A stretch of 64,000 nucleotides of DNA from assembly GCF_003173615.1 (NCBI RefSeq), contig NZ_QGNA01000001.1:682001-746000 (forward strand). Reading direction: 5' to 3'. The position numbers and the translations under genes were made by a program. Positions within the stretch are counted from its first letter, which is position 1, and every line of letters begins with the position of its first letter. The notes under the pieces are model-generated. The model was not told where the DNA came from, did no database searches, and worked only from the letters and a program-made list of their open reading frames with translations. The DNA comes from Falsiroseomonas bella. GTDB taxonomy: Bacteria > Pseudomonadota > Alphaproteobacteria > Acetobacterales > Acetobacteraceae. Below are positions 1 to 64,000 of the stretch, piece by piece.

Positions 1-32
1 GCATTGCATCGCCTCACGCATCGTCGCGCTTC

Positions 33-1034
33 GTGCCGTCGCGCCGCGGCCTGCTGCTCGGCGCCGGCGCCGCGCTTCTGGCGCGCCCCGCCCTGGCGCA
101 GTCCTGGCAGCCGGCGCGCCCGGTCGAGTTCATCGTCGCGGCCGGGCCGGGTGGCGGCACCGACCAGTTCGCGCGCATCGTCCAGTCCATCGTGCAGAAG
201 CACAACCTGATGCGCACGCCGATCATCGTCTCCAACAAGGGCGGCGGCGCGGGCACCGAGGCCTTCGTCTATGGCCGCGGCGCCGCGGGCGACCCGCACA
301 AGGTGGTGTTCGGCACCAACAACGTCTGGCTGATGCCGCTGGTCACGCGCGTCGGCTACGGCCTGGCGGATCTTCGCCCCGTCGCCTCCATGGCCGCGGA
401 CGAGTTCATCCTCTGGACCTACACCGATGCACCCTACCGCACGGCGAAGGACCTCGTGGAGGCGGCGCGCGCGCAGAACGGCACCTTCCGCATGGGCGGC
501 AGCCAGGCGCGCGACACCGACCACATCCTGACCAAGCAGATCGAGCGCGCCACGGGCGTGACCTTCACCTACGTGCCGTTCCGCTCGGGCGGCGAGGTCG
601 CGATCCAGCTGGCCGGCAAGCATGTCGAGGCCAACACCAACAACCCGGCGGAGAATGTCGCGCAGTGGCGCGCCGGGCGCGTCCGCCCGCTCTGCGTCTT
701 CAACCCGCAACGCCTGACGCTGACCGAGAAGGTGCATGACGGCGTCGGCTGGTCCGACATCCCGACCTCCACCGAGGCCGGCATCGGCCCCGCCGATTTC
801 CGCATGCCGCGCACGGTCTGGCTCCCGGCGCGCACGACGGATGCGCAGGCGGCCTTCTGGACCGAGCTGCTGTCCCGCGTGCGGGAGACGCCGGAATGGA
901 AGGCCTGGCTGCAGGCCGGCAGCCAGGGCGACCTGTGGCAGACCGGCGCGGAGCTCGCCAGCTTCATCCGCGAGGACGAGGCGACGAACCGCGCGCATTT
1001 CCGCGAATACGGCTGGCTTGTCGAGCAGGGCTGA
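33..1034 (+). CDS. Bug/TctC-family tripartite tricarboxylate transporter substrate-binding protein
   Basis: Periplasmic solute receptor that would deliver a carboxylate to the TctA/TctB permease encoded directly downstream. The N-terminus has a twin-Arg-like start (SRRGLLLGAG), a hydrophobic stretch and an ALAQ cleavage site. The mature part begins with the Bug motif PVEFIVAAGPGGGTDQFAR and has the usual family length of about 310 residues. The GTG start is the first candidate in this frame inside the window; the frame is open to the window edge, so the true start may lie upstream. The gene is followed 33 nt later by tctB. Bug proteins bind diverse carboxylates and the ligand cannot be read from sequence. 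Confidence 0.9.
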   Translation: MPSRRGLLLGAGAALLARPALAQSWQPARPVEFIVAAGPGGGTDQFARIVQSIVQKHNLMRTPIIVSNKGGGAGTEAFVYGRGAAGDPHKVVFGTNNVWLMPLVTRVGYGLADLRPVASMAADEFILWTYTDAPYRTAKDLVEAARAQNGTFRMGGSQARDTDHILTKQIERATGVTFTYVPFRSGGEVAIQLAGKHVEANTNNPAENVAQWRAGRVRPLCVFNPQRLTLTEKVHDGVGWSDIPTSTEAGIGPADFRMPRTVWLPARTTDAQAAFWTELLSRVRETPEWKAWLQAGSQGDLWQTGAELASFIREDEATNRAHFREYGWLVEQG

Positions 1035-1070
1035 TCCGGTGACGCGTCCGGCCGGCATGGGACACGGGTG

Positions 1071-1562
1071 ATGAGCCGGCCGGACGATCGCCTCGGCGGT
1101 CGCCGCGCCGCCGAGCTCGGCATGGCGCTCGGCGCCGCCGGCTTCGGCGGTGTGGTGGTGCTGGGGGCGCTTCAGCACGACACGGGCTGGGGCCCGACCG
1201 GCCCCGGCGCCGGCTATTTCCCGCTTCGCATCGGCCTGCTGCTGATCGGCGTGGCGGCGATCCTCGCGCTGCTGCAACTGCGCGCCGCCGCGGGCCGCTT
1301 CGCCGAGCCGGGCGCACTGCGGCGCGTGGCGCGGCTGCTGGCGCCGACCCTGGTCTTCGGCATCGCGATCGCGCCGCTCGGCACCTATGTGCCGATGGCG
1401 CTGTTCCTGCTGTGGATGGCGCGCGTCGAGGCGCGGGCCGGCTGGCCCGTGGCGCTGGCCCTGGCGCTCGGCACGCCGGCCGCCTTCTTCCTGCTGTTCG
1501 AGACATGGCTCGGCGTGCCGCTGGCCAAGGGTCCGCTGGAAGAGGCGCTGGGCATCTACTGA
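1071..1562 (+). CDS. tctB: TctB-family small permease subunit
   Basis: Small membrane subunit of a TTT-family secondary transporter, about 163 residues with four predicted hydrophobic segments and the GAGYFPLRIG motif near residue 45 that is common in TctB proteins. GTG (1068) and ATG (1071) are adjacent; ATG is preferred. Its stop overlaps the tctA start as TGATG, so the two subunits are translationally coupled. It lies between the binding protein and the large permease, the classic tctCBA arrangement. Confidence 0.88.
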   Translation: MSRPDDRLGGRRAAELGMALGAAGFGGVVVLGALQHDTGWGPTGPGAGYFPLRIGLLLIGVAAILALLQLRAAAGRFAEPGALRRVARLLAPTLVFGIAIAPLGTYVPMALFLLWMARVEARAGWPVALALALGTPAAFFLLFETWLGVPLAKGPLEEALGIY

Positions 1563-3073
1563 TGGAAGGCCTGCCCGCCCTCCTGCACGGCTTCGAGGTC
1601 GCGCTCACCGCCTATCACCTCGGGCTGATGGTGGCGGGCGTGCTGATCGGCATCCTGGTGGGCGTGCTGCCCGGGCTCGGCGCGCCGAACGGCGTCGCGC
1701 TGCTGATGCCGCTCACCTTCTTCATGCCGCCGGTCAGCGCGATCATCCTGCTGAGCTCGATGTACTGGGGCGCGCTGCTCGGCGGCTCGACCACTTCGAT
1801 CCTGTTCAACATCCCAGGCGAGCCCTCCTCCGTCGCCACCACCTTCGACGGGCATCCGATGGCGAAGCAGGGCCGCGCGGCGGAGGCGCTTTCGCTCGCC
1901 TTCCTCTGCTCGGGCTTCGGCGCGCTGGCGGGCGTGATCACCATCACCATCGTGGCCGACGATATCGCCGAATTCGCGCTGCGCTTCAGCCCGGCGGAAT
2001 ACTTCGCCGTTTATCTCCTCGCCTTCTGCGCCTTCATCGGCATGGGCGGCGCCAATCCGCTGAAGACCGCGGTTTCGCTGCTGGTCGGGCTCTCGCTCGC
2101 CACCATCGGCATGGACACCGTCTCCGGCGAGATGCGGCTGACGTTCGGGCAGGACGAGCTGGTGCGCGGCATCTCCTTCCTGGTCGCGGTGATCGGGTTG
2201 TTCGGCATCGGCGAATTGCTGGCAACGGCCGACGAGACGGAAAAGGTGGAAGGCATCCGCGCCCGCGTGCGGCTGGCCGCCGTGCTGAAGACGCTGGTGG
2301 AGTTGCCGCGCTACTGGGTCGCGTTGCTGCGCAGCGCGGCGATCGGCATCTGGATGGGGCTGACGCCGGGCGGGCCGACCGCGGCCTCCTTCATGTCCTA
2401 CGGCATCGCGCGCCGCTTCTCGAAGCGGGGCGACAATTTCGGGCGCGGCGAGCCGGAAGGCGTGGTCAGCCCCGAGACCTCGGACCACGCGGCGGGCGTC
2501 TCGGCGCTGCTGCCGATGCTGGCACTCGGCGTGCCTGGCTCGGCCACTGCGGCGGTGATGCTGGGCGGGCTGATGATCTGGGGCCTGCAGCCCGGGCCGA
2601 TGCTGTTCCAGGACCGGCCCGACTTCGTCTGGGGCCTGATCGCCAGCATGTATGTCGCGAACCTGGTCGCCGTGGTGCTGGTGCTGGCGACCGTGCCGAT
2701 CTTCGCCTCCGTCATGCGCGCGCCCTTCGGGCTGCTGGCGCCGCTGATCATGGCGATCTGCCTGACCGGCGCCTGGATGGTCTCGGGCAGCGGCTTCGAC
2801 GTGCTGCTCGCGATCGGCTTCGGCGTGCTGGGCTATCTGATGAAGAAGCTGGACTACCCGATCGCGCCGATGGTGCTGGCGATGGTGCTCGGCGACAAGG
2901 CCGAGGATGCGTTCCGCCAGTCCATGCTGATCAGCCAGGGCAACCTGACCGTCTTCTGGTCGAACTGGCTGGTCGGTTCGATCACCACCCTCGCGCTGCT
3001 GCTGCTCGCCTGGCCCGTGCTGGCCTGGCTGCTGCGCGGCGGCGTGCAACTCAGCCGGAGACCTGCCGCATGA
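1562..3073 (+). CDS. tctA: TctA-family large permease subunit
   Basis: Main membrane subunit of the TTT transporter, 503 residues, rich in transmembrane helices. The two conserved glycine-rich family motifs are visible: GVLPGLGAPNG near residue 35 and, in the second half, LGVPGSATAAVMLGGL. The sequence STTSILFNIPGEPSSVATT is diagnostic of TctA. The ATG at 1562 overlaps the tctB stop, and the tctA stop overlaps the next ATG (ATGA), so this is one operon. Energy would come from ion symport as known for the family. The substrate is unknown, probably the compound handled by the two enzymes downstream. Confidence 0.95.
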   Translation: MEGLPALLHGFEVALTAYHLGLMVAGVLIGILVGVLPGLGAPNGVALLMPLTFFMPPVSAIILLSSMYWGALLGGSTTSILFNIPGEPSSVATTFDGHPMAKQGRAAEALSLAFLCSGFGALAGVITITIVADDIAEFALRFSPAEYFAVYLLAFCAFIGMGGANPLKTAVSLLVGLSLATIGMDTVSGEMRLTFGQDELVRGISFLVAVIGLFGIGELLATADETEKVEGIRARVRLAAVLKTLVELPRYWVALLRSAAIGIWMGLTPGGPTAASFMSYGIARRFSKRGDNFGRGEPEGVVSPETSDHAAGVSALLPMLALGVPGSATAAVMLGGLMIWGLQPGPMLFQDRPDFVWGLIASMYVANLVAVVLVLATVPIFASVMRAPFGLLAPLIMAICLTGAWMVSGSGFDVLLAIGFGVLGYLMKKLDYPIAPMVLAMVLGDKAEDAFRQSMLISQGNLTVFWSNWLVGSITTLALLLLAWPVLAWLLRGGVQLSRRPAA

Positions 3074-4077
3074 TTCCCCGTCTCGCCCTCGTGCTCGGCG
3101 ATCCCGCCGGGATAGGGCCCGAGATCATGGCGAAGCTGCTCGCCGAGGAGGGCAACCGTCAGAAGGCGGCGCTGCTGCTGGTGGCCGACCCGGACGAGCT
3201 GGCCGAAGGCATGCGCATCGCCGGCGTGGACCTGCCGATCACGCGCGTGAACGACCCGGCGGCCGTCGCGCCCGGCCGCATCGCGCTGCACGAGCTTCGC
3301 CGCGCGGCGCCGATCCCGCGAGCGCAGTCCAGCGCGGAAGGCGGCGCGCATGCCATGGCGACGCTGCGCGAGTGCCTTTCGCTCGCGCAGGCCGGCACGG
3401 TGGACGGCATCTGCTTCGCGCCGCTCAACAAGGCCTCGCTGCACATGGCGAAGATGGGGCATCCGGACGAGCTGCACTGGTTCGCCGAGGTGCTGGGCCA
3501 CAAGGGCGCGCACAGCGAGTTCAACGTGCTCGACGGCCTCTGGACCTGCCGCGTCACCAGCCATGTCGCGCTGCGCGAGGTGGCCGACCTCATCACGCCG
3601 GAGAAGGTGATCGGCGCCGTCGCGCTGATCCGCGACGCGCTTTTGCAGGCCGGGATCGAGCGGCCGCGCATCGCGGTCTGCGGCCTCAACCCGCACAACG
3701 GCGACAACGGCGCCTTCGGCCGCGAGGAGATCGAGATCATCGGCCCCGCGCTGGAGGAGGCGCGCCGCCGCGGCCTGCCCTGCGAGGGGCCCTATCCGGC
3801 CGACACCATCTTCCTGCGCGCCCAGCCCAAGGCCGACGGCACGCGGGACGTGGACGCGATCGTGACGATGTACCACGACCAGGGGCAGATCGCGATGAAG
3901 CTGATGGGATTCTGGCGCGGCATCACCGTCGCGGGCGGACTGCCGGTGCCGATCACCACCTGCGCACATGGCACCGGCTTCGACATCCAGGGCAAGGGCG
4001 TCGCCCGCGTCGGCGCGCTGCAGGCGGCCTTCGACCTGGCCTGCGCCATGGGCGCGCGACGCCGCGCGGCGGCGTGA
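3070..4077 (+). CDS. PdxA-like 4-phospho-hydroxyacid dehydrogenase (PdxA2-type)
   Basis: NAD-dependent oxidative decarboxylase fold, 335 residues. It starts with LVLGDPAGIGPEI and retains MYHDQGQIAMK and AHGTGFDIQGKG, the PdxA signature with metal-binding His residues. The segment GHPDELHWFAEVLG departs from vitamin B6 PdxA (HTEFLA-like). The ATG overlaps the tctA stop by 4 nt. Position inside a transporter operon and next to an aldolase-like gene argues for a catabolic PdxA2-type role rather than pyridoxal phosphate synthesis. No DUF1537 kinase, the usual partner of PdxA2 in four-carbon acid sugar degradation, is present in the window. Function is inference. Confidence 0.85.
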   Translation: MIPRLALVLGDPAGIGPEIMAKLLAEEGNRQKAALLLVADPDELAEGMRIAGVDLPITRVNDPAAVAPGRIALHELRRAAPIPRAQSSAEGGAHAMATLRECLSLAQAGTVDGICFAPLNKASLHMAKMGHPDELHWFAEVLGHKGAHSEFNVLDGLWTCRVTSHVALREVADLITPEKVIGAVALIRDALLQAGIERPRIAVCGLNPHNGDNGAFGREEIEIIGPALEEARRRGLPCEGPYPADTIFLRAQPKADGTRDVDAIVTMYHDQGQIAMKLMGFWRGITVAGGLPVPITTCAHGTGFDIQGKGVARVGALQAAFDLACAMGARRRAAA

Positions 4078-4088
4078 AGGAGGTTCCG

Positions 4089-5006
4089 ATGCCGCAAGCC
4101 TATCGCGGGGTCTTCCCCGTCGTCCCCACCATCTTCCACGCCGATGGGGCGCTGGACCTGGAAGGCCAGAAGCGCGCCATCGACTTCATGATCGATGCGG
4201 GCTCCGAGGGACTCTGCATCCTCGCGAACTTCTCCGAGCAGTTCGTGCTGACTGACGAGGACCGCGAGCGGGTAATGCGGGTGGTGCTGGAGCATGTCGC
4301 CGGCCGCGTGCCGGTGATCGTCACCACGACGCATTTCGCCACCCATGTCTGCGCCGAGCGCAGCCGCCGCGCGCAGGAGATGGGCGCGGCGATGGTGATG
4401 ATCATGCCGCCCTATCACGGTGCGACGATCCGCGTCGGCGAGGCGGGGATCTTCGAGTTCTTCCGTCGCGTCTCGGATGCGATCTCCATCCCGATCATGA
4501 TCCAGGATGCGCCGGTCTCGGGCACGACGCTCTCCGCACCCTTCCTGGCGCGCATGGCCCGCGAGATCGCCAATGTCTCCTATTTCAAGATCGAGGTGCC
4601 GCAGGCCGCGGCCAAGCTGCGCGACCTGATCGCGCTCGGCGGCGAGGCGATCGTCGGCCCCTGGGACGGGGAGGAGGCGATCACGCTGATGGCCGATCTC
4701 GACGCCGGGGCGACAGGCTCGATGACCGGCGGCGGCTTCCCGGACGGCATCCGCCGGATCACCGATCCCTGGTTCGCCGGCGACCGCGAAGCGGCGATGG
4801 ACGCCTATTGCCGCTGGCTGCCGCTGATCAACTACGAGAACCGGCAATGCGGGCTGCTGGCCGCCAAGGCGCTGATGGAGGAAGGCGGCGTGATCCGCTG
4901 CGGCGCTCCGCGCGCCCCGATCGCGCCGCTGCACCCGGCCACGCGCGCGGGCCTGGTCGAGGTGGCGCGGCGGCTCGATCCGCTGGTGCTGCGGTGGGGG
5001 CGGTGA
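4089..5006 (+). CDS. DapA-family (dihydrodipicolinate synthase-like) aldolase
   Basis: TIM-barrel class I aldolase of the DapA/N-acetylneuraminate lyase superfamily, 305 residues. A Schiff-base Lys is placed at about residue 167 in YFKIEVP. The position of the catalytic Tyr (YNVP in DapA) reads IQDAP, so Gln139 stands where Tyr is expected, and the GTTGE loop reads ANFSEQ. It is therefore not a true DapA. A strong AAGGAGG at 4077-4083 sits 5 nt before the ATG. It closes the tctCBA-pdxA-like operon and probably cleaves or dehydrates a keto-acid derived from the imported substrate; the reaction is not known. Confidence 0.85.
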   Translation: MPQAYRGVFPVVPTIFHADGALDLEGQKRAIDFMIDAGSEGLCILANFSEQFVLTDEDRERVMRVVLEHVAGRVPVIVTTTHFATHVCAERSRRAQEMGAAMVMIMPPYHGATIRVGEAGIFEFFRRVSDAISIPIMIQDAPVSGTTLSAPFLARMAREIANVSYFKIEVPQAAAKLRDLIALGGEAIVGPWDGEEAITLMADLDAGATGSMTGGGFPDGIRRITDPWFAGDREAAMDAYCRWLPLINYENRQCGLLAAKALMEEGGVIRCGAPRAPIAPLHPATRAGLVEVARRLDPLVLRWGR

Positions 5007-5077
5007 CGGGCGCGCGCTTAGCCGGGCCTTAACCCGCCCCGCCCCATACCCGCGCCCGGAGGCTTCCGGCGCGGGCG

Positions 5078-6187
5078 ATGGCAAAAGGCGGCAACGGGGC
5101 GACGATCGTCCTGAAGAAGGTCGAGGAAGGCGGGCACGGGCACCATGGCGGTGCCTGGAAGGTGGCCTATGCCGACTTCGTCACCGCCATGATGGCCTTC
5201 TTCCTGCTGATGTGGCTGCTCAACGCCACCACGGAGGAGCAGCGGCGCGGCATCGCCGACTATTTCGCGCCGACGAACGTGCTGGGCCGCAGCACCACCG
5301 GCTCCGGCGAGCCCTTCGGCGGCCGCACGCCGCATGCCTCCGAGCAGATGACGCAGGACACCGGCGCTGTGCGCGTGGAGCGCGGTCCGCTGCCCGTCCT
5401 GCCGGATGTGGAGACGGAGGACGACAGCACCGTCGTCGCCCGCCCCGTGCCGATGCGCGAGGGGCCGGAGGGCGAGGACGAGGAGAACGACCCGCGCCGC
5501 GTCCGCACCGCCCGCGCCGATGCGCCGCCCGGTGATGTCGCGCAGGAGGCGCGCGAATGGGACGCCCCGCGCGCGCGCCGCGCCGATGGCACCGGCGAGG
5601 CGACCGACCCGCGCAACCTCTCCGACGCCGAGCTGCGCGCCGAGCATGAGCGCCGCGAGCGCGCCGCCTTCGAGCAGGCGGCGGAGGAGATCCGCCGCAT
5701 GGTCGCCGGCGATCCCGCCCTGGCGGAACTCGGCCGGCAGCTGCGCATCGAGCAGGTGCCGGAGGGCCTGCGCATCCAGCTGCTGGACGCCGACGGCCAG
5801 CCGATGTTCGCCCTCGGCGGCGCCGCGCCGAACGAGCGGGCGCGCCAGCTGATCGCGCGCGTGGCGCAGGTGGCCGCGCGGCTGCCGAACGCCATCGCGA
5901 TCACCGGCCATACGGATGCCACGCCCTTCCGCGGCGGCGGCGACCGCTCGAACTGGGATCTGTCGGCGGAGCGCGCCAACGCGACCCGGCGCCTGCTGGC
6001 GGAGGCCGGCCTGGCGGAAGGCCGGATCCGCAGCGTCGCCGGCTATGCGGAACGCCAGCCGCTGCTGCCCGACCAGCCGACCGCCGCCGCGAACCGCCGC
6101 GTCGCCATCACCCTGCTGCGCGAGCCGCCCCCGCCACCCCGGCAGGAGGCCGCGGCCCCGCGCGCCGCCGGAACCGCCACGCCATGA
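5078..6187 (+). CDS. motB: Flagellar motor stator protein MotB
   Basis: Peptidoglycan-anchored stator subunit, 369 residues. One N-terminal transmembrane helix follows a His/Gly-rich tail, and the proton-carrying Asp is in KVAYADFVTAMMAFF (about Asp33). A long charged, disordered linker (about residues 100-215) leads to an OmpA-type peptidoglycan-binding domain with ITGHTDATPF and NWDLSAERAN. It overlaps the motA start by 4 nt. The order motB-motA is reversed relative to enterobacteria. No other flagellar gene is nearby. Confidence 0.95.
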   Translation: MAKGGNGATIVLKKVEEGGHGHHGGAWKVAYADFVTAMMAFFLLMWLLNATTEEQRRGIADYFAPTNVLGRSTTGSGEPFGGRTPHASEQMTQDTGAVRVERGPLPVLPDVETEDDSTVVARPVPMREGPEGEDEENDPRRVRTARADAPPGDVAQEAREWDAPRARRADGTGEATDPRNLSDAELRAEHERRERAAFEQAAEEIRRMVAGDPALAELGRQLRIEQVPEGLRIQLLDADGQPMFALGGAAPNERARQLIARVAQVAARLPNAIAITGHTDATPFRGGGDRSNWDLSAERANATRRLLAEAGLAEGRIRSVAGYAERQPLLPDQPTAAANRRVAITLLREPPPPPRQEAAAPRAAGTATP

Positions 6188-7050
6188 CCGCGATCGCCGG
6201 CTTCGTCTTCCTGCTGGTGATGGTGTTCGGCGGCTACCTGATCGCCGGCGGCAAGTTCGCCATCATCCTGGGCGCCCTGCCCTTCGAGATGATGATGATC
6301 GGCGGCGCGGCCATCGGCGCCTTCGTCATGGCCAACAGCATGCACGACGTGAAGCACACGCTCGGCGGCTTCGGGAAGATCCTCAAGGGCCCGAAATACC
6401 ACAAGTCGGACTACGTCGAGATCCTCTCGCTGCTCTACTGGTTCGTGCGGCTTGCGCAGCAGAAGGGCGCGATGGCGCTGGAGGCGCATATCGAGCGCCC
6501 GCAGGAATCCGCGGCCTTCCAGAAATTCCCGAAGATCGCCGGCGACCACCATGTCGTCGCGCTGATCTGCGACTACCTGCGCATGATCGGCATGAACGCC
6601 GACGATCCGCACCAGATCGAGGACGTGATGGCGCGGGAGCTGAAGAAGCTGAAGGAGGAGGAGATGCACCCCTCCCACGCGATGCAGACCATCGCCGATG
6701 CGCTGCCCGCGCTCGGCATCGTCGCCGCCGTGCTCGGCGTGATCAAGACGATGGGCTCGATCGACCAGCCACCGCCCGTACTCGGCAAGATGATCGGCGG
6801 CGCGCTGGTCGGCACCTTCCTCGGCGTTCTGCTCGCCTACGGGCTGATGGGGCCGCTGGCGACGCGGCTGAAGAGCATCGTCGAGGAGGAGGCGAAGTAT
6901 TTCGAGGTGATCCGCGCCGTCCTCGTCGCGCATCTGCACGGCAATGCGCCCCAGGTCGCCGTGGAGACCGGCCGCAAGATGGCGCCGAGCCATTCCATGC
7001 CGACCTTCCAGGAGCTCGAGGAAAGCCTGCAGAACCTGGTGATCGGCTGA
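6184..7050 (+). CDS. motA: Flagellar motor stator protein MotA
   Basis: Inner-membrane stator subunit, 288 residues, the normal MotA length. Four hydrophobic segments flank a large cytoplasmic loop that carries the charged region (MARELKKLKEEEMHPSHAM). The last two helices hold the conserved PALGIVAAVLGVIKTMGSID and GGALVGTFLGVLLAYG. It starts inside the motB stop codon (ATGA) and both products form the ion channel that drives flagellar rotation. Confidence 0.96.
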   Translation: MTAIAGFVFLLVMVFGGYLIAGGKFAIILGALPFEMMMIGGAAIGAFVMANSMHDVKHTLGGFGKILKGPKYHKSDYVEILSLLYWFVRLAQQKGAMALEAHIERPQESAAFQKFPKIAGDHHVVALICDYLRMIGMNADDPHQIEDVMARELKKLKEEEMHPSHAMQTIADALPALGIVAAVLGVIKTMGSIDQPPPVLGKMIGGALVGTFLGVLLAYGLMGPLATRLKSIVEEEAKYFEVIRAVLVAHLHGNAPQVAVETGRKMAPSHSMPTFQELEESLQNLVIG

Positions 7051-7063
7051 CCGCGCGTGCCGC

Positions 7064-7762
7064 TCAGAAGAAGGAGGGCGGCCGCAGGGTGGAGATCCAC
7101 CACGCGAAGGCCGCCGCCGCCGCGAGCAGGGCGACGGCGAGCAGCGCATGGCCCATGCGCGGCGCCTGCAGCGGCGATTCCCGCGGCACCTCCAGCACAC
7201 CGGTGACCATCGGCTTCACCAGGTTCCGCCGCAGCAGCACGCGGTAGGCGAGGACCGCCAGCACATGCAGCACCGCGGCGGCGACGATCACCCAGAAGAC
7301 CCGCAGATGCACCGATGTCGCGGCATCGGCGAAGGCCGGGTCCACGCGGCGCGCCAGCGGACCGCGGCTCATCACCTGGTCGTCGGCGAAGAGCCCCGCG
7401 CCGGCCTGGACCAGCAGCAGCAGCAGCAGCAGCAGCACCATCCAGCCGCCCGCGGCGTTGTGCCCGATCTCGACCGGCGCATCGCGCCGGCGCAGATGCG
7501 CCAAGTGGCCCAGCGCCGCGGCGGGGCCGCGCAGGAAGTGGGCGAAGCGCGCCGTCTCCGACCCGACCAGGCCCCAGGCGATGCGGAACAGCACCAGCGC
7601 CAGGATCGCGTAGCCCGAGAGGAAATGCAGGTCGAAGCGGCCGGTCTCGGCGGTCCACCAGGAGACGGGGAGCAGGATCACGATGGACCAGTGGACCAGC
7701 CGCACCCACGGATCCCACACCTTCAGCCGGCGCGTCGCGCCCCCATCCGTCGCTTGCGTCAT
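7064..7762 (-). CDS. Cytochrome b561-like membrane protein
   Basis: Di-heme b-type cytochrome of the bacterial cytochrome b561 / hydrogenase cytochrome b class, 232 residues with four to five helices. Candidate heme-ligand histidines are His24 (RLVHW), His46 (DLHFLSG), His101 (IGHNAAGG), His152 and His166. Such proteins pass electrons between quinol and periplasmic c-type cytochromes. One helix contains eight consecutive Leu codons made of an uninterrupted CTG repeat. The gene is divergent from the membrane protein starting at 7873. The electron partner is unknown. Confidence 0.82.
   Translation of the reverse strand: MTQATDGGATRRLKVWDPWVRLVHWSIVILLPVSWWTAETGRFDLHFLSGYAILALVLFRIAWGLVGSETARFAHFLRGPAAALGHLAHLRRRDAPVEIGHNAAGGWMVLLLLLLLLVQAGAGLFADDQVMSRGPLARRVDPAFADAATSVHLRVFWVIVAAAVLHVLAVLAYRVLLRRNLVKPMVTGVLEVPRESPLQAPRMGHALLAVALLAAAAAFAWWISTLRPPSFF
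7412..7435. repeat. (CAG)8 / (CTG)8 trinucleotide tract inside the cytochrome b561 gene
   Basis: Eight perfect CAG units on the plus strand, read as CTG (Leu) in the minus-strand gene, within a transmembrane helix. Length change by slippage would stay in frame and only add or remove Leu residues. Confidence 0.85.
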
Positions 7763-7872
7763 GCGATGTCCCGCTGTCCTGCCGGCGCACTGTGCTGGGG
7801 CAGCGCCGCGCCGGGCAAGTTTCGGTCGGTGACGGTTTGCCGATCGCGCCCGCGGCGGGCAGGAGAACGGCC

Positions 7873-8667
7873 ATGGCGGTGCCGGACCTGATCGAGTCGC
7901 TGCAGCTCCAGCGCGGTGCCGCGCTGGGCTTCGTCGTCGCGCTTGGCCTGGCGGGGGCGGCCCGGCTGCTGCGCCGGCCGCTGCCGGCCGGGATCGCCGC
8001 CGGCGCCGGGCTGCTCGCCGGCTGGTGGCTCAGCTTCGGCCTGCTGACGGCAAGCCCGCGGCAATTGCCCGAGCGGCTGCCCTTGCTGGTCCTGATGCTG
8101 CTGCTGGCGGTGGCGCTGCTGCTGCCGCCGGCGCGGCGCTGGCCGCGCGTCACGTTGCCCGCGACGCTGCTGGGCGCGCTGCTCGCCGGCTGGTGGATGG
8201 CCGGCGCGCCGCTGGTGCGGGCCGACCTCGCGCGCGGCGCGGCGGTGCTGGCCGGCGTGGCTGCGGCGAGTTTCCTGCTGGCGCGGGCGCTGGCGCCGCG
8301 CTGGTCGCCGGCGGCGGCCGCAGCCGCGCTGCTCGGCGGCCTGCTGCTCGCGCCGATGCCAGGACCACAGGGCGTGCTGGCGGCGGTGCTGCTGGCGGCG
8401 ACGCTGGCCGCCGCTGTGGTGCCGTCCCGTCAGACAAGCCCGGCCGCCCTTTCGGCGCTTCCCGTGGCCGGCGCGACGGTGGCGCTGGCCTCCCTGCCCG
8501 TGATCGCGCGCGGCGCGGCCGCCGATTGGGTAGTGGCGGCCGCGCCGCTGCTCACCGCCGCGGTTGGCATCCCGCTCGGCGCGAGGCTGGCCGGCCGCAT
8601 GGGCGCCGTGCTGGGCGCAGTGCTCGTCGCGACCGGCTGCGGGATCTTCGCTTTCCTGATACGCTGA
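7873..8667 (+). CDS. Polytopic membrane protein of unknown function
   Basis: 264 residues, almost entirely hydrophobic Ala/Leu/Gly segments, about eight to nine predicted helices, with no recognisable catalytic motif. The ATG at 7873 has AGGAGA at 7861-7866 at good spacing. It is divergent from the cytochrome b561 gene and is followed by a LysM protein gene after a hairpin. I do not recognise the family; it is probably a conserved hypothetical of the Acetobacteraceae. Confidence 0.7.
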   Translation: MAVPDLIESLQLQRGAALGFVVALGLAGAARLLRRPLPAGIAAGAGLLAGWWLSFGLLTASPRQLPERLPLLVLMLLLAVALLLPPARRWPRVTLPATLLGALLAGWWMAGAPLVRADLARGAAVLAGVAAASFLLARALAPRWSPAAAAAALLGGLLLAPMPGPQGVLAAVLLAATLAAAVVPSRQTSPAALSALPVAGATVALASLPVIARGAAADWVVAAAPLLTAAVGIPLGARLAGRMGAVLGAVLVATGCGIFAFLIR

Positions 8668-8683
8668 CACATGTTTGACTTGA

Positions 8684-8703
8684 CTGCCGAGCCGGTTCGG
8701 CAG
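8684..8703. other. Perfect inverted repeat, 7-bp arms
   Basis: CTGCCGA and TCGGCAG flank a 6-nt spacer, located between the stop of the membrane protein gene and the start of the LysM gene. There is no T-run after it, so it may be a weak terminator, an operator or an RNA hairpin in the LysM leader. Confidence 0.4.
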
Positions 8704-8729
8704 TGTCGGGGGGCTCCGGTAGCGAATCG

Positions 8730-10202
8730 ATGACGGCCAGCGGGCGCGCGCTCCTCATCGTCGTGTTGGTCACCGCGGGCCTGGCCGGCTTCGTGGCGGC
8801 GCGCTTCGTGGCCGAGGCCCCGGCACCCATGCCCTCGCCCGCCGCGCCTTCGGCTGCCGCACCGGCGCCCGTCGCGGCGCCGGCATCCGCACCGTCGCCC
8901 GCCGCGCCGGTGGCGGAGCCGCGCCGCGCAACGCCGCCGACCGCCGTGGCCGCAGCCCCGCCGGCGGCAACACCCCCGGCCGCGACGACGACGCCGGCCG
9001 CCTCGCCGCCCGCCGCCACCGCCGCGACCCAGGCTGCGCCCGCGCCTCAGGAACCGCCGCGCTTCGACGTGGTGCGGGTCGGCGCGCGCGGTGCCGCCGT
9101 GGTCGCCGGCCGCGCCGCCGCGGGCGCGGAAGTGCTGCTGATGGAGGATGGCCGGGAGATCGCGCGCGCGCGCGCCGATGCCCGCGGCGAGTGGGTGATC
9201 CTGCCGCCGGAGCCGCTGCGGCCCGGCACCCGCCGCTTCATGCTGCTCGCCCGCCTTGGCGGCGAGGAGGTGGTCGGCCCGGACACCGTCGTGGTGGTGG
9301 TGCCCGAGCCCGCCCCGGCCGTGGCCGAGACGCCGCGCGGCGCGCCGCCCACCACGCTGGCCGAGGCCGCGCAGCCGCGGGGCGCCACTGCATCGCCGGT
9401 GCCGCCGGCGCGCCCCGACCCGGCCCCCGCCGCCACGGACCATGCCGTGGCGCGAGCCCCGTCGATCGCGCCGGCCGCGCCGCCTCCGGCGGACCGGCTC
9501 GCCGCCGCCGCACCGGGCCCGGAGGCCGCCGCGCCGCGCCCGACACCGCCCGCCGCCGAGCCGCGCGACGCGGCGCGGAGCGTTGCGGAGGCTCCGGCAC
9601 CGCGCGAGGAACCGCCCTCACGCCGCGCGGAGACGCCCGCCCAGCCGCTGGTCGTGCTGCTGCCCGGCACGCAGCCGGAGGCCCGTGTGCTGCAACGGGC
9701 CGCATCGCAGCCTGGCCTCGCGATCGGCCAGGTGGACTATGACGACGCCGGCAGCATCCGCTTCGCCGGCACCGCGCCGCCCGGCGCCACGCTCAGGCTC
9801 TATGTGAACGACCGGCACGCCGGGGATGCCCAGGCGGACGACCAGGGTCGCTGGGCGCTGGCACCCGGCGAGGCCGTGGAGATCGGCCGGCACCGGCTGC
9901 GGGTGGACCAGATCGCCGCGGCGGGCGTGGTCGCGGCGCGCATCGAGGTGCCCTTCCAGCGCGACCGCCTGCCGGATGCGGCGACCAGCGACGGACGCAT
10001 CGTGGTCCAGCCCGGCCACAGCCTCTGGCGGCTGGCGCGCGCCGTCTATGGCCAGGGCGTGCGCTACACGGTGATCTACGACGCGAATCGCGAGCAGATC
10101 CGCAACCCGAACCTGATCTTCCCGGGTCAGGTCTTCACCATGCCGGGCATGTCGCCTGAGGGCGCATCGGCCGCGCCAGCCGATTCCAGCCGGTCCAGAT
10201 AG
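8730..10202 (+). CDS. LysM peptidoglycan-binding domain protein
   Basis: Membrane-anchored envelope protein, 490 residues. One N-terminal helix (about residues 7-27) is followed by an Ala/Pro-rich low-complexity linker. Then come an Ig-like/BON-like module ([17 protein letters not shown] onward, about 110-190), a second Pro/Ala linker, a second similar module (about 335-415) and a C-terminal LysM domain (about 425-472, [17 protein letters not shown]). This is a common alphaproteobacterial cell-wall binding architecture. The ATG at 8730 is preferred over an in-frame GTG at 8703, which sits in the right arm of an inverted repeat. The 3' end overlaps the convergent gene 10127-10606 by 76 nt. Confidence 0.85.
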
Positions 10203-10606
10203 GGATCGAGGGCCAGCGCGAAGCCCACCATCCGCCCGACCAGGGCGGTGGCCGTGGTCGGCGCCGGCAGTTGTTCCTCCGCCTCCAGCCGCAGGCGATG
10301 GTCGGGCAGCAGGCTGAGACGCCAGCCCACCGGAAGATCCGCCGGCAGCGCGCCGAGGGCCGCCAACGTGCCCGCCCGATGCCCCGGGGATTCGGCGGTG
10401 TAGGGGATGGCGCCGGCCGTGGCGGTCAGCCGCATCCGCCCCTCCGCGAGCCGCGCCTCGCAGCGGCGCCCGCGCCAGACGAAGCGGAGCGAGGGGGCGG
10501 CACGCGGGTGCAGGCTGCCATCCCCCTCGACCAGGAAGGGACCATGCGGGAAGGGCGCATCGGGCGGGCAGGCCTTGCGGCACGCCGGATCGGGGGCGGA
10601 CGGCAT
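10127..10606 (-). CDS. Conserved hypothetical protein, 159 residues
   Basis: The sequence begins [20 protein letters not shown] and has a soluble, mixed character with an acidic C-terminal helix ([10 protein letters not shown]). No catalytic motif is recognised. It is supported by a clean reading frame that fills the space between the LysM gene and psd, with amphipathic rather than shadow-like composition. It overlaps the LysM gene end on the opposite strand by 76 nt and is divergent from psd. Two Cys residues in the N-terminus (PACRKACP) could be functional. Function unknown. Confidence 0.55.
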
Positions 10607-10651
10607 GGCCTCATGTTGTCCGGGAAAGGTGAAGGGACCATAACCCGCCGC

Positions 10652-11338
10652 ATGGACCTCTCCTCGACCATTCGCATGGTGCTGGCGAAGCCGCACCCCG
10701 CTGGCCGGCCCTTCATCTGGGGCGGCGCCGCGGTCGCCGTGATCGGCGGCCTGATCCTCGGCAGCTGGCTGTTCTGGATCGGCGCGGCCTTCACCGCATT
10801 CTGCCTGTATTTCTTCCGCGACCCGGAGCGCGTGGTGCCGACCCGGCACCATGCCGTGGTGGCGCCGGCCGATGGCCGCGTCGTCTCCGTCGCGCCCGCC
10901 GTCCCGCCGGCCGAGCTCGGCCTGGGCGACGCGCCGCGCTGGCGCGTGGCGATCTTCCTCTCGGTGCTCGACGTGCATGTGAACCGTGCGCCGATCGAGG
11001 GGCGCGTCACGCGCATCGCCTATCGCCACGGCGCCTTCGTCAACGCCGCGCTCGACAAGGCGAGCGAGGACAACGAGCGCAACGCGCTGGCGATCCGCAC
11101 GCCGGACGGGCGCGACCTGGCGGTGGTGCAGATCGCCGGCCTGATCGCGCGGCGCATCGTCTGCACCGTGCGGGAGGGCGAGATGCTGGCCACCGGCGAG
11201 CGCTTCGGCATCATCCGCTTCGGCAGCCGCACGGACGTCTACCTGCCCGAGGGCGTGCGGCCGATGGTGGCGGAGGGCCAGACGATGATCGGCGGAGAGA
11301 CGGTGATCGCCGAGCTGCCGCCGCTGGTGCCGCGATGA
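10652..11338 (+). CDS. psd: Phosphatidylserine decarboxylase, short form
   Basis: Makes phosphatidylethanolamine from phosphatidylserine. It is 228 residues, the short alphaproteobacterial form, with two N-terminal membrane segments. [16 protein letters not shown] is conserved, and the self-cleavage site FGSRTD is at residues 190-195 (cleavage Gly191-Ser192, Ser192 becoming the pyruvoyl group). The ATG at 10652 is preferred; an in-frame ATG at 10613 would add 13 residues and lacks a ribosome site. Its stop overlaps pssA by ATGA, so substrate-making and substrate-using enzymes are coupled. Confidence 0.95.
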
Positions 11339-12216
11339 GCGAGCCGGCGCGGCGGCCCGCCTCGCTGCACCGGCGCCTCGGCCGGCGCTTCCGGCCGCGG
11401 ACGCGACCGCGCTTCGAGGGCCTGTCCTTCAACCGGCTGATCCCGAACATCCTGACCATGCTCGGCCTCTGCGCCGGGCTGGTGGCGATCCGCTTCGCCA
11501 TCGACGGCCGCTGGCCGCAGGCGGCGACCTTCATCGTGGTGGCCGGCGTCATCGACGGGCTGGACGGGCGGCTGGCGCGGCTGCTGAAGGCGACCAGCCG
11601 CTTCGGCGCGGAATTCGACAGCCTGGCCGACTTCCTCTCCTTCGGCGTGGCGCCGGCGCTGGTGCTGTATCTCTGGTCCATGAACACCATCGGGCCGCTG
11701 GGCTTCGTGCCCTGCCTGCTCTTCGCCGTGTGCTCCTCGCTGCGCCTCGCGCGCTTCAACGCGGCGCTGGATGTGGGCCTGGAGAAGCCGAAGCCGGCCT
11801 ATGCCTACAACTTCTTCACCGGCGTGCCGGCGCCGGCCGGCGCGGGCTGCGCGCTGTTTCCGCTGTTTGCCGCGATCGCCTTCGGCGAATGGGGCTGGGA
11901 GGGCTTTGCCGCCGCGATCCGCCATCCGGTGTTCGTCGCCATCGTGCTGATCGCGGTCGGGGGGCTGATGGTGAGCACCCTCCCGACCTGGTCGTTCAAG
12001 AACTTCAAGGTCCCGCGCTCCGCGGTGCTGCCGCTTCTGCTCGGCGTCGGCTTCTATGTCGCGCTGCTGGTGGCGGAGCCCTGGGCGGCGCTGGCGGCGG
12101 CGGGGATCATCTATCTCGGCATGCTGCCCTTCTCCGTGCGGTCCTACCTGGCGCTGAAGGCGGAGGCCGAGGCGCTGATCGAGGATCCGCCCAAGGCACC
12201 CGCCAACCTGCCCTGA
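11335..12216 (+). CDS. pssA: CDP-diacylglycerol--serine O-phosphatidyltransferase
   Basis: Integral membrane enzyme that makes phosphatidylserine from CDP-diacylglycerol and serine, 293 residues. The CDP-alcohol phosphotransferase motif is complete: DGRLAR, a Gly eight residues later (FGAEFD) and the final Asp (SLAD). An Arg-rich cytoplasmic N-terminus precedes the first helix. It overlaps psd by 4 nt, the usual alphaproteobacterial psd-pssA pair. A 126-nt non-coding gap follows. Confidence 0.96.
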
Positions 12217-12342
12217 CCCTCGCGCTTCCCGCCAGGGTGGCGCGGGCAGGCTCAGCGGCTACCGGCAGGTTGTTGCCTATCGGGGGAAGGTCGGTGCAGC
12301 ATCCTTGCGCGCCTTCGCGGCGCGTTGAGGGAGCGAAAGCAC

Positions 12343-13176
12343 GTGAAACGTCTGCTGAGTGCGGCCGTGGCCGCGCTGTGCCTGGCCGGGCCCGCCCTCG
12401 CCCAGGATCCCGCGTTGCTCGAGCGCGGGCGCTACCTGGTCGAGGTCACCGCCGCCTGCGGCAACTGCCACACCCCGAAGGGCCCGACCGGCAACATCCC
12501 CGGCCGCGAGTTGGCCGGCGGCTTCACCATCGACGCGCCGCCCTTCCGCGCCGTCGCCTCCAACATCACGCCGGATCCAGAGACCGGCATCGGCCGCTGG
12601 ACCGACGCCCAGATTGCGCGCGCCATCCGCGAGGGCATCCGCCCCGATGGCAGCCTGATCGGCCCGCCGATGCCCATCGCGTTCTATCGCCACCTGTCGG
12701 ATCGCGACCTGGCCGCGATGGTCGCCTATCTCCGCACCGTGCCGCCGATCCGCAACGCGGTGGAGAAGAGCGTCTATCGCATCCCGCTGCCGCCGAACTA
12801 CGGGCCGCCGGTCACCTCGGTCGCCGCGCCGGCCGACAACGCCGTGGCGCGCGGCGAGTACCTGGCCGGTCCTGTCGCCCATTGCATGGAATGCCACACG
12901 CCAATGGGCGCCAACGGGCATCTCGACATGACGCGCATCGGCGCGGGCGGGCAGCAATTCCCCGGTCCCGGCGGCGTTGCGGTGGCGCGCAACCTCACCC
13001 CGACGGGCCTCGGCCAATGGAGCGACGCGGAGATCGCGCGCGCCATCCGCACCGGCGTCGCGCGAGACGGGTCACGCCTGATGCCGCCGATGGCCTTCTA
13101 CGCCTATGCGAACATGTCGGACCGCGACATGAGCGACCTGATCGCCTATCTGCGCTCGCTGCCGGCGCGGCAGTGA
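12343..13176 (+). CDS. Diheme c-type cytochrome
   Basis: Periplasmic electron carrier, 277 residues, with a clear signal peptide (MKRLLSAAVAALCLAGPALA, cleaved before QDP). Two class I cytochrome c domains carry CGNCH at residues 39-43 and CMECH at 181-185. Axial Met candidates lie in LIGPPMPIAFY and RLMPPMAFY. It resembles the cytochrome subunits of membrane alcohol/aldehyde dehydrogenases, but no dehydrogenase is adjacent. GTG at 12343 is chosen because GGGAG lies 9-13 nt upstream. The stop overlaps the next start (GTGA). Confidence 0.9.
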   Translation: MKRLLSAAVAALCLAGPALAQDPALLERGRYLVEVTAACGNCHTPKGPTGNIPGRELAGGFTIDAPPFRAVASNITPDPETGIGRWTDAQIARAIREGIRPDGSLIGPPMPIAFYRHLSDRDLAAMVAYLRTVPPIRNAVEKSVYRIPLPPNYGPPVTSVAAPADNAVARGEYLAGPVAHCMECHTPMGANGHLDMTRIGAGGQQFPGPGGVAVARNLTPTGLGQWSDAEIARAIRTGVARDGSRLMPPMAFYAYANMSDRDMSDLIAYLRSLPARQ

Positions 13177-13586
13177 GGATACGCGGCACCCTGCCGCTGA
13201 CCGTGGCGGGCCGCGCGGTGACGATCACCGGCGGCCCCTTCGACGCGATCCCGGAGGGCGCCTTCGGCGTCTGCCTGGAAGCCGCCTCGGAGAAGGCGTG
13301 GCTGGCCGACATCGCGCTGCCGACGCCCGATTTCGGCCTGCCCGATCCGGCGGCGCTGCGCGCGGCGGTCGCGGCGGCGCTGGCGCAGCTCGAGGCCGAG
13401 CCGGAGCGGCCGCTGCATGTCGGCTGCCGCGCCGGCATCGGCCGCACCGGCCTGTTCCTCGCCTGCCTCGCCCGCGCGGCCGGCGTGGAGGGCGATCCGC
13501 TGGACTATGTGCGCCGCCACTACCTGCCGCATGCCGCCGAGACGGAGGCGCAGCAGGCGATGGCGCGGGGCTTCACCTGGCCCTGA
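13173..13586 (+). CDS. Small protein-tyrosine/dual-specificity phosphatase-like protein
   Basis: Compact phosphatase of 137 residues. The active-site loop HVGCRAGIGRTG fits HC-like C-x5-R(S/T), with Cys85 and Arg91; the residue before the Cys is Gly rather than a direct His-Cys. The GTG start lies inside the stop of the diheme cytochrome gene (GTGA), so translation is coupled. The C-terminus overlaps the convergent EamA gene by 14 nt. Substrate unknown; the link to a cytochrome is unusual. Confidence 0.8.
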   Translation: MRIRGTLPLTVAGRAVTITGGPFDAIPEGAFGVCLEAASEKAWLADIALPTPDFGLPDPAALRAAVAAALAQLEAEPERPLHVGCRAGIGRTGLFLACLARAAGVEGDPLDYVRRHYLPHAAETEAQQAMARGFTWP

Positions 13587-14496
13587 GGACGCCGGTCAGC
13601 CACCCGGTCACGCGCCCGTCGATCAGCAGCAGCCCGAGCGCGATCACCGCCATGCCCGCGAAATGCCGCGGCGCCAGCGTCTCGCCGAGCATCTGCGTGC
13701 CGAGCAGCAGCGCGGTGACCGGCACCAGCAGCGTCACCAGCATGGCATTCGTCGCCCCGGCACGGGCGATCAGCGCGTAGAACATCCAGTAGGCGAGCGC
13801 GGTCGAGAACAGGCCGAAGCCGACCAGCGCCAGCACGGCGGAAGCCGGCGGCGCGGCGAAGGTCCAGGGCTGGTCGAAGATGAGCACCAGCGGCAGCAGC
13901 ATCAGCGTCGAGGACAGGCACTGCCCGGCGGCCGTCGGCAGCGGGGCGAGCCCCGCCCGCTTCACGCGCCGCGACCAGACGCCCGAGAGCCCGTAGGAGA
14001 GGCAGGCGCCGAGGGCGAGCGCGATGCCGAGCAGCTCCGCGCCATGCCCGGCCGCGAACACCGCGGGACCCGCCAGGATGGCGACCCCGAGCAGGCCGGT
14101 GAGCGTGCCAGCCAGGCGGTTCGGCGTGAGCTTCTCGTCCGTGGTCAACCAGTGCGCACAGAGCACCGCGAAGACCGGCGTCGCCGCATTCACCACCGCC
14201 GCGAGGACGGAGGGGATGAAGAGCTGCGCCGTAACGATCAGCACGAAGGGCAGCGCGTTGTTGAGCAGGCCCATCCCCGCGCAGGCCATCCACGCCTCCC
14301 GCCCACGCGGCAGCGCCAGGCCGAGCAGCCGGCAGGCGAGCAGCAGCGCCGCCGCGGCGATCCCGACGCGCGCGAGCACGATGGTGAAGGGCGGAAAGCC
14401 CGTCAGCGCGATGGCGACGAAGTAGAAGGACGCACCCCAGACCAGGGAAAGGGCGAGGAGCAATCCCCATTGCTGCGGCGTCATCGGGCCCGGCAT
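13573..14496 (-). CDS. EamA/DMT-family transporter
   Basis: Drug/metabolite transporter family exporter, about 307 residues, with ten predicted helices in two EamA repeats (first repeat GLLLALSLVWGASFYFVAIAL, second repeat starting near LSYGLSGVWSRRV). Such proteins export amino acids or other small metabolites. The start at 14496 (MPGPMTPQQWG) is chosen because the preceding in-frame codons look non-coding; 14484 is a close alternative. Convergent with the phosphatase gene. Confidence 0.85.
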   Translation of the reverse strand: MPGPMTPQQWGLLLALSLVWGASFYFVAIALTGFPPFTIVLARVGIAAAALLLACRLLGLALPRGREAWMACAGMGLLNNALPFVLIVTAQLFIPSVLAAVVNAATPVFAVLCAHWLTTDEKLTPNRLAGTLTGLLGVAILAGPAVFAAGHGAELLGIALALGACLSYGLSGVWSRRVKRAGLAPLPTAAGQCLSSTLMLLPLVLIFDQPWTFAAPPASAVLALVGFGLFSTALAYWMFYALIARAGATNAMLVTLLVPVTALLLGTQMLGETLAPRHFAGMAVIALGLLLIDGRVTGWLTGVLRAR

Positions 14497-14595
14497 GGCG
14501 GTATCTGGGCCCGCTTCGGCCCCGCGCGCCATCCGCGTGTTGCGCGCATCCGGAATGCGCGGTTGCTCCCTCTCCACCCAAAGGGGGGAGAGGGC

Positions 14596-15771
14596 TCAAC
14601 GCGCGGGCGTCGCTTCCATGAGCTGCGCGGTCACCATCCGCCGCACCGGCGCCAGCGCCGAGCCGAGCCGCAGCACGGCGCCGCGCAGGAGGCGCGCCGG
14701 CGCACGGTCGTCCGTGTAGAGGCTCGCGATGGTGTTGGTCGCGGCGTAGAGCGGCGCCGTCGCGATCCGATGCGCGCGCTCATACCGCAGCAGCCCGCCG
14801 GGATCGGCGATGTCGCGCCCGCGCGCCAGGGATGCGCGGATCTCCTTCGCCAGCCGCGCCGCGCCAGCCAGGCCGAAATTGAAGCCATGCGCGGTGACCG
14901 GATGCATCCCCACCGCCGCATCGCCCACCAGCGCGAAGCGCGTGCCGACGAAGCGCATGGCGTAGGTGGTCACCAGCGGATAGGCATGGCGCGTGCCGAC
15001 CAGGCGCATCGCGCCCCAGCGATCCTGCGTGCGCCGCGTCGCATCGGCGCCGAAAGCCTCGGGCGTCATCGCCATGAGGTCTGCGATCTCGCGGGCCGAC
15101 AAGGTGAGCACGATGGAGGAGACGTCGCCGTTCAACGGCAGCATCGCCACGGTCTGCCCGTGCCCGAACCACTCCGTCGCGACGCCGCCATGCGGCTTCT
15201 CATGCGCGACGCGGGCCACCAGCATGGACTTGCCGAGGTCGCGCATGCGCGTCGCGATCCCCATCTGGCGCCGCGCCTCCGACATGCGCGTGTCGGCGGC
15301 GACCACCAGCTTCGCGCGGATCGTCTGGCCATCGGCCAGCGTCAGCCGGCCATGCCGCGGCGAGGTTTCCACCGCCGTCACGGCAACCCCCGCCAGCAGT
15401 GTCGCGCAGCCGGTCTCGCGCACGCTCTCGTGCAGCGCGCGGCGGATCAGGTGGTTCGGCACCAGCATCCCGAGCGGCGTCTCGCCCGGCGGCGAGAAAT
15501 CCAGCACGAAGGGGGATGCGCCGTCCTGCACGCGCGCGTGCCGCAGCGGCGCCATTTCGTTGGCCGGGATGCGGTCCCAGGCCTCGATCTCCTGCAGGAT
15601 TTCCTGCGAGCGATGGGTCAGCGCGATCTCGCGCCCATCGAAGGCGGGATCGGCGATGGCCGCTTCCGGCGCGCGCTCGACCAGCACGACGGAAATCCCG
15701 CTGCCGGCGAGCAGCCGCGCGAAGGAAAGCCCCGCAGGGCCAGCGCCGATGACGGCGATGTCGCATTCCAT
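14596..15771 (-). CDS. ubiM: UbiM-like FAD-dependent ubiquinone-biosynthesis hydroxylase
   Basis: Flavin monooxygenase of the UbiH/UbiF/UbiM group, 391 residues. It has the N-terminal FAD fold DIAVIGAGPAGLSFARLL, the DG-type region LVVAADTRMS and the second FAD motif GDAAVGMHPVTAHGFNFGL. The latter resembles UbiM, which hydroxylates the ubiquinone ring, rather than UbiH (GDAAHTIHP). The ATG at 15771 has GGAGGG 7 nt upstream. It is 44 nt downstream of the CaiB-type gene on the same strand. Alternatives are a 2-octaprenyl-phenol hydroxylase or a general aromatic hydroxylase. Confidence 0.78.
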   Translation of the reverse strand: MECDIAVIGAGPAGLSFARLLAGSGISVVLVERAPEAAIADPAFDGREIALTHRSQEILQEIEAWDRIPANEMAPLRHARVQDGASPFVLDFSPPGETPLGMLVPNHLIRRALHESVRETGCATLLAGVAVTAVETSPRHGRLTLADGQTIRAKLVVAADTRMSEARRQMGIATRMRDLGKSMLVARVAHEKPHGGVATEWFGHGQTVAMLPLNGDVSSIVLTLSAREIADLMAMTPEAFGADATRRTQDRWGAMRLVGTRHAYPLVTTYAMRFVGTRFALVGDAAVGMHPVTAHGFNFGLAGAARLAKEIRASLARGRDIADPGGLLRYERAHRIATAPLYAATNTIASLYTDDRAPARLLRGAVLRLGSALAPVRRMVTAQLMEATPAR

Positions 15772-15815
15772 CCCCGAACCCTCCGCGGATCCCGCCCGCG
15801 CCGCCATGACCTAGG

Positions 15816-17048
15816 TCAGGTCCGGCGCTTGTCCACCACGATTCCGGTCGCGGCGAGTTCGGCGATCTGCTCCTCCGTGAAGCCATGCGCGGCCAGGATC
15901 GCCGCGCCATGCTCGTTGAAGCGCGGCGGCACCGCGCGGGTGCCGCCCGGCGTGCGGCTCATCTTGATCGGCGTGCCGAGGCCCCGATACCAGCCGAGCT
16001 CCGTCACCATCTGGCGATGCGCGGTGTGCGCGGCCTGCATCGTCTCGTCCACATGCAGCACGGGGCCGGCGGGGACGCCGCTGCGCAGCAGCTTGTCGGC
16101 CAGCTCATGCCCATCCTCCTGCGAGAGCCGCTCATCGAGGATGGCGTCGAGCGCCTCGCGGTTGGCCAGGCGCAGCGCATTGGTCGCGAAGCGCGGGTCC
16201 TTCGGAAGGTCATCCAGGCCAAGGAAGGCGCAGAAGCGCCGGAAAGTCGGCTCGTTGCCGATCGCACAAAAAATCTCGCAGGTCCGCGTGCGGTATTTCG
16301 AGTAGGGGCTGATGTTCGGATGCGGGTTGCCGGTCGCCTTGGGCCGCTTGCCATTCAGGAAGTGGTTGGCCGCCTGGGGATGCAGCAGCGCCATGCCGCA
16401 ATCATGCAGCGTCATGTCCAGGAACTGGCCCTGGCCGCTGCGCTGACGCTCCTGCAGCGCCATCAGGATGCCGATGCAGGAATAGAGGCCGGTGGCGAGA
16501 TCCACGATCGGCGTGCCCATGCGCAACGGCCCGGTCGTGTCGTTGCCGTTGATGGACATCAGCCCGACCATCGCCTGGATCACCGCGTCATAGCCCGGCA
16601 GCGCGCCGAGCGGCCCGTCGGCGCCGAAGCCGGAGACGCGGCAATGCACCAGGCGCGGGAAGCGCTGCGACAGCACCGCGTAGCCGATGCCCCATTTCTC
16701 CATGCTGCCAGGCTTGTAGTTCTCGATCAGCACGTCGGCGCCCTCGAGCAGGCGCAGCAGCACCGCGCGCCCCTCCGGCTTCGAGAGGTCGAGCGCGAGC
16801 GAGCGCTTGTTGCGGTTCACGCCGATGAAGTAGCTGGCGTCCGCGTCATGGAAGGGCGGGCCCCAGTCACGCACCTCGTCGCCCTGCGGCGGCTCGATCT
16901 TGATCACCTCGGCACCGTGATCCGACAGGATCATCGTGCAGTAGGGGCCGCCGAGCACGCGCGTCAGGTCGATCACCTTCAGGCCGGCCAGCGCGCCGGG
17001 GGACAGCGCCAGGCCCTTGCCCTCGGTCATGGGCACCGCGTCCGTCAT
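15816..17048 (-). CDS. CaiB/BaiF (class III) CoA-transferase
   Basis: Family III CoA-transferase, 410 residues. It begins with LAGLKVIDLTRVLGGPYC and continues EVIKIEPPQGDEVRDW, both typical of the family; the catalytic Asp is expected in VDLATGLYS. It moves CoA between carboxylic acids. The ATG overlaps the stop of the upstream class I CoA-transferase beta gene (17045-17794), giving an alpha-beta-CaiB operon of two unrelated CoA-transferase types. Substrates cannot be deduced. Confidence 0.92.
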   Translation of the reverse strand: MTDAVPMTEGKGLALSPGALAGLKVIDLTRVLGGPYCTMILSDHGAEVIKIEPPQGDEVRDWGPPFHDADASYFIGVNRNKRSLALDLSKPEGRAVLLRLLEGADVLIENYKPGSMEKWGIGYAVLSQRFPRLVHCRVSGFGADGPLGALPGYDAVIQAMVGLMSINGNDTTGPLRMGTPIVDLATGLYSCIGILMALQERQRSGQGQFLDMTLHDCGMALLHPQAANHFLNGKRPKATGNPHPNISPYSKYRTRTCEIFCAIGNEPTFRRFCAFLGLDDLPKDPRFATNALRLANREALDAILDERLSQEDGHELADKLLRSGVPAGPVLHVDETMQAAHTAHRQMVTELGWYRGLGTPIKMSRTPGGTRAVPPRFNEHGAAILAAHGFTEEQIAELAATGIVVDKRRT

Positions 17049-17794
17049 GCCGCCTGTTTCCTTCCGAAGACCCGGGCGCAGAATTCCGGGTAGGTTTCCA
17101 GCATCTCGTCGCAGACCGGGCCGCGCAGCAGCGCGAGCTCCGCATCGGTCGGGTCGGGCGTCTCCGGCACCGCATCGGCGACATCGAAGTCGAAGCCGGT
17201 GGCCGCGCGGATGGACTGCACGCTCTCGCCGGGATGCACGCTCTCCAGCGCGAATCGCGCGCGGTCGGGGTGGAAGCGGAACACGCAACGCCCCGTCACC
17301 AGCGCCTGCGCCGTGCCGCGGCGAAACACGCCGGGCGGCGAGACGCCGGGGGCGGAGACGTTGTCCACACGCTGCACCAGCACGCGCGGCGAATGCTCCT
17401 CGCGGAACAGGATCGTACGGGGCGTCATGAAATACATGAAGGCGCTTCCGAAGCTGCCCGGGAAGCGCACGCCGGTGCCGGGCCATTCGCCGGTGCCGAC
17501 CAGGTTGATGTTCGCCTGGCCATCGATCTGCCCGCCGCCGAGGAAGAACAGGTCGATGCGGCCCTGGCCGGTCAGGTCGAACAGCTCGCGCGAGCCTTCG
17601 GTGAAGGGATTGCCCGAACGCTTGTGCAGCAGGGAGAGTCGCACCGGATGGCCCTGCTTGCGCAGCAGCCAGCAGGCCGCGGCGGGAATCGGCGAAGCGG
17701 CGCCCACCGCGATGTGCCGCGCCGGCGGCGCCGCGGGGTCCAGGATCAGTCGCGCCAGCGTGGCGGCCAGGCGTTCCTCGGGCTGGATGCTCAT
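17045..17794 (-). CDS. Class I CoA-transferase, beta subunit (IpdB/CatJ-like)
   Basis: 249 residues, in the NagB/RpiA/CoA-transferase fold. GAASPIPAAACWLLRKQG near the N-terminus and LVGTGEWPGTGVRFPGSFG in the middle are typical of the beta-type chain. The chain lacks the SENG motif of ordinary 3-oxoacid CoA-transferases, which is reminiscent of IpdB-type ring-opening hydrolases. It overlaps the alpha gene stop at its 5' end and the CaiB-type start at its 3' end by 4 nt each. Confidence 0.85.
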   Translation of the reverse strand: MSIQPEERLAATLARLILDPAAPPARHIAVGAASPIPAAACWLLRKQGHPVRLSLLHKRSGNPFTEGSRELFDLTGQGRIDLFFLGGGQIDGQANINLVGTGEWPGTGVRFPGSFGSAFMYFMTPRTILFREEHSPRVLVQRVDNVSAPGVSPPGVFRRGTAQALVTGRCVFRFHPDRARFALESVHPGESVQSIRAATGFDFDVADAVPETPDPTDAELALLRGPVCDEMLETYPEFCARVFGRKQAA

Positions 17795-18615
17795 TCGGCG
17801 GCCTGTGCGCGCGGGGCGAAGACGAAGCGATCGAGGTATTCGCGGAAGCCGGCTTCGGTCTTCGCCAGCCGGGCGTATTCCGTCACATGCGCCGCGTCGA
17901 AGCCGTATTCGTCGAGCAGCGCCACGGGATGCGCACCGCGCTCCGCCACCGCGATCGCCTCGATGTAGGTGGCGCTGATGCAGCCGGGGGCGAGGCGCTC
18001 GTCTTCCAGCATCGAGCCCGGCACGCGGCGCTCCACCGTCACCAGCACGCGCCGGGATGCATGGGCGAGGGTGGCCAGTTCGCGCCGGCGCCCGACCCAG
18101 ACATTCCCTTCGTCATCGGCCATCACGCCGTGGATCGCCGCGACGTCGGGCGATTTCGCGGGCAGCAGGACGATGCGGTCCTCGGTTTCCGAGAACGGGT
18201 TCTGGATCACCTGCCAGTCCGGCCGGTTCGCCAGGATGTCGCTCCCGATGATCCCGCGCAGCGGCATGAAGGGCACGCCCTTCTCGGCCGCCTGCAGCAT
18301 GGTGTGGATGGCCGGGCAGGTCGCGTCGCGCACCGTGATGGCGCCGGCCTTCAGCGCGGCCGTGAAGCGCGGCGCGAAGCCGGCCTCGCCGAGCGAGACG
18401 GCGCTGGTCTCCACCTCCGCCACGCAGCCGGCGCCGATCAGCAGGTCGGTCGCGAAGCCCGAGACCGGCACGCCGAGCAGCCGCAGCCGCTTCGCCCCGC
18501 GCCGCACCAGCGCGCGCGCCAGGGCGACCGAGGGCAGCGAATTGTCGGGCGGCAGCGCGAGCAGCGCGCCATCCGGCACGGTCGCGGCCAGCGCATCGGC
18601 ATCCTGCAGGAACAT
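17791..18615 (-). CDS. Class I CoA-transferase, alpha subunit (IpdA-like)
   Basis: 274 residues, first gene of the CoA-transferase operon. A Gly/Ala-rich N-terminal nucleotide-like fold is followed by the conserved PFMPLRGIIGSDIL and FSETEDRIVLLPAKSPDVAAIHG, seen in alpha chains of glutaconate/IpdA-type enzymes. A strong AAGGAGGG lies 6 nt before the ATG. With the beta chain it should form an alpha-beta CoA-transferase or CoA-ester hydrolase. No steroid-catabolism genes are near, so a simple acid substrate is as likely. Confidence 0.85.
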   Translation of the reverse strand: MFLQDADALAATVPDGALLALPPDNSLPSVALARALVRRGAKRLRLLGVPVSGFATDLLIGAGCVAEVETSAVSLGEAGFAPRFTAALKAGAITVRDATCPAIHTMLQAAEKGVPFMPLRGIIGSDILANRPDWQVIQNPFSETEDRIVLLPAKSPDVAAIHGVMADDEGNVWVGRRRELATLAHASRRVLVTVERRVPGSMLEDERLAPGCISATYIEAIAVAERGAHPVALLDEYGFDAAHVTEYARLAKTEAGFREYLDRFVFAPRAQAAE

Positions 18616-18724
18616 GCGGGCCCTCCTTCGGCGGACCTACCTACAGGCTGGCCGGAGCGACGCGAAGGGGTCACGGGGCGCCCCGCAGCCGCTACATGGC
18701 GGGACGGGAGAAGGATCGCCGCCC

Positions 18725-19291
18725 ATGCCAGCCCAGCCGGTCACCCTGCACGGCCCGCGCGTGACGCTCAGGCCCTGGCGCCTGCCGGAGGACCTCGACC
18801 CCCTCTTCGCCATCAATGGCGACCCCGCGGCCATGCGCTTCTTCCCCAATGTCCATGACCGGGCCGAGAGCGATGCCTGGGGGACGCGCATCGCCGCGGA
18901 TTTCGACACCCGCGGCTGGGGCTTCTGGGCCGTCGAGCTGCCCGGCGAGGGCATGGTCGGCTCGGTCGGGATCAAGCCCGCGCCCTTCGAGGCCGAATTC
19001 ACCCCCTGCACCGAGATCGGCTGGCGCATCGCGACCCGCCTGCAGCGCCGGGGCCTCGCCGAGGAAGCGGCGCGGCTTGCATTGGCCTATGGCTTCGGCC
19101 CCGCCAGGCTCGACCGGATCGTCGCCTGGACGCCGCCGGCGAACGAACCCTCCTGGCGGTTGATGGAGAAGCTCGGCATGCGGCGGGACAGGATCTTCGA
19201 CCATCCGAGCCTGCCGCCCGGCCACCCCCTGCGGCCCCACCTGCTCTACGGCATAGACCGGGCGGACTGGATCGCGGACCGCTTTCCCTGA
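18725..19291 (+). CDS. GNAT-family N-acetyltransferase (RimJ/RimL-like)
   Basis: 188 residues. The fold is recognised from LRPWRLPEDLDPLFAINGDP at the N-terminus, the acetyl-CoA loop region RLQRRGLAEEAARLAL (variant Q/RxxGxA) and LMEKLGMRRD near the end. It resembles RimJ/RimL-type acetyltransferases of short proteins or antibiotics; the acceptor is unknown. Divergent from the CoA-transferase operon. Confidence 0.88.
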   Translation: MPAQPVTLHGPRVTLRPWRLPEDLDPLFAINGDPAAMRFFPNVHDRAESDAWGTRIAADFDTRGWGFWAVELPGEGMVGSVGIKPAPFEAEFTPCTEIGWRIATRLQRRGLAEEAARLALAYGFGPARLDRIVAWTPPANEPSWRLMEKLGMRRDRIFDHPSLPPGHPLRPHLLYGIDRADWIADRFP

Positions 19292-19333
19292 CCCCGCCTT
19301 CTTGTCGCCGCAGGGGCGGGTTACCAATTCTTT

Positions 19334-20047
19334 ATGATGCGGCGCGCCCCCCTGGCCTTCGTCGTGATGCTTGCGGCCCCGCTGCTCGGCGGCGCGGCCT
19401 CGCCCGGCCGCACCGCGCCGGAACTGGAGGCGGCGGGCTGGCGCAAGGTGCAGTGGCACGGCATCCGCCCGGCGGAGTTCGCCGCAACGGCGGATGGCGG
19501 CGTCCGGCTATCGGCCCATGGCCAGGCAAGCCTCATCGCACGGCCGTTGCAGGGCGCGCCGGCCTGCCTCTCGTGGCGCTGGCGGGTGGATTCGGGGCCG
19601 CCACCCACCGACCTGACCCGCCGCGGCGGCGATGACCGGGCCGTGGCCGTGGCGGTCGGCTTCGCCGGCTTCGGCCCCCAGGCGGGGTTCACGGTGCGCG
19701 CCCAGCATGCCGCGGCGCAGATGGCCAGCGGCCAGTCCCAGCTGCCGCGCAGCGTGCTGATGTATGTCTGGGGCGGCACCGGCCAGGAGGGCAGGACCGG
19801 GCCCGGCGGGTTCTTCGCCAGCCCATGGAGCCAGGGCCTTTCGATGATGCGGGTGGTGCGCCCGGCTCAGGCCCCGCGCGGGCAGTGGGTGGAGGAACGG
19901 GTGGACCTCGGCGCCGATTGGCGGGCGGCCTTCGGCGGCGACCAGGTGCCCGCCGTGATGGAGGTGATGATCTCCACCGACAGCGACGACACCGGTGCCC
20001 GGGTCGAGGCGCAGGTCAGGGACGTGCGGCTCGGCCCCTGCCGCTGA
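19334..20047 (+). CDS. DUF3047 domain-containing secreted protein
   Basis: 237 residues with an N-terminal signal peptide (hydrophobic to about residue 22, GAASPG). The DUF3047 features LSWRWRVDSGPPPTDLTRRG, GGDDRAVAVAVGF and a MYVWGG motif are visible. The fold is probably a jelly-roll carbohydrate-binding-like domain. Function is unknown. Same strand as the flavin reductase gene 55 nt downstream. Confidence 0.75.
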   Translation: MMRRAPLAFVVMLAAPLLGGAASPGRTAPELEAAGWRKVQWHGIRPAEFAATADGGVRLSAHGQASLIARPLQGAPACLSWRWRVDSGPPPTDLTRRGGDDRAVAVAVGFAGFGPQAGFTVRAQHAAAQMASGQSQLPRSVLMYVWGGTGQEGRTGPGGFFASPWSQGLSMMRVVRPAQAPRGQWVEERVDLGADWRAAFGGDQVPAVMEVMISTDSDDTGARVEAQVRDVRLGPCR

Positions 20048-20102
20048 CGATCCGGCGCCGGCTTGCTTTGCAGGCGCCCTCTCCCGCACCATCTTCCCGG
20101 CC

Positions 20103-20606
20103 ATGACGATTTCCAGCCTTGAGTTCCGCGACGCGATGGCGCGGCTCGGCGCGGCGGTGAACGTGGTCACCACCGATGGCGCCGCGGGCCGCGCCGGCTT
20201 CACCGCCAGCGCGGTCTGCTCCGTGACGGACGACCCGCCGACGCTGCTGGTCTGCCTGAACCGCGCCAGCCGCGGCAACGCGCTGTTCAAGGCCAACGGC
20301 GTGCTGTGCGTGAACACGCTGGCCGCCGGCTGCCGTGGTCTGTCCGACGCCTTCGCCGGCAAGGGCGGGCTCGACACCGAAGGCCGCTTTGCGCTGGCAA
20401 AATGGAGCCGCCTGGCGACCGGCGCGCCGGTGCTGGACGATGCGGCCGTGGTCGCCTTCGACTGCCGCATCACCGAGGTGGTGGAGAAGGGCACGCACAG
20501 CGTGCTCTTCGCGGAGATCGAGGCGATCCGGCAGGGCGCGCCCGGCGGCGCGCTGATCTGGTACGGCCGCGACTACCATCCCGTGGGCGCCGTCGCGGCG
20601 GCGTAG
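20103..20606 (+). CDS. RutF-like flavin reductase
   Basis: NAD(P)H:FMN reductase of 167 residues. LGAAVNVVTTDG, GFTASAVCSVTDDPPTLLVC and VLCVNTLAAG closely match RutF, which supplies reduced flavin to the pyrimidine oxygenase RutA. The other rut genes are not in the window, so it may serve another two-component monooxygenase. The fold binds FMN through the TASAVCSVT loop. Convergent with the sulfatase gene, with 6 nt between stops. Confidence 0.85.
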   Translation: MTISSLEFRDAMARLGAAVNVVTTDGAAGRAGFTASAVCSVTDDPPTLLVCLNRASRGNALFKANGVLCVNTLAAGCRGLSDAFAGKGGLDTEGRFALAKWSRLATGAPVLDDAAVVAFDCRITEVVEKGTHSVLFAEIEAIRQGAPGGALIWYGRDYHPVGAVAAA

Positions 20607-20612
20607 GCGCCT

Positions 20613-22178
20613 TTACCACTCCCCGTAGAAGACGCCCGCCGCCTTGTGGCGGTCGGTGCGGAACTCGGCCTCGGCCCAGGTCAGGGTGGTGCGGCGCTTC
20701 AGGGCGCAGAACCAGGCGAGCAGCTTCTCCCGCATCGCGTCCCGCACGCCTTCCAGCGACGGATCGGCGCCGAGGTCGTGGAATTCCTGCGGGTCGGCGG
20801 CGAGGTCGAAGAGCTGCGGCCGGTAGCCGCTGCTCCAATGCACGTATTTCCAGCGCGCATCGCGCACCATCCAGGCGTGGTGCTGGCCGGTCGGGTGACC
20901 CAGCCGCCGCCGCGCGCCGCGGAAGGTCCAGTCCAGCTCGCTGAACACCGCGTCGCGCCAGTCGCCGGCGTTGCCGCGCGTGATCGGCAGCAGTGACCGC
21001 CCCTCCACGACATGCAGCGCGGGATCGAGCGCCAGCGCATCCAGGATGGTCGGCACGACGTCGATCGCCTCGACGAAGCGGTCCTCCGCCGTGCCGCGCG
21101 TGGCGTCGGCCTCGGGCGAGGGATCGTAGAGGATGAACGGAATGCGCTGCACGCAGTCGTGGAACAGCTCCTTCTCGCCGAGCCAGTGGTCGCCGAGATA
21201 ATCGCCATGGTCGGAGCAGAACACGACCAGCGTGTCCTTCCAGCGCCCGAGCCGCTCCATCTCCTCCCACACGCGGCCCAGATGGTGATCCAGCTGCGAG
21301 ATCAGCCCCTGATAGGCCGGGCGCACGGTGCGGATGCAGGCATCGTCCTGAAAACTGCGCGACACTTCCTCGTCCTGCCAGGCGCGCATCACGGGATGCG
21401 CCGCGTCGCCGCGTTCGTCCGGGTGGCGTGAAACGGGCAGGCACTCGTTCTCGGAATACATCGCGTGGAAGGGCGCGGGCGCGATGTAGGGCCAGTGCGG
21501 CTTCACGTAGGAGAGGTGCAGCACCCAGGGCGCATCGCCCTGCCGGCGCATGAAGTCCAGCGCGACATCGGTGGTGTAGGCCGTCTCGCTGTGCTGTTCC
21601 TTCACGCGGGCGGGCAGGCGCGCGTTGCGCATCTTCCAGCCGTTCAGGACGCGGCCCTCCGCGTCCTCCACCGCGATCACGTAGTCGGTCCAGGGATCCT
21701 TGCTGTCATAGCCCTGCGCGCGCAGCCAATGCGCATAGGCGCTGTCGGGCTCGGCATGATGGCCGTCATGGCGGTCCACCAGGGTGAACCAGCCCTCGTC
21801 GAGCAGCGCCTTCAGGTCGTGCTGGCCATCCAGCTGCAGCCGCTTCATCCCGCGCGCATCGGGCAGCACATGCGTCTTGCCGGCCAGCGCCAGCGTCCTG
21901 CCGGCCTCGCGCAGGTGCCACCCCAGCGTCACCTCGCCGATCGAGAGCGGCACGCGGTTGTGCGTGGCGCCATGCGAGGCGACGTAGCGCCCTGTGTAGT
22001 AGCTCATGCGCGACGGGCCACAGATGCCGGACTGCACATAGGCCTGGGTGAAGCGCACGCCGCGCGCGGCCAGCGCATCGAGGTTCGGCGTGCGCAGGAA
22101 GGGATGGCCGGCGCAGCCCATGTGGTCCCAGCGCAGCTGGTCGCACATGATGAACAGCACGTTGCGGATCGTGGTCAT
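20613..22178 (-). CDS. Sulfatase/alkaline phosphatase superfamily hydrolase
   Basis: 521 residues with no signal peptide, so cytoplasmic. The nucleophile motif is C-x-P-S-R at residues 53-57 (CGPSR), where the Cys would become formylglycine. Metal-binding residues include Asp13 in MCDQLRWDH and the DHG of FCSDHGDYLGDH. It fits the arylsulfatase / choline-sulfatase / phosphonate monoester hydrolase group; the sequence does not decide between sulfate and phosphonate esters. No formylglycine-generating enzyme is adjacent. Divergent from a Bug-type binding protein gene. Confidence 0.88.
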   Translation of the reverse strand: MTTIRNVLFIMCDQLRWDHMGCAGHPFLRTPNLDALAARGVRFTQAYVQSGICGPSRMSYYTGRYVASHGATHNRVPLSIGEVTLGWHLREAGRTLALAGKTHVLPDARGMKRLQLDGQHDLKALLDEGWFTLVDRHDGHHAEPDSAYAHWLRAQGYDSKDPWTDYVIAVEDAEGRVLNGWKMRNARLPARVKEQHSETAYTTDVALDFMRRQGDAPWVLHLSYVKPHWPYIAPAPFHAMYSENECLPVSRHPDERGDAAHPVMRAWQDEEVSRSFQDDACIRTVRPAYQGLISQLDHHLGRVWEEMERLGRWKDTLVVFCSDHGDYLGDHWLGEKELFHDCVQRIPFILYDPSPEADATRGTAEDRFVEAIDVVPTILDALALDPALHVVEGRSLLPITRGNAGDWRDAVFSELDWTFRGARRRLGHPTGQHHAWMVRDARWKYVHWSSGYRPQLFDLAADPQEFHDLGADPSLEGVRDAMREKLLAWFCALKRRTTLTWAEAEFRTDRHKAAGVFYGEW

Positions 22179-22303
22179 GCCGCGGCGGTCCCCCGTGTCG
22201 CATCCTCTGTCGGGCCTCTCGCGGCACGGCGCAAGACCGGGCGGTTGCCCGCAGACGCGGCGGCTGACAGGCTCCCCGCAGGGCGACATGACGGGAGGAT
22301 CGC

Positions 22304-23260
22304 ATGACCATCACGCGCAGGACGATGCTCGCCACCGCCGCGCTCACCGCAGCGCAGGGCGCCACGGCACAGGAGGCGGCACGGATCGTCGCGACCTTCC
22401 CGCCCGGCGCCGCGCTGGATGGCATCGCGCGGTTGCTGGCCGAAGCCGCGCAGCGGGAGGGCCTTGGCAATGTCATCGTGGACAACCGGCCGGGCGCCAA
22501 CGGCAACATCGCCGCCGCGATGGTCGCCAGGGCGCAGCCGGATGGCCGCACCCTGCTCTTCGCCATCGACACCGCCTTCACCGTGAACCCGCATCTCTAC
22601 GGCAATCTCGGCTACGACGTCGCGTCGCTGGAGCCCGTAGCGCTGGCCGGCACCTATCCGGTGGTGCTGCTGGTGCATCCCTCGAGCGGGATCACGAGCC
22701 TGGCGCAGTTCCTGGATTCGGCGCGGCGACGGCCGCTGCTCTACGCCTCCGCCGGCTACGGCTCGCCCGGGCATCTCGCCATGGCGCATCTTGGCCATGC
22801 GCTCGGGCTTCCCACCGGCGCGCTGGAGCATGTGCCGTTCCGCGGCAATGCGGAGGCGATCACCAACCTGCTGGCGGGCAATGTGCAGGCCGGTTTCATC
22901 GCGATCTCGGGCGGCGCCGCCTTCGTCACCGATGGCAGGCTGCGGGCGCTCGCCGTCTCCGGCCCGGCGCCGATCCCGTTCCTGCCGCAGGTGCAGCCGG
23001 TGGCGGCGCAGGGGCATCCCGGCTTCGACGTGCGCTTCGCCTATCTGCTGATGGCGCCGCGCGGCATCCCGGATGCGACGAAGCGCGCCTGGGCGGATCT
23101 GGTGCGGAAGGTCTTCGCCGACCCTGCCGCGGAGCAGCGCCTGGCCGGTTGGGCCGTGACGCCGGAGACGGGCGATGCGCGGGACGCCGCCGCGTGGCTC
23201 GCCGCGGCATCCCCGCGCTGGCAGGCGGTGGTGCGCGCCGCGGGCATGCGCGTGGAATAG
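22304..23260 (+). CDS. Orphan Bug/TctC-family substrate-binding protein
   Basis: 318 residues, periplasmic. Signal region TRRTMLATAALTAAQGATAQ is followed by Bug motifs VATFPPGAALDGIARLLAE and DNRPGANGNIAA. No tctA/tctB is adjacent. It is divergent from the sulfatase gene with a 125-nt promoter region, suggesting the sulfatase product or substrate could be the ligand (inference). A terminator-like hairpin follows 11 nt after its stop. Confidence 0.88.
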   Translation: MTITRRTMLATAALTAAQGATAQEAARIVATFPPGAALDGIARLLAEAAQREGLGNVIVDNRPGANGNIAAAMVARAQPDGRTLLFAIDTAFTVNPHLYGNLGYDVASLEPVALAGTYPVVLLVHPSSGITSLAQFLDSARRRPLLYASAGYGSPGHLAMAHLGHALGLPTGALEHVPFRGNAEAITNLLAGNVQAGFIAISGGAAFVTDGRLRALAVSGPAPIPFLPQVQPVAAQGHPGFDVRFAYLLMAPRGIPDATKRAWADLVRKVFADPAAEQRLAGWAVTPETGDARDAAAWLAAASPRWQAVVRAAGMRVE

Positions 23261-23266
23261 GGCACG

Positions 23267-23297
23267 AAAAACCCCCGGCGCATCGCCGCGCCGGGGG
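23267..23297 (-). terminator. Intrinsic terminator for the minus-strand ABC binding-protein gene
   Basis: A perfect 9-bp stem (CCCCCGGCG / CGCCGGGGG, 23272-23280 and 23289-23297) with an 8-nt loop. On the minus strand it is followed by five T residues (plus-strand AAAAA, 23267-23271). It lies between two convergent genes and can also stop plus-strand reading. Confidence 0.88.
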
Positions 23298-23348
23298 CGT
23301 TGGCATCTTCAAGCCGGGCGGCCGCGGGCGCACTGCCCGCGGCGCCGG

Positions 23349-24467
23349 TCACATCTCGGCGTAGGAGCCGTTCTTCCAGACGTAGAAGACGTAGTCGGGC
23401 ACGGTCACGTCGCCCTTCTCGGTGAAGGAGATCTCGCCGAGCACGCTCTGCCACGGCCCCTGCGCCTTCAGCGCCTGCGCGACGCGGCGCGGGTCCACGC
23501 TGTTGATCTTCTTCGCGGCGTCCGCCCAGATCTGCACGGCCGCGTAGGTGTAGAGGACATAGCCCTCGGGGTCGACGTTCTTCGCCCGGAAGGCCTGCAC
23601 CACCTGCGCCGCGCTCGCGCGCTTGCGCGGGTCGGAGCTGAAGGTCATCAGCGTGCCTTCACCGGCCGCGCCGGTGATCTGCCAGAACTCGTTGGTCACC
23701 AGCGCGTCGCCGCCGATCAGCGTGATGTTCATCCCGCGCTCCTTGGCCTGGCGCAGGATCAGCCCCGATTCGGTGTGGTAGCCGCCGACATAGACCACGC
23801 CGATATTCGCCGCCTGCAGGCGGGAGACGATAGCGGAGTAGTCACGCTCGCCCGGGTTGTACGCGCTGAACAGCGCCTCCTGCTTGCCGGCGGCGTTCAT
23901 CGCCTTCTTCGTCTCCTCCGCCAGGCCGCGGCCATAGGCGGAGTTGTCGTGCAGGATGGCGACGTTCCGGTCGCGCATGTTCTGCGCGATGTAGCGCCCG
24001 GCCACCTGGCCCTGCTGGTCGTCACGGCCGCAGACGCGGAAGGTGTTCCACTTGCCCTCGTCCGTGAAGCGCGGGTTGGTGGAGGCGGGGCTGATCTGCA
24101 GCACGCCTTCCTCGGCATAGACGTCGCGCGCCGGGATCGAGCTGCCGGAGCAGAAATGCCCTGCCACCAGCGCCACGCGGCGGCCGGCGAGCTGGTTGGC
24201 GACGGAGACCGCCTGGCGCGGGTCGCAGGCGTCGTCGCCGATCTCGAGCGCAAGCTGGCGGCCGAGCACGCCGCCCGCGGCGTTGAGGTCGGCCACCACC
24301 TGCTCGGCGCCGGCGCGCATCTGGCCGCCGAAGGCCGCATACTGGCCGGTCATCGGGCCGGCGGTCGCGATGCGGATCGGGCCGCTGCCCTGGGCGAGGG
24401 CGCCGCGCCCCCCGAGCACCACGGGCGCGGCGAGCGCGCCCAGCATCACCGTCCTGCGCTGCAACAT
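23349..24467 (-). CDS. Branched-chain amino-acid ABC transporter substrate-binding protein (LivJ-like)
   Basis: Periplasmic type I binding protein, 372 residues. The signal peptide (LQRRTVMLGALAAPVVLGG..ALAQ) has a twin-Arg-like start. The receptor core shows IRIATAGPMTGQYAAFG, SPASTNPRFTDEG and VYVGGYHTESG, typical of Liv/HAAT receptors. No permease or ATPase genes are adjacent, so it is an orphan receptor. The start at 24467 has a GGGAGAG-like site upstream. Confidence 0.93.
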   Translation of the reverse strand: MLQRRTVMLGALAAPVVLGGRGALAQGSGPIRIATAGPMTGQYAAFGGQMRAGAEQVVADLNAAGGVLGRQLALEIGDDACDPRQAVSVANQLAGRRVALVAGHFCSGSSIPARDVYAEEGVLQISPASTNPRFTDEGKWNTFRVCGRDDQQGQVAGRYIAQNMRDRNVAILHDNSAYGRGLAEETKKAMNAAGKQEALFSAYNPGERDYSAIVSRLQAANIGVVYVGGYHTESGLILRQAKERGMNITLIGGDALVTNEFWQITGAAGEGTLMTFSSDPRKRASAAQVVQAFRAKNVDPEGYVLYTYAAVQIWADAAKKINSVDPRRVAQALKAQGPWQSVLGEISFTEKGDVTVPDYVFYVWKNGSYAEM

Positions 24468-24611
24468 CTTCTCGGTCTCTCCCTGTGTTCCCGGCGCCCG
24501 CGGCGCCATCCCCGCCAAACTAGGCGAGGCGCACCGTCCGTGACCAGCCCGATGCACGGAACGCGGACCGCGCGGGGCGCGTTGCGGGGACGGACCGTCA
24601 CCGAGGCAGCG

Positions 24612-25043
24612 ATGCAGTCCCCACCCGAGATCGCGCGCATGGAGGGGCAGCACGGCTTCCAGCGACGCTTCTGGGTGGCTGAGCGGATCGGCTGGTTGGC
24701 CATGGCCGGCCTGGTGCTGGCGGCGCTGCTGGGCCTGCTCGGTGGCGGCGGACCGCTCGGCACCGCCGAGCGCCGGGTCGAAGGCGTCTCGGTGAGCTGG
24801 GCGCGGTTCCAGCGCCTGGGCCTGGCCACCCCGCTGCGCATCACCCTGCCGCCGGGCGTGCCGGCCGCGCTCCGCCCGCCCGCCGGATTCGCGGCGCGAT
24901 GGCGACTGCGCGACACGACGGCGGGGGCGGATGGCCGCGACCTCGCGCTGCATATCGAGCCGGTCGGCGCACCCGGGCCGCAACGGCTGCGGCTGGAGGT
25001 CGCGGGGCGGATGCTCGACCTGCCGGTCTTCGTCTGGCCCTGA
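24612..25043 (+). CDS. Hypothetical membrane-anchored protein paired with DUF421 gene
   Basis: About 143 residues. An N-terminal soluble stretch is followed by one transmembrane helix (AERIGWLAMAGLVLAALLGLLG) and an extracytoplasmic region with a beta-rich character (ISVSWARFQ-like, DLALHIEPVG). I do not recognise a family. It ends 1 nt before the DUF421 start, so the two are co-translated. The start is uncertain: ATG at 24552 is also in frame and neither has a clear ribosome site. Confidence 0.6.
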   Translation: MQSPPEIARMEGQHGFQRRFWVAERIGWLAMAGLVLAALLGLLGGGGPLGTAERRVEGVSVSWARFQRLGLATPLRITLPPGVPAALRPPAGFAARWRLRDTTAGADGRDLALHIEPVGAPGPQRLRLEVAGRMLDLPVFVWP

Positions 25044-25044
25044 G

Positions 25045-25509
25045 ATGGAGAGCGTGCTCCGCGCCGCGGCGCTCTATCTCGTGCTGCTGGTTCTGGTGCG
25101 CCTCACCGGCCGGCGCAGCATGCGCGAGACCAGCGCCTTCGACCTGGTGCTGTTGCTGGTGATCGGGGAGGCGACGCAACAGGCGCTGCTCGGCGAGGAT
25201 TTCTCGCTGGTCAATGCGGTGCTGGTCGTCGTCACGCTGCTGCTGATGGATGTCGGCCTCTCGCTGCTCAAGCAGCGCAGCGAGGCGGCCGAGCGGGTGA
25301 TCGACGGCGTGCCGACCCTGCTGGTGGCGGATGGCAAGCCGATCGAGGAGCGCCTGCGCCGCGCGCGCGTGGACGTGACGGACGTGCTGCAGGCGGCGCG
25401 GATCCGTCACGGGCTGGTCGGCCTCGAGCAGATCCGCTGGGCGGTGCTGGAGGCCGACGGGACGATCAGCATCATCCCCGCCGCGCGGCCAGGCGACTCG
25501 CGGCCCTGA
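25045..25509 (+). CDS. DUF421 (YetF-like) membrane protein
   Basis: 154 residues. Three N-terminal helices precede the conserved DUF421 cytoplasmic domain (VIDGVPTLLVADGKPIEERL, then RRARVDVTDVLQAARIRHG). RLTGRRSMRETSAFDLVLLL is the typical first motif. The biochemical role of the family is poorly defined. Its partner upstream is a single-helix protein separated by one nucleotide. Confidence 0.85.
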   Translation: MESVLRAAALYLVLLVLVRLTGRRSMRETSAFDLVLLLVIGEATQQALLGEDFSLVNAVLVVVTLLLMDVGLSLLKQRSEAAERVIDGVPTLLVADGKPIEERLRRARVDVTDVLQAARIRHGLVGLEQIRWAVLEADGTISIIPAARPGDSRP

Positions 25510-25522
25510 GCGCCAGTGCGGC

Positions 25523-25720
25523 TCAGCCGTGGAAGCGCCGCGAGCTGTGCGCGCTGGCCCAGTCATGGCCATGCACCAGGCCGTCGTCATGCGCTTCCTC
25601 GATCACGCGCTCGGCGCGCGGCGCGGAGGCCTGGCGCAGCAGCTCGCCGACCGAGGGCGGCGGCTCGGTGGCCCAGCGATGGCCGTGCACCAGGCCGTCA
25701 TCGTGATGGTCGTCGGTCAT
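25523..25720 (-). CDS. Small His/Asp-rich protein with duplicated DDGLVHGH motif, downstream of aceA
   Basis: 65 residues. It starts MTDDHHDDGLVHGHRWA and repeats HDDGLVHGHDWA about 36 residues later, with a short Ala/Glu-rich helix (VGELLRQASAPRAERVIEEA) between. A strong AGGAAAGGA site precedes the ATG. It follows isocitrate lyase by 35 nt on the same strand, so it is likely in one transcript. The His/Asp cluster suggests metal binding, but this is inference. I recognise no family. Confidence 0.7.
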   Translation of the reverse strand: MTDDHHDDGLVHGHRWATEPPPSVGELLRQASAPRAERVIEEAHDDGLVHGHDWASAHSSRRFHG

Positions 25721-25755
25721 GGTGGTGTTCCTTTCCTGGACGGTTCCGAAGCGGA

Positions 25756-27072
25756 TCAGTGGGCGTGCTCGAACTGCGCCGCCTCGGTGGAGGTGGCGAG
25801 CGCGGTGGTGCTGGCGGTGCCGCCGGAGGCCGCGGTCGCGACCGCGTCGAAATAGCCGACGCCGACCTCGCGCTGGTGGCGCACCGCGGTGAAGCCCTCG
25901 GCCTCGGCGGCGAACTCGGCCTGCTGCAATTCGCTGTAGGCGCCCATGCCGTGCTCGGCGTAGCCACGCGCCAGCTTGAACATCGACAGGTTCAGGCTGT
26001 GGAAGCCGGCGAGTGTGACGAACTGGAACTTGTAGCCCATCGCGCCGAGCTCGCGCTGGAAGCGCGTCGCGGCCTCGACGCCCATCTTGCGCTGCCAGTT
26101 GAAGCTGGGCGAGCAGTTGTAGGCGAGCATCTTGCCCGGGAATTCGCGCTGGATGGCTGCCGCGAAATCGCGCGCATCCTGCAGGTCGGGGTCGGAGGTC
26201 TCCCACCACAGCAGGTCGGCATAGGGCGCATAGGCCAGGCTGCGGGCGATGGCGTATTGCTTGCCCATGCCGGGGCGGATGCGGAAGAAGCCCTCCGGCG
26301 TGCGCTCGCCGGTCAGGAAGGGGCGGTCGCGCTCGTCGATGTCGGCGGTGAGAAGCTGCGCGGATTCCGCATCGGTGCGGCACAGCAGCACCGTCGGCAC
26401 GCCTTCCACCTCGGCCGCCAGCCGCGCGGCGTTCAGCGTGCGGATGTGCTGGCTGATCGGGACCAGCACCTTGCCGCCGAGATGGCCGCACTTCTTCTCG
26501 CTGCTCAGCTGGTCCTCGAAATGCACGCCGGCGGCGCCGGCCTCGATCATGTGGCGCATCAGCTCATAGGCGTTCAGCGCGCCGCCGAAGCCGGCCTCGG
26601 CATCCGCGATGATGGGGGCCATCCAGCAGGTGCTGTCGCCCTTCCCCTCCTGCACCGCGATCTGGTCGCAGCGGCGCAGCGCGTTGTTGATGCGGCGCAC
26701 GACATTCGGCACGGAATCGACCGGGTAGAGCGACTGGTCCGGATACATCTCCCCGCCGGTGTTCGCATCGGCCGCGACCTGCCAGCCGGAGAGGTAGATC
26801 GCCTTCAGCCCCGCCTTCACCTGCTGCACCGCCTGCATGCCGGTCAGCGCGCCGAGCGTGTTCACGAAGGGCTCAGTCTTCAGCAACTGCCACAGGCGGC
26901 GCGCGCCCATGTCGGCCAGCGTGTGCTGCACCCGGAAACTGCCGGAGAGGCGTGCGACATCGGCCGGCGTGTAGTCGCGGCGGATGCCCTCGAAGCGGCC
27001 CGGCATGGGCGCGCCGCCGCCAAGGCCCGAGCCATCGGGGGCGAAGTTCGGGGAGGTGGTGTGACGGGTCAT
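25756..27072 (-). CDS. aceA: Isocitrate lyase
   Basis: First enzyme of the glyoxylate shunt, cleaving isocitrate to glyoxylate and succinate; 438 residues. The active-site signature KKCGH is at residues 193-197 with Cys195 as the catalytic base. Metal-site and substrate motifs [20 protein letters not shown] and [15 protein letters not shown] are intact. The ATG has AAGGAGC upstream. It is divergent from the XRE/ScfR-type regulator and followed by a small His-rich protein. No malate synthase is in the window. Confidence 0.97.
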
Positions 27073-27171
27073 TGGCGCTCCTTGCCGCGCATCCTTGCGC
27101 GCGGCTCTCGTCAATAATTCACATTGCAGCGCCGAAGTTCAGCAGGGAGAATGCGTGTCGAGCGGCAAGGC

Positions 27172-27187
27172 TGTGCATGATTTCACA
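27172..27187. promoter_or_regulatory. CRP/FNR-like palindrome between aceA and scfR
   Basis: TGTGC-N6-TCACA matches the CRP-type consensus TGTGA-N6-TCACA in nine of ten arm positions. It is centred about 40 nt upstream of the scfR ATG and about 108 nt upstream of aceA. Whether a CRP/FNR-family protein binds here is inference. Confidence 0.4.
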
Positions 27188-27219
27188 GGCACTGCCACGC
27201 GTTTTGTAAAGGATGATAC

Positions 27220-28620
27220 ATGGCGCGCCCGCTGATCGGCCGCACGATCCGCCGCCTGCGCATGGAGCGCGGCCTGACCCAGCAGGCGCTCGCGGCCCGG
27301 CTCGGCATCTCCGCCAGCTACCTGAACCTGATCGAGCACGACCAGCGCACCGTCACCGCAAGCCTGCTGATCAAGCTCGGCGAGCATCTGTCGGTGGATC
27401 TCGCCGCGCTCTCGGGCAACCGCGAGCGCCAGACGGAGGCCGGGCTGCGCGAGGTGCTGTCCGATCCGCTGCTCGGGCTCGATGCCGTGCCGGAGATGGA
27501 GGTCGCGTCGCTCGCCGCCTCCGCGCCGAATGCGGCGCGCGCGATGCTCGCGCTGTACCGCGCCTGGCGCGTCGCGAAGGAGGACGCCTCGGGCATTGCG
27601 CTGCCGACAGGCCGACGCATCCTGCTGCCGACGGAAGAGGCGCGCGACTTCTTCCACGACCATGCCAACCACTTCCCCGCGCTGGAGGCGATCGCGGAGC
27701 GCCTGGGCGCGGAGCTGCGCGCAAGCCCGGCGGAGATGAACCACGCCATCGCCGAAAGGCTGCGCCACACCCATGGCGTGACGGTCGCTGTTGGGCCGCT
27801 GGAAGGCTCGCTGCGGCGCTACGATCCGGCACTACGGCGGCTCGATCTCTCCGAGTCGCTGCCGCGCGAATCGCGCGGATTCCAGATGGCCTTCCAGCTC
27901 ATGCTGCTCGAGGCGCGGGAGGCGGTGGAAGCGGTGGTCGCGCCGGCCGAGCCCTCCACGCCCGAAGCCGCGTCGATCATCCGGCTCGGCCTGCTGAACT
28001 ACCTGGCCGGGGCGCTGCTGATGCCCTACGCCGCCTTCCTCGCCGCCGCGCGGGAACTGCGGCACGAGGTGGAGGCGATGGCCGCGCGCTTCGGCGTGTC
28101 CTTCGAGCAGGCGGCGCACCGCCTCTCCACGCTGCAGCGCGACGGCGCGCGCGGCGTGCCCTTCTTCTTCCTGCGCGTGGACCCGGCGGGCAATGTGGAC
28201 AAGCGCTTCTCGGCGGCCGGCTTCCCCTTCGCGCGCTTCGGCGGCAGCTGCCCGAAATGGATCGTCCACCGCGCCTTCGCCCATCCTGGCGAGACCCAGG
28301 TGCAGGTCGCACAACTGCCGGATGGTGCGACCTTCCTGACCTTCGCGCGCGCCATCGCGGCACCCACCACGCGCTGGGGGGAACCCGCGCCGATGCATGT
28401 GGTGGCGATGGGCTGCGACATCGCACGCTCGGATGAGCTCGCCTATGCGGATGCGCTCGACATACCGCGCGCGGCGGTGGGAATCGGCCTGTCCTGCCGG
28501 CTCTGCGACCGCACGGACTGCCGCAGCCGCGCCTTCCCGCCGCTGGAACACCGCCTGATGCTCGACCCCAATGAGGACAGCGCCGCGCCCTGGCGATTCG
28601 AGAAGGCGAAGCGGCTCTGA
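27220..28620 (+). CDS. ScfR/RamB-type XRE-family regulator (short-chain fatty acyl regulator)
   Basis: 466 residues. An N-terminal XRE helix-turn-helix (IRRLRMERGLTQQALAARLG, SASYLNLIEHDQR) is followed by an ImmA/IrrE-like region and a C-terminal DUF2083-type domain with clustered Cys (LSCRLCDRTDC). This architecture is that of ScfR/RamB/PrpC-type regulators of acetate, propionate and glyoxylate-shunt genes that sense short-chain acyl-CoA. Being divergent from aceA, it very probably controls that gene. AAAGGA lies 6 nt before the ATG. Confidence 0.88.
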   Translation: MARPLIGRTIRRLRMERGLTQQALAARLGISASYLNLIEHDQRTVTASLLIKLGEHLSVDLAALSGNRERQTEAGLREVLSDPLLGLDAVPEMEVASLAASAPNAARAMLALYRAWRVAKEDASGIALPTGRRILLPTEEARDFFHDHANHFPALEAIAERLGAELRASPAEMNHAIAERLRHTHGVTVAVGPLEGSLRRYDPALRRLDLSESLPRESRGFQMAFQLMLLEAREAVEAVVAPAEPSTPEAASIIRLGLLNYLAGALLMPYAAFLAAARELRHEVEAMAARFGVSFEQAAHRLSTLQRDGARGVPFFFLRVDPAGNVDKRFSAAGFPFARFGGSCPKWIVHRAFAHPGETQVQVAQLPDGATFLTFARAIAAPTTRWGEPAPMHVVAMGCDIARSDELAYADALDIPRAAVGIGLSCRLCDRTDCRSRAFPPLEHRLMLDPNEDSAAPWRFEKAKRL

Positions 28621-28747
28621 GCCAGTGCCCCGTTCAGAGTGGGTGAGGTTTCACAAGTCCGTCATTGCACGCCGCCCGATTCCTCCGCTTACTCCGTTCG
28701 CGAAGCGGAATCGGGGCGACGGCCCCGCACGGGAGAAAGAGCGAGCG

Positions 28748-31700
28748 ATGTCGGCCTGGATCAACGAGTTCCACTACGACAACACCGGCACGGACGTCGG
28801 CGAGTTCATCGAGATCGCCGGCAAGGCCGGCACCGACCTCACTGGCTGGTCGCTGGTGCGCTACAATGGCAGCGCGCCCGGCGCGGCGGTGGTCTATTCG
28901 TCCCCCGGGAGCATCACCCTCACCAGCGTCGTCATCCCGAACCAGCAGAACGGCTTCGGCACCGTTTCCTTTGCGCTGCCGCAGGACGGCCTGCAGAATG
29001 GGGCCAATGACGGCTTCGCGCTGGTCGACGACAACGGCATCGTCGTGCAGCTGCTCAGCTACGAGGGCGTCTTCACCGCCTCCAACGGACCCGCCGCGGG
29101 CCTGACCAGCATCGATGTCGGCGTGGCGCAGACCAGCTCCACCCTGGTCGGCACCTCCCTGCACCTGGTCGGCGCCGGCGACGACCATGCGGACTTCACC
29201 TGGTCGATCTCCGCCGACGACAGCCCGGGCGCGGTGAATGACGGGCAGACCTTCGTTGCGGCCGTCGTCATCCCCGTGATCAACGAGTTCAGCTTCAGCA
29301 CGGCCGGCACCGACGTGGAGTATGTCGAGGTGAAGGGCGCGCCGAACACCGCGCTCTCCACCCTCTACCTGCTGCAGATCGAAGGAGACACCGGCAGTCC
29401 ACGCGGCACGGTGGACAGCGTGCTGCAGGTCGGCACGACCGACGCCGCTGGATTCTGGCTCGGCAGCGTCGCCGCCAATACCTTCGAGAACGGGACCGTC
29501 ACGCTGCTGCTGGTCTCCGATTGGACCGGCTCCGTGGGCACCGACCTCGACACGAATGACGACGGCGTCCTGGACGTGACGCCCTGGACCGCGATCGTGG
29601 ACAGCGTCGCGGTGAATGATGGTGGCGTGGGCGACCTGACCTATGGTGCGCCCGTTTTGGGCGTCGCCTATGACGGCCTGTCCTTCGCCCCCGGCGGCGC
29701 GAGCCGCATCCCGGACGGCACCGACACCGACAGCACCGCCGACTGGGTGCGCAACGATTTCGACCTGGCCGGCATCCCCGGCTTCGCCGGCACCCCGGTG
29801 GTGGGCGAGGCGCTGAACACGCCGGGCGCGCCGAACCAGGCCTATGCCCCGCCGGTCGGCGCCAGCGTGACGATCAACGACGTCTCGATCGCCGAGGGCG
29901 ATTCCGGCACCACGCAGCTGGTCTTCACCGTCACGCGCAGCGACAACACGGGCGCCTTCACGCTGGACTTCGTCACCGCCGATGGCGGCGCGACCGCGGG
30001 CAGCGACTACGAGGCGGCAAGCGGCACGCTGACCTTCGCCGCCGGCGGCGACCTCACCCAGACCATCTCCGTCACCGTCAACGGCGACACCGTCTTCGAG
30101 GGCGACGAGAGCTTCACCGTCACCCTCTCCAACCTCGCCGTCACGGGCGGCACGGCGACGCTGGACGACGCCTCGGGCACCGGCACGATCCTCAACGACG
30201 ATGCGAATTTCCGGAAGATCCACGAGGTGCAGGGCGCGGGTGCGGCCAGCCCGCTGGTCGGCCAGACCGTCACGGTCGAGGCGATCGTCGTCGGCGATTT
30301 CCAGAACGGCGACGCCGATGCGAAGCGCAACCTCGGCGGCTTCTACCTGCAGGAGGAGGATGCCGATGCGGACGCCAACGCGCTGACCTCGGAAGGCATC
30401 TTCGTCTTCCAGGGCGGCGCCCTCGGCGATGTCGCGCTCGGCGACCGCGTGCGGATCACCGGCACGGTCTCCGAGTTCTTCGGCATGACGCAGATCACCG
30501 CGGCCAGCATCAGCGTGCTCGACAGCGGCAACCCGCTGCCGACCGCCGCAGAGATCCTGCTGCCCGCCGCGGCGACCACGCTGAACCAGAACGGCCGCGT
30601 CCAGCCCGACCTCGAATCCTATGAAGGCATGCGGGTCGTCTTCACGCAGACGCTGACCGTCACGGAGCAGTTCCAGCTCGACCGCTTCAATGAGATCAAG
30701 CTGGTCGCCGGCGACCGGCCGATGCAGTTCACGCAGGAGAACCTGCCCGACGCCCCGGGCTACCAGGCCTCGCTCGTCGAGGTCGGCGCGCGCACCATCA
30801 CCTATGACGACGGGCTCAACATCCAGAACGGGCCCATCGGCAACCTGGACGGCTTCGGGCCGACCTACGGCACGGCCAATGCGCCGCGCATGGGCGATAC
30901 GGTCACCAACCTCTCCGGCGTGCTCGACTACCAGTTCGCCGGCAATGCGACGAGCGGCGCCACCTGGCGCGTCCGCGCCACCCAGGACGGCGCCAACAGC
31001 TTCGTGGACGCGGCGCCGCGCCCCGCCGCGGCGCCCGATGTCGGCGGCACGCTGCAGGTCGCGTCCTTCAACGTGCTCAACTTCTTCACCACGCTGAGCG
31101 CCGGCGGCGCGCTGACGGCCATCGGCCTCGATCCGCGCGGCGCCAATTCCGCGGCGGAGTTCGACCGCCAGGCGGAGAAGCTGCTGACCACGCTGCATCT
31201 GCTCGGCGCCGACGTCATCGGCCTGATCGAGCTCGAGAACGACTTCGCTGTCGGCGCTTCCGGCAACGCGATCGAGTTCATCGTCGAGGGGCTGAACGCG
31301 CTCGAAGGCGGCGATGTCTGGTCCTGGGTGAACCCGGACACGCGCTTCGTCGGCACGGACGCCATCGCCGTCGGGCTGATCTACCGCAACGACGCGGTGC
31401 AGCTCGCCGGCGGCACCACCGTGTCCATCCTCGATTCCGGGCTCATCGCGCAGGATGGCCGCGCGCCCATCGCGGCCAGCTTCGAGGACATCACGAGCGG
31501 CGAGGTCTTCACCGTCACGGTCAACCACTTCAAGTCGAAGGGCTCCGCCGCCGGCCTGCCGGGCGATGCCGATGCCGGCGACGGCCAGGGCCTCTCCAAC
31601 GCCACGCGCGTGCAGCAGGCGCAGGAGCTGCTGGACTGGCTTGGCACCGACCCGACCGGCGCGAACGACGACGACGTGCTGATCATCGGCGACCTCAACG

Positions 31701-32863
31701 CCTATGCGATGGAGGACCCGATCCGGCTGCTGGAGAATGCCGGCTACGTGAATCTCGAGCAGCCCGGCAGCTACTCCTATGTCTTCGACGGGCTGACGGG
31801 CTCGCTCGATCACGCGCTCGCCTCGGCCTCGCTCGCGGCGAAAGTTTCGGGCGCGGCGGCGTGGCACATCAACGCGGACGAGGCGGATGCGCTGGACTAC
31901 AACCTCGATTTCGGCCGCGACCCGGCGATCTTCGACGGCACCGTGCCCTTCCGCACCTCCGACCACGATCCGCTGCTGGTCGGCCTGAACTTCGTCAACG
32001 AGAACGAGCTGATTGTTCGCGGCGACGGCGACGACACGGTGGATGGCGGCGCGGGCGACGACACGATCCTGGGCGGCGGCGGCGACGACAGCCTGATCGG
32101 CGGCGAGGGCGATGACGAGCTCGACGGCGAGGCGGGCAACGACACGATGGAAGGCGGTGCGGGCAACGACCTCTACCATCTCGACAGCCGGTTCGACCGC
32201 GTGGTCGAGCAGGCGGGCGAAGGCGCCGACACCATCATGGGCGAGGTGGAGCTCCGGCTCGGCGCCAACATCGAGGCCGCGCAGCTCACGGGAGAGGCCA
32301 ACGTCGCGATCCGCGCCAACGGGCTCGACAACCGCCTGGTCGGGAACCTGGGCAACAACAAGATCGAGGGCTTCGACGGGGCCGATGCGATACTGGGCGG
32401 CGAAGGCAGGGACACGCTCATCGGCGGCAACGGGGACGACCTGCTGCTGGGCGGCGAGGGCCGTGACGTGCTGTTCGGCGGCGAAGGAGCCGACACGCTC
32501 GATGGCGGCGCGGATGGCGACTGGCTGCGGGGCGATGCCGGCGCGGACACCTATCTGTTCTCGGTCGGTCCGGGGGGGCTGACCGATGCGAAGCTGATCC
32601 ACGGCTTCGCATCGGGCGAGGACATGATCGCGATCCTGGCGGCCGCGTTCGATCCGTCGCTTGCCGCCGGGGCGCTCGATCCGTCGCGGTTCGAGGCGAA
32701 TGCGCGCGGCCAGGCGACCACGGCGGGCCAGGGCGTCTTCGTCTTCGAGACCGACAAGGCCTGGCTGTGGTGGGACACGGATGGCGCCGAGGCGGGGCGC
32801 GAGCTCGTGGCGCGCTTCGGCAGCTCCTCCCCGCTCGATGCCTCCGACTTCATCGTGATCTGA
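28748..32863 (+). CDS. Secreted RTX-type multi-domain extracellular nuclease (ExeM/NucH-like)
   Basis: 1371 residues with no signal peptide and low Cys. Domains in order: lamin-tail-like (about 1-110, INEFHYDNTGTDVGEFIE) and a second lamin-tail-like module (about 175-365). These are followed by Calx-beta (about 374-485), an OB-fold nuclease module (about 488-600) and an endonuclease/exonuclease/phosphatase domain (about 770-1080). The last carries ASFNVLNFF, Glu828 in LIELEND, GDLNAY at 981-986 and catalytic His1073 in SDHDP. RTX calcium repeats (about 1092-1270) complete the chain. C-terminal RTX implies type I secretion, but no ABC exporter or HlyD gene is nearby. Likely role is degradation of extracellular DNA for phosphate or biofilm. 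The ATG has GGGAG 12 nt upstream. Confidence 0.92.
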   Translation: MSAWINEFHYDNTGTDVGEFIEIAGKAGTDLTGWSLVRYNGSAPGAAVVYSSPGSITLTSVVIPNQQNGFGTVSFALPQDGLQNGANDGFALVDDNGIVVQLLSYEGVFTASNGPAAGLTSIDVGVAQTSSTLVGTSLHLVGAGDDHADFTWSISADDSPGAVNDGQTFVAAVVIPVINEFSFSTAGTDVEYVEVKGAPNTALSTLYLLQIEGDTGSPRGTVDSVLQVGTTDAAGFWLGSVAANTFENGTVTLLLVSDWTGSVGTDLDTNDDGVLDVTPWTAIVDSVAVNDGGVGDLTYGAPVLGVAYDGLSFAPGGASRIPDGTDTDSTADWVRNDFDLAGIPGFAGTPVVGEALNTPGAPNQAYAPPVGASVTINDVSIAEGDSGTTQLVFTVTRSDNTGAFTLDFVTADGGATAGSDYEAASGTLTFAAGGDLTQTISVTVNGDTVFEGDESFTVTLSNLAVTGGTATLDDASGTGTILNDDANFRKIHEVQGAGAASPLVGQTVTVEAIVVGDFQNGDADAKRNLGGFYLQEEDADADANALTSEGIFVFQGGALGDVALGDRVRITGTVSEFFGMTQITAASISVLDSGNPLPTAAEILLPAAATTLNQNGRVQPDLESYEGMRVVFTQTLTVTEQFQLDRFNEIKLVAGDRPMQFTQENLPDAPGYQASLVEVGARTITYDDGLNIQNGPIGNLDGFGPTYGTANAPRMGDTVTNLSGVLDYQFAGNATSGATWRVRATQDGANSFVDAAPRPAAAPDVGGTLQVASFNVLNFFTTLSAGGALTAIGLDPRGANSAAEFDRQAEKLLTTLHLLGADVIGLIELENDFAVGASGNAIEFIVEGLNALEGGDVWSWVNPDTRFVGTDAIAVGLIYRNDAVQLAGGTTVSILDSGLIAQDGRAPIAASFEDITSGEVFTVTVNHFKSKGSAAGLPGDADAGDGQGLSNATRVQQAQELLDWLGTDPTGANDDDVLIIGDLNAYAMEDPIRLLENAGYVNLEQPGSYSYVFDGLTGSLDHALASASLAAKVSGAAAWHINADEADALDYNLDFGRDPAIFDGTVPFRTSDHDPLLVGLNFVNENELIVRGDGDDTVDGGAGDDTILGGGGDDSLIGGEGDDELDGEAGNDTMEGGAGNDLYHLDSRFDRVVEQAGEGADTIMGEVELRLGANIEAAQLTGEANVAIRANGLDNRLVGNLGNNKIEGFDGADAILGGEGRDTLIGGNGDDLLLGGEGRDVLFGGEGADTLDGGADGDWLRGDAGADTYLFSVGPGGLTDAKLIHGFASGEDMIAILAAAFDPSLAAGALDPSRFEANARGQATTAGQGVFVFETDKAWLWWDTDGAEAGRELVARFGSSSPLDASDFIVI
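32020..32560 (+). repeat. RTX nonapeptide repeat block
   Basis: Codes for tandem GGxGxDxLx-type repeats in two groups (GGAGDDTILGGGGDDSLIGG, then GGEGRDTLIGGNGDDLLLGG), separated by a beta-rich spacer. They bind calcium and act with the C-terminal signal in type I secretion. Confidence 0.9.
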
Positions 32864-32908
32864 GGGCGGGCTCCCCGCGGGGGTGCCGGCGGTATCGCCA
32901 CGCGGTGT

Positions 32909-32926
32909 GCGGGAGTAGCCTCCCGC
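32909..32926 (+). promoter_or_regulatory. Hairpin covering the Shine-Dalgarno of the Bcr/CflA gene
   Basis: GCGGGAG (32909-32915) and CTCCCGC (32920-32926) form perfect 7-bp arms around a TAGC loop. The left arm contains GGGAG, the only ribosome-site candidate for the GTG start 4 nt after the hairpin. It could regulate translation or be a rho-independent-like remnant without a T-run. Confidence 0.45.
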
Positions 32927-32930
32927 CGCC

Positions 32931-34160
32931 GTGACCCCCCGCGACATCCCCGCCGACACCGCGCCCGCCCCGCTGCCCGCCGCCACCCGCCGCCGGCCGC
33001 CCATCTGGCTGCTGGTCGCGATGATCGGCCTCGGCCCCTTCACGATGCAGATCGTCGTGCCCTCGCTGCCGGCGATGGCGCGCGACCTGAACGCCTCGAT
33101 CGCCACCATCCAGCTCACCGTCACGCTCTACCTGCTGGCAGTGGGCTTCGGGCAGCTGATCTACGGCCCGCTGTCGGACCGCTTCGGGCGGCGCCCGCTG
33201 CTGATGGGCGGGCTCGCCCTCTATGCGGTCGCGAGCCTGGCGGCGGCGCTGAGCGTCGGCGTGCTCGGCCTGGTCGTCGCGCGCAGCTTCCAGGCGATCG
33301 GTGCCTGTGCCGGCGTGGTGCTGGCGCGCGCGGTGATCCGCGATGTCTGGTCGCGGGAGGAAGCGACCAGCGTGCTGGGCTATGTCACAATGGGCATGAC
33401 CATCGCGCCGATGCTGGCGCCGATCCTCGGCAGCCTGCTGGAACAGGCGGCGGGCTGGCGCGCGACAATGCTGGCCTGCCTCGCCTTCGCGCTGCCGCTG
33501 GCCGCGGCCAGCTGGTTCCGCCTGCCGGAGACGCTGGCCGCGCCGCAGAAGCTGCCGGGGCTCGCCGCGATCTGGGGCGCCTATCGCGGCCTCTGGGCGG
33601 TGCCGTCCTTCCGCGCCTATGCCGCGCTCACCGCCAGTTCCACCGCGGTGTTCTTCGCCTTCCTTGGCGGCGCGCCCTATGTCGTGGTGCAGGGCATGGG
33701 CTATTCGCCCGTCGCCTTCGCGCTGGCCTTCGCGGCGATCTCCATCGCCTTCGCGCTCGGCAACTGGATCGCCGGGCGCTTCGCCCCGCGGCTCGGCGCG
33801 CTGCGGCTGCTGGAGTGGGGCGTCGCGGTCTGCACCGGCGGCGCGCTGCTGGCGACGCTGCTGCTGCTGCTCCTGCCGCCGCACATCCTGGTCTTCTTCC
33901 TGCCGATGGCGCTGGTCGCGGTCGGCAACGGCATGACGCAGCCGAGCTCGATTGCCGGCGCGCTGTCCGCGCGGCCGCAGCTGGCGGGCACCGCCTCCTC
34001 CCTGGTCGGGGCGATGCAGATGGGATTCGGCGCGCTGATGAGCTTCGTGGTCGGGCTGGTGGAGTTCGGCGCCGGCATCGGCACCGGGCTGACCATGGCC
34101 GGCTGCGGCGTCGGCGCCTATCTCGCGCTGCGGGCGGTGCGCCGCGTGGCCGGGCGGTGA
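32931..34160 (+). CDS. Bcr/CflA-family MFS drug efflux transporter
   Basis: Twelve-helix major facilitator, 409 residues. FTMQIVVPSLPAMARDLNAS in the first loop and the motif-A-like GPLSDRFGRRPLLMGG are typical of Bcr/CflA (bicyclomycin/chloramphenicol) exporters. The motif ARAVIRDVW follows helix 4. The GTG start places a short Pro/Arg-rich tail before helix 1. It uses the proton gradient to expel an unknown drug or metabolite. Confidence 0.93.
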   Translation: MTPRDIPADTAPAPLPAATRRRPPIWLLVAMIGLGPFTMQIVVPSLPAMARDLNASIATIQLTVTLYLLAVGFGQLIYGPLSDRFGRRPLLMGGLALYAVASLAAALSVGVLGLVVARSFQAIGACAGVVLARAVIRDVWSREEATSVLGYVTMGMTIAPMLAPILGSLLEQAAGWRATMLACLAFALPLAAASWFRLPETLAAPQKLPGLAAIWGAYRGLWAVPSFRAYAALTASSTAVFFAFLGGAPYVVVQGMGYSPVAFALAFAAISIAFALGNWIAGRFAPRLGALRLLEWGVAVCTGGALLATLLLLLLPPHILVFFLPMALVAVGNGMTQPSSIAGALSARPQLAGTASSLVGAMQMGFGALMSFVVGLVEFGAGIGTGLTMAGCGVGAYLALRAVRRVAGR

Positions 34161-34169
34161 CCGCGCCGC

Positions 34170-35264
34170 CTACCGCGCCGCCTGCTCCGCCGGGCGGCGG
34201 ATCAGCACGGTGACGGGCGCGATCACCACGCCGCGCGCCTCGAGCCCCGCGCTCCAGGCCGCGATCGCCGCGACCACCGAGGGCACCGGGTCGTTCGCCA
34301 GGCCCAAGGCCGAGTTGTTCTGCCGCGCCAGATCCTCGAGCTCCGCCAGCCGGCGCTCGACCTCCACCCGCACGGCGGAAGGTTCGTCGAGCAGCACGTC
34401 CACGCTGCGGCCGAAGGCGCGCGCCGGCTGCGGCGCGCCAGGCCTCGGGTCCACGTAAAGAAGGCCGCGACGGGTGAGCGAGGCCTGGATGATCCCCAGC
34501 AACTCGGCATTGGCGGCGAAGCGCTCGCCGCGCATCCCGCCCAGCCCGCCGATGGCGCCCACCTGGCCCCGGATGCGGGACAGGGCCCATTCCAGCCGGT
34601 CGAGATTCTCGCCGACGGTCAGGCTGGTGAGCAGCGCGCGCTCGCCCGGATCGGCCTGCGCGCCGAAGCCCTGGGGTTCCAGGGGCAGCGCGACCAGCAC
34701 CTCCATCCCGCGCGCGCGGGCGCGCTCCAGCAGCGGCGCCGACCGCAGCGAATAGGGGCTGAAGGCCAGCGTCACGCCGCCGGGCAGGCGGCGGATCGCC
34801 TCCTCAGAATGCTGGGCGAAGAGGCCGATGTTGTTGATGACGATACCCACGCGCGGCCGCCGGTCCTCGCGGTCGAAGGGCCGGGCGTAGGTGCGGATGG
34901 AGGTCCGCTCCCCCGGCCCCAGCCGCGGCACGAGCCCGTGGCGGGAAGTTTCGAGCAGCTGCTCGTCAGGCGGGGGGATGACAGGATCGGCGGCCGCGGT
35001 CCGCGCCTCGGCCAGGCGCAGCGGCGGGGGCTCGGGTGCGGCCGGCGGCGCCGCCGGTGCGGCGGTGGCGGACGGCGCTGGCGCGGCCACGGGCTGGGGC
35101 GCCGGGGTGGGCGCCGGAGCCGGCGCTGCCGGCACCGGGACTACCGGAGGCGCTTCGAGGGCGGCTTGCGGTGGCCCGGCCGGCGGGCCGAGCCAGGCAA
35201 GCACGCCGACGCCGCCGGCCAGGGCCAGCAGCACCGCCGCCCAGAACAGCCCGAGGAGCCTCAT
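34170..35264 (-). CDS. Divergent polysaccharide deacetylase family protein
   Basis: 364 residues: one N-terminal helix, a long Ala/Pro linker (about 30-80) and a deacetylase-like barrel (about 138-355). The first catalytic motif, often IDDLG in the family, reads IVINNIG (Asn144-Asn145), so metal-dependent activity is doubtful. It is the usual last member of the gpmI-envC-ctpA gene group and may act in the periplasm on peptidoglycan or simply bind it. An inverted repeat abuts the start codon. Confidence 0.85.
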   Translation of the reverse strand: MRLLGLFWAAVLLALAGGVGVLAWLGPPAGPPQAALEAPPVVPVPAAPAPAPTPAPQPVAAPAPSATAAPAAPPAAPEPPPLRLAEARTAAADPVIPPPDEQLLETSRHGLVPRLGPGERTSIRTYARPFDREDRRPRVGIVINNIGLFAQHSEEAIRRLPGGVTLAFSPYSLRSAPLLERARARGMEVLVALPLEPQGFGAQADPGERALLTSLTVGENLDRLEWALSRIRGQVGAIGGLGGMRGERFAANAELLGIIQASLTRRGLLYVDPRPGAPQPARAFGRSVDVLLDEPSAVRVEVERRLAELEDLARQNNSALGLANDPVPSVVAAIAAWSAGLEARGVVIAPVTVLIRRPAEQAAR

Positions 35265-35284
35265 GTCCCGACCATGTTCGGGAC
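35265..35284 (-). promoter_or_regulatory. Inverted repeat abutting the start codon of the deacetylase-like gene
   Basis: GTCCCGA and TCGGGAC (7-bp arms, 6-nt loop) end exactly where the minus-strand ATG begins. There is no separate Shine-Dalgarno, so in RNA the hairpin would sit in the ribosome-binding region. Confidence 0.4.
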
Positions 35285-35303
35285 GCGTCAGCGGGCTGGC
35301 GGC

Positions 35304-36791
35304 TCAGCGCTGCGCGCGGCGCTGCGGGCCACCCTGGGCCGCAGCGAGGTTGCGCAGGAACTGGACGGCCTGCTGCAGCTGGTGGTCGGTCTCGGGCTTG
35401 GTGGCATCGAAGGCGGGTGCGCCCTCGGCCGGCACGCGCGCCACGCGCTCCTGCACGCCGGCGGGCAGGTTCAGCGGCGGCGGCGGCGTCGCGGGCTGCG
35501 CCGCCTGGCGGTCGCCGTTGTCGTTGCGCAGCGCGCGGCGCAGGTCGGCCTCGCGGTCGCGGTGCGGCGCGTTGGGGTCGGGCCGCGCGGCCAGCACCTC
35601 GATGTCCGGCTCGATCCCCGTCGCCTGGATGGAGCGGCCGGAGGGCGTGTAGTAGCGCGCCGTGGTGAGCCGGATCGCGCCCTGGCCGGGGATCGGCATC
35701 ACGGTCTGCACGCTGCCCTTGCCGAAGCTCTTCACGCCCATCACCACCGCGCGGCGATGATCTTGCAGCGCGCCGGCCACGATCTCGCTGGCGCTGGCCG
35801 AGCCGCCGTTGATCAGCACGACCATCGGCAGGCCCTGGGCGATGTCGCCCGCCCGCGCGTTCCAGCGCTGCGCATCCTCGGCCCGGCGGGCGCGGGTGGA
35901 GACGATCTCGCCCTGGTCGAGGAAGTCGTCCGCCACCTGCACCGCCTGGTCGAGCAGGCCGCCCGGGTTGTTGCGCAGGTCGAGGATCAGGCCCTTCAGG
36001 TTCCCGCCGGCCTGCTGGCGCATGGTGGAGATGGCGCGGCGCAGCGCGCCTTCGGTCTGCTCGTTGAAGGCGGAGAGGCGGACATAGGCGACGTCCCCGC
36101 CCTCCAGCCGGAAGCGGGCCACCTGCGGGCGGATCACGTCGCGCGTCAGGGTGAGTTCCAGGGGCTGGCGCTCGCCCTCGCGCCGAACGGTCAGGCGGAT
36201 CTGCGTGCCGCGCTCGCCGCGCATCTGCTCCACCGCCTCCTGCAGGGAGAGGCCCTGGGTGGACTGGCCGTTGAGGTGGGTGATCAGGTCGCCCGGCTTC
36301 ACGCCGGCGCGGGCCGCCGGGGTGTCGTCGATCGGGGAGATGACCTTGACGTAGCCGTTCTCCTGCGTGACCTCGATGCCGAGGCCGCCGAACTCGCCGC
36401 GCGTCTGCACCTGCATGTCGCGGAAGCTGCGCGGGTTCATGTAGGAGCTGTGCGGGTCGAGGCCCTGCAGCATGCCGTTGATCGCGGCCTCGATCACCTC
36501 GCGGTCGTTCACCGGTTCGACGTATTCGGCGCGGATCCGCTCGAAGACGTCGCCGAACAGGTTCAGCAGGCGATAGGTCTCGCCCCGGCCGCTGTCCTGC
36601 GCCCAGGCCTGGAAGGTCGGCAGGGCGATGAAGGGGCCGGTGACCGCGCCGGCCAGGAAGGCCGCCCCGATTGCGCCCATGCGCAACATCCGCCGTCGGC
36701 GGCTGCCAGTCGGCGCAGGTTGCGCCGCGCCGACGCTCGGCACCCTGGCGTCACGCAGCCGCGTCGAACCCTGTCCAGACTTGCCGCTCAT
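35304..36791 (-). CDS. ctpA: S41-family C-terminal processing protease
   Basis: Periplasmic serine protease, 495 residues. An Arg-rich N-terminus and one membrane anchor (GAIGAAFLAGAVTGPFIAL) are followed by a PDZ domain (about 135-215, GGLGIEVTQENGYVKVISPI). The S41 catalytic region has Ser in GGSASASEIV (residues 329-338) and Lys358 in SFGKGSVQ. It cleaves envelope proteins at C-terminal hydrophobic tails. It lies in the conserved order gpmI-envC-ctpA. The start at MSGKSG is chosen over an upstream in-frame start. Confidence 0.95.
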   Translation of the reverse strand: MSGKSGQGSTRLRDARVPSVGAAQPAPTGSRRRRMLRMGAIGAAFLAGAVTGPFIALPTFQAWAQDSGRGETYRLLNLFGDVFERIRAEYVEPVNDREVIEAAINGMLQGLDPHSSYMNPRSFRDMQVQTRGEFGGLGIEVTQENGYVKVISPIDDTPAARAGVKPGDLITHLNGQSTQGLSLQEAVEQMRGERGTQIRLTVRREGERQPLELTLTRDVIRPQVARFRLEGGDVAYVRLSAFNEQTEGALRRAISTMRQQAGGNLKGLILDLRNNPGGLLDQAVQVADDFLDQGEIVSTRARRAEDAQRWNARAGDIAQGLPMVVLINGGSASASEIVAGALQDHRRAVVMGVKSFGKGSVQTVMPIPGQGAIRLTTARYYTPSGRSIQATGIEPDIEVLAARPDPNAPHRDREADLRRALRNDNGDRQAAQPATPPPPLNLPAGVQERVARVPAEGAPAFDATKPETDHQLQQAVQFLRNLAAAQGGPQRRAQR

Positions 36792-36871
36792 GCGACCACC
36801 CGATCCTTTGCCGACGCCTCGCGACGCCGCCTGAAAAACAACCACATCCGTCCGGGCCGATCACCCGAAGG

Positions 36872-38113
36872 CTACCCCCGCGCGGAGAACCAGGGCCGCG
36901 GATCCACCGGCTGCCCGTTCCGACGCAACTCCACATAGAGCGTGGCGCCGTCATTGCCAGCGCTCCCCAGCACACCGACGGGCTCGCCCGCCAATAGCCG
37001 CCGCCCCGCCGCGGTATCGAGCCGGTCGAGGCCGGCCAGGACAAAATGGTATCCCCCGCCGCAGTCCACAATCAACAAGAGCCCGTAGGATCGAAACGGC
37101 GCCGCATAGACGGCCCGTCCCGCGCAGGGCGAGACCACCCGGGCGCGCCCCGCGGCCGCGAAGGTGACGCCGCGATGCGGCCCCCCGGCCACCCGCTCGC
37201 CCCAGTCGGTGACGATGCGGCCGGCCACCGGCAGGGCCCGCCCGCCGCGGGCCGGCGGGGCCGGGATGGCCGCCTCGCGGGGCGACTCGGCGGCGCGGCG
37301 GCGCTCCGCCTCGGCCGCAAGGCGTCGCTCCCGCGCGGCCTCCGCCGCCTGCCGGGCCTCGGCGGCGGCGCGGGCGGCTGCGCTGGCCCGCTCGCGCGCC
37401 TCCTGCCTGGCGCGTTCCCGCTCCAGCCGCTGCAGGGCCTCGGCCAGGTCGCGCGCCTGCGCGGCAGCCGCCTGGGCGCGCTCGGCCGCCGCATCCTCCT
37501 CGGCCTCGGCCTCGGCCCGCGCGCCGCGCGCCGCCTCGAGCTCGGCCTCCAGGGTCGTGGCGGCGGCCCGCGCCGCTTCCTCGGCGGCGGCCAGGGCGGC
37601 TTCCTCGCGTCGCGCCTCGGCAAGCGCGGCCTCGGCCTCCCGCTGGGCGGCGCGAAGCGAGGCGGCCTCCTCTTCCAGCTGCCGGACCAGGCCGCGCAGA
37701 ACCAGCGCGCCCCGCAAGGCCTCTTCCGGTTCGGCAGGGACCGCGAGAACCGTCTCGGCCGGCCAAAGCCCGAGTCGCAGCATCACCGGCAGCACCGGGC
37801 GCAGTTGCTCCGCCCGCTGACGCATCGCGGCCCTCGCCTGGTCGCCGAGCCTCCGGGCGGCCTGGGCGCGCGCCCGGGTCGCGATGAGTTCCTCCTCGGC
37901 CGCCTGCGCCGTCCGGGCGGCCTCCACCAGCCGGTCGGCGACGCGCACCTCCTCCTCGGCGCGGCGGCGCGCCTCCGCCGCGGCGGCTTCCGCCGCGCGG
38001 CGCCGCTCGGTCGCGATGCGCTCCGCCTCCCGCACCTCGCGCGCGGATTGCGCCAGCGCCGGCGCAGCCGCGAGGCCGTGCAGCAGGAGCAGCGCCGCCG
38101 ACAGGCGGATCAT
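36872..38113 (-). CDS. envC: EnvC-like murein hydrolase activator (degenerate M23/LytM)
   Basis: 413 residues. Signal peptide (LSAALLLLHGLAAAPALAQ) is followed by a long Ala/Arg/Glu-rich coiled coil (about 25-290) and a C-terminal LytM fold. The zinc motifs are degenerate: HRGVTFAAA lacks the Asp of HxGxD, and YHFVLAGL lacks the second His of HxH. Like E. coli EnvC it should activate amidases rather than cleave peptidoglycan itself. Between gpmI and ctpA, the standard location. Confidence 0.9.
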   Translation of the reverse strand: MIRLSAALLLLHGLAAAPALAQSAREVREAERIATERRRAAEAAAAEARRRAEEEVRVADRLVEAARTAQAAEEELIATRARAQAARRLGDQARAAMRQRAEQLRPVLPVMLRLGLWPAETVLAVPAEPEEALRGALVLRGLVRQLEEEAASLRAAQREAEAALAEARREEAALAAAEEAARAAATTLEAELEAARGARAEAEAEEDAAAERAQAAAAQARDLAEALQRLERERARQEARERASAAARAAAEARQAAEAARERRLAAEAERRRAAESPREAAIPAPPARGGRALPVAGRIVTDWGERVAGGPHRGVTFAAAGRARVVSPCAGRAVYAAPFRSYGLLLIVDCGGGYHFVLAGLDRLDTAAGRRLLAGEPVGVLGSAGNDGATLYVELRRNGQPVDPRPWFSARG

Positions 38114-38214
38114 GCGGGCGGTGTCATGCACAGGCGCATTGTCCGCCTCCGGGACGCCGCGCCGCAAGCTTCGGCGCGTGAGCAAGCGTTTCGGGCTGCA
38201 ACAATCCCGGATTG

Positions 38215-39744
38215 CTACCCGCGCAGCAGCGAGGTCCCGGTCATCGCCGCAGGCTGCTCCAGGCCGAGCAGCGCCAGCAGCGTCGGCGCGATGTCGGCCA
38301 GCCGGCCCTCGGCCAGCGTCGCGCCGGCCGGCGCGTTGTGCAGCAGCACGGGCACGGCGTTGGTGGTGTGCGCGGTGTGCGGGCCGCCGGTGACGGGGTC
38401 CTTCATCAGCTCCGCATTGCCATGGTCGGCGGTGACCAGCAGCCGCCCGCCCGCCTGCGTGATCGCCTCCGCGATGCGCGCAAGCCCGGCATCGACCGTC
38501 TCGCAGGCCTTGATCGCCGCCGGCAGGCTGCCGGTATGGCCCACCATGTCGGGATTGGCGAAGTTCAGCACGATCAGGTCGTATTTGCCCGACCGGATCG
38601 CCTGCACCGCCTTCTCCGTCAGCTCCGGCGCCGACATCTCGGGCTGCAGGTCATAGGTCGCGACCTTGGGCGAGGGCACCATGATGCGGTCCTCGCCGGG
38701 GTAGGGCGTCTCCTCGCCGCCGTTCAGGAAGTAGGTGACATGCGGATACTTCTCCGTCTCCGCCATGCGCAGCTGCGTCAGGCCGGCCTTGCTGACCACC
38801 TCGCCCAGGATGTCGGCCATGGATTGCGGCGGGAACAGCGTCAGCAGGAAGGGCTTCAGCGCCGCGCTGTATTCCGTCATGCCCGCGGCGGCGGAGAAGC
38901 GCACGGTCGGGTCGGCCACGAAGCCGTCGAAGGACGGGTCGAGCAGGGCCGTGAGAATTTCGCGCACGCGGTCGGCCCGGAAATTGAAGCAAAGCAGCCC
39001 GTCGCCGTGATGCATGCCCGTGTAGTCGCCGATCGCCGCCGCCGGCACGAACTCGTCGAATTTCCCGTTCGCATGCGCGGCCGCGACGGCCTCCTGGGCG
39101 GTGGCGAAGCGGGCGCCCTTCGGGTTGACCATCACGTCATAGGCCTGCTGCACGCGCTCCCACCGCTTGTCGCGGTCCATGGAAAAGTAGCGGCCGCAGA
39201 TGCTCGCGATGCGCGCGCCCGGCGGCAGCTTCGCCTCGAAATCCGCCAGGAACTGCGGCGCGGCCTGGGGCGCGGTGTCGCGTCCATCGGTCCAGGCATG
39301 CACCAGCACCTGCAGCCCGGCCGCGGTCGCTGCCTTGGCCAGCGCGACGGCATGGTCCTGGTGGCTGTGCACGCCGCCGGGCGAGAGCAGGCCGAGCAGA
39401 TGCAGCCTGCCGCTGCCCGCCTTCACCTTCTCCACCAGCGTGCGGAAGGCCGGCAACGTGCCGATGCTGCCATCCTCGCAAGCGGCATCGATGCGCACGA
39501 GGTCCTGCATCACCACGCGGCCGGCGCCGATGTTGAGGTGCCCGACCTCGGAATTGCCCATCTGCCCCTCGGGCAGGCCGACATCGCGGCCCGAGGTGCG
39601 CAGGAAGGCATGCGGCCCCTTCGCCCAAAGCGCGTCGAAGCAGGGCGTCCTGGCCTGCTTCACCGCATTGTCCGCCGCATACTCGCGCCAGCCCCAGCCA
39701 TCGAGGATGACGAGCATCACGGGGCGGTGGGCAGGGCGTGGCAT
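38215..39744 (-). CDS. gpmI: 2,3-bisphosphoglycerate-independent phosphoglycerate mutase
   Basis: Glycolytic enzyme interconverting 3- and 2-phosphoglycerate, 509 residues, alkaline phosphatase fold with manganese. ILDGWGWRE carries the first metal Asp and EGQMGNSEVGHLNIGAGR the phosphoserine nucleophile (Ser65). HAWTDGRDT and VTADHGNAE near the C-terminus are intact. It heads the gpmI-envC-ctpA group on the minus strand. Confidence 0.97.
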   Translation of the reverse strand: MPRPAHRPVMLVILDGWGWREYAADNAVKQARTPCFDALWAKGPHAFLRTSGRDVGLPEGQMGNSEVGHLNIGAGRVVMQDLVRIDAACEDGSIGTLPAFRTLVEKVKAGSGRLHLLGLLSPGGVHSHQDHAVALAKAATAAGLQVLVHAWTDGRDTAPQAAPQFLADFEAKLPPGARIASICGRYFSMDRDKRWERVQQAYDVMVNPKGARFATAQEAVAAAHANGKFDEFVPAAAIGDYTGMHHGDGLLCFNFRADRVREILTALLDPSFDGFVADPTVRFSAAAGMTEYSAALKPFLLTLFPPQSMADILGEVVSKAGLTQLRMAETEKYPHVTYFLNGGEETPYPGEDRIMVPSPKVATYDLQPEMSAPELTEKAVQAIRSGKYDLIVLNFANPDMVGHTGSLPAAIKACETVDAGLARIAEAITQAGGRLLVTADHGNAELMKDPVTGGPHTAHTTNAVPVLLHNAPAGATLAEGRLADIAPTLLALLGLEQPAAMTGTSLLRG

Positions 39745-39796
39745 GGCGCGGTCCGTCGGCAGGGTCGGGCGCAGCTAGGGCCAGCGCCCGCCAGGG

Positions 39797-40657
39797 TCAA
39801 CCTTGCCGCGCCGCGCGCAGTTCCCGCACCTCCGCGCGTAGCGCGCGGATCTCCGTCAGCAGGGTCTGCGCGTCGAGATGCGCTTCCGACCGCGCGGCTT
39901 CCGTCGCGACCTGCGCGGCGGCGGCATCGGCGCTCTCGCGCTGCTCGCGCAGCGTCTGGATGCTCTCGACGATCACGCCGATGAACAGGTTCAGCACGAC
40001 GAAGGTGGCGACGACGGAGAAGGGGATGAAGAACAGCCAGGCCAGCGGGCTATGCTCCATCGCCTCGCGCACCACATTGCCGAAATCGTCCATCGCCATC
40101 AGCTGGAACAGCGTGAAGAAGGCGGTGCCGAGGTCGCCGAACTGCTCCGGCATCGCGCCGCCGAACAGCTTCACCGCCATCACCGCGGCGACGTAGAAGA
40201 TCAGCAGCATCAGCAGCACGATGGAGCCCATGCCTGGCAGGGCCGCCAGCATGGCTTCCACCACGTTGCGCAGGCTCGGCACCACGCTGACCAGGCGCAG
40301 AACCCGCAGCACGCGCAGCGCGCGCAGCACGGAAAGCGGCCCCGTGGCGGGCAGCCAGGCGATGCCCACGACCAGAAGGTCGAAGATGCCCCAGGGGTCG
40401 CGGAAGAAGCGGCCACGGAAGGCGTAGATGCGCAGCGCGATCTCCGCCGTGAAGATCACCAGCAGCACGCGGTCGATCGCCAGCAGCAGCCCGCCCCAGG
40501 ACGCCATGACGACGTTCGAGGTCTCGAGCCCAAGCGTCACCGCGTTCAGCAGGATGAGCCCGACCACGGTCCGCTGGAACAGCGGGGAGAGGATGACCCG
40601 CGCGAGGCGCGCACGGGTATCGACGCCCTGGTCGGCGCGCGTCAGGACTTCCTGCAT
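39797..40657 (-). CDS. Voltage-gated cation channel (BacNav-like, single domain)
   Basis: 286 residues, six helices plus a C-terminal coiled coil (SEAHLDAQTLLTEIRALRAEV) that would drive tetramer assembly. S4 has Arg every third residue (Arg112, 115, 118, 121). The pore reads FQLMAMDDFGN (residues 184-194): compared with the NaChBac/NavAb filter TLESWS, this is AMDDFG, with two acidic residues, as in calcium-selective engineered or natural variants. Ion selectivity is inferred, not proven. Confidence 0.88.
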   Translation of the reverse strand: MQEVLTRADQGVDTRARLARVILSPLFQRTVVGLILLNAVTLGLETSNVVMASWGGLLLAIDRVLLVIFTAEIALRIYAFRGRFFRDPWGIFDLLVVGIAWLPATGPLSVLRALRVLRVLRLVSVVPSLRNVVEAMLAALPGMGSIVLLMLLIFYVAAVMAVKLFGGAMPEQFGDLGTAFFTLFQLMAMDDFGNVVREAMEHSPLAWLFFIPFSVVATFVVLNLFIGVIVESIQTLREQRESADAAAAQVATEAARSEAHLDAQTLLTEIRALRAEVRELRAARQG

Positions 40658-40770
40658 GGTTCCCGGCTTTGTCAGCAGTTTCGGCGGCGCTGGGAATGGC
40701 GCGGCCGCCGGGAGAGTTCAAGGGCGTGTTGTCGTGCCTTGTGCGGACCGATTCAGACCTTCGGGCCGCC

Positions 40771-41448
40771 TCAGCCACCCAGGATGAGGGCCGGCACGCC
40801 GAAGATGCCGCGGTGGAAATGCAGCAGCGCCGCCCACAGCACCAGCCCGACCACCGGCGGCATCCAGCCGATCTCCGACAGCACCAGCCGGTTCCGCCCG
40901 GAGAGGATCGCGCCGAAGGGCACGACCGAGGTCCTTTGGGCAAAGCCGCGCCACGCCTCGGGGCTGCGGCGCGCGAGCTTGGCGTCGATCGAGGGCATGC
41001 CTGCCAGGGCGGTGACGAGGAAGGCGCCGAAGAACACCAGGCTCGCCGTGTCGCCGTTGCCCAGCACATGCACGAAGCCCCAGATCGCGAAGGACCACAG
41101 CATGGGATGGCGCGTGACGCGCTGGACGCCGCGCGGCTCCTCGCCGAGCCCCTTGTTGCCGACCGCGGTCGGGTTGCGCTTGTGGGAGGCCATGAACAGC
41201 ACGAAGGCCGGCAGCATCAGGAAGGCCAGGATCCAGCGCAGCCAGCCCGGCGCCGCCCAGAGGAAGGTCGTCCCGGCATTCTGCCAGGCGATCACGAGCA
41301 GGAAGATCGAGACGAAGGAGGCGACGGAGAAGACCAGCATGAACCGCCCCTCGCCGAGCCGCGCCACCACGGCATCCCGCAGGCGCGTGCCGGAGATGCC
41401 GATATGGATGAAGATCCAGAGGGCGGCGGCGAGGATCAGCAGCGTCAC
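40771..41448 (-). CDS. NnrU-family membrane protein
   Basis: 225 residues, five to six helices. The signature VTRHPMLWSFAIWGFVHVLGNGD and MASHKRNPTAVG match NnrU, a family related to isoprenylcysteine methyltransferases and known from denitrifier gene groups. No denitrification genes are in the window. Catalytic role unproven. Confidence 0.85.
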   Translation of the reverse strand: MTLLILAAALWIFIHIGISGTRLRDAVVARLGEGRFMLVFSVASFVSIFLLVIAWQNAGTTFLWAAPGWLRWILAFLMLPAFVLFMASHKRNPTAVGNKGLGEEPRGVQRVTRHPMLWSFAIWGFVHVLGNGDTASLVFFGAFLVTALAGMPSIDAKLARRSPEAWRGFAQRTSVVPFGAILSGRNRLVLSEIGWMPPVVGLVLWAALLHFHRGIFGVPALILGG

Positions 41449-41521
41449 CGGGGCAGGCTCCGTCGTGGCGATGGCGCAGCCTGCCCCGGCGGGGCGCCGC
41501 GCGGCAACGGGGCGATGCGAT

Positions 41522-42031
41522 TCAACCCGGCCGCCAGGCCCGGTGATAGGGATGGTTCTGCCGGATCGCCTGGGCGCGATACAGCTGCTCGGCCAGCATC
41601 CCGCGCACCAGGAAGTGCGGCCAGGTCATGGGCCCGAGCGAGATCCGGTGCTCCGAACGCGCCAGCACTGCTGGATCCAGCCCCTCCGCCCCGCCGATCA
41701 GGAAGGCCGGCGGGCGGCCGGCGCCGGCCCAGCGTTCCAGCAGCGCGGCGAAGGCCTCGCTGTCCGGCATCGGCCCGCCGAGGTCGAGCGCCACCGCCGT
41801 GCAGCCCTCCGGCAGGGCGGCGAGCAGCGCGGCGCCTTCGCGCCGGCGCACCTCGGCGGCGCTGCCGCGGGCCTCGGGGATCTCCACCACGACGGGCGCG
41901 GGGCGCAGCCGGGCGGCGTAGTGCTCGAACAGGGCGCGCTCCGGCCCGGGCTTGAGGCGCCCGACGGCCAGCAGCGTCGCGGGCCTATTCGTCGTCCTCC
42001 TCCGTCGCGGTCGAGCCGCCGGCGCCGTCAT
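41522..42031 (-). CDS. rlmH: 23S rRNA pseudouridine(1915)-N3 methyltransferase
   Basis: SPOUT-class methyltransferase, about 150-169 residues. [22 protein letters not shown] at the N-terminus and the AdoMet knot [14 protein letters not shown], then [24 protein letters not shown], are diagnostic. The only in-frame ATG (42031) adds an Arg-rich tail and makes a 47-nt overlap with rsfS. A GGAGGAGG lies inside that overlap close to the conserved core, so the real start could be a non-standard codon nearer LLAVGR. Standard neighbour of rsfS and nadD. Confidence 0.93.
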
Positions 42032-42470
42032 CGGGCAGCGGGGTACGGTCCTGCGGCGCGGCGGCGGCGGGGCTGTCGGGGCCCCACATGCGTTCCAGCG
42101 CGTAGAGGCGGCGGGCCTCCGGCTTGAACAGGTGGACCACCAGGTCGCCGGCGTCGATCAGCACCCAGTCCGGGCTGGCCTGGGTCGCGTCGCGGCGGAG
42201 CTTCAGCCCCTCCTTCTCGAAGGCGTCCTCCAGATGGCTGGCCATGGCCTGGATCTGCCGGTCGGCGAGGCCGGTGGCGATCACCAGGCGGTCGGCGTAG
42301 TCGGCGCGGCCGGTGACGTCGAGCACCACCACCTCCTCGGCCTTGTCGTCCTCCAGGCTCTTGCGGGCGGCTTCGACCAGGCGGTCGAGCAGGGCAGGCT
42401 GGATCTTCGGCTTGCGGGACCGCGGCGCGCGCGCCGGACGCGGCGCGGCGGCCTTCGCGGAAGGCTTCAC
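41985..42470 (-). CDS. rsfS: Ribosome silencing factor RsfS
   Basis: Binds ribosomal protein uL14 and blocks subunit joining in slow growth. The conserved core ([25 protein letters not shown], then [28 protein letters not shown]) is complete. GTG at 42470 is the first standard start codon and gives 161 residues, but has no ribosome site. The frame stays open for a further 129 codons upstream (42471-42857), Ala/Lys/Pro-rich, ending at an ATA preceded by AGGAGG; the true protein may be 290 residues. An acidic C-terminal tail (ATEEDDE) is notable. Confidence 0.93.
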
Positions 42471-42857
42471 GGCAGGCTTGGCCGTGGCGCGCGACTTGGC
42501 GGCCGTCGTCTTCGGCGCCGGTGCCTTCGCGGCAGGCGTGGCGGCCTTCTTCGCGGACGACCTGGCCGGGGCCTTTGCCGTGCTGGCCCTGGCCGACGCA
42601 GCGGACGTCTTCGCCGCCGGCCTGGCCGGAGCCTTCGCCGTAGTGGCCCGTGTCGTACCGGCCTTCGCGGGCGCGGCGGACTTCTTCGCCGGCGACCTGG
42701 ACGGGGCCTTCGTCGTGCCCGCTTTCGTCGTGCCGTCCTTCGCCGGGGCGGCGGCCTTTGCCGCCGGGGTCTTCGGCTTCGCCGGGGCCGCCTTGGCGGG
42801 CGCGCGACGCGACGCGGGCTTGAGTGTGTCCGGACTTGCCTTGGGCGCGCGGGCTAT
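42471..42857 (-). other. In-frame Ala/Lys/Pro-rich extension of rsfS with probable ATA start
   Basis: Reads in the rsfS frame without a stop as ARAPKASPDTLKPASRRAPA..., followed by repeated PAKA, AAK, TTKAP units resembling histone H1-like or AlgP-like C-terminal tails. No ATG, GTG or TTG occurs in this frame. The first sense codons follow an in-frame TAG at 42867-42869. ATA at 42855-42857 lies 5 nt after a perfect AGGAGG. The composition contrasts with every other reading frame here, so it is probably translated. Confidence 0.6.
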
Positions 42858-42862
42858 CTCCG

Positions 42863-42868
42863 CCTCCT
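42863..42868 (-). promoter_or_regulatory. Shine-Dalgarno AGGAGG before the candidate ATA start of rsfS
   Basis: Minus-strand AGGAGG with a 5-nt spacer to ATA at 42857. No comparable site exists before the GTG at 42470. Confidence 0.6.
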
Positions 42869-42886
42869 ATCGATCTGCCTCTGCCC

Positions 42887-43591
42887 TCACCTAGCAGCCG
42901 GCGCCGCCGCCTGCATCCGCGGCGATGGCATGGCGCGGCGCATTGCGGCCGGGCGTGGCGCGGGCGCACGCGAGGGCGCCCGGGCCGCGGCGGCACGGAT
43001 GGCGGTGGCCGAGGCCGGGTGCTCTGCGGCCGGCACGAAGGCCCAAGGCGCATGAGAAGAGGGCGCATGGGCGGGCGGCGGGCCGGCGAGCAGCGCGCCC
43101 GGGCGACGCCGATGCCGCGCCAGCCGCTTCGCAGCCTTCGAGGCCAACGCCTTCCGCGTCCAGCGGGGCCGCGGCAGCACGGCGATCGGCGTGCGCGCGG
43201 CCAGCCGGGTCCAACCCTGCCAGCGTGGCAGCTGCACCAGGTTGTCCGCGCCGATCACGAAGACGAAGCGGCTGCGGGGGAAGCGGCGATGCAGCTCCCG
43301 CAGCGTGTCCTGGGTGTAGCGCGTGCCGAGCCTTGCCTCGATGTCGGTGGCGATGATGCGCCGCCCATCGGCGATGGCGCGCGCGGAAGCCAGCCGGTCG
43401 GCCAGCGGCGCCATGCCGGCGCGGGGCTTCAGCGGGTTGCCGGGGGAGACCATCAGCCAGATCTCGTCCAGCCGGAGCGCGCGCCGCACCCGCTCCGCAA
43501 CGTGGCGATGGCCGGCATGCGCGGGATTGAAGCTGCCGCCGAGCAGCCCGATGCGGCGCCGGCGCCGGTCGCCGCGGTGGTTGGGTGTCAC
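42887..43591 (-). CDS. nadD: Nicotinate-nucleotide adenylyltransferase
   Basis: NAD biosynthesis enzyme, 234 residues. The HxGH nucleotidyltransferase motif is in IGLLGGSFNPAHAGHRHVAE, and IGADNLVQLPRW carries the second conserved region. The GTG at 43591 is chosen as the last standard start before the motif; it lacks a clear ribosome site. The C-terminal 35 residues are Ala/Arg/Pro-rich and lie beyond the usual fold. It ends 29 nt before the candidate rsfS ATA. Confidence 0.94.
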   Translation of the reverse strand: MTPNHRGDRRRRRIGLLGGSFNPAHAGHRHVAERVRRALRLDEIWLMVSPGNPLKPRAGMAPLADRLASARAIADGRRIIATDIEARLGTRYTQDTLRELHRRFPRSRFVFVIGADNLVQLPRWQGWTRLAARTPIAVLPRPRWTRKALASKAAKRLARHRRRPGALLAGPPPAHAPSSHAPWAFVPAAEHPASATAIRAAAARAPSRAPAPRPAAMRRAMPSPRMQAAAPAAR

Positions 43592-43628
43592 GCCAGGATG
43601 CCTGGGCGCGGCAAAGGCACAAGAAAAC

Positions 43629-44492
43629 TCAACGGAAGCGGACGTCCACATGCACGGGCTGCGCGACCAGCCCGTCATAGGTCACGCGATAGCTGCGCCC
43701 CGCCTCCGGCCGCACCGGGGCGGAGAAGCCGCCGAGCGAGACATACTCCCCCGCGCGCAGCGGACGGCCCCGCGACTTCAGGTCGGCCACCAGCCAGGCC
43801 AGCGCGTTCATCGGCTGGCCCAGGATGGCGCGGCCCGGCGCACGTGCGATCTCCCGCGTGTCGTCGGAAAGGATCACCGTCATCGCGGCGAGGCGAGCGG
43901 CGAAATCGGGCGTCGCCTCGGCCGGGATGGGCGTGCCGAGCACGCCGAGCCGCGCGCCGACATTGATCGCGACGATCATCGGCGCATTCCAGGGCGCGTC
44001 GGGCGGATAGACGAGGTCGGCCAGCTCGATAAAGGGGATCACGCTCTCGACATGGCGCAGCAGCGCCACCGGGTCGTCGCCGGCGGTGTTCACGCCCTCG
44101 TCGCGGATGCGGACCAGCAGGTCGCTCTCGACGATCGGCAGGATGCCGAAATTCGCCGGCAGCTCGGCGCCCGAGCTTTCGCGGATGGTGCCGTGGAAGA
44201 TCGCGCCGGCCACCGGGTGGTTCACGCCGAAGCGGCCCTGGATGACCGGGTTGGTCAGCCCGACCTTCCAGCCGACCTGGTCGCCGAAGGGCTGCGCGAG
44301 CACCGCCACGAACCGGTCCTGCGCGCAGAGCGCATCGGCCATGGAGAGGTCCGGGTAGAGCGGCGGCGGCGGCGGCGCGCTGCGGTCCAGGAAGGCGCGG
44401 GCGAAGCGCGCCACCTCGGGCACCGAGGGGCAGGCCGCGAAGGCCACGCCCGGCAGCAGCGCGAGGCAGAGGGCAGCGAGGATGGGGCGCAT
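43629..44492 (-). CDS. Signal-peptide-bearing 2-keto-4-pentenoate hydratase (MhpD/FAH-like) protein
   Basis: 287 residues. A clear signal peptide (MRPILAALCLALLPGVAFA) is followed by a fumarylacetoacetate-hydrolase/MhpD fold: VGWKVGLTNPVIQGRFGV, IVESDLLVRI, and INVGARLGVLGTPI with Asn-Ala-Leu-Ala-Trp-Leu (NALAWLVADL). Hydratases of this family are normally cytoplasmic and act on 2-hydroxypenta-2,4-dienoate, so export is unusual. Metal-binding Glu residues appear in ESD and in ELADLV. Function in the periplasm is unknown. Confidence 0.82.
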   Translation of the reverse strand: MRPILAALCLALLPGVAFAACPSVPEVARFARAFLDRSAPPPPPLYPDLSMADALCAQDRFVAVLAQPFGDQVGWKVGLTNPVIQGRFGVNHPVAGAIFHGTIRESSGAELPANFGILPIVESDLLVRIRDEGVNTAGDDPVALLRHVESVIPFIELADLVYPPDAPWNAPMIVAINVGARLGVLGTPIPAEATPDFAARLAAMTVILSDDTREIARAPGRAILGQPMNALAWLVADLKSRGRPLRAGEYVSLGGFSAPVRPEAGRSYRVTYDGLVAQPVHVDVRFR

Positions 44493-44549
44493 GGATCCTC
44501 CCGGTCAGGTCGGACGCAGTCTAGCGCAGGGCGCGGCGCGGCTGAATCG

Positions 44550-44849
44550 TCATCCGGCCGGCGCGTAGCCCTCCACGAAGGCGACCTCGCTGCGGGCGCT
44601 GGCGAGGCGGAGCTCCAGCAGCGGGCGGTAGTCGGCGCTCTCGTAGAAGCCCTGCAGCGCGGCCATGGTGGGGAATTCCAGGATCACCAGCCGCTTGAGC
44701 GGCAGGTTGCCCTCCACCGCCTGATGCGCGCCGCCGCGCACCAGGTAGCGCCCGCCATGGGCCGCGATCACCGCCGGCACCGCGCTGCGGTAGCGCTCGA
44801 AGCCGGCGGGGTCGGTGACCTCGATATTGGCGATCAGATAGGCAGGCAT
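44550..44849 (-). CDS. DUF1330 domain-containing protein
   Basis: 99 residues, dimeric alpha-beta barrel fold inferred from AYLIANIEVTDPAGFERYR, HGGRYLVRGG and RLVILEFPTMAALQGFYES. Related proteins are of unknown or oxygenase/isomerase-like activity. It sits between proA (24 nt downstream of its stop) and the exported hydratase gene, all on the minus strand. Confidence 0.85.
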   Translation of the reverse strand: MPAYLIANIEVTDPAGFERYRSAVPAVIAAHGGRYLVRGGAHQAVEGNLPLKRLVILEFPTMAALQGFYESADYRPLLELRLASARSEVAFVEGYAPAG

Positions 44850-44873
44850 GGCGATGCGCCTCCTTGCGCGATC

Positions 44874-46139
44874 TCAGGGCCGGGTCTGGCCGGTGCCGAG
44901 CACCTGGTAGCGATAGGTGCAGAGCTGCTCGAGGCCCACGGGCCCGCGCGCATGCAGCCGCCCGGTGGCGATGCCGATCTCCGCGCCGAAGCCGAACTCG
45001 CCGCCGTCGCAGAACTGCGTGGAGGCGTTCCACATCCCAACGGCCGAGCCGAGCCGGTCGAGGAAGCGCCGCGCCGCGGCCTCGTCCTGCGTGACGATCG
45101 CCTCCGTGTGCTCGCTGCCGTAGCGGCGGATGTGATCGAGCGCATCGTCCACGCCCTCCACGACCTTCACGGAGAGGATCGCGTCGAGCCACTCGGTGCG
45201 GAAATCCTCCTCGGTCGCCGCGGGGAGATCCGGGCAGACCGCGCGCGCGCGCTCATCGGCCCGGAAGTCGCAGCCGAGCGCGCGCAGGTCCGCGACGATG
45301 GCGGGCAGCAGCGCGGGCGCGATGGCGGCGTCGATCAGCAGCGTCTCCGTCGCGCCGCAGACGCCGGTGCGGCGCATCTTCGCATTGGCGACCAGGCTGC
45401 GCGCCATGGCGTGATCGGCGGCGGCGTGGACGTAGCTGTGGCAGAGGCCCTCCGCATGCGCGAGCACGGGCACCCGTGCCTCCTCCATCACGCGGGTGAC
45501 GAGGCCCTTGCCGCCGCGCGGCACGATCAGGTCGATCAGCCCCGCCGCGCGCAGCATCGCCGCGACGAAGCCGCGATCGGCGGTGGGCGCGACGCTGACG
45601 CAGGCGTCCGGCAGCCCGGCCTCGCGCAGGCCCTGCGCCATGCAGGCATGGATCGCGAGCGCGCTGCGCAGGCTCTCGCTGCCGCCGCGCAGGATCACCG
45701 CGCTGCCCGCCTTCAGGCAGAGCGCGCCGGCATCGGCCGTCACGTTCGGGCGGCTCTCGTAGATCATGCCGACCACGCCGATCGGCTGCGCGACGCGGCG
45801 CATCACCAGGCCGTTCGGGCGCGTCCATTCCGCCAGCACGCGGCCGACCGGGTCGGGCAGCGCCGCAACCTCCTCGATGCCCTTCGCCATCGCCTCCACC
45901 CGCGCCGGCGTCAGCGCGAGGCGGTCGCGGAAGGCGGGCGTGAGACCGGTCGCGGCGGCGAGGTCCTGCGCATTCGCCTCCAGCACCTCTGCGATCCGCG
46001 CGCGCAGCGCGGCGGCGGCGGCCAGCAGCGCCGCGTCCTTCTGCGGTCGCGGCGCGACGGACAGCACATGCGCGGCTTCGCGCGCGTCGCGCGCGGCGGA
46101 TTGCAGCAGGCGGGTGGCCTCGTCGGCGAGGGCGTTCAT
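44874..46139 (-). CDS. proA: Gamma-glutamyl phosphate reductase
   Basis: Second step of proline synthesis, NADPH-dependent reduction of glutamyl-5-phosphate, 421 residues. The catalytic Cys is in RRTGVCGATETLL. NAD(P) and substrate motifs IGVVGMIYESRPNVTADAG and GGSESLRSALAIH are intact. The ATG has AGGAGA 8 nt upstream. ProB is 3.5 kb upstream on the same strand, separated by unrelated transport genes, which breaks the usual proB-proA pair. Confidence 0.97.
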   Translation of the reverse strand: MNALADEATRLLQSAARDAREAAHVLSVAPRPQKDAALLAAAAALRARIAEVLEANAQDLAAATGLTPAFRDRLALTPARVEAMAKGIEEVAALPDPVGRVLAEWTRPNGLVMRRVAQPIGVVGMIYESRPNVTADAGALCLKAGSAVILRGGSESLRSALAIHACMAQGLREAGLPDACVSVAPTADRGFVAAMLRAAGLIDLIVPRGGKGLVTRVMEEARVPVLAHAEGLCHSYVHAAADHAMARSLVANAKMRRTGVCGATETLLIDAAIAPALLPAIVADLRALGCDFRADERARAVCPDLPAATEEDFRTEWLDAILSVKVVEGVDDALDHIRRYGSEHTEAIVTQDEAAARRFLDRLGSAVGMWNASTQFCDGGEFGFGAEIGIATGRLHARGPVGLEQLCTYRYQVLGTGQTRP

Positions 46140-46213
46140 GGTCCTGTTCTCCTGCGTGCCATCCCTAGCCTGCGGCCCTGGGCGAGGGAAGCGCCGCCGC
46201 AACCCTGTGCGGC

Positions 46214-46230
46214 CATTCGGATGCCGAATG
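46214..46230. promoter_or_regulatory. Perfect palindrome CATTCGG-N3-CCGAATG
   Basis: Seven-bp perfect arms around ATG, located 75-91 nt upstream of the proA start. Operator-like size and symmetry; the binding protein is unknown. Confidence 0.45.
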
Positions 46231-46333
46231 AAGGCGATGGATGCCCACGATTGGGCGGGACGCCGGGCGCGGCACATCTGCCGAAGCGTCACGGCGGGCA
46301 GGATACAGGCCCGCCACCACGAAGGAGGACAAG

Positions 46334-46369
46334 ATGGAACTACGCCATCGCAGCATCGCGGCGAACTGA
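46334..46369 (+). CDS. Mini-ORF (11 residues) with strong Shine-Dalgarno
   Basis: MELRHRSIAAN then TGA, with AAGGAGG 5 nt before the ATG and a hairpin at 46293-46315 just upstream. It could be a leader peptide or a remnant of a degraded gene. Support is only the ribosome site. Confidence 0.3.
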   Translation: MELRHRSIAAN

Positions 46370-46558
46370 CTCGGACGTCGCACGCGAAACCTCCGCAATC
46401 CGTCGCCGTCGCACGCGAGTTCGTTGGCGACACGCGGCCGAAACCTCGCCGCGCCAGATTGAGCCCATCGGAACGCCGGCACTCGCAGAGCCGGACCGGC
46501 GCCGAAGCGGACAGGCGCAAGCACGGCCGCACACACAACCAGGAACAGGAGACCAGTC

Positions 46559-46888
46559 ATGAACGCCTATGCACGCATCGCCCTCGCCGCCGCCTTGGCC
46601 GCCGGCTTCGGCACCGCCGCCGCCGCGGAGGAATGGACCGGCCCGCGCGTGGTCGGCACCGGCCAGAACGCCTCGGTCGTCTACAGCAGCCCGAGCCAGA
46701 ACATCGTCGGTGGTGCGCTGACCCGCACGGTCGGCTCCGGCGAGAGCGCCGAGGTCGTGGTGCTCGACGCGCAGCACGCCCAGCCGGGCCGCGTCGCGCG
46801 CGTGGTCGGCTCCGGCGAGAACATGAGCGTGGTGTATGACGCGCCCGCGACGCAGGCGCTGATGGCCAAGGCCGGCGAGCGGGGCTGA
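46559..46888 (+). CDS. Small secreted protein with three VVGxGxxxxVVY repeats
   Basis: 109 residues. A signal peptide (ARIALAAALAAGFGTAAAAE) is followed by three degenerate repeats: VVGTGQNASVVYSS, TVGSGESAEVVVLDA and VVGSGENMSVVYDA. A beta-rich fold is likely. AGGAG lies 7 nt before the ATG. Function unknown; I recognise no family. Convergent with the DppA-like gene. Confidence 0.75.
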   Translation: MNAYARIALAAALAAGFGTAAAAEEWTGPRVVGTGQNASVVYSSPSQNIVGGALTRTVGSGESAEVVVLDAQHAQPGRVARVVGSGENMSVVYDAPATQALMAKAGERG

Positions 46889-46937
46889 TCCATGCGGCCC
46901 CGCAGGGGCGGCGGCGAACCCGCCGCCCCGCCGCGGC

Positions 46938-48440
46938 TCAACGCGGCAGTCGCAGGCCCGCCAGCCGGATGATGCCGTCGGGCCGCGGCTCGAAGCCCTG
47001 CAGATCCGCACGCATCGCCCAGAACCAGCGGTAGTGGTAGAGCACCATGAACGGCCGCTCGGCCAGCCAGATGCGCGCCGCCTCGTGATACAGGCGCTGG
47101 CGCTCCGGCACGGCGGTCGACGCACGCGCCTGCGCCAGCAGCCTGTCGAGCGCGACGTTCGAATACTTCCCGCGGTTCAGGAATCCATCCGTCGCCAGCC
47201 AGAAGGCGATATTGCCGTCCGGATCGGGACGGCCCGACCAGATGTTCATCGTCGCCTCGAAGTCGCCGCGCTGCGCCGCCGCGACCATGGTCGAGGCCTC
47301 CGTGACTTCGAGCTTGATGTCGAAGCCGCCTTCCGCCGCCATCGCCTGGATGATCTCGGCGATCTGCGCTTCGAGCGGCTGGTTCGGGACGCGGAAGGTG
47401 AAGCTCACGCGGTCGTGGCCGGCGGCGCGCAGCAGCGCACGCGCGCGCGCCGGATCGCGTGCGGGCGGCGCGAGATCGGCGAAGTGGAAGGTGGTGCCCG
47501 GCGGCTCCGGCTGGTTGTTCGGCGTGAAGCGCCCTTCCAGCGCAACCTGGTTGATGATGGCGCGGTCGATCGAGAGCTCGAAGGCCTCGCGCACGCGCGG
47601 ATCGGTGCCGAGCGGATTCTGCGCCGCCGGCCCGTGGCCCGTGTTGATCTGGATCGCCTGGTAGGCGATCGAGGCGCCGGCGACGAGGCGCAGCCGCCGG
47701 TCGCGCTCCACCGTCGGGATGTCGGTGGGCGAGACGCGCTCGATCAGGTCGAGCTGCCCGCCACGCAGGTTCAGCAGGCGCACGTTGTTGTCGGTGAGCG
47801 GCAGGAAGACCAGCCGGTCGAAATGGATGTTGGCGGCGTTCCAGTGGGCCGCATGCTTCTCCATCTCGATGCGGTCCTGCGCGACGCGGCGCGTCAGGCG
47901 GAAGGGGCCGGAGCAGACGGGGTTCTCGCTCACGCGCTCGCCCATCGGCAGGACCGAGGGCGCGAGCATCATGCCGGCACGGTCCGACAGCACGGAGAGC
48001 AGCGGCGCGAAGGGTTCGCTGAGCACGAGGCGCACGGTGCGCGCATCGGGCGTCTCGACCGCGCTGACCTGCTGCAGCTCGCTGCGGCGGCGGCTTTCGC
48101 GCGCCGTGCGATAGCGGTCGAGATTCGCCTTCACCGCTGCCGCATCCACCGGCGTGCCGTCCTGGAAGCGCGCGCCGTCGCGCAGCGTCAGCGTCAGCGC
48201 GCGGCCGTCCGGCGCCCATTCCCAGGCCGTCGCGAGCTCCGGCTGGAACTGCAGGTCGGGCCCGACATCCACCAGCTTGTCGCACATCGCCGCGAAGACG
48301 ACGCGGTCCACGAAGGCGCTGGACTGCGCGGGATCGAGCTGGTTCGGATCGGCGCCGATGCCGATGCGCAGCGTGGTCTGGCCGAACGCCGGCATGGCAA
48401 GCAGCGGAAGAATCGCAGCGGCGAGGCGAAGGGCACGCAT
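46938..48440 (-). CDS. Peptide/opine-type ABC transporter substrate-binding protein (DppA-like)
   Basis: Periplasmic SBP family 5, 500 residues. Signal peptide LAAAILPLLAMPAFGQ is followed by LRIGIGADPNQLDPAQSS, TLRDGARFQDGTPVDA and VREAFELSIDRAIINQ, the SBP5 signatures. These bind peptides, nickel or opines. No permease genes follow, so it is an orphan receptor placed between proB and proA. Confidence 0.93.
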   Translation of the reverse strand: MRALRLAAAILPLLAMPAFGQTTLRIGIGADPNQLDPAQSSAFVDRVVFAAMCDKLVDVGPDLQFQPELATAWEWAPDGRALTLTLRDGARFQDGTPVDAAAVKANLDRYRTARESRRRSELQQVSAVETPDARTVRLVLSEPFAPLLSVLSDRAGMMLAPSVLPMGERVSENPVCSGPFRLTRRVAQDRIEMEKHAAHWNAANIHFDRLVFLPLTDNNVRLLNLRGGQLDLIERVSPTDIPTVERDRRLRLVAGASIAYQAIQINTGHGPAAQNPLGTDPRVREAFELSIDRAIINQVALEGRFTPNNQPEPPGTTFHFADLAPPARDPARARALLRAAGHDRVSFTFRVPNQPLEAQIAEIIQAMAAEGGFDIKLEVTEASTMVAAAQRGDFEATMNIWSGRPDPDGNIAFWLATDGFLNRGKYSNVALDRLLAQARASTAVPERQRLYHEAARIWLAERPFMVLYHYRWFWAMRADLQGFEPRPDGIIRLAGLRLPR

Positions 48441-48542
48441 GATCTGTCTCCTGCGGCGGGCAGGTCAGGCTGACCGATTCCGCCAGGCGGGACAACAGAG
48501 GTGCAGCCCGGCAGGATCGGTGACCCTGCCGGGCGGAAGCGA

Positions 48543-49526
48543 TCAGCCCTCGATGCGGATGCCGCTGTTGCGGATCACCGGGCCCCACTTCTCGCGCTCG
48601 GCGACCAGGGCCTGGGCCATCTCCGCGCGCGTGGAGGGCAGGGCTTCGAGGCCGGCGCGCGCGAGCGTCTCGATCACGCCGGGATCGTTCAGCGCCGTCA
48701 CCGCCGCCTGGTTCAGCCGGTTCAGCGCCGCATCCGGCGTGCCCGCCGGCGCGACCAGTCCGTACCAGGAGGGCACGTCGTAGCCGGGCAGGCCGCTTTC
48801 GGCGACGGTCGGCACATCCGGCAGCAGGCGGGAACGGCGCGCCGTCGGCACGGCCAGCGCCCGCACCTGGCCAGCCTGGACCTGCGGCAGCACCGAGGGC
48901 GCGGTGGGGAAGCCGAAGTCGAGCCGGCCGGAGACCAGATCCGTCACCACCAGGCCGCCGCCGCGATAGGCCACGCCGATGGTGTCGAGCCCGGCCATCT
49001 GGCTGAACAGCAGCCCGGCGAGCTGCGGCGCGCTGCCGATGCCGCTATGCCCCCAGGACAGCTCGCCGGGCCTGGCCTTCGCCGCGGCGATCACATCCGC
49101 CGGGCTGCGCCAGGGCCGCTCGGCCGGCGTCACCATGATGTTGAACAGGTTCACGCCCGTCGAGATCGGCACCAGGTCCTTCGCCGGATCCACCGGCAGG
49201 CGCATGATCATCGGGCTGATGACCAGCGCGCCCAGCGTGGCGAGCAGGATCGTGTGGCCATCCGCCGGGCTGCGCGCGACGATCTCGGATGCGAGGTTCG
49301 AGCCCGCCCCGGGCCGGTTCTCGACCACCACGGGCTGGCCAAGCACCTCGCTCATCTTCGGCGCGATGGCACGGGCCGAGATGTCGGTCGCGCCGCCGGG
49401 CACGAAGCCGACCACGAGGCGCACCGGGCGGTCCGGGAAGCCGGACTGCGCCAGCGCGGGGCTGGCCAGCGCGACAGCCGCGGTGCCGGCAAGCAGCCCG
49501 CGACGGCCGAGGGTTGGCTGGGTCAT
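48543..49526 (-). CDS. Bug/TctC-family substrate-binding protein
   Basis: 327 residues. Signal (RRGLLAGTAAVALASPALAQ) with twin-Arg-like start, then PVRLVVGFVPGGATDISARA and ENRPGAGSNLASE, the Bug motifs. Third Bug protein in the window and the second without tctA/tctB. It lies between proB and the DppA-like gene, 102 nt before the start of the latter. Ligand unknown. Confidence 0.92.
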   Translation of the reverse strand: MTQPTLGRRGLLAGTAAVALASPALAQSGFPDRPVRLVVGFVPGGATDISARAIAPKMSEVLGQPVVVENRPGAGSNLASEIVARSPADGHTILLATLGALVISPMIMRLPVDPAKDLVPISTGVNLFNIMVTPAERPWRSPADVIAAAKARPGELSWGHSGIGSAPQLAGLLFSQMAGLDTIGVAYRGGGLVVTDLVSGRLDFGFPTAPSVLPQVQAGQVRALAVPTARRSRLLPDVPTVAESGLPGYDVPSWYGLVAPAGTPDAALNRLNQAAVTALNDPGVIETLARAGLEALPSTRAEMAQALVAEREKWGPVIRNSGIRIEG

Positions 49527-49609
49527 GCTTTTTCCTCCCTGCTGGGTTCGTTTGCGGCGGCGTTATCCCACGGATCGCCCGCCCGACGAAGCGCCGCCCG
49601 CCAGGGCGG

Positions 49610-50743
49610 TCAGAGCAGCACGAGGTCGTCGCGATGGATGATCTCGTCGCGCCCGCGCCAGCCAAGGATGACTTCCAGCTCCTCGCTGCGATGGCCCGCG
49701 ATGCGCGCGGCATCCGCGGAATCATAGGCGACGAGGCCGCGCGCCAGCTCATGGCCTTCGGCGTCGCGCACGCTGACCGGATCGCCGCGCCGGAACTCGC
49801 CCGAGACGGCGTGCACGCCGGCCGGCAGCAGGGAGGAGCCGCGCGCCAGCGCACGCGCGGCGCCGGCATCCACCACGATGGTGCCGAGCGGCGCGAGCGA
49901 TCCCGCGATCCAGCGCTTGCGCGCGGACCGGCCGGCGGGCTCGGGCAGGAACCAGGTGCAGCGCGCGCCCTGCTCCATTGCCTGCAGCGGCCGATCCGCC
50001 TTGCCGAGGGCGATGGCCATGGCGCAGCCCGCGCCGGTGGCGATGCGTGCGGCGATCAGCTTGGTGCGCATCCCGCCGGAGGAATAGCCGGGCGGCGGCT
50101 CGCCCCCCATCGCCATGATGCGGTCCGTCACCTGCGGCACCACGCCGAGATGCTCGGCGGCCGGGTCCTTGCGGGGGTCGGCGGTGTAGAGCCCGTCGAT
50201 GTCGGACAGCAGCACCAGTACATCGGCCTCCACCATCTCCGCCACGCGGGCGGCCAGGCGGTCGTTGTCGCCGAAGCGGATCTCGGTGGTGGCGACCGTG
50301 TCGTTCTCGTTGATCACCGGCACGCAGCCGAGCCCGAGAAGCGTGCCGAGCGTGGCGCGCGCGTTCAGGTAGCGCCGGCGGTCCTCGCTGTCTTCCAGCG
50401 TCAGCAGCAGCTGCGCGGCGTTCAGCCCGACGGCGGAAAGCGCCTGCGCCCAGGCGCCGGCCAGGCGGATCTGGCCGACGGCGGCGGCCGCCTGCTTCTC
50501 CTCCAGCCGCAGCTTGCGCCGCGTCAGGCCGAGGGCGCGCCGCGCCAGCGCGATGGCGCCGGAGGAGACCAGGATCACCTCCGCGCCGCGCGCGCGCATC
50601 GCGGCGACATCGGCGGCGACGCCGGCGAGCCAGGCCTCCCGCGGCGCGGCGGTGGCCTCGTCCACCACCAGGGCGGAGCCGATCTTCACCACCACGCGGC
50701 GCGCGGCGCGGAGATCGGGCTGTTCGGATGCGGCCAGGGACAT
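49610..50743 (-). CDS. proB: Glutamate 5-kinase with PUA domain
   Basis: First step of proline synthesis, phosphorylating glutamate with ATP, 377 residues. The kinase domain shows [45 protein letters not shown] and [15 protein letters not shown]. The C-terminal PUA domain (about 285-370) is present, as in full-length enzymes subject to proline feedback control. A housekeeping gene displaced from proA by about 3.5 kb of transport genes. Confidence 0.97.
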
Positions 50744-50790
50744 GGCGGGCGCGCTTAGCACGCGCCGGCCGGCAGCGGGAGGCCGGCGGG

Positions 50791-51081
50791 TCAGCCCAGG
50801 CCGAGCAGCAGCAGCAGCCCCGCGCCGGCCAGCCAGACCCACATCGCGTGTTCCAGCGTCAGCCCCAGGCGCTCGGCGATCGCGGCCGGCACGGCCGAGA
50901 GCAGCAATGTCGTGGTCGAGACCAGCAGCGAGGCGCCGTAGAACACCGTCTCGTTGGTCAGCGGCACCATCTCCGGCATCCAGACGGGGTGCAGCATCCA
51001 CACGACGCCGAGCATCGGGCTGACTAGGCCGTTGACCAGGCAGATGCCGACAGTCGCGACGAAGATGTTCTGCGGGCTCAT
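50791..51081 (-). CDS. Small membrane protein, 96 residues
   Basis: Three hydrophobic segments ([55 protein letters not shown]). No catalytic motif. It begins 1 nt after the stop of the 106-residue membrane protein gene, so the two are co-translated. Unknown function. Confidence 0.65.
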
Positions 51082-51082
51082 C

Positions 51083-51403
51083 TCAGCCGGCCCCCGGCGG
51101 CGGGACGAGGCGCGGGGCGAGGCCCGCGCCGATGAGGATGATGCCGGCGACGAGCCGGATGCCGAACAGCCAGCAGGCGGCGACCAGGGGCAGCAGTCGC
51201 GGCCCGACATAGCTCGGCACCAGGCGCCGCGCGCACCACACGGCCCAGTCGGTCAGCATGCGGAAGCCGCGCCAGATGTAGTTCGGGCTCTCCTCCGGCA
51301 CGAAGACCTGCATGAGGAATCGGCCGATGCAGGCCCAGGCGGTCAGCGCCAGGACATACATCGGGATCCAGAAGGCGAGGTGGTCGGTGATGAAGGACTG
51401 CAT
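51083..51403 (-). CDS. Small membrane protein, 106 residues (YggT-like organisation)
   Basis: Two to three helices with a conserved loop PNYIWRGFRMLTDWAVW and a TxP-like segment after it, typical of conserved small membrane proteins that cluster with cytochrome or transporter genes. It precedes the 96-residue membrane protein with 1 nt between them and follows the SSS terminator. Unknown function. Confidence 0.7.
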   Translation of the reverse strand: MQSFITDHLAFWIPMYVLALTAWACIGRFLMQVFVPEESPNYIWRGFRMLTDWAVWCARRLVPSYVGPRLLPLVAACWLFGIRLVAGIILIGAGLAPRLVPPPGAG

Positions 51404-51441
51404 CGCCCCCTCAGGCGCCGCGCGGACGGCGGCGCGTGTGC

Positions 51442-51475
51442 AAGAAAAAGGGGGCGGCCGCAACTGGCCGCCCCC
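51442..51475 (-). terminator. Intrinsic terminator of the SSS symporter operon
   Basis: A perfect 10-bp stem (GGGGGCGGCC 51450-51459 / GGCCGCCCCC 51466-51475) with a 6-nt loop. On the minus strand it is followed by TTTTTCTTG (plus-strand CAAGAAAAA). Confidence 0.88.
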
Positions 51476-51575
51476 TGGAATCCTCCCGCGGCTTCGCCGC
51501 GGAAGGGTGCTCGACCCAGGAAGGCAGGACCCTCCGGGGCCCCCGTGGCGACGCCGGAGGCGTCGTCGCGGGGAA

Positions 51576-53627
51576 TTACTCGACGGCTTCCCGCTGATCC
51601 GCGAGGCGCACGCCGCCGCGCGGGACACGGATGTCGTCGATGAAGTCCTGCATCGCCTGGCTGGGCGCCGGAGTGAACTTGGACACCAGCCAGATGGTGA
51701 GGAAGGAGAGCGGCACGCCGATGATGCCGCCCGAGATGTTGTTGATGCCCCAGAGGCGGCCGACCACGCGGTTGCGCAGCACAACGGTATCCGTCGGGAT
51801 GCCGATGAGGTTGCCGAACCAGGCCAGCGCGCCGTCCCGGACATTCGCCGCGTTGGCGACGATCGCCGCAGCCTCGGCCCGGAGTTCCTCCGAGATGAAG
51901 TTCGGGTTGATCGTGCCCACCTGGCGCGCAGCGGCGACGATCGCGTCCTTCGAGCCGAAGATCTGGATGAAATCCAGCCCGAACCACTCGGAGTGGATCA
52001 GGTAGCCGAAGGTGGCGACGTAGCCGACCGCCATGCCGGCGATGGCGGCGATGTTCGTGGTCTTCTTGTACCAGACGCCCATGACCAGCGCGGCGAACAG
52101 GCCGGCCGCAGCGATGGAGAAGGCCCAGGCGACCAGGAACAGGATGTCCGCGCCGGCATTGCCTGCCGTCCAGGCCGCCGCGAGGGCGACGATGAGCAGC
52201 AGCACGCGGGAGATGATCAGCCGGCGCGCGGTCGGCGCGTTGCGGTCGATCATCTTGTAGTAGACGTCGTGCGACAGCGCGTTGGCCAGCGCCAGCAGCA
52301 GGCCGTCGGCGGTGGAGAGCGCGGCGGCCAGGCCGCCCGCGGCCACCAAGCCGGCGATCACATAGGGCAGGCCCGCGATCTCCGGCGTCGCCAGCACGAC
52401 GACGTCAGGATGGATGCGGAAGTCGCCCCACTGCACGATGCCGTCGCGGTTGACGTCCACGATGTTGATCCACGGCACGCCATAGGGCGACATGATCTGC
52501 CAGTTCTTGATCCAGTCCGGCAGGGCCGCGATCGGCTGGCCGATGATGTTCTGGTAGATCTCCACCTTGCCGAAGGCGGCATAGGCCGGCGCGGTGAAGT
52601 AGAGCAGGAAGATGAAGAACAGCGACCACGCAACGGAGGCACGGGCCTCGCGCACGGACGGGGTCGTGAAGTAGCGCATCAGGATGTGCGGCAGAGCGGC
52701 GGTGCCGACCATCAGGCAGAAGACCAGCGCGAAGAAGTTCACCGCCGCGGGCATCGAGAACTGGCCGTTGGCGCCGATGAAGGGCGCGCTGTGCCAGCCG
52801 GTGACGCCGGGCGGCGGCGTCATGCCGGCGGCGCGGAAGCCGTTCTCCAGCCCCTCGATCCGTTCCAGCGCGAAGCCGTACATCAGCTGCGGCAGCGGCA
52901 CGCCCGTGACCTTGGCCGACATCAGGAAGGCCGGGATCAGGTAGGCGATGATCAGCACGATGTACTGCGCCACCTGCGTCCAGGTGACGGCGCGCATGCC
53001 GCCCAGCATCGAGCAGACCAGGATGCCGGCGAGGCCCACGAACACCGCGACGCCGAAGCTGACGTCGAGGAAGCGCTGGGTGATGATGCCGACGCCGACG
53101 ATCTGCGCGACCACGTAGACGAAGCTCGCGGTGATCAGCACGATCACGCCGATCAGGCGCGCCGCGTTGCCGCCATAGCGGGCACCCAGGAAGTCGGGCA
53201 CGGTGTACTGGCCGAACTTGCGCAGGTAGGGCGCGAGCAGGATCGCCACCAGCATGTAGCCGCCGGTCCAGCCCAGGATGAAGGCGAGGCCGCCATAGCC
53301 GAGCGCGTAGAGGCTGCCGGCCATGCCGATGAAGCTCGCCGCCGACATCCAGTCGGACCCGGTCGCCATGCCGTTGTACAGCGCGGGCACGCGCCGGCCT
53401 GCGACATAGTATTCCGCCACCGCCTGGGTGCGGCTGATGATGCCGATATAAGCGTAGACGCCGATCGTCAGGCCGACGAAGAGATAACCGAGGATCCGGT
53501 CCGGAACCCCCATCTGCTCGAGGATGGCGATCAGGATGACGAAGGCCGCGAAGCCGCCCGTATACCCGGCATAGATCTTGCCGAGCGAGGCGATGAAGGG
53601 ATCCTTCTCCTTGGTGGAGGTGCTCAT
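51576..53627 (-). CDS. Sodium:solute symporter (SSS family, VC_2705/ActP-type)
   Basis: 683 residues, 13 predicted helices. EYYVAGRRVPALYNGMATGS and DWMSAASFIGMAGSLY resemble ActP/VC_2705 carriers; LAAALSTADGLLLALANAL is the conserved SSS motif. A long soluble insertion near residues 370-430 carries an EF-hand-like NRDGIVQWGDF. Its 4-nt separation from the DUF4212 gene is standard for this two-subunit group, which transports short-chain organic acids such as acetate or pyruvate. Substrate is inference. Confidence 0.92.
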   Translation of the reverse strand: MSTSTKEKDPFIASLGKIYAGYTGGFAAFVILIAILEQMGVPDRILGYLFVGLTIGVYAYIGIISRTQAVAEYYVAGRRVPALYNGMATGSDWMSAASFIGMAGSLYALGYGGLAFILGWTGGYMLVAILLAPYLRKFGQYTVPDFLGARYGGNAARLIGVIVLITASFVYVVAQIVGVGIITQRFLDVSFGVAVFVGLAGILVCSMLGGMRAVTWTQVAQYIVLIIAYLIPAFLMSAKVTGVPLPQLMYGFALERIEGLENGFRAAGMTPPPGVTGWHSAPFIGANGQFSMPAAVNFFALVFCLMVGTAALPHILMRYFTTPSVREARASVAWSLFFIFLLYFTAPAYAAFGKVEIYQNIIGQPIAALPDWIKNWQIMSPYGVPWINIVDVNRDGIVQWGDFRIHPDVVVLATPEIAGLPYVIAGLVAAGGLAAALSTADGLLLALANALSHDVYYKMIDRNAPTARRLIISRVLLLIVALAAAWTAGNAGADILFLVAWAFSIAAAGLFAALVMGVWYKKTTNIAAIAGMAVGYVATFGYLIHSEWFGLDFIQIFGSKDAIVAAARQVGTINPNFISEELRAEAAAIVANAANVRDGALAWFGNLIGIPTDTVVLRNRVVGRLWGINNISGGIIGVPLSFLTIWLVSKFTPAPSQAMQDFIDDIRVPRGGVRLADQREAVE

Positions 53628-53631
53628 CCGC

Positions 53632-53937
53632 TCAATCCTCCTGGACGCCGAACTCTTCGTCGATCTGGTTCTGGCGCTTGGCGAACCAGAAGAGCCCGAC
53701 GACGAAGATGATCAGGCTGCCCTGCGCGGCGAAGTAGAAGCCAAGCGGGAAGCCCAGGACATGGATGGCGTTCAGCGAGGGTGCGAAGAGATGGATTCCG
53801 AAGCCCGCGACGAACCAGATCGCCAGCACGGTCCACATCAGGCCCGAGGTCTTCTTCCAGTAGGCCTCGCCTGTCGCACGGTCCACGGCGGCGCTTGTCG
53901 CGCCCCGGGCCTCCTTCACGTCTTCGACCAAGGGCAT
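53632..53937 (-). CDS. DUF4212 small subunit of the SSS symporter
   Basis: 101 residues, two helices (MWTVLAIWFVAGFGIHLFAP and PLGFYFAAQGSLIIFVVGLF) with the conserved EAYWKKTSGLM motif and C-terminal AKRQNQIDEEFG. It always pairs with VC_2705-type symporters. The ATG has GAGAGGA upstream. It opens the two-gene operon. Confidence 0.92.
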   Translation of the reverse strand: MPLVEDVKEARGATSAAVDRATGEAYWKKTSGLMWTVLAIWFVAGFGIHLFAPSLNAIHVLGFPLGFYFAAQGSLIIFVVGLFWFAKRQNQIDEEFGVQED

Positions 53938-54089
53938 ACGATGTTCCTCTCCCCGACACGCAGCGCCGGACCTGCCCGACGCGGCAAGCCCTCCCCAGGG
54001 GCCCGGCGGCATTACAATTCCACGTTACGGCGCTATCATGTTGAGGACATACATTGCAATATGCCCGGCATGCCGCCGGGGGTGGGGGC

Positions 54090-54698
54090 ATGATTTTTTC
54101 GCTCGACAGGCTCCTCGGCCGCCGCCGCTCCGCCTCGCCCGCGGCATTCCAGGCCTTTCTCGACCGTCAGGCGGCCTTCGTCACCCAGAAGACGGTGATC
54201 GACTATTGCCGGGTGAAGGCCGGCCGGACCGAGCGGGAACTCTTCGCGGACCCTGATTTCCAGGCGGCGCTGCGGCACTGCCGATGGCAGACCTTCGGCG
54301 CCACGGTGCAGGATGTCGTGGCGCTCGCCGAAGCCTGGCTGCGCCCGCATGCGGCCGGGCACGAATCGGCCCTCGCGACGGGGCTCGCCCGCCTCGGCGC
54401 CGCCATCCTGGACGGCGCACCCGCGCCGCCCGAGGAGCGCGAGGCGCTGGATGCCGGGCGCGACGCCCTGCCCCGCCACCTGGCACAGCTGCAGGAAGCG
54501 CCGCCACTGGCCGCGAACCGCCTGCCGCTGCTGGCCGACGCGCCGCTGCTCGCCACGCTGCCGATCCATCCCGACCAGCGGGTGGGAGAGACCCCCTCGA
54601 TCCGCGGGGCGCTGCGATTCCACATCGTCAGCACGCAGCAGGAGATGGAGCGGGGCTTCGACGCAGCCGCACTCGCCCGGGAGCTCTCCGCGGGCTGA
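54090..54698 (+). CDS. Conserved hypothetical protein, 202 residues
   Basis: Soluble, helical. MIFSLDRLLGRRRSASPAAF begins the protein and AAFVTQKTVIDYCRVKAG is the most conserved-looking segment. No membrane helix. The name of the family is not known to me; genes of this kind commonly sit beside the SSS/DUF4212 pair. Divergent from DUF4212 with 152 nt between starts. Start chosen at 54090 because the upstream ATG (54054) would add a Gly-rich tail. Confidence 0.7.
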   Translation: MIFSLDRLLGRRRSASPAAFQAFLDRQAAFVTQKTVIDYCRVKAGRTERELFADPDFQAALRHCRWQTFGATVQDVVALAEAWLRPHAAGHESALATGLARLGAAILDGAPAPPEEREALDAGRDALPRHLAQLQEAPPLAANRLPLLADAPLLATLPIHPDQRVGETPSIRGALRFHIVSTQQEMERGFDAAALARELSAG

Positions 54699-54711
54699 CC
54701 GAAAGCTTGCA

Positions 54712-54731
54712 GGGCCGTCATTTTCCGGCCC
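54712..54731 (+). terminator. Weak terminator-like hairpin after 54698
   Basis: GGGCCG / CGGCCC stem with 8-nt loop and no T-run, 13 nt after the stop. Low confidence. Confidence 0.3.
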
Positions 54732-54918
54732 GATATGTTACGGATTCCCGAGGCGCCCCCACAATCTGGACACAAATTAACCGCGCGGCACATGGAACCG
54801 CCATGCGCCGACCCGGAGTTTGCGCCCTGCCGCGGCGAAGGCTCCGCGGGGGCCTCGCCGCCGGTGCGGTGGCCGGACAAGCAAGCAGGGGCCGTGCAGG
54901 CGGCCGAAGGGGAACGGG

Positions 54919-56637
54919 ATGGCGAGAGCAGTCGGCGACAAGGCGCGGCCGATGACGCGCGAGGAGCGAAAGGTCATTCTGGCCTCATCGCTCGGCACGG
55001 TGTTCGAGTGGTACGACTTCTATCTCTACGGTTCGCTGGCTGCCGTGATCGGCGCCAAGTTCTTCGGCATGTACGACGAGACCACGCGCAACATCTTCGC
55101 GCTGCTCGCCTTCGCCGCCGGCTTCCTGGTTCGGCCGCTCGGCGCCCTGGTGTTCGGCCGGCTCGGCGACCTGGTGGGGCGCAAATACACCTTCCTCGTC
55201 ACCATCCTGATCATGGGCGCCTCGACCTTCATCGTCGGCATCCTGCCCACCTCCGACCAGATCGGCTTCCTCGCCCCCATCATCCTGATCGTGCTGCGCA
55301 TGCTGCAGGGCCTGGCGCTCGGCGGCGAATACGGCGGCGCGGCGACCTATGTGGCCGAGCACGCACCGAACGGCCGCCGCGGCTTCTACACCAGCTTCAT
55401 CCAGATCACCGCGACGGCCGGCCTGTTCCTCTCGCTGCTGGTGATCCTCTCCACCCGCTCCATCCTGGGCGAGGCCGCCTTCGCCGAATGGGGCTGGCGC
55501 GTGCCCTTCCTGCTTTCAATCGTGCTGCTCGGCGTCTCCGTCTGGATCCGCATGCAGATGCAGGAAAGCCCCGCCTTCAAGAAGATGAAGGAGGAAGGCA
55601 CGGGCTCCAAGGCGCCGATCAGCGAGGCCTTCGGCCAGTGGAAGAACGCGAAGATCGCGCTCTTCGCCCTGCTCGGCCTGGTGATGGGCCAGGCTGTGGT
55701 CTGGTACACCGGCCAGTTCTACGCGCTGTTCTTCCTCGGCACCGTGCTGAAGGTGGACGGCTTCACCACCAACATGCTGATCGCCTGGTCGCTGCTGCTC
55801 GGCTCGGGCGGCTTCGTGCTGTTCGGCTGGCTGTCGGACAAGATCGGCCGCAAGCCGATCATCCTCGGCGGCTGCCTGATCGCGGCAGTGACCTACTTCC
55901 CGCTGTTCCACGCCCTCAGCCAGAACGCCAACCCGGCGCTGACGCAGGCGCATGAGACGATCACCACCACGGTCTCGGTGGACCGCTCCACCTGCTCGTT
56001 CCAGTTCAACCCGACGGGCACGGCCAAGTTCACCCAGCCCTGCGACATCGCCAAGGCGGCGCTCGCGCGGCTGTCGGTGAACTACTCGGTCGAGAACACG
56101 CCCGGCCAGCGCGATGCGGTGGTGCGGGTCGGCGATCACCAGATCTCCACCGCGCAGCCGGACTTCGCCCAGGCGCTGGCCACGGCGGTGACGGCGGCCG
56201 GCTATCCGGCGGCGGCGAACCCGACGGTGTTCAAGATGGCGAGCGCGCTCGACATCTTCAGCCCGCGCGGCCTGACGCTGGTGGGCATCCTGACGCTGCT
56301 GGTGATCTACGTGACCATGGTCTACGGCCCGATCGCCGCGGCGCTGGTGGAGCTCTTCCCCACCCGCATCCGCTACACCTCCATGTCGCTGCCCTACCAC
56401 ATCGGCAATGGCTGGTTCGGCGGCCTGATGCCGGCCACCGCCTTCGCGATCATCGCCCAGACCGGCGACGTCTATTCCGGCCTCTGGTATCCGGTGATCA
56501 TCGCGCTGGCGACCGTGGTGATCGGCATCTTCATGATCCCCGAGACCAAGGACCGGGACATCTTCGCCGACGACGCCGGCGGGACGCCGCGGCGGCGCAG
56601 CCCGCACGGGCTGGAGCCGGAATCCAGCCTGCCCTGA
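54919..56637 (+). CDS. MHS-family MFS transporter with extracytoplasmic insertion
   Basis: 572 residues, longer than the usual 430-450 of metabolite:H+ symporters. MFS motifs GTVFEWYDFYLYGSLA and GRLGDLVGRKYTF are clear, as is RMLQGLALGGEYGGAA. The extra ~115 residues (about 333-449, containing TTTVSVDRSTCSFQFN and the Cys-containing TQPCDIAKAA) sit between two helices in the second half and look like a soluble domain. ATG at 54919 has AAGGGG upstream. Substrate is probably a carboxylate or betaine; unknown. Confidence 0.9.
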   Translation: MARAVGDKARPMTREERKVILASSLGTVFEWYDFYLYGSLAAVIGAKFFGMYDETTRNIFALLAFAAGFLVRPLGALVFGRLGDLVGRKYTFLVTILIMGASTFIVGILPTSDQIGFLAPIILIVLRMLQGLALGGEYGGAATYVAEHAPNGRRGFYTSFIQITATAGLFLSLLVILSTRSILGEAAFAEWGWRVPFLLSIVLLGVSVWIRMQMQESPAFKKMKEEGTGSKAPISEAFGQWKNAKIALFALLGLVMGQAVVWYTGQFYALFFLGTVLKVDGFTTNMLIAWSLLLGSGGFVLFGWLSDKIGRKPIILGGCLIAAVTYFPLFHALSQNANPALTQAHETITTTVSVDRSTCSFQFNPTGTAKFTQPCDIAKAALARLSVNYSVENTPGQRDAVVRVGDHQISTAQPDFAQALATAVTAAGYPAAANPTVFKMASALDIFSPRGLTLVGILTLLVIYVTMVYGPIAAALVELFPTRIRYTSMSLPYHIGNGWFGGLMPATAFAIIAQTGDVYSGLWYPVIIALATVVIGIFMIPETKDRDIFADDAGGTPRRRSPHGLEPESSLP

Positions 56638-56661
56638 TCGGGCTGGCCTGGCCTGACGGAG

Positions 56662-56693
56662 AGGCGCCGGGGGGAAGCCCCCGGCGCCTTTTT
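56662..56693 (+). terminator. Strong intrinsic terminator after the MHS transporter
   Basis: A perfect 12-bp stem (AGGCGCCGGGGG 56662-56673 / CCCCCGGCGCCT 56678-56689) with a 4-nt loop followed by TTTT. Confidence 0.93.
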
Positions 56694-56746
56694 GCTTGCG
56701 CTGGGTCAAGCCGGCATCCCGCCAAGCGTGGCAATGTGCCGGCGCC

Positions 56747-58180
56747 ATGAGCATGCCCTCGCCCGCCGCCGCCCTGCTGCGCCCCGCCGCGGATGCCGTG
56801 GGTGCGGTCCCGCCTTCGCTGCCGGCAGCTACGCCGATCACGGACGCCCTCTCGGCCATGGTTGCCGCCCGTGCCTCCGCCCTGCTGGCAGTGGATGCGG
56901 CGGGCCGCCCGGTCGGCATCCTGACGGAACAGGACATCGCGCGGCGCGTCGCCTTCCGCCTGCCGCCGGGGGCGCCGCTCGCCGCCGCGATGACGACGCC
57001 GGTGATCGGCATCGGCGCGGAGGAAGGGCTGTGGCGCGCCGTCGCGCTGCTGCGGGCGCACCGGCTGCGCCATCTGCCGCTGCTGGATGCCGCCGGGCGC
57101 TGCGTCGGCATGCTGCACCGGGCGGAAGCCTTGGAAGCCGCATCCGGCCGCATGATCGCGCATCTCGACGCGCTGGCGGGCGAGGACGCGGCGGTGAAGC
57201 AGGCGCAGGCGGCGCTGGCCGCCAGGCTGCTCGAGGAAGGCCTCTCCGCCACCGACGTTGTCGCGCTGGTCAGCGGCATCAATGCGGACCTGCATCGCCG
57301 CATCCTGGAGCGCGCCATCGCCGCCGAGGACACGCCGCCGCCGGTGCCCTTCACGCTGCTGCTGATGGGCAGCCTGGGCCGCGGCGAATCGCTGCTGCGG
57401 CCGGACCAGGACAACGGCTTCATCCTGTACGACTACGACGACGCCGAGCACGACCACGTGGATGCCTGGTTCCGCCGCGTCTCGGAGCGCTTCTGCCTGG
57501 CGCTCGCCGATGCGGGCTTCACGCTGTGCAAGGGCGGCGTGATGGCGATGAATCCGCTCTGGCGGAAGACGCGCACGCAATGGCGCGACCAGATCCGCAT
57601 CTGGGCGCAGCGCCGCGCCGGCGCCGCGCTGCTCTTTGCCGACATCTTCCTCGATTTCCGCCCGGGCTGGGGCGACCCGGAGCCCGCCGCCGCGCTGCGC
57701 GAGGAAGCGCTGCGCCTTCTCGCCGCGCAGCCCGCCTGGGCCGCCATGCTGGCCGGCCAGACGGCGCAGCTCGGCGTCGGCCTCACCTTCTGGGGCGGCT
57801 TCGCCGATGACGAGCCGGGCCCCGGCGCGCGCACCGATCTCAAGCTGCACGGGCTGATGCCGCTGGTCGCCGCGGCACGGCTCGCCGCGCTGCAGGCGGG
57901 CATCGGCGCGCCGGGCACCCCGGACCGCCTGGCAGGTCTCGCGGCGCGGGGCGCAATCTCGGCGGCGGAGGCGGAGCGCCTGCAGGCGGCCTTCGCCACG
58001 CTGCTGGATGCGGTGCTGCGCCAGCAGCTGGCCGACCAGGCCGCGGGCCTCGCGCCCGGATCGCTGGTCGACACGGCCGCGATCGCGCCGCCGCGTCGCG
58101 CGGCGCTGAAGGATGCGCTGAAGGCGGTGCGTGGCTTCGCGAAGTCCACCACCGCCAGCCTCACGGGCCAGCTCTGGTGA
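56747..58180 (+). CDS. CBS-domain DUF294 nucleotidyltransferase-like protein
   Basis: 477 residues. Two CBS domains (about 25-135, GILTEQDIARRV and LLRAHRLRHLPLLDAAGRCV) are followed by a DUF294 nucleotidyltransferase fold. The G-S-x-G-R-x-E motif is in LLMGSLGRGESLLRPDQDN (about residues 206-222), and a C-terminal DUF294 helical domain follows. Adenosine nucleotides may bind the CBS pair. It faces a DEDDh exonuclease gene across 14 nt, a pairing seen elsewhere in proteobacteria. The target of nucleotide transfer is not known. Confidence 0.88.
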   Translation: MSMPSPAAALLRPAADAVGAVPPSLPAATPITDALSAMVAARASALLAVDAAGRPVGILTEQDIARRVAFRLPPGAPLAAAMTTPVIGIGAEEGLWRAVALLRAHRLRHLPLLDAAGRCVGMLHRAEALEAASGRMIAHLDALAGEDAAVKQAQAALAARLLEEGLSATDVVALVSGINADLHRRILERAIAAEDTPPPVPFTLLLMGSLGRGESLLRPDQDNGFILYDYDDAEHDHVDAWFRRVSERFCLALADAGFTLCKGGVMAMNPLWRKTRTQWRDQIRIWAQRRAGAALLFADIFLDFRPGWGDPEPAAALREEALRLLAAQPAWAAMLAGQTAQLGVGLTFWGGFADDEPGPGARTDLKLHGLMPLVAAARLAALQAGIGAPGTPDRLAGLAARGAISAAEAERLQAAFATLLDAVLRQQLADQAAGLAPGSLVDTAAIAPPRRAALKDALKAVRGFAKSTTASLTGQLW

Positions 58181-58194
58181 TCCCGCGCGCGCGC

Positions 58195-58890
58195 TCAGAA
58201 GTTCTGGGCGACCTCCGCGATGCGCGCGGCCATGCGGCTGCGGAAGGCCAGGTCCGGCAGGGAGAGCACGCCGCGGGCCGAGGCGCGCGACAGCAGGCTC
58301 ATCCACAGCGCCGCCGTGGCGCGCGCATCGCCCAGCGCATGATGGCGATGCTCGATCACCAGCCCGGCGCGGCCGCAGAGCCCGTCGAGCGAGACATCGG
58401 GCTCGCGCGGGTCGAGCCAGCGCGCCAGCATCATCGAGCACATGGCCGGGTTGGGCAGGCGCGGCGCGCCCTGCCGCTCCGCCGCGCCGGCCAGCGCCGT
58501 CAGGTCGAAGGCAGCGTTGTGCGCGACCAGCACCGCGCCCGCGGCGAAGTCACGGAAATCGGCCAGGGCCTGCGCCGGCTTCGGCGCATCGGCGACCATC
58601 TCGTCGGTGACGCCGTGATAGCGGATGGAGACGGGCGGGATCGGGCGGCCGGGATGCACCAGCGTCATGAAGCTGCCGGTCTCGACACCGCCTTCCAGCC
58701 GCACCGCGCCGATCTGCACGATGGCGTCGCTGACGCTCGGGCGCAGGCCCGTCGTCTCCAGGTCGAAGACGACATAGGGCTGCTCCTCGACCGGCCCGTC
58801 CGGCAAGGGCGCGGCAGCCGGCGCAATGGGAGAGCCCACCGGCACCGCCGTGAACAGGGACCGCCAGGATTGCCAGACGCCTCCCGCCAT
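58195..58890 (-). CDS. DnaQ-like DEDDh 3'-5' exonuclease
   Basis: 231 residues. Exo I motif FDLETTGL (Asp43, Glu45), Exo II AHNAAFD and Exo III-like HHALGDA match DEDDh exonucleases of the proofreading epsilon/RNase T group. The N-terminal 35 residues are a variable Pro-rich tail. Convergent with the DUF294 gene, with which it may act in signalling or RNA/DNA repair (inference). Confidence 0.9.
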   Translation of the reverse strand: MAGGVWQSWRSLFTAVPVGSPIAPAAAPLPDGPVEEQPYVVFDLETTGLRPSVSDAIVQIGAVRLEGGVETGSFMTLVHPGRPIPPVSIRYHGVTDEMVADAPKPAQALADFRDFAAGAVLVAHNAAFDLTALAGAAERQGAPRLPNPAMCSMMLARWLDPREPDVSLDGLCGRAGLVIEHRHHALGDARATAALWMSLLSRASARGVLSLPDLAFRSRMAARIAEVAQNF

Positions 58891-58967
58891 GCGCAGGAGG
58901 ATGGCACACTGGCCGAAGGTCGCGGAAGCGGAATGCCGTGCAACCGCGAAGGGGAGGACGCCGCGCC

Positions 58968-60872
58968 ATGTCCGAACACATGACGCCCAGCCGCTACGAC
59001 GACGCCTACGGAGCCTGGAAGGCGGACCCCGACGCCTTCTGGTCGCGCGCCGCCCGCGCCATCGACTGGGTCACGCCGCCGGCCAAGGTCTTCGACCCGA
59101 AGCGGGGCGTCTATGGACGCTGGTTTCCCGATGGCGTGCTGAACACCTGCTGGAACGCCCTGGACCGGCATGTCGGCGCCGGGCGCGGCGCACAGCCGGC
59201 CATCATCTGGGACAGCCCGATCACCGGCCGCAGCGCGACGATCACCTATGCGCAGCTGCTCGACCGCGTCGCGCGCTGCGCCGGCGCGCTGGCGGCGCGC
59301 GGCGTCGGCAAGGGCGACCGCGTCATCGTCTACATGCCGATGGTGCCGGAAGCCGCGATCGCCATGCTGGCCTGCGCGCGGCTCGGCGCCGTGCATTCCG
59401 TGGTGTTCGGCGGCTTCGCCGCAGCGGAGCTCGCCGCGCGCATCGCGGATGCGAAGCCGAAGGCGATCGTCAGCGCATCCTGCGGGCTCGAGCCGGGGCG
59501 CATCGTGAAATACAAGCCGCTGCTGGACGCGGCCATCGCGCTGTCACCGCACAAGCCCGATTTCTGCCTGATCCTGCAGCGCCCCGAGAGCCCCTCCGAG
59601 CTGACGCCGGGCCGCGACACGGACTTCCTGGAAGCCGAGGCGGAGGCGCCGCACGAGCCCTGCACGCCGGTCGCGGCGACCGATCCGCTCTACATCCTCT
59701 ACACCTCCGGCACGACGGGCGCGCCGAAGGGCATCGTGCGCGACAATGGCGGGCACGCCGTCGCCTTGATGAACTCGATGGGCATGCTGTACGGGCTGCG
59801 CGCGGGCGACGTGATGTGGACCGCTTCCGATGTCGGCTGGGTCGTCGGGCATTCCTACATCGTCTACGGCCCGCTGCTCGCCGGCTGCACCTCGATCCTC
59901 TACGAGGGGAAGCCGGTCGGCACGCCGGATGCCGGCGCCTTCTGGCGCGTGCTGTCGCAGCACGGCGCGAAGGTGCTGTTCACCGCGCCGACCGCACTCC
60001 GCGCCATCAAGAAGGAAGACCCGGAGGGCAAGCTCGTCGGGCAATACGACCTCTCGAAGTTCGAGGCACTGTTCCTCGCCGGCGAGCGCTGTGATCCGCC
60101 GACGGCGGAATGGGCCAGCGCGCTGCTGAAGCGGCCGGTGATCGACCATTGGTGGCAGACCGAGACAGGCTGGTCCATCAGCGGCAATTTCCGCGGCTTC
60201 GGCCTGTTCGAATCGCGCTTCGGCTCGGGCGGCAAGCCGGCGCCGGGCTACGATTTGCGCGTGCTGGACGAGGGTGGGCAGGAAGTGCCGCGCGGGCAGA
60301 TCGGCACGCTGGCGGTGAAGCTGCCGCTGCCGCCCGCGAACCTGCCGACGCTGTGGAACGCCGACGAGCGCTTCCGCAGCGCCTATCTCGAAACCTTCCC
60401 CGGCTACTACAACACCTCCGATGCCGGGATGGTGGACGAGGACGGCTATGTCTGGGTGATGAGCCGCACCGACGACATCATCAACGTCGCCGGCCACCGC
60501 CTCTCCACCGGCGCGATGGAGGAGGTGCTGGCGGCACATCCGGATGTGGCCGAATGCGCCGTGGTCGGCGTGAAGGATTCGCTCAAGGGCCAGGCGCCGA
60601 TCGGCCTGGTCGTGCTGAAAGCCGGCGTCGCGCGCGCGGACGCCGACATCGCGCGGGAACTCGTGGCGCTGGTGCGGGACCGGATCGGCCCGGTCGCAGC
60701 CTTCAAGGAAGCGCGCGTCGTCGCGCGCCTGCCGAAGACACGCTCTGGAAAAATCCTGCGCGGGACGATCCGCAAGATCGCCGATGGCGAGAGCTATGCC
60801 GTGCCGCCCACCATTGACGATCCGGCCATCCTCGACGAGATCGGGGAGGTGCTGCGGGCCGCGGAGAAATAG
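58968..60872 (+). CDS. prpE: Propionyl-CoA synthetase
   Basis: AMP-forming acyl-CoA ligase, 634 residues. P-loop motif YTSGTTGAPKG, ATP/AMP motif WWQTETGW and the catalytic Lys in TRSGKILRGTIRK are intact. The N-terminal ACAS_N domain (DPDAFWSRAARAIDWV) and overall pattern resemble PrpE/ACSS3-type propionyl-CoA synthetases. A GGGGAGG site lies 11 nt before the ATG. Followed by enoyl-CoA hydratase with 2 nt between; operonic. Substrate preference for propionate is inferred from family. Confidence 0.9.
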   Translation: MSEHMTPSRYDDAYGAWKADPDAFWSRAARAIDWVTPPAKVFDPKRGVYGRWFPDGVLNTCWNALDRHVGAGRGAQPAIIWDSPITGRSATITYAQLLDRVARCAGALAARGVGKGDRVIVYMPMVPEAAIAMLACARLGAVHSVVFGGFAAAELAARIADAKPKAIVSASCGLEPGRIVKYKPLLDAAIALSPHKPDFCLILQRPESPSELTPGRDTDFLEAEAEAPHEPCTPVAATDPLYILYTSGTTGAPKGIVRDNGGHAVALMNSMGMLYGLRAGDVMWTASDVGWVVGHSYIVYGPLLAGCTSILYEGKPVGTPDAGAFWRVLSQHGAKVLFTAPTALRAIKKEDPEGKLVGQYDLSKFEALFLAGERCDPPTAEWASALLKRPVIDHWWQTETGWSISGNFRGFGLFESRFGSGGKPAPGYDLRVLDEGGQEVPRGQIGTLAVKLPLPPANLPTLWNADERFRSAYLETFPGYYNTSDAGMVDEDGYVWVMSRTDDIINVAGHRLSTGAMEEVLAAHPDVAECAVVGVKDSLKGQAPIGLVVLKAGVARADADIARELVALVRDRIGPVAAFKEARVVARLPKTRSGKILRGTIRKIADGESYAVPPTIDDPAILDEIGEVLRAAEK

Positions 60873-60874
60873 CG

Positions 60875-61678
60875 ATGGATGGTGGGAACGCGCTGCTGCT
60901 GCGCGCCGATCTCGGCGAGGGCGTGACGCGGCTCGCGCTCAACCGCCCGGCGCAACGCAACGCCCTCTCCTTCGCGCTGCTCGGCGCGATACAGGACGCG
61001 CTGGCGCAGATCGCAGATGACCAGAGCGTGCGGGTTGTGATCCTCGCGGCTGAAGGCCCCGTCTTCTCCGCCGGCCACGACCTGCGGGAGATCACGGGCC
61101 GTCGCGCCGACGCGGATGGCGGCCGCGCCTTCTTCGAAGCGGCGATGCGGCGCTGCGCGCAGGTGATGCAGGCGATCGTCGCGCTGCCGCAGCCGGTGAT
61201 CGCGGAGGTGCAGGGCGTGGCGACCGCCGCCGGCTGCCAGCTCGTCGCCACCTGCGACCTGGCGGTCGCCTCCACCGAGGCGCGCTTCGCGACGCCGGGC
61301 GTGGATATCGGCCTGTTCTGCTCCACGCCCGCCGTCGCGCTCTCCCGCGCGGTACCGGCCAAGGCGGCGATGGAGATGCTGCTGACCGGCGAGATGATCG
61401 GCGCCGAGCATGCCGAGCGCCTCGGCCTGGTGAACCGCGTGGTGCCGCATGCGGAACTGGCGGAGGCAACGCTTGCCCTCGCCCGCAACATCGCGGCGCG
61501 CAGCGCACATACCGTGCGCATCGGCAAGGCCGCCTTCCACAGGCAACGCGGGCTGCCGCTGGCCGAGGCCTATGCGCATTGCGCCGCCGTGATGACCGAG
61601 AACCTGCTGGCCGAGGACGCGATCGAAGGCATCGGCGCCTTCCTCGGCAAGCGCAAGCCCGTCTGGAGAGACCGCTAG
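60875..61678 (+). CDS. Enoyl-CoA hydratase/isomerase family protein
   Basis: Crotonase-fold protein of 267 residues. The oxyanion hole regions FSAGHDLREI and AEVQGVATAAGCQLVATCDL are typical. One of the two catalytic Glu positions of classical hydratases appears as GVDIGLFCST, so activity could be hydratase, isomerase or thioesterase-like. Between prpE and a second acyl-CoA synthetase gene with tight spacing. Confidence 0.88.
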   Translation: MDGGNALLLRADLGEGVTRLALNRPAQRNALSFALLGAIQDALAQIADDQSVRVVILAAEGPVFSAGHDLREITGRRADADGGRAFFEAAMRRCAQVMQAIVALPQPVIAEVQGVATAAGCQLVATCDLAVASTEARFATPGVDIGLFCSTPAVALSRAVPAKAAMEMLLTGEMIGAEHAERLGLVNRVVPHAELAEATLALARNIAARSAHTVRIGKAAFHRQRGLPLAEAYAHCAAVMTENLLAEDAIEGIGAFLGKRKPVWRDR

Positions 61679-61680
61679 AT

Positions 61681-63312
61681 ATGGCCGCCGCCGACTACGA
61701 CGCCCTGCCGCGGGTTCCCGCGAACCACCAGCCGCTGACGCCGCTGCTGTTCATGGAGCGCTCGGCGCAGGTCTATCCCGACAATGTCGCGGTGGTGCAT
61801 GGCGCGCTGCGCCGCAGCTACCGGCAGCTGCGCGATCGCTGCGTGCAGCTGGCGCATGCGCTGCACAAGGCCGGCATTGGCCGCGGCGACACGGTGGCGG
61901 CGCTGCTGCCGAACATCCCGCAGATGCTGGAATGCCATTACGGCGTGCCGATGACGGGCGGCGTGCTGAACACGCTCAACACGCGGCTCGATGCCGGCAC
62001 CATCGCCTATTGCCTCGACCATGGGGAGGCGAAGGCGGTGATCGTGGACCGCGAGCTGGTGCCGCTGCTGCGCGTCGCGCTGACGCAGTGCAAGGCGAAG
62101 CCGCTGCTGATCGAGGTGGACGACCCGGAAGCGAGCGAGGCCGCGCGCGCCAACCGGCTCGACGGCGCCACCGACTACGAGGCCTTCATCGCAGGCGGCG
62201 ATGCCGGCTGGTCCTGGATCATGCCCGGCGACGAGTGGGACGCGATCACGCTGAACTACACCTCCGGCACCACCGGCCGGCCGAAGGGCGTGGTGTATCA
62301 TCATCGCGGCGCGCAGCTTCTGGCCATCGGCAACGTGCTGAGCGCGGGCATGGGCAAGCATCCCGTGTATCTCTGGACGCTGCCGATGTTCCACTGCAAT
62401 GGCTGGTGCTTCCCCTGGACCGTCACCGCGCAGGCCGGCGTGCATGTGTGCCTGCGCGCCGTGCGCGGCCCCGACATGTGGCGCCTGATGGCGGCCGAGG
62501 GCGTCACGCACATGTGCGGCGCGCCCATCGTGATGTCCACGCTGCTCGCCACGCCGGAGGATGAAAAGAAGAAACTGCCGCACCAGGTGCAATTCGTCGT
62601 CGCCGGGGCGCCGCCACCGGAAGCGGTGCTGGCCGCGATGAAGGAAGCGGGCTTCGCCGTGTGCCACGTCTATGGCCTCACGGAGGTCTACGGCCCCTCC
62701 GTCGTGAACGAGTGGCACGCCGAATGGAACGCGAAGCCCGCGCAGGAACAGGCCGGGCTGATGGCGCGCCAGGGCGTGCGCTATCTCGCGCTCGAAGGCC
62801 TCGACGTGATGGACCCCGACAGCATAACCGCCGTGCCGGCCGATGGCGCGACCATGGGCGAGGTGATGATGCGCGGCAACGTCGTGATGAAAGGCTACCT
62901 GAAGGACGCGGAGGCCACGCGGAAGGCTTTCGCGGGCGGATGGTTCCACACCGGCGACCTCGCGGTGAAATACCCGGATGGCTACATCCAGCTGAAGGAC
63001 CGCTCGAAGGACATCATCATCTCCGGCGGCGAGAACATTTCGTCCATCGAGGTCGAGGATGCCTTGTACAAGCATCCCGCCGTCGCGGTCGCCGCGGTGG
63101 TGGCGAAGCCAGACGAGAAGTGGGGCGAGGTGCCCTGCGCCTTCGTCGAGCTGCGTCCCGGCATGACCGCGACGGCGGAGGAGCTGATCGCGCATTGTCG
63201 CCAGCACCTCGCCAGCTTCAAGCTGCCGAAGCAGGTGCTGTTCGAGGAGCTGCCGAAGACCAGCACCGGCAAGATCCAGAAGCACGTGCTGCGTGGCAAG
63301 GCGAAGGGGTGA
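61681..63312 (+). CDS. AMP-dependent acyl-CoA synthetase (DmdB/medium-chain type)
   Basis: 543 residues. The AMP-binding motif LNYTSGTTGRPKG, HVYGLTEVYGPSVV and GWFHTGDLAVKYPDGYIQLKDR are complete, and the C-terminal Lys is in STGKIQKHVLR. The overall resemblance is to 3-methylmercaptopropionate (DmdB)/medium-chain acyl-CoA ligases. The start follows the hydratase stop by 2 nt. The three-gene run suggests activation and hydration of a short or medium acid. Confidence 0.9.
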   Translation: MAAADYDALPRVPANHQPLTPLLFMERSAQVYPDNVAVVHGALRRSYRQLRDRCVQLAHALHKAGIGRGDTVAALLPNIPQMLECHYGVPMTGGVLNTLNTRLDAGTIAYCLDHGEAKAVIVDRELVPLLRVALTQCKAKPLLIEVDDPEASEAARANRLDGATDYEAFIAGGDAGWSWIMPGDEWDAITLNYTSGTTGRPKGVVYHHRGAQLLAIGNVLSAGMGKHPVYLWTLPMFHCNGWCFPWTVTAQAGVHVCLRAVRGPDMWRLMAAEGVTHMCGAPIVMSTLLATPEDEKKKLPHQVQFVVAGAPPPEAVLAAMKEAGFAVCHVYGLTEVYGPSVVNEWHAEWNAKPAQEQAGLMARQGVRYLALEGLDVMDPDSITAVPADGATMGEVMMRGNVVMKGYLKDAEATRKAFAGGWFHTGDLAVKYPDGYIQLKDRSKDIIISGGENISSIEVEDALYKHPAVAVAAVVAKPDEKWGEVPCAFVELRPGMTATAEELIAHCRQHLASFKLPKQVLFEELPKTSTGKIQKHVLRGKAKG

Positions 63313-63375
63313 GCCGTCCGATCGGCGCAGGGCGCTTGCGCCCGGAGCCGTGAATCGGCCGGCCGGAGGAGAATC

Positions 63376-63747
63376 ATGGACGAACGCAACGCGATCGAGG
63401 CTGTGGTCCGGACCTATCTCGACGGTCTCTACGAAGGCGACGCCGACAAGCTGGCCGCCGCCTTCCACCCCACCAGCGCGCTGACGCAGGTCTGGAAGGG
63501 CGATCTGACGATCGTGCCGCGCGACGCGTGGCTCGACGCGGTGCGCAACCGCCCGTCTCCGAAGGCGCAGGGCCTGGCGCGGACGGACGAGATCCTCTCC
63601 ATCGCGCAGCACGGGCCGGAGATGGCGGTGGTGACGCTGCGCTGCGCGATCCCGCCGCGCTTCTTCACCGATGCGCTGTCGCTGCTGAAGATCGACGGGC
63701 GCTGGCAGGTCGCGCAGAAGGTCTTCCGGACGGAGCTGCGCGGCTGA
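63376..63747 (+). CDS. NTF2-like (lumazine-binding/SnoaL-type) protein
   Basis: 123 residues. The alpha-beta cone fold is recognised from AIEAVVRTYLDGLYEGDADKL, FHPTSAL and DGRWQVAQKVF. This PF12893-like group has ester-ring or unknown activities. GGAGGAGAAT lies upstream of the ATG. It is 63 nt after the acyl-CoA synthetase stop and before the 24-codon ORF. Confidence 0.85.
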   Translation: MDERNAIEAVVRTYLDGLYEGDADKLAAAFHPTSALTQVWKGDLTIVPRDAWLDAVRNRPSPKAQGLARTDEILSIAQHGPEMAVVTLRCAIPPRFFTDALSLLKIDGRWQVAQKVFRTELRG

Positions 63748-63773
63748 CGGAATCTTTCCTTGCAGCAGGACGC

Positions 63774-63790
63774 GGAAGGCCCCACCTTCC
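63774..63790 (+). other. Small hairpin GGAAGG-N5-CCTTCC
   Basis: Six-bp perfect stem; the flanking GCGGA (63772-63776) / TCCGC (63796-63800) can instead pair for a longer structure. It lies between the NTF2 stop and the extended Shine-Dalgarno, either a weak terminator or a leader element. Confidence 0.35.
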
Positions 63791-63809
63791 TCTCATCCGC
63801 AACCAGCTG

Positions 63810-63823
63810 AAAGGAGGTGATCC
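63810..63823 (+). promoter_or_regulatory. 14-nt extended Shine-Dalgarno AAAGGAGGTGATCC
   Basis: Exactly complementary to the conserved 16S rRNA 3' tail (GGATCACCTCCTTT). The core GGAGG ends 7 nt before the GTG at 63825. Ordinary sites in this window match 5-7 nt. Confidence 0.75.
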
Positions 63824-63824
63824 A

Positions 63825-63899
63825 GTGTCTCATTGCAGTTCGGCCCATTCCGTGGGCGCCTGGATCATCGCCATCGCCACCGCGACGGCGAGTCACTAG
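63825..63899 (+). CDS. 24-residue small ORF with extreme Shine-Dalgarno
   Basis: GTG start, TAG stop. It begins MSHCSSAHS, continues with a hydrophobic run GAWIIAIATATA and ends in SH. Two His and one Cys lie in the N-terminus. It is too short for usual gene calling but has an optimal, 14-nt ribosome site and a strong hairpin 36 nt after the stop, so it forms a compact transcription-translation unit. Function unknown; possibly a membrane micro-protein. Confidence 0.6.
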   Translation: MSHCSSAHSVGAWIIAIATATASH

Positions 63900-63934
63900 G
63901 GTCCAGCCGCGGCGCAAGCCACCGGCAATGCGGG

Positions 63935-63967
63935 GGGCCTCGCGGAGCGATCCGCGGGGCCCTCTTC
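63935..63967 (+). terminator. Terminator-like hairpin after the 24-residue ORF
   Basis: A 12-bp stem with one G-T pair (GGGCCTCGCGGA 63935-63946 / TCCGCGGGGCCC 63951-63962) and GCGA tetraloop, followed by TCTTC. The T-run is weak. Confidence 0.65.
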
Positions 63968-64000
63968 AGTTTCAGGCAGGGCGCCCGTAGCCCTTCAGCT

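Follow-up and report, generated by a model that had tools for sequence, protein, structure and literature searches.

The closest described counterpart of the start codon discussed here is that of infC, which begins with ATT in Escherichia coli and with ATC in Streptomyces and is autoregulated by IF3 (PMC5472188), and which begins with AUA in Staphylococcus aureus (PMC13009471). Few bacterial genes with start codons rejected by IF3 have been characterised (PMC5472188). In Streptomyces, sigR has a GTC start that is repressed by IF3, the codon being GTC in 32 of 34 cases and GTT in 2 (PMC5472188). Non-canonical starts are also used by E. coli pcnB (AUU) and by S. aureus cvfC1/ccpN (AUU/AUA) (PMC13009471), and ribosome profiling of Caulobacter assigned 0.7% of starts to CTG and 0.25% to other near-cognate codons (PMC4117421). 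RsfS is an anti-association factor of the 50S subunit that binds through uL14 (PMC7125091), and its gene in E. coli starts at UUG (PMC10917681).

With these systems we compared the rsfS locus of Falsiroseomonas bella (Roseomonadaceae, Acetobacterales, Alphaproteobacteria in the NCBI taxonomy), whose closest named relatives among the matches listed were Roseomonas and Falsiroseomonas. The locus lies on the minus strand of the window, that is, the whole stretch of 64,000 nucleotides that was analysed (Table 1). The protein matched both RsfS profiles well above their cut-offs (TIGR00090, 97.1 bits against 56.9; PF02410, 91.6 bits against 21.6), and the gene stands between nadD upstream and rlmH downstream, two genes that are also near rsfS in E. 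coli, where cobC sits between rsfS and nadD. The nadD stop and the ATA are 29 nt apart, and the longest rlmH frame overlaps the end of rsfS, its true start being uncertain.

The preliminary description of this DNA had pointed out that the rsfS frame stays open for 129 codons upstream of the GTG at 42470 as far as the TAG at 42867–42869, that a perfect AGGAGG stands 5 nt before an in-frame ATA at 42855–42857, and that no ATG, GTG or TTG lies between that TAG and the GTG, which itself has no visible Shine-Dalgarno sequence; the sequence bore out all of this. Between the ATA and the GTG beginning at 42470 there are 129 codons, and this GTG is the sole ATG, GTG or TTG from the upstream TAG to the RsfS domain. 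Since the TAG is in the rsfS frame, in-frame translation coming from upstream is excluded. Read from the ATA, the frame has 290 codons and closes at TAG 41985–41987. Taken alone, the AGGAGG-ATA site is not beyond chance, as the window holds two copies of AGGAGG-N5-ATH (ATH being ATA, ATC or ATT) where 0.56 would be expected, and a count of two was reached in 11 of 100 shuffles; it is the conservation in relatives that argues for its reality. Across seven neighbouring gene ranges of the window ATC was counted 88 times, ATT once and ATA not at all. The rsfS sequence in the window's own assembly is identical and so gives no independent reading.

Table 1 Features of the rsfS locus in the Falsiroseomonas bella window (positions are those of the window)
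Feature	Position	Strand	Basis or remark
ATA start codon of rsfS (inferred)	42855..42857	-	letters read; relatives with ATA/ATC/ATT
Shine-Dalgarno AGGAGG	42863..42868	-	5 nt ahead of the ATA
TAG in the rsfS frame, overlapping the AGGAGG	42867..42869	-	sequence read
Basic Ala/Lys/Pro tail of RsfS, 157 residues	42387..42857	-	composition, dN/dS of relatives, low pLDDT
RsfS domain, TIGR00090 match to residues 161-258 of the ATA-initiated protein	42084..42377	-	PF02410 and TIGR00090 profiles
RsfS C-terminal segment, acidic stretch at the end plus stop TAG	41985..42083	-	pLDDT 39-44 (residues 261-290)
GTG, first standard in-frame start of rsfS	42468..42470	-	without visible Shine-Dalgarno
nadD, longest ORF, upstream neighbour	42887..43678	-	NF000843, 250.3 bits, residues 36-237
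rlmH, longest ORF, downstream neighbour	41522..42031	-	PF02590; NF000989 below cut-off

In what follows, Acetobacterales denotes genomes of the same family, and the class genomes of the same class, as defined in the search tool. Matches were found in 274 of 299 Acetobacterales genomes; loci were taken from the best 30, with a further set from the best 80 of 164, and because only the best loci were taken the sample tilts to near relatives and is not even. It held 108 distinct rsfS loci; a contig end truncated 18 of them, the start rule left 4 unresolved (L020, L090, L170 and L171), and 86 were kept. The start was assigned as ATA in 38 of these, ATC in 34, ATT in 1 and ATG in 13, with GTG or TTG in none of the 86, under a rule that is partly circular since it also requires a residue pattern observed in relatives; the per-codon rates and the tests on 135 further loci given below do without this pattern. 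A search of relatives for ATG at this position, proposed in the preliminary description, thus found it in a minority, with ATH behind a Shine-Dalgarno sequence in 73 of the 86. The ATG cases include Roseococcus, Sabulicella, Rubritepida, the group around Roseomonas rosea and Rhodovarius, and show that some lineages can do without the weak start; the ATH genera include Falsiroseomonas, Siccirubricoccus, Belnapia, Gluconobacter, Komagataeibacter and Rhodopila.

The arrangement in the relatives is a Shine-Dalgarno sequence, about 5 bases, ATH, and then codons for Ala-Arg-x-Pro-Lys or, in some, Thr-Lys. The Shine-Dalgarno match in the 73 ATH loci was 6 nt long in 43, 5 nt in 24 and 4 nt in 6, so that a strong match of 5 or 6 nt was found in 67, and the spacing to the ATH was 5–8. 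No standard in-frame start lay ahead of the site in 32 of the 73. On this comparison rsfS of the window very probably starts at the ATA.

Several tests distinguished the ATH site from an ordinary codon. ATA made up 6 of 711 Ile codons within rsfS domains against 38 of the 73 ATH codons at the start site (p about 1e-58, with relatedness ignored). When all in-frame codons upstream of the RsfS domain were scored for a Shine-Dalgarno match of at least 5 nt, the rates in Acetobacterales were 38/57 for ATA, 36/177 for ATC, 13/110 for ATG and 579/22325 for other codons, and those in the rest of the class were 23/71 for ATA, 12/80 for ATT, 24/171 for CTG, 16/140 for ATC, 12/131 for ATG and 246/8153 for other codons, CTG being included in this last figure too. 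Taking only the strongest Shine-Dalgarno site of each locus ranked ATA first in the rest of the class (9 of 97); in Acetobacterales ATH did not stand out in this way (GCC 35, ATC 1, n=104), probably because the long GC-rich frames hold many chance matches. For a tree of rsfS, L020 and L090, which read as ATG by eye, were added as ATG (15 of 88 rows), and parsimony gave at least 8 changes between ATA and ATC against 3 between ATH and ATG, rough counts, since no row of the tree contributed more than 330 bases. A change from ATA to ATG is a transition and one from ATA to ATC a transversion. The excess of ATA/ATC changes is the opposite of what mutation alone would give, and selection therefore seems to avoid ATG at the rsfS start.

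A further search matched 136 genomes, of which all but G175, G383, G401, G424 and G427 were used. The remaining families of the class were represented by 135 distinct rsfS loci, and the analysis was confined to the 45 codons ahead of the domain. In 51 loci, ATA, CTG, ATC or ATT followed a Shine-Dalgarno match of 5 nt or longer while no standard start had one of at least 4 nt (ATA 20, CTG 13, ATC 11, ATT 7), and 13 of these had no ATG, GTG or TTG in the whole open frame before the domain. A match of at least 4 nt stood only before ATG, GTG or TTG in 21 loci, both kinds of site were present in 8, and neither in 55. In total 59 of the 135 had one of the four codons behind a match of at least 5 nt, whereas 256 randomly drawn sets of four other codons averaged 7.5 loci and never exceeded 19. 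A looser sorting of the same loci with no distance limit (18 without an in-frame standard start, ATH/CTG site better in 60, standard site best in 36, no site in 21) was replaced because some of the 60 sites were far upstream.

In several lineages of the class CTG was the best start candidate, with a Shine-Dalgarno match of 6 to 8 nt (L145, L147, L156, L184, L233, L243, L256 and L260), and CUG thus seems to be part of the same start class. Outside the class the picture was different. Of 30 loci the 28 new ones were examined, 9 of which belong to the window's class. Judged by eye, the other 19 probably start at ATG (15 loci) or TTG (3), the start of L327 being unclear; L337, read as ATG, has a stronger Shine-Dalgarno site before an ATT. 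The rsfS of E. coli begins with TTG. The comparison points to an ATA/ATC/ATT/CTG start of rsfS as a feature of many families of the class, where the preliminary description had seen an oddity of a single genome.

The same approach was applied to infC and, as a control, to frr. In each of the 31 Acetobacterales infC loci examined, the window's genome among them, a Shine-Dalgarno match of 5 to 7 nt precedes ATA (25), CTG (4) or ATC (2), and across the class 26 of 30 were classed as non-standard. For frr, 24 of 30 loci were standard, 5 had no Shine-Dalgarno sequence and 1 had a longer match before ATC. The method therefore recovers the expected non-AUG starts and gives almost none in frr. In the window's own genome infC has an ATA behind AGGAG (L312, G000:C8:487419-488919, minus strand, ATA at 638-640), in a context that closely resembles that of the rsfS ATA; an in-frame ATG five codons past this ATA has an equally long Shine-Dalgarno match, for which reason the locus (L394) was classed as standard, the one infC locus so classed, and other Acetobacterales infC loci keep the conserved start site in the same place.

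By sequence comparison rsfS appears to share with infC a start other than AUG, GUG or UUG (ATA in the window) behind a strong Shine-Dalgarno sequence, the ATA/ATC/ATT/CTG class being kept while its letters change. The weak start is retained among relatives apart from the 13 of 86 loci with ATG and the 21 of 135 with a standard site only. The products of both genes hold ribosomal subunits apart; unlike IF3, RsfS comes from another gene and acts on the other subunit, the 50S, through uL14 (PMC7125091). The ATA of the window is very probably one case of a conserved, infC-like start class in rsfS of Alphaproteobacteria, and the earlier suggestion that such a start could tune expression is well supported by the comparison, namely by the ATH loci and the likeness to infC.

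The reading that we favour, with a probability of about 0.7, is that rsfS is translated from the ATA, that the weak start has been selected, and that synthesis is held down by a codon which IF3 rejects, as in infC. A strong Shine-Dalgarno sequence would recruit the 30S subunit to rsfS, the initiator tRNA would mispair at the non-AUG codon, and IF3 would reject most of the resulting initiation complexes, so that little RsfS is made; the product would be an RsfS of 290 residues whose N-terminal tail is basic and disordered. Its output would be tied to the supply of IF3, as for infC, and would rise if IF3 were short relative to 30S subunits or if initiation complexes were longer-lived. The weak start is thus probably a deliberate brake on RsfS production. 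The comparisons themselves establish the position of the site, its conservation, its codon class, its likeness to infC and a constraint on the tail of the kind seen in translated proteins. We infer initiation with fMet at the ATA, repression by IF3 and, as the purpose, that the two subunit anti-association factors, IF3 on the 30S and RsfS on the 50S, are matched to each other. In an E. coli rimM mutant IF3 and RsfS are both reported to be raised, and the two have been proposed to hold back premature subunit joining jointly (PMC13246957, 2026).

A bolder version, which we hold only tentatively and think doubtful, is that in Alphaproteobacteria one start-codon brake governs both IF3 and RsfS and that RsfS also represses its own synthesis. 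To our knowledge RsfS does not discriminate start codons, and any autoregulation would have to take another route. RsfS slows the joining of the 50S subunit, and initiation complexes waiting at AUH or CUG would be the likeliest to fall apart, so RsfS might repress itself in a loop that resembles IF3 autoregulation while operating from the 50S side.

Among the competing explanations, the one that survives best, though we judge it unlikely, takes the ATH as a real but merely weak start that fixes RsfS at a low level with no control by IF3 or feedback. In S. aureus reporters, non-canonical starts gave about 10% of the AUG level in poor medium and, for one gene in rich medium, up to 30% (PMC13009471), and E. 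coli rsfS itself uses a minor start, UUG (PMC10917681), which lies outside the codon class rejected by IF3 (PMC5472188). A fixed low level could, however, be reached with GTG, TTG or a weaker Shine-Dalgarno sequence, and neither GTG nor TTG was assigned in any of the 86 resolved Acetobacterales loci; the combination of an ATH codon with a 5- or 6-nt Shine-Dalgarno match is the infC signature.

Whether the region between the ATA and the GTG is translated bears on a second alternative, in which the internal GTG is the true start of RsfS and the Ala/Lys/Pro frame ahead of it is an untranslated leader or open by chance. The GTG is a standard start 20 codons ahead of the region matching relatives. 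PDB chain 28ye_G, a solved RsfS of 152 residues that closely resembles the Gluconobacter and Komagataeibacter proteins, begins just ahead of the motif GTPRKKAAAAGP, which several relatives have close to where the tail ends, and looks as if it came from an internal start. Against this, dS exceeded dN over the RsfS tails in all 18 pairs compared, which overlap, with extremes from dN 0.075 and dS 0.528 (L008/L010) to a weakest case of dN 0.503 and dS 0.67, the domain being under more constraint than the tail; 8 aligned RsfS proteins agree without exception at I1, A2, R3, P5 and K6 of the start peptide; and the Shine-Dalgarno sequence is conserved at its spacing before the ATH. The substitution pattern and the conserved start peptide disfavour an untranslated leader, and we consider initiation at the internal GTG very improbable. 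The last alternative, that the ATA is a recent mutation or a sequencing error of ATG, has in its favour the ATG at the site in 13 of 86 Acetobacterales relatives, and is contradicted, to the point of being ruled out, by the other 73, which come from many assemblies and all have an ATH codon there.

Translation from the ATA would give RsfS a tail that looks translated, from the comparison of relatives, and in the structural model looks disordered. Its 157 residues comprise A 54, K 25, P 24, T 16, R 13 and S 13 (145 of 157), with 38 K+R and 2 D+E, in keeping with the composition given in the preliminary description. In a model built from eight sequences, pLDDT was 43–54 per 10-residue block over residues 1–150, no secondary structure was predicted ahead of residue 154, and most of the domain reached 63–79; the mean over the whole model was 56.8. 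The basic, disordered segment proposed earlier is consistent with these values together with the dS excess; the tethering to rRNA or the nucleoid proposed with it would be a putative further role. The term histone-H1-like fits in part: the composition agrees, but at E 0.001 Pfam and NCBIfam listed RsfS alone for the protein of 290 residues and no histone H1 family, and the likeness is one of composition only. In the 86 resolved Acetobacterales loci, start and domain are separated by 14 to 370 codons. RsfS of E. coli has the same domain (PF02410, TIGR00090), to which solved RsfS chains were also matched, but a TTG start and no tail, in contrast to the ATA start and 157-residue basic tail in Falsiroseomonas bella.

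Compared with the other described cases, rsfS is like sigR in being a gene other than infC with a conserved non-canonical start and a strong Shine-Dalgarno sequence, IF3 control having been shown for sigR; the sigR start is limited to Streptomyces, whereas that of rsfS would extend across many families of a class and several codons. With pcnB and cvfC1/ccpN it would share an expression-limiting non-canonical start, but their products are unrelated to RsfS and have no tie to ribosome subunit joining. Among the matches listed, open-access titles and abstract openings reported no non-AUG start of rsfS beyond the UUG of E. coli, and the gene list of the Caulobacter profiling study (PMC4117421) could include rsfS. 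If our reading is true, a further gene with an infC-like start, present in many families, encodes the other subunit anti-association factor, and ribosome silencing and initiation fidelity would be wired together through codon choice. Gene callers accept ATG, GTG and TTG only, so RsfS would then be annotated too short in many genomes of the class.

Three smaller observations concern the surroundings of these starts. The pattern GGAG-N4-8-ATA-NCCCGC occurs at three places in the window's whole genome, the rsfS site and two others with GGAG and ATA-GCC-CGC (G000:C1:53025-53045 and G000:C12:205707-205726; L401 and L403), which may be further non-AUG starts or chance; the infC site of this genome does not fit the pattern. 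For the downstream neighbour rlmH no start stands out close to the conserved N-terminus, the in-frame ATG at 42031 falling within rsfS, and in a crude test 17 of 90 relatives had no standard rlmH start in the stretch checked. Finally, Lys/Ala-rich tails also precede RsfS in other families of the class (L138, L251, L284, L287 and L288), some with ATG or GTG candidates, so that tail and weak start may be separable.
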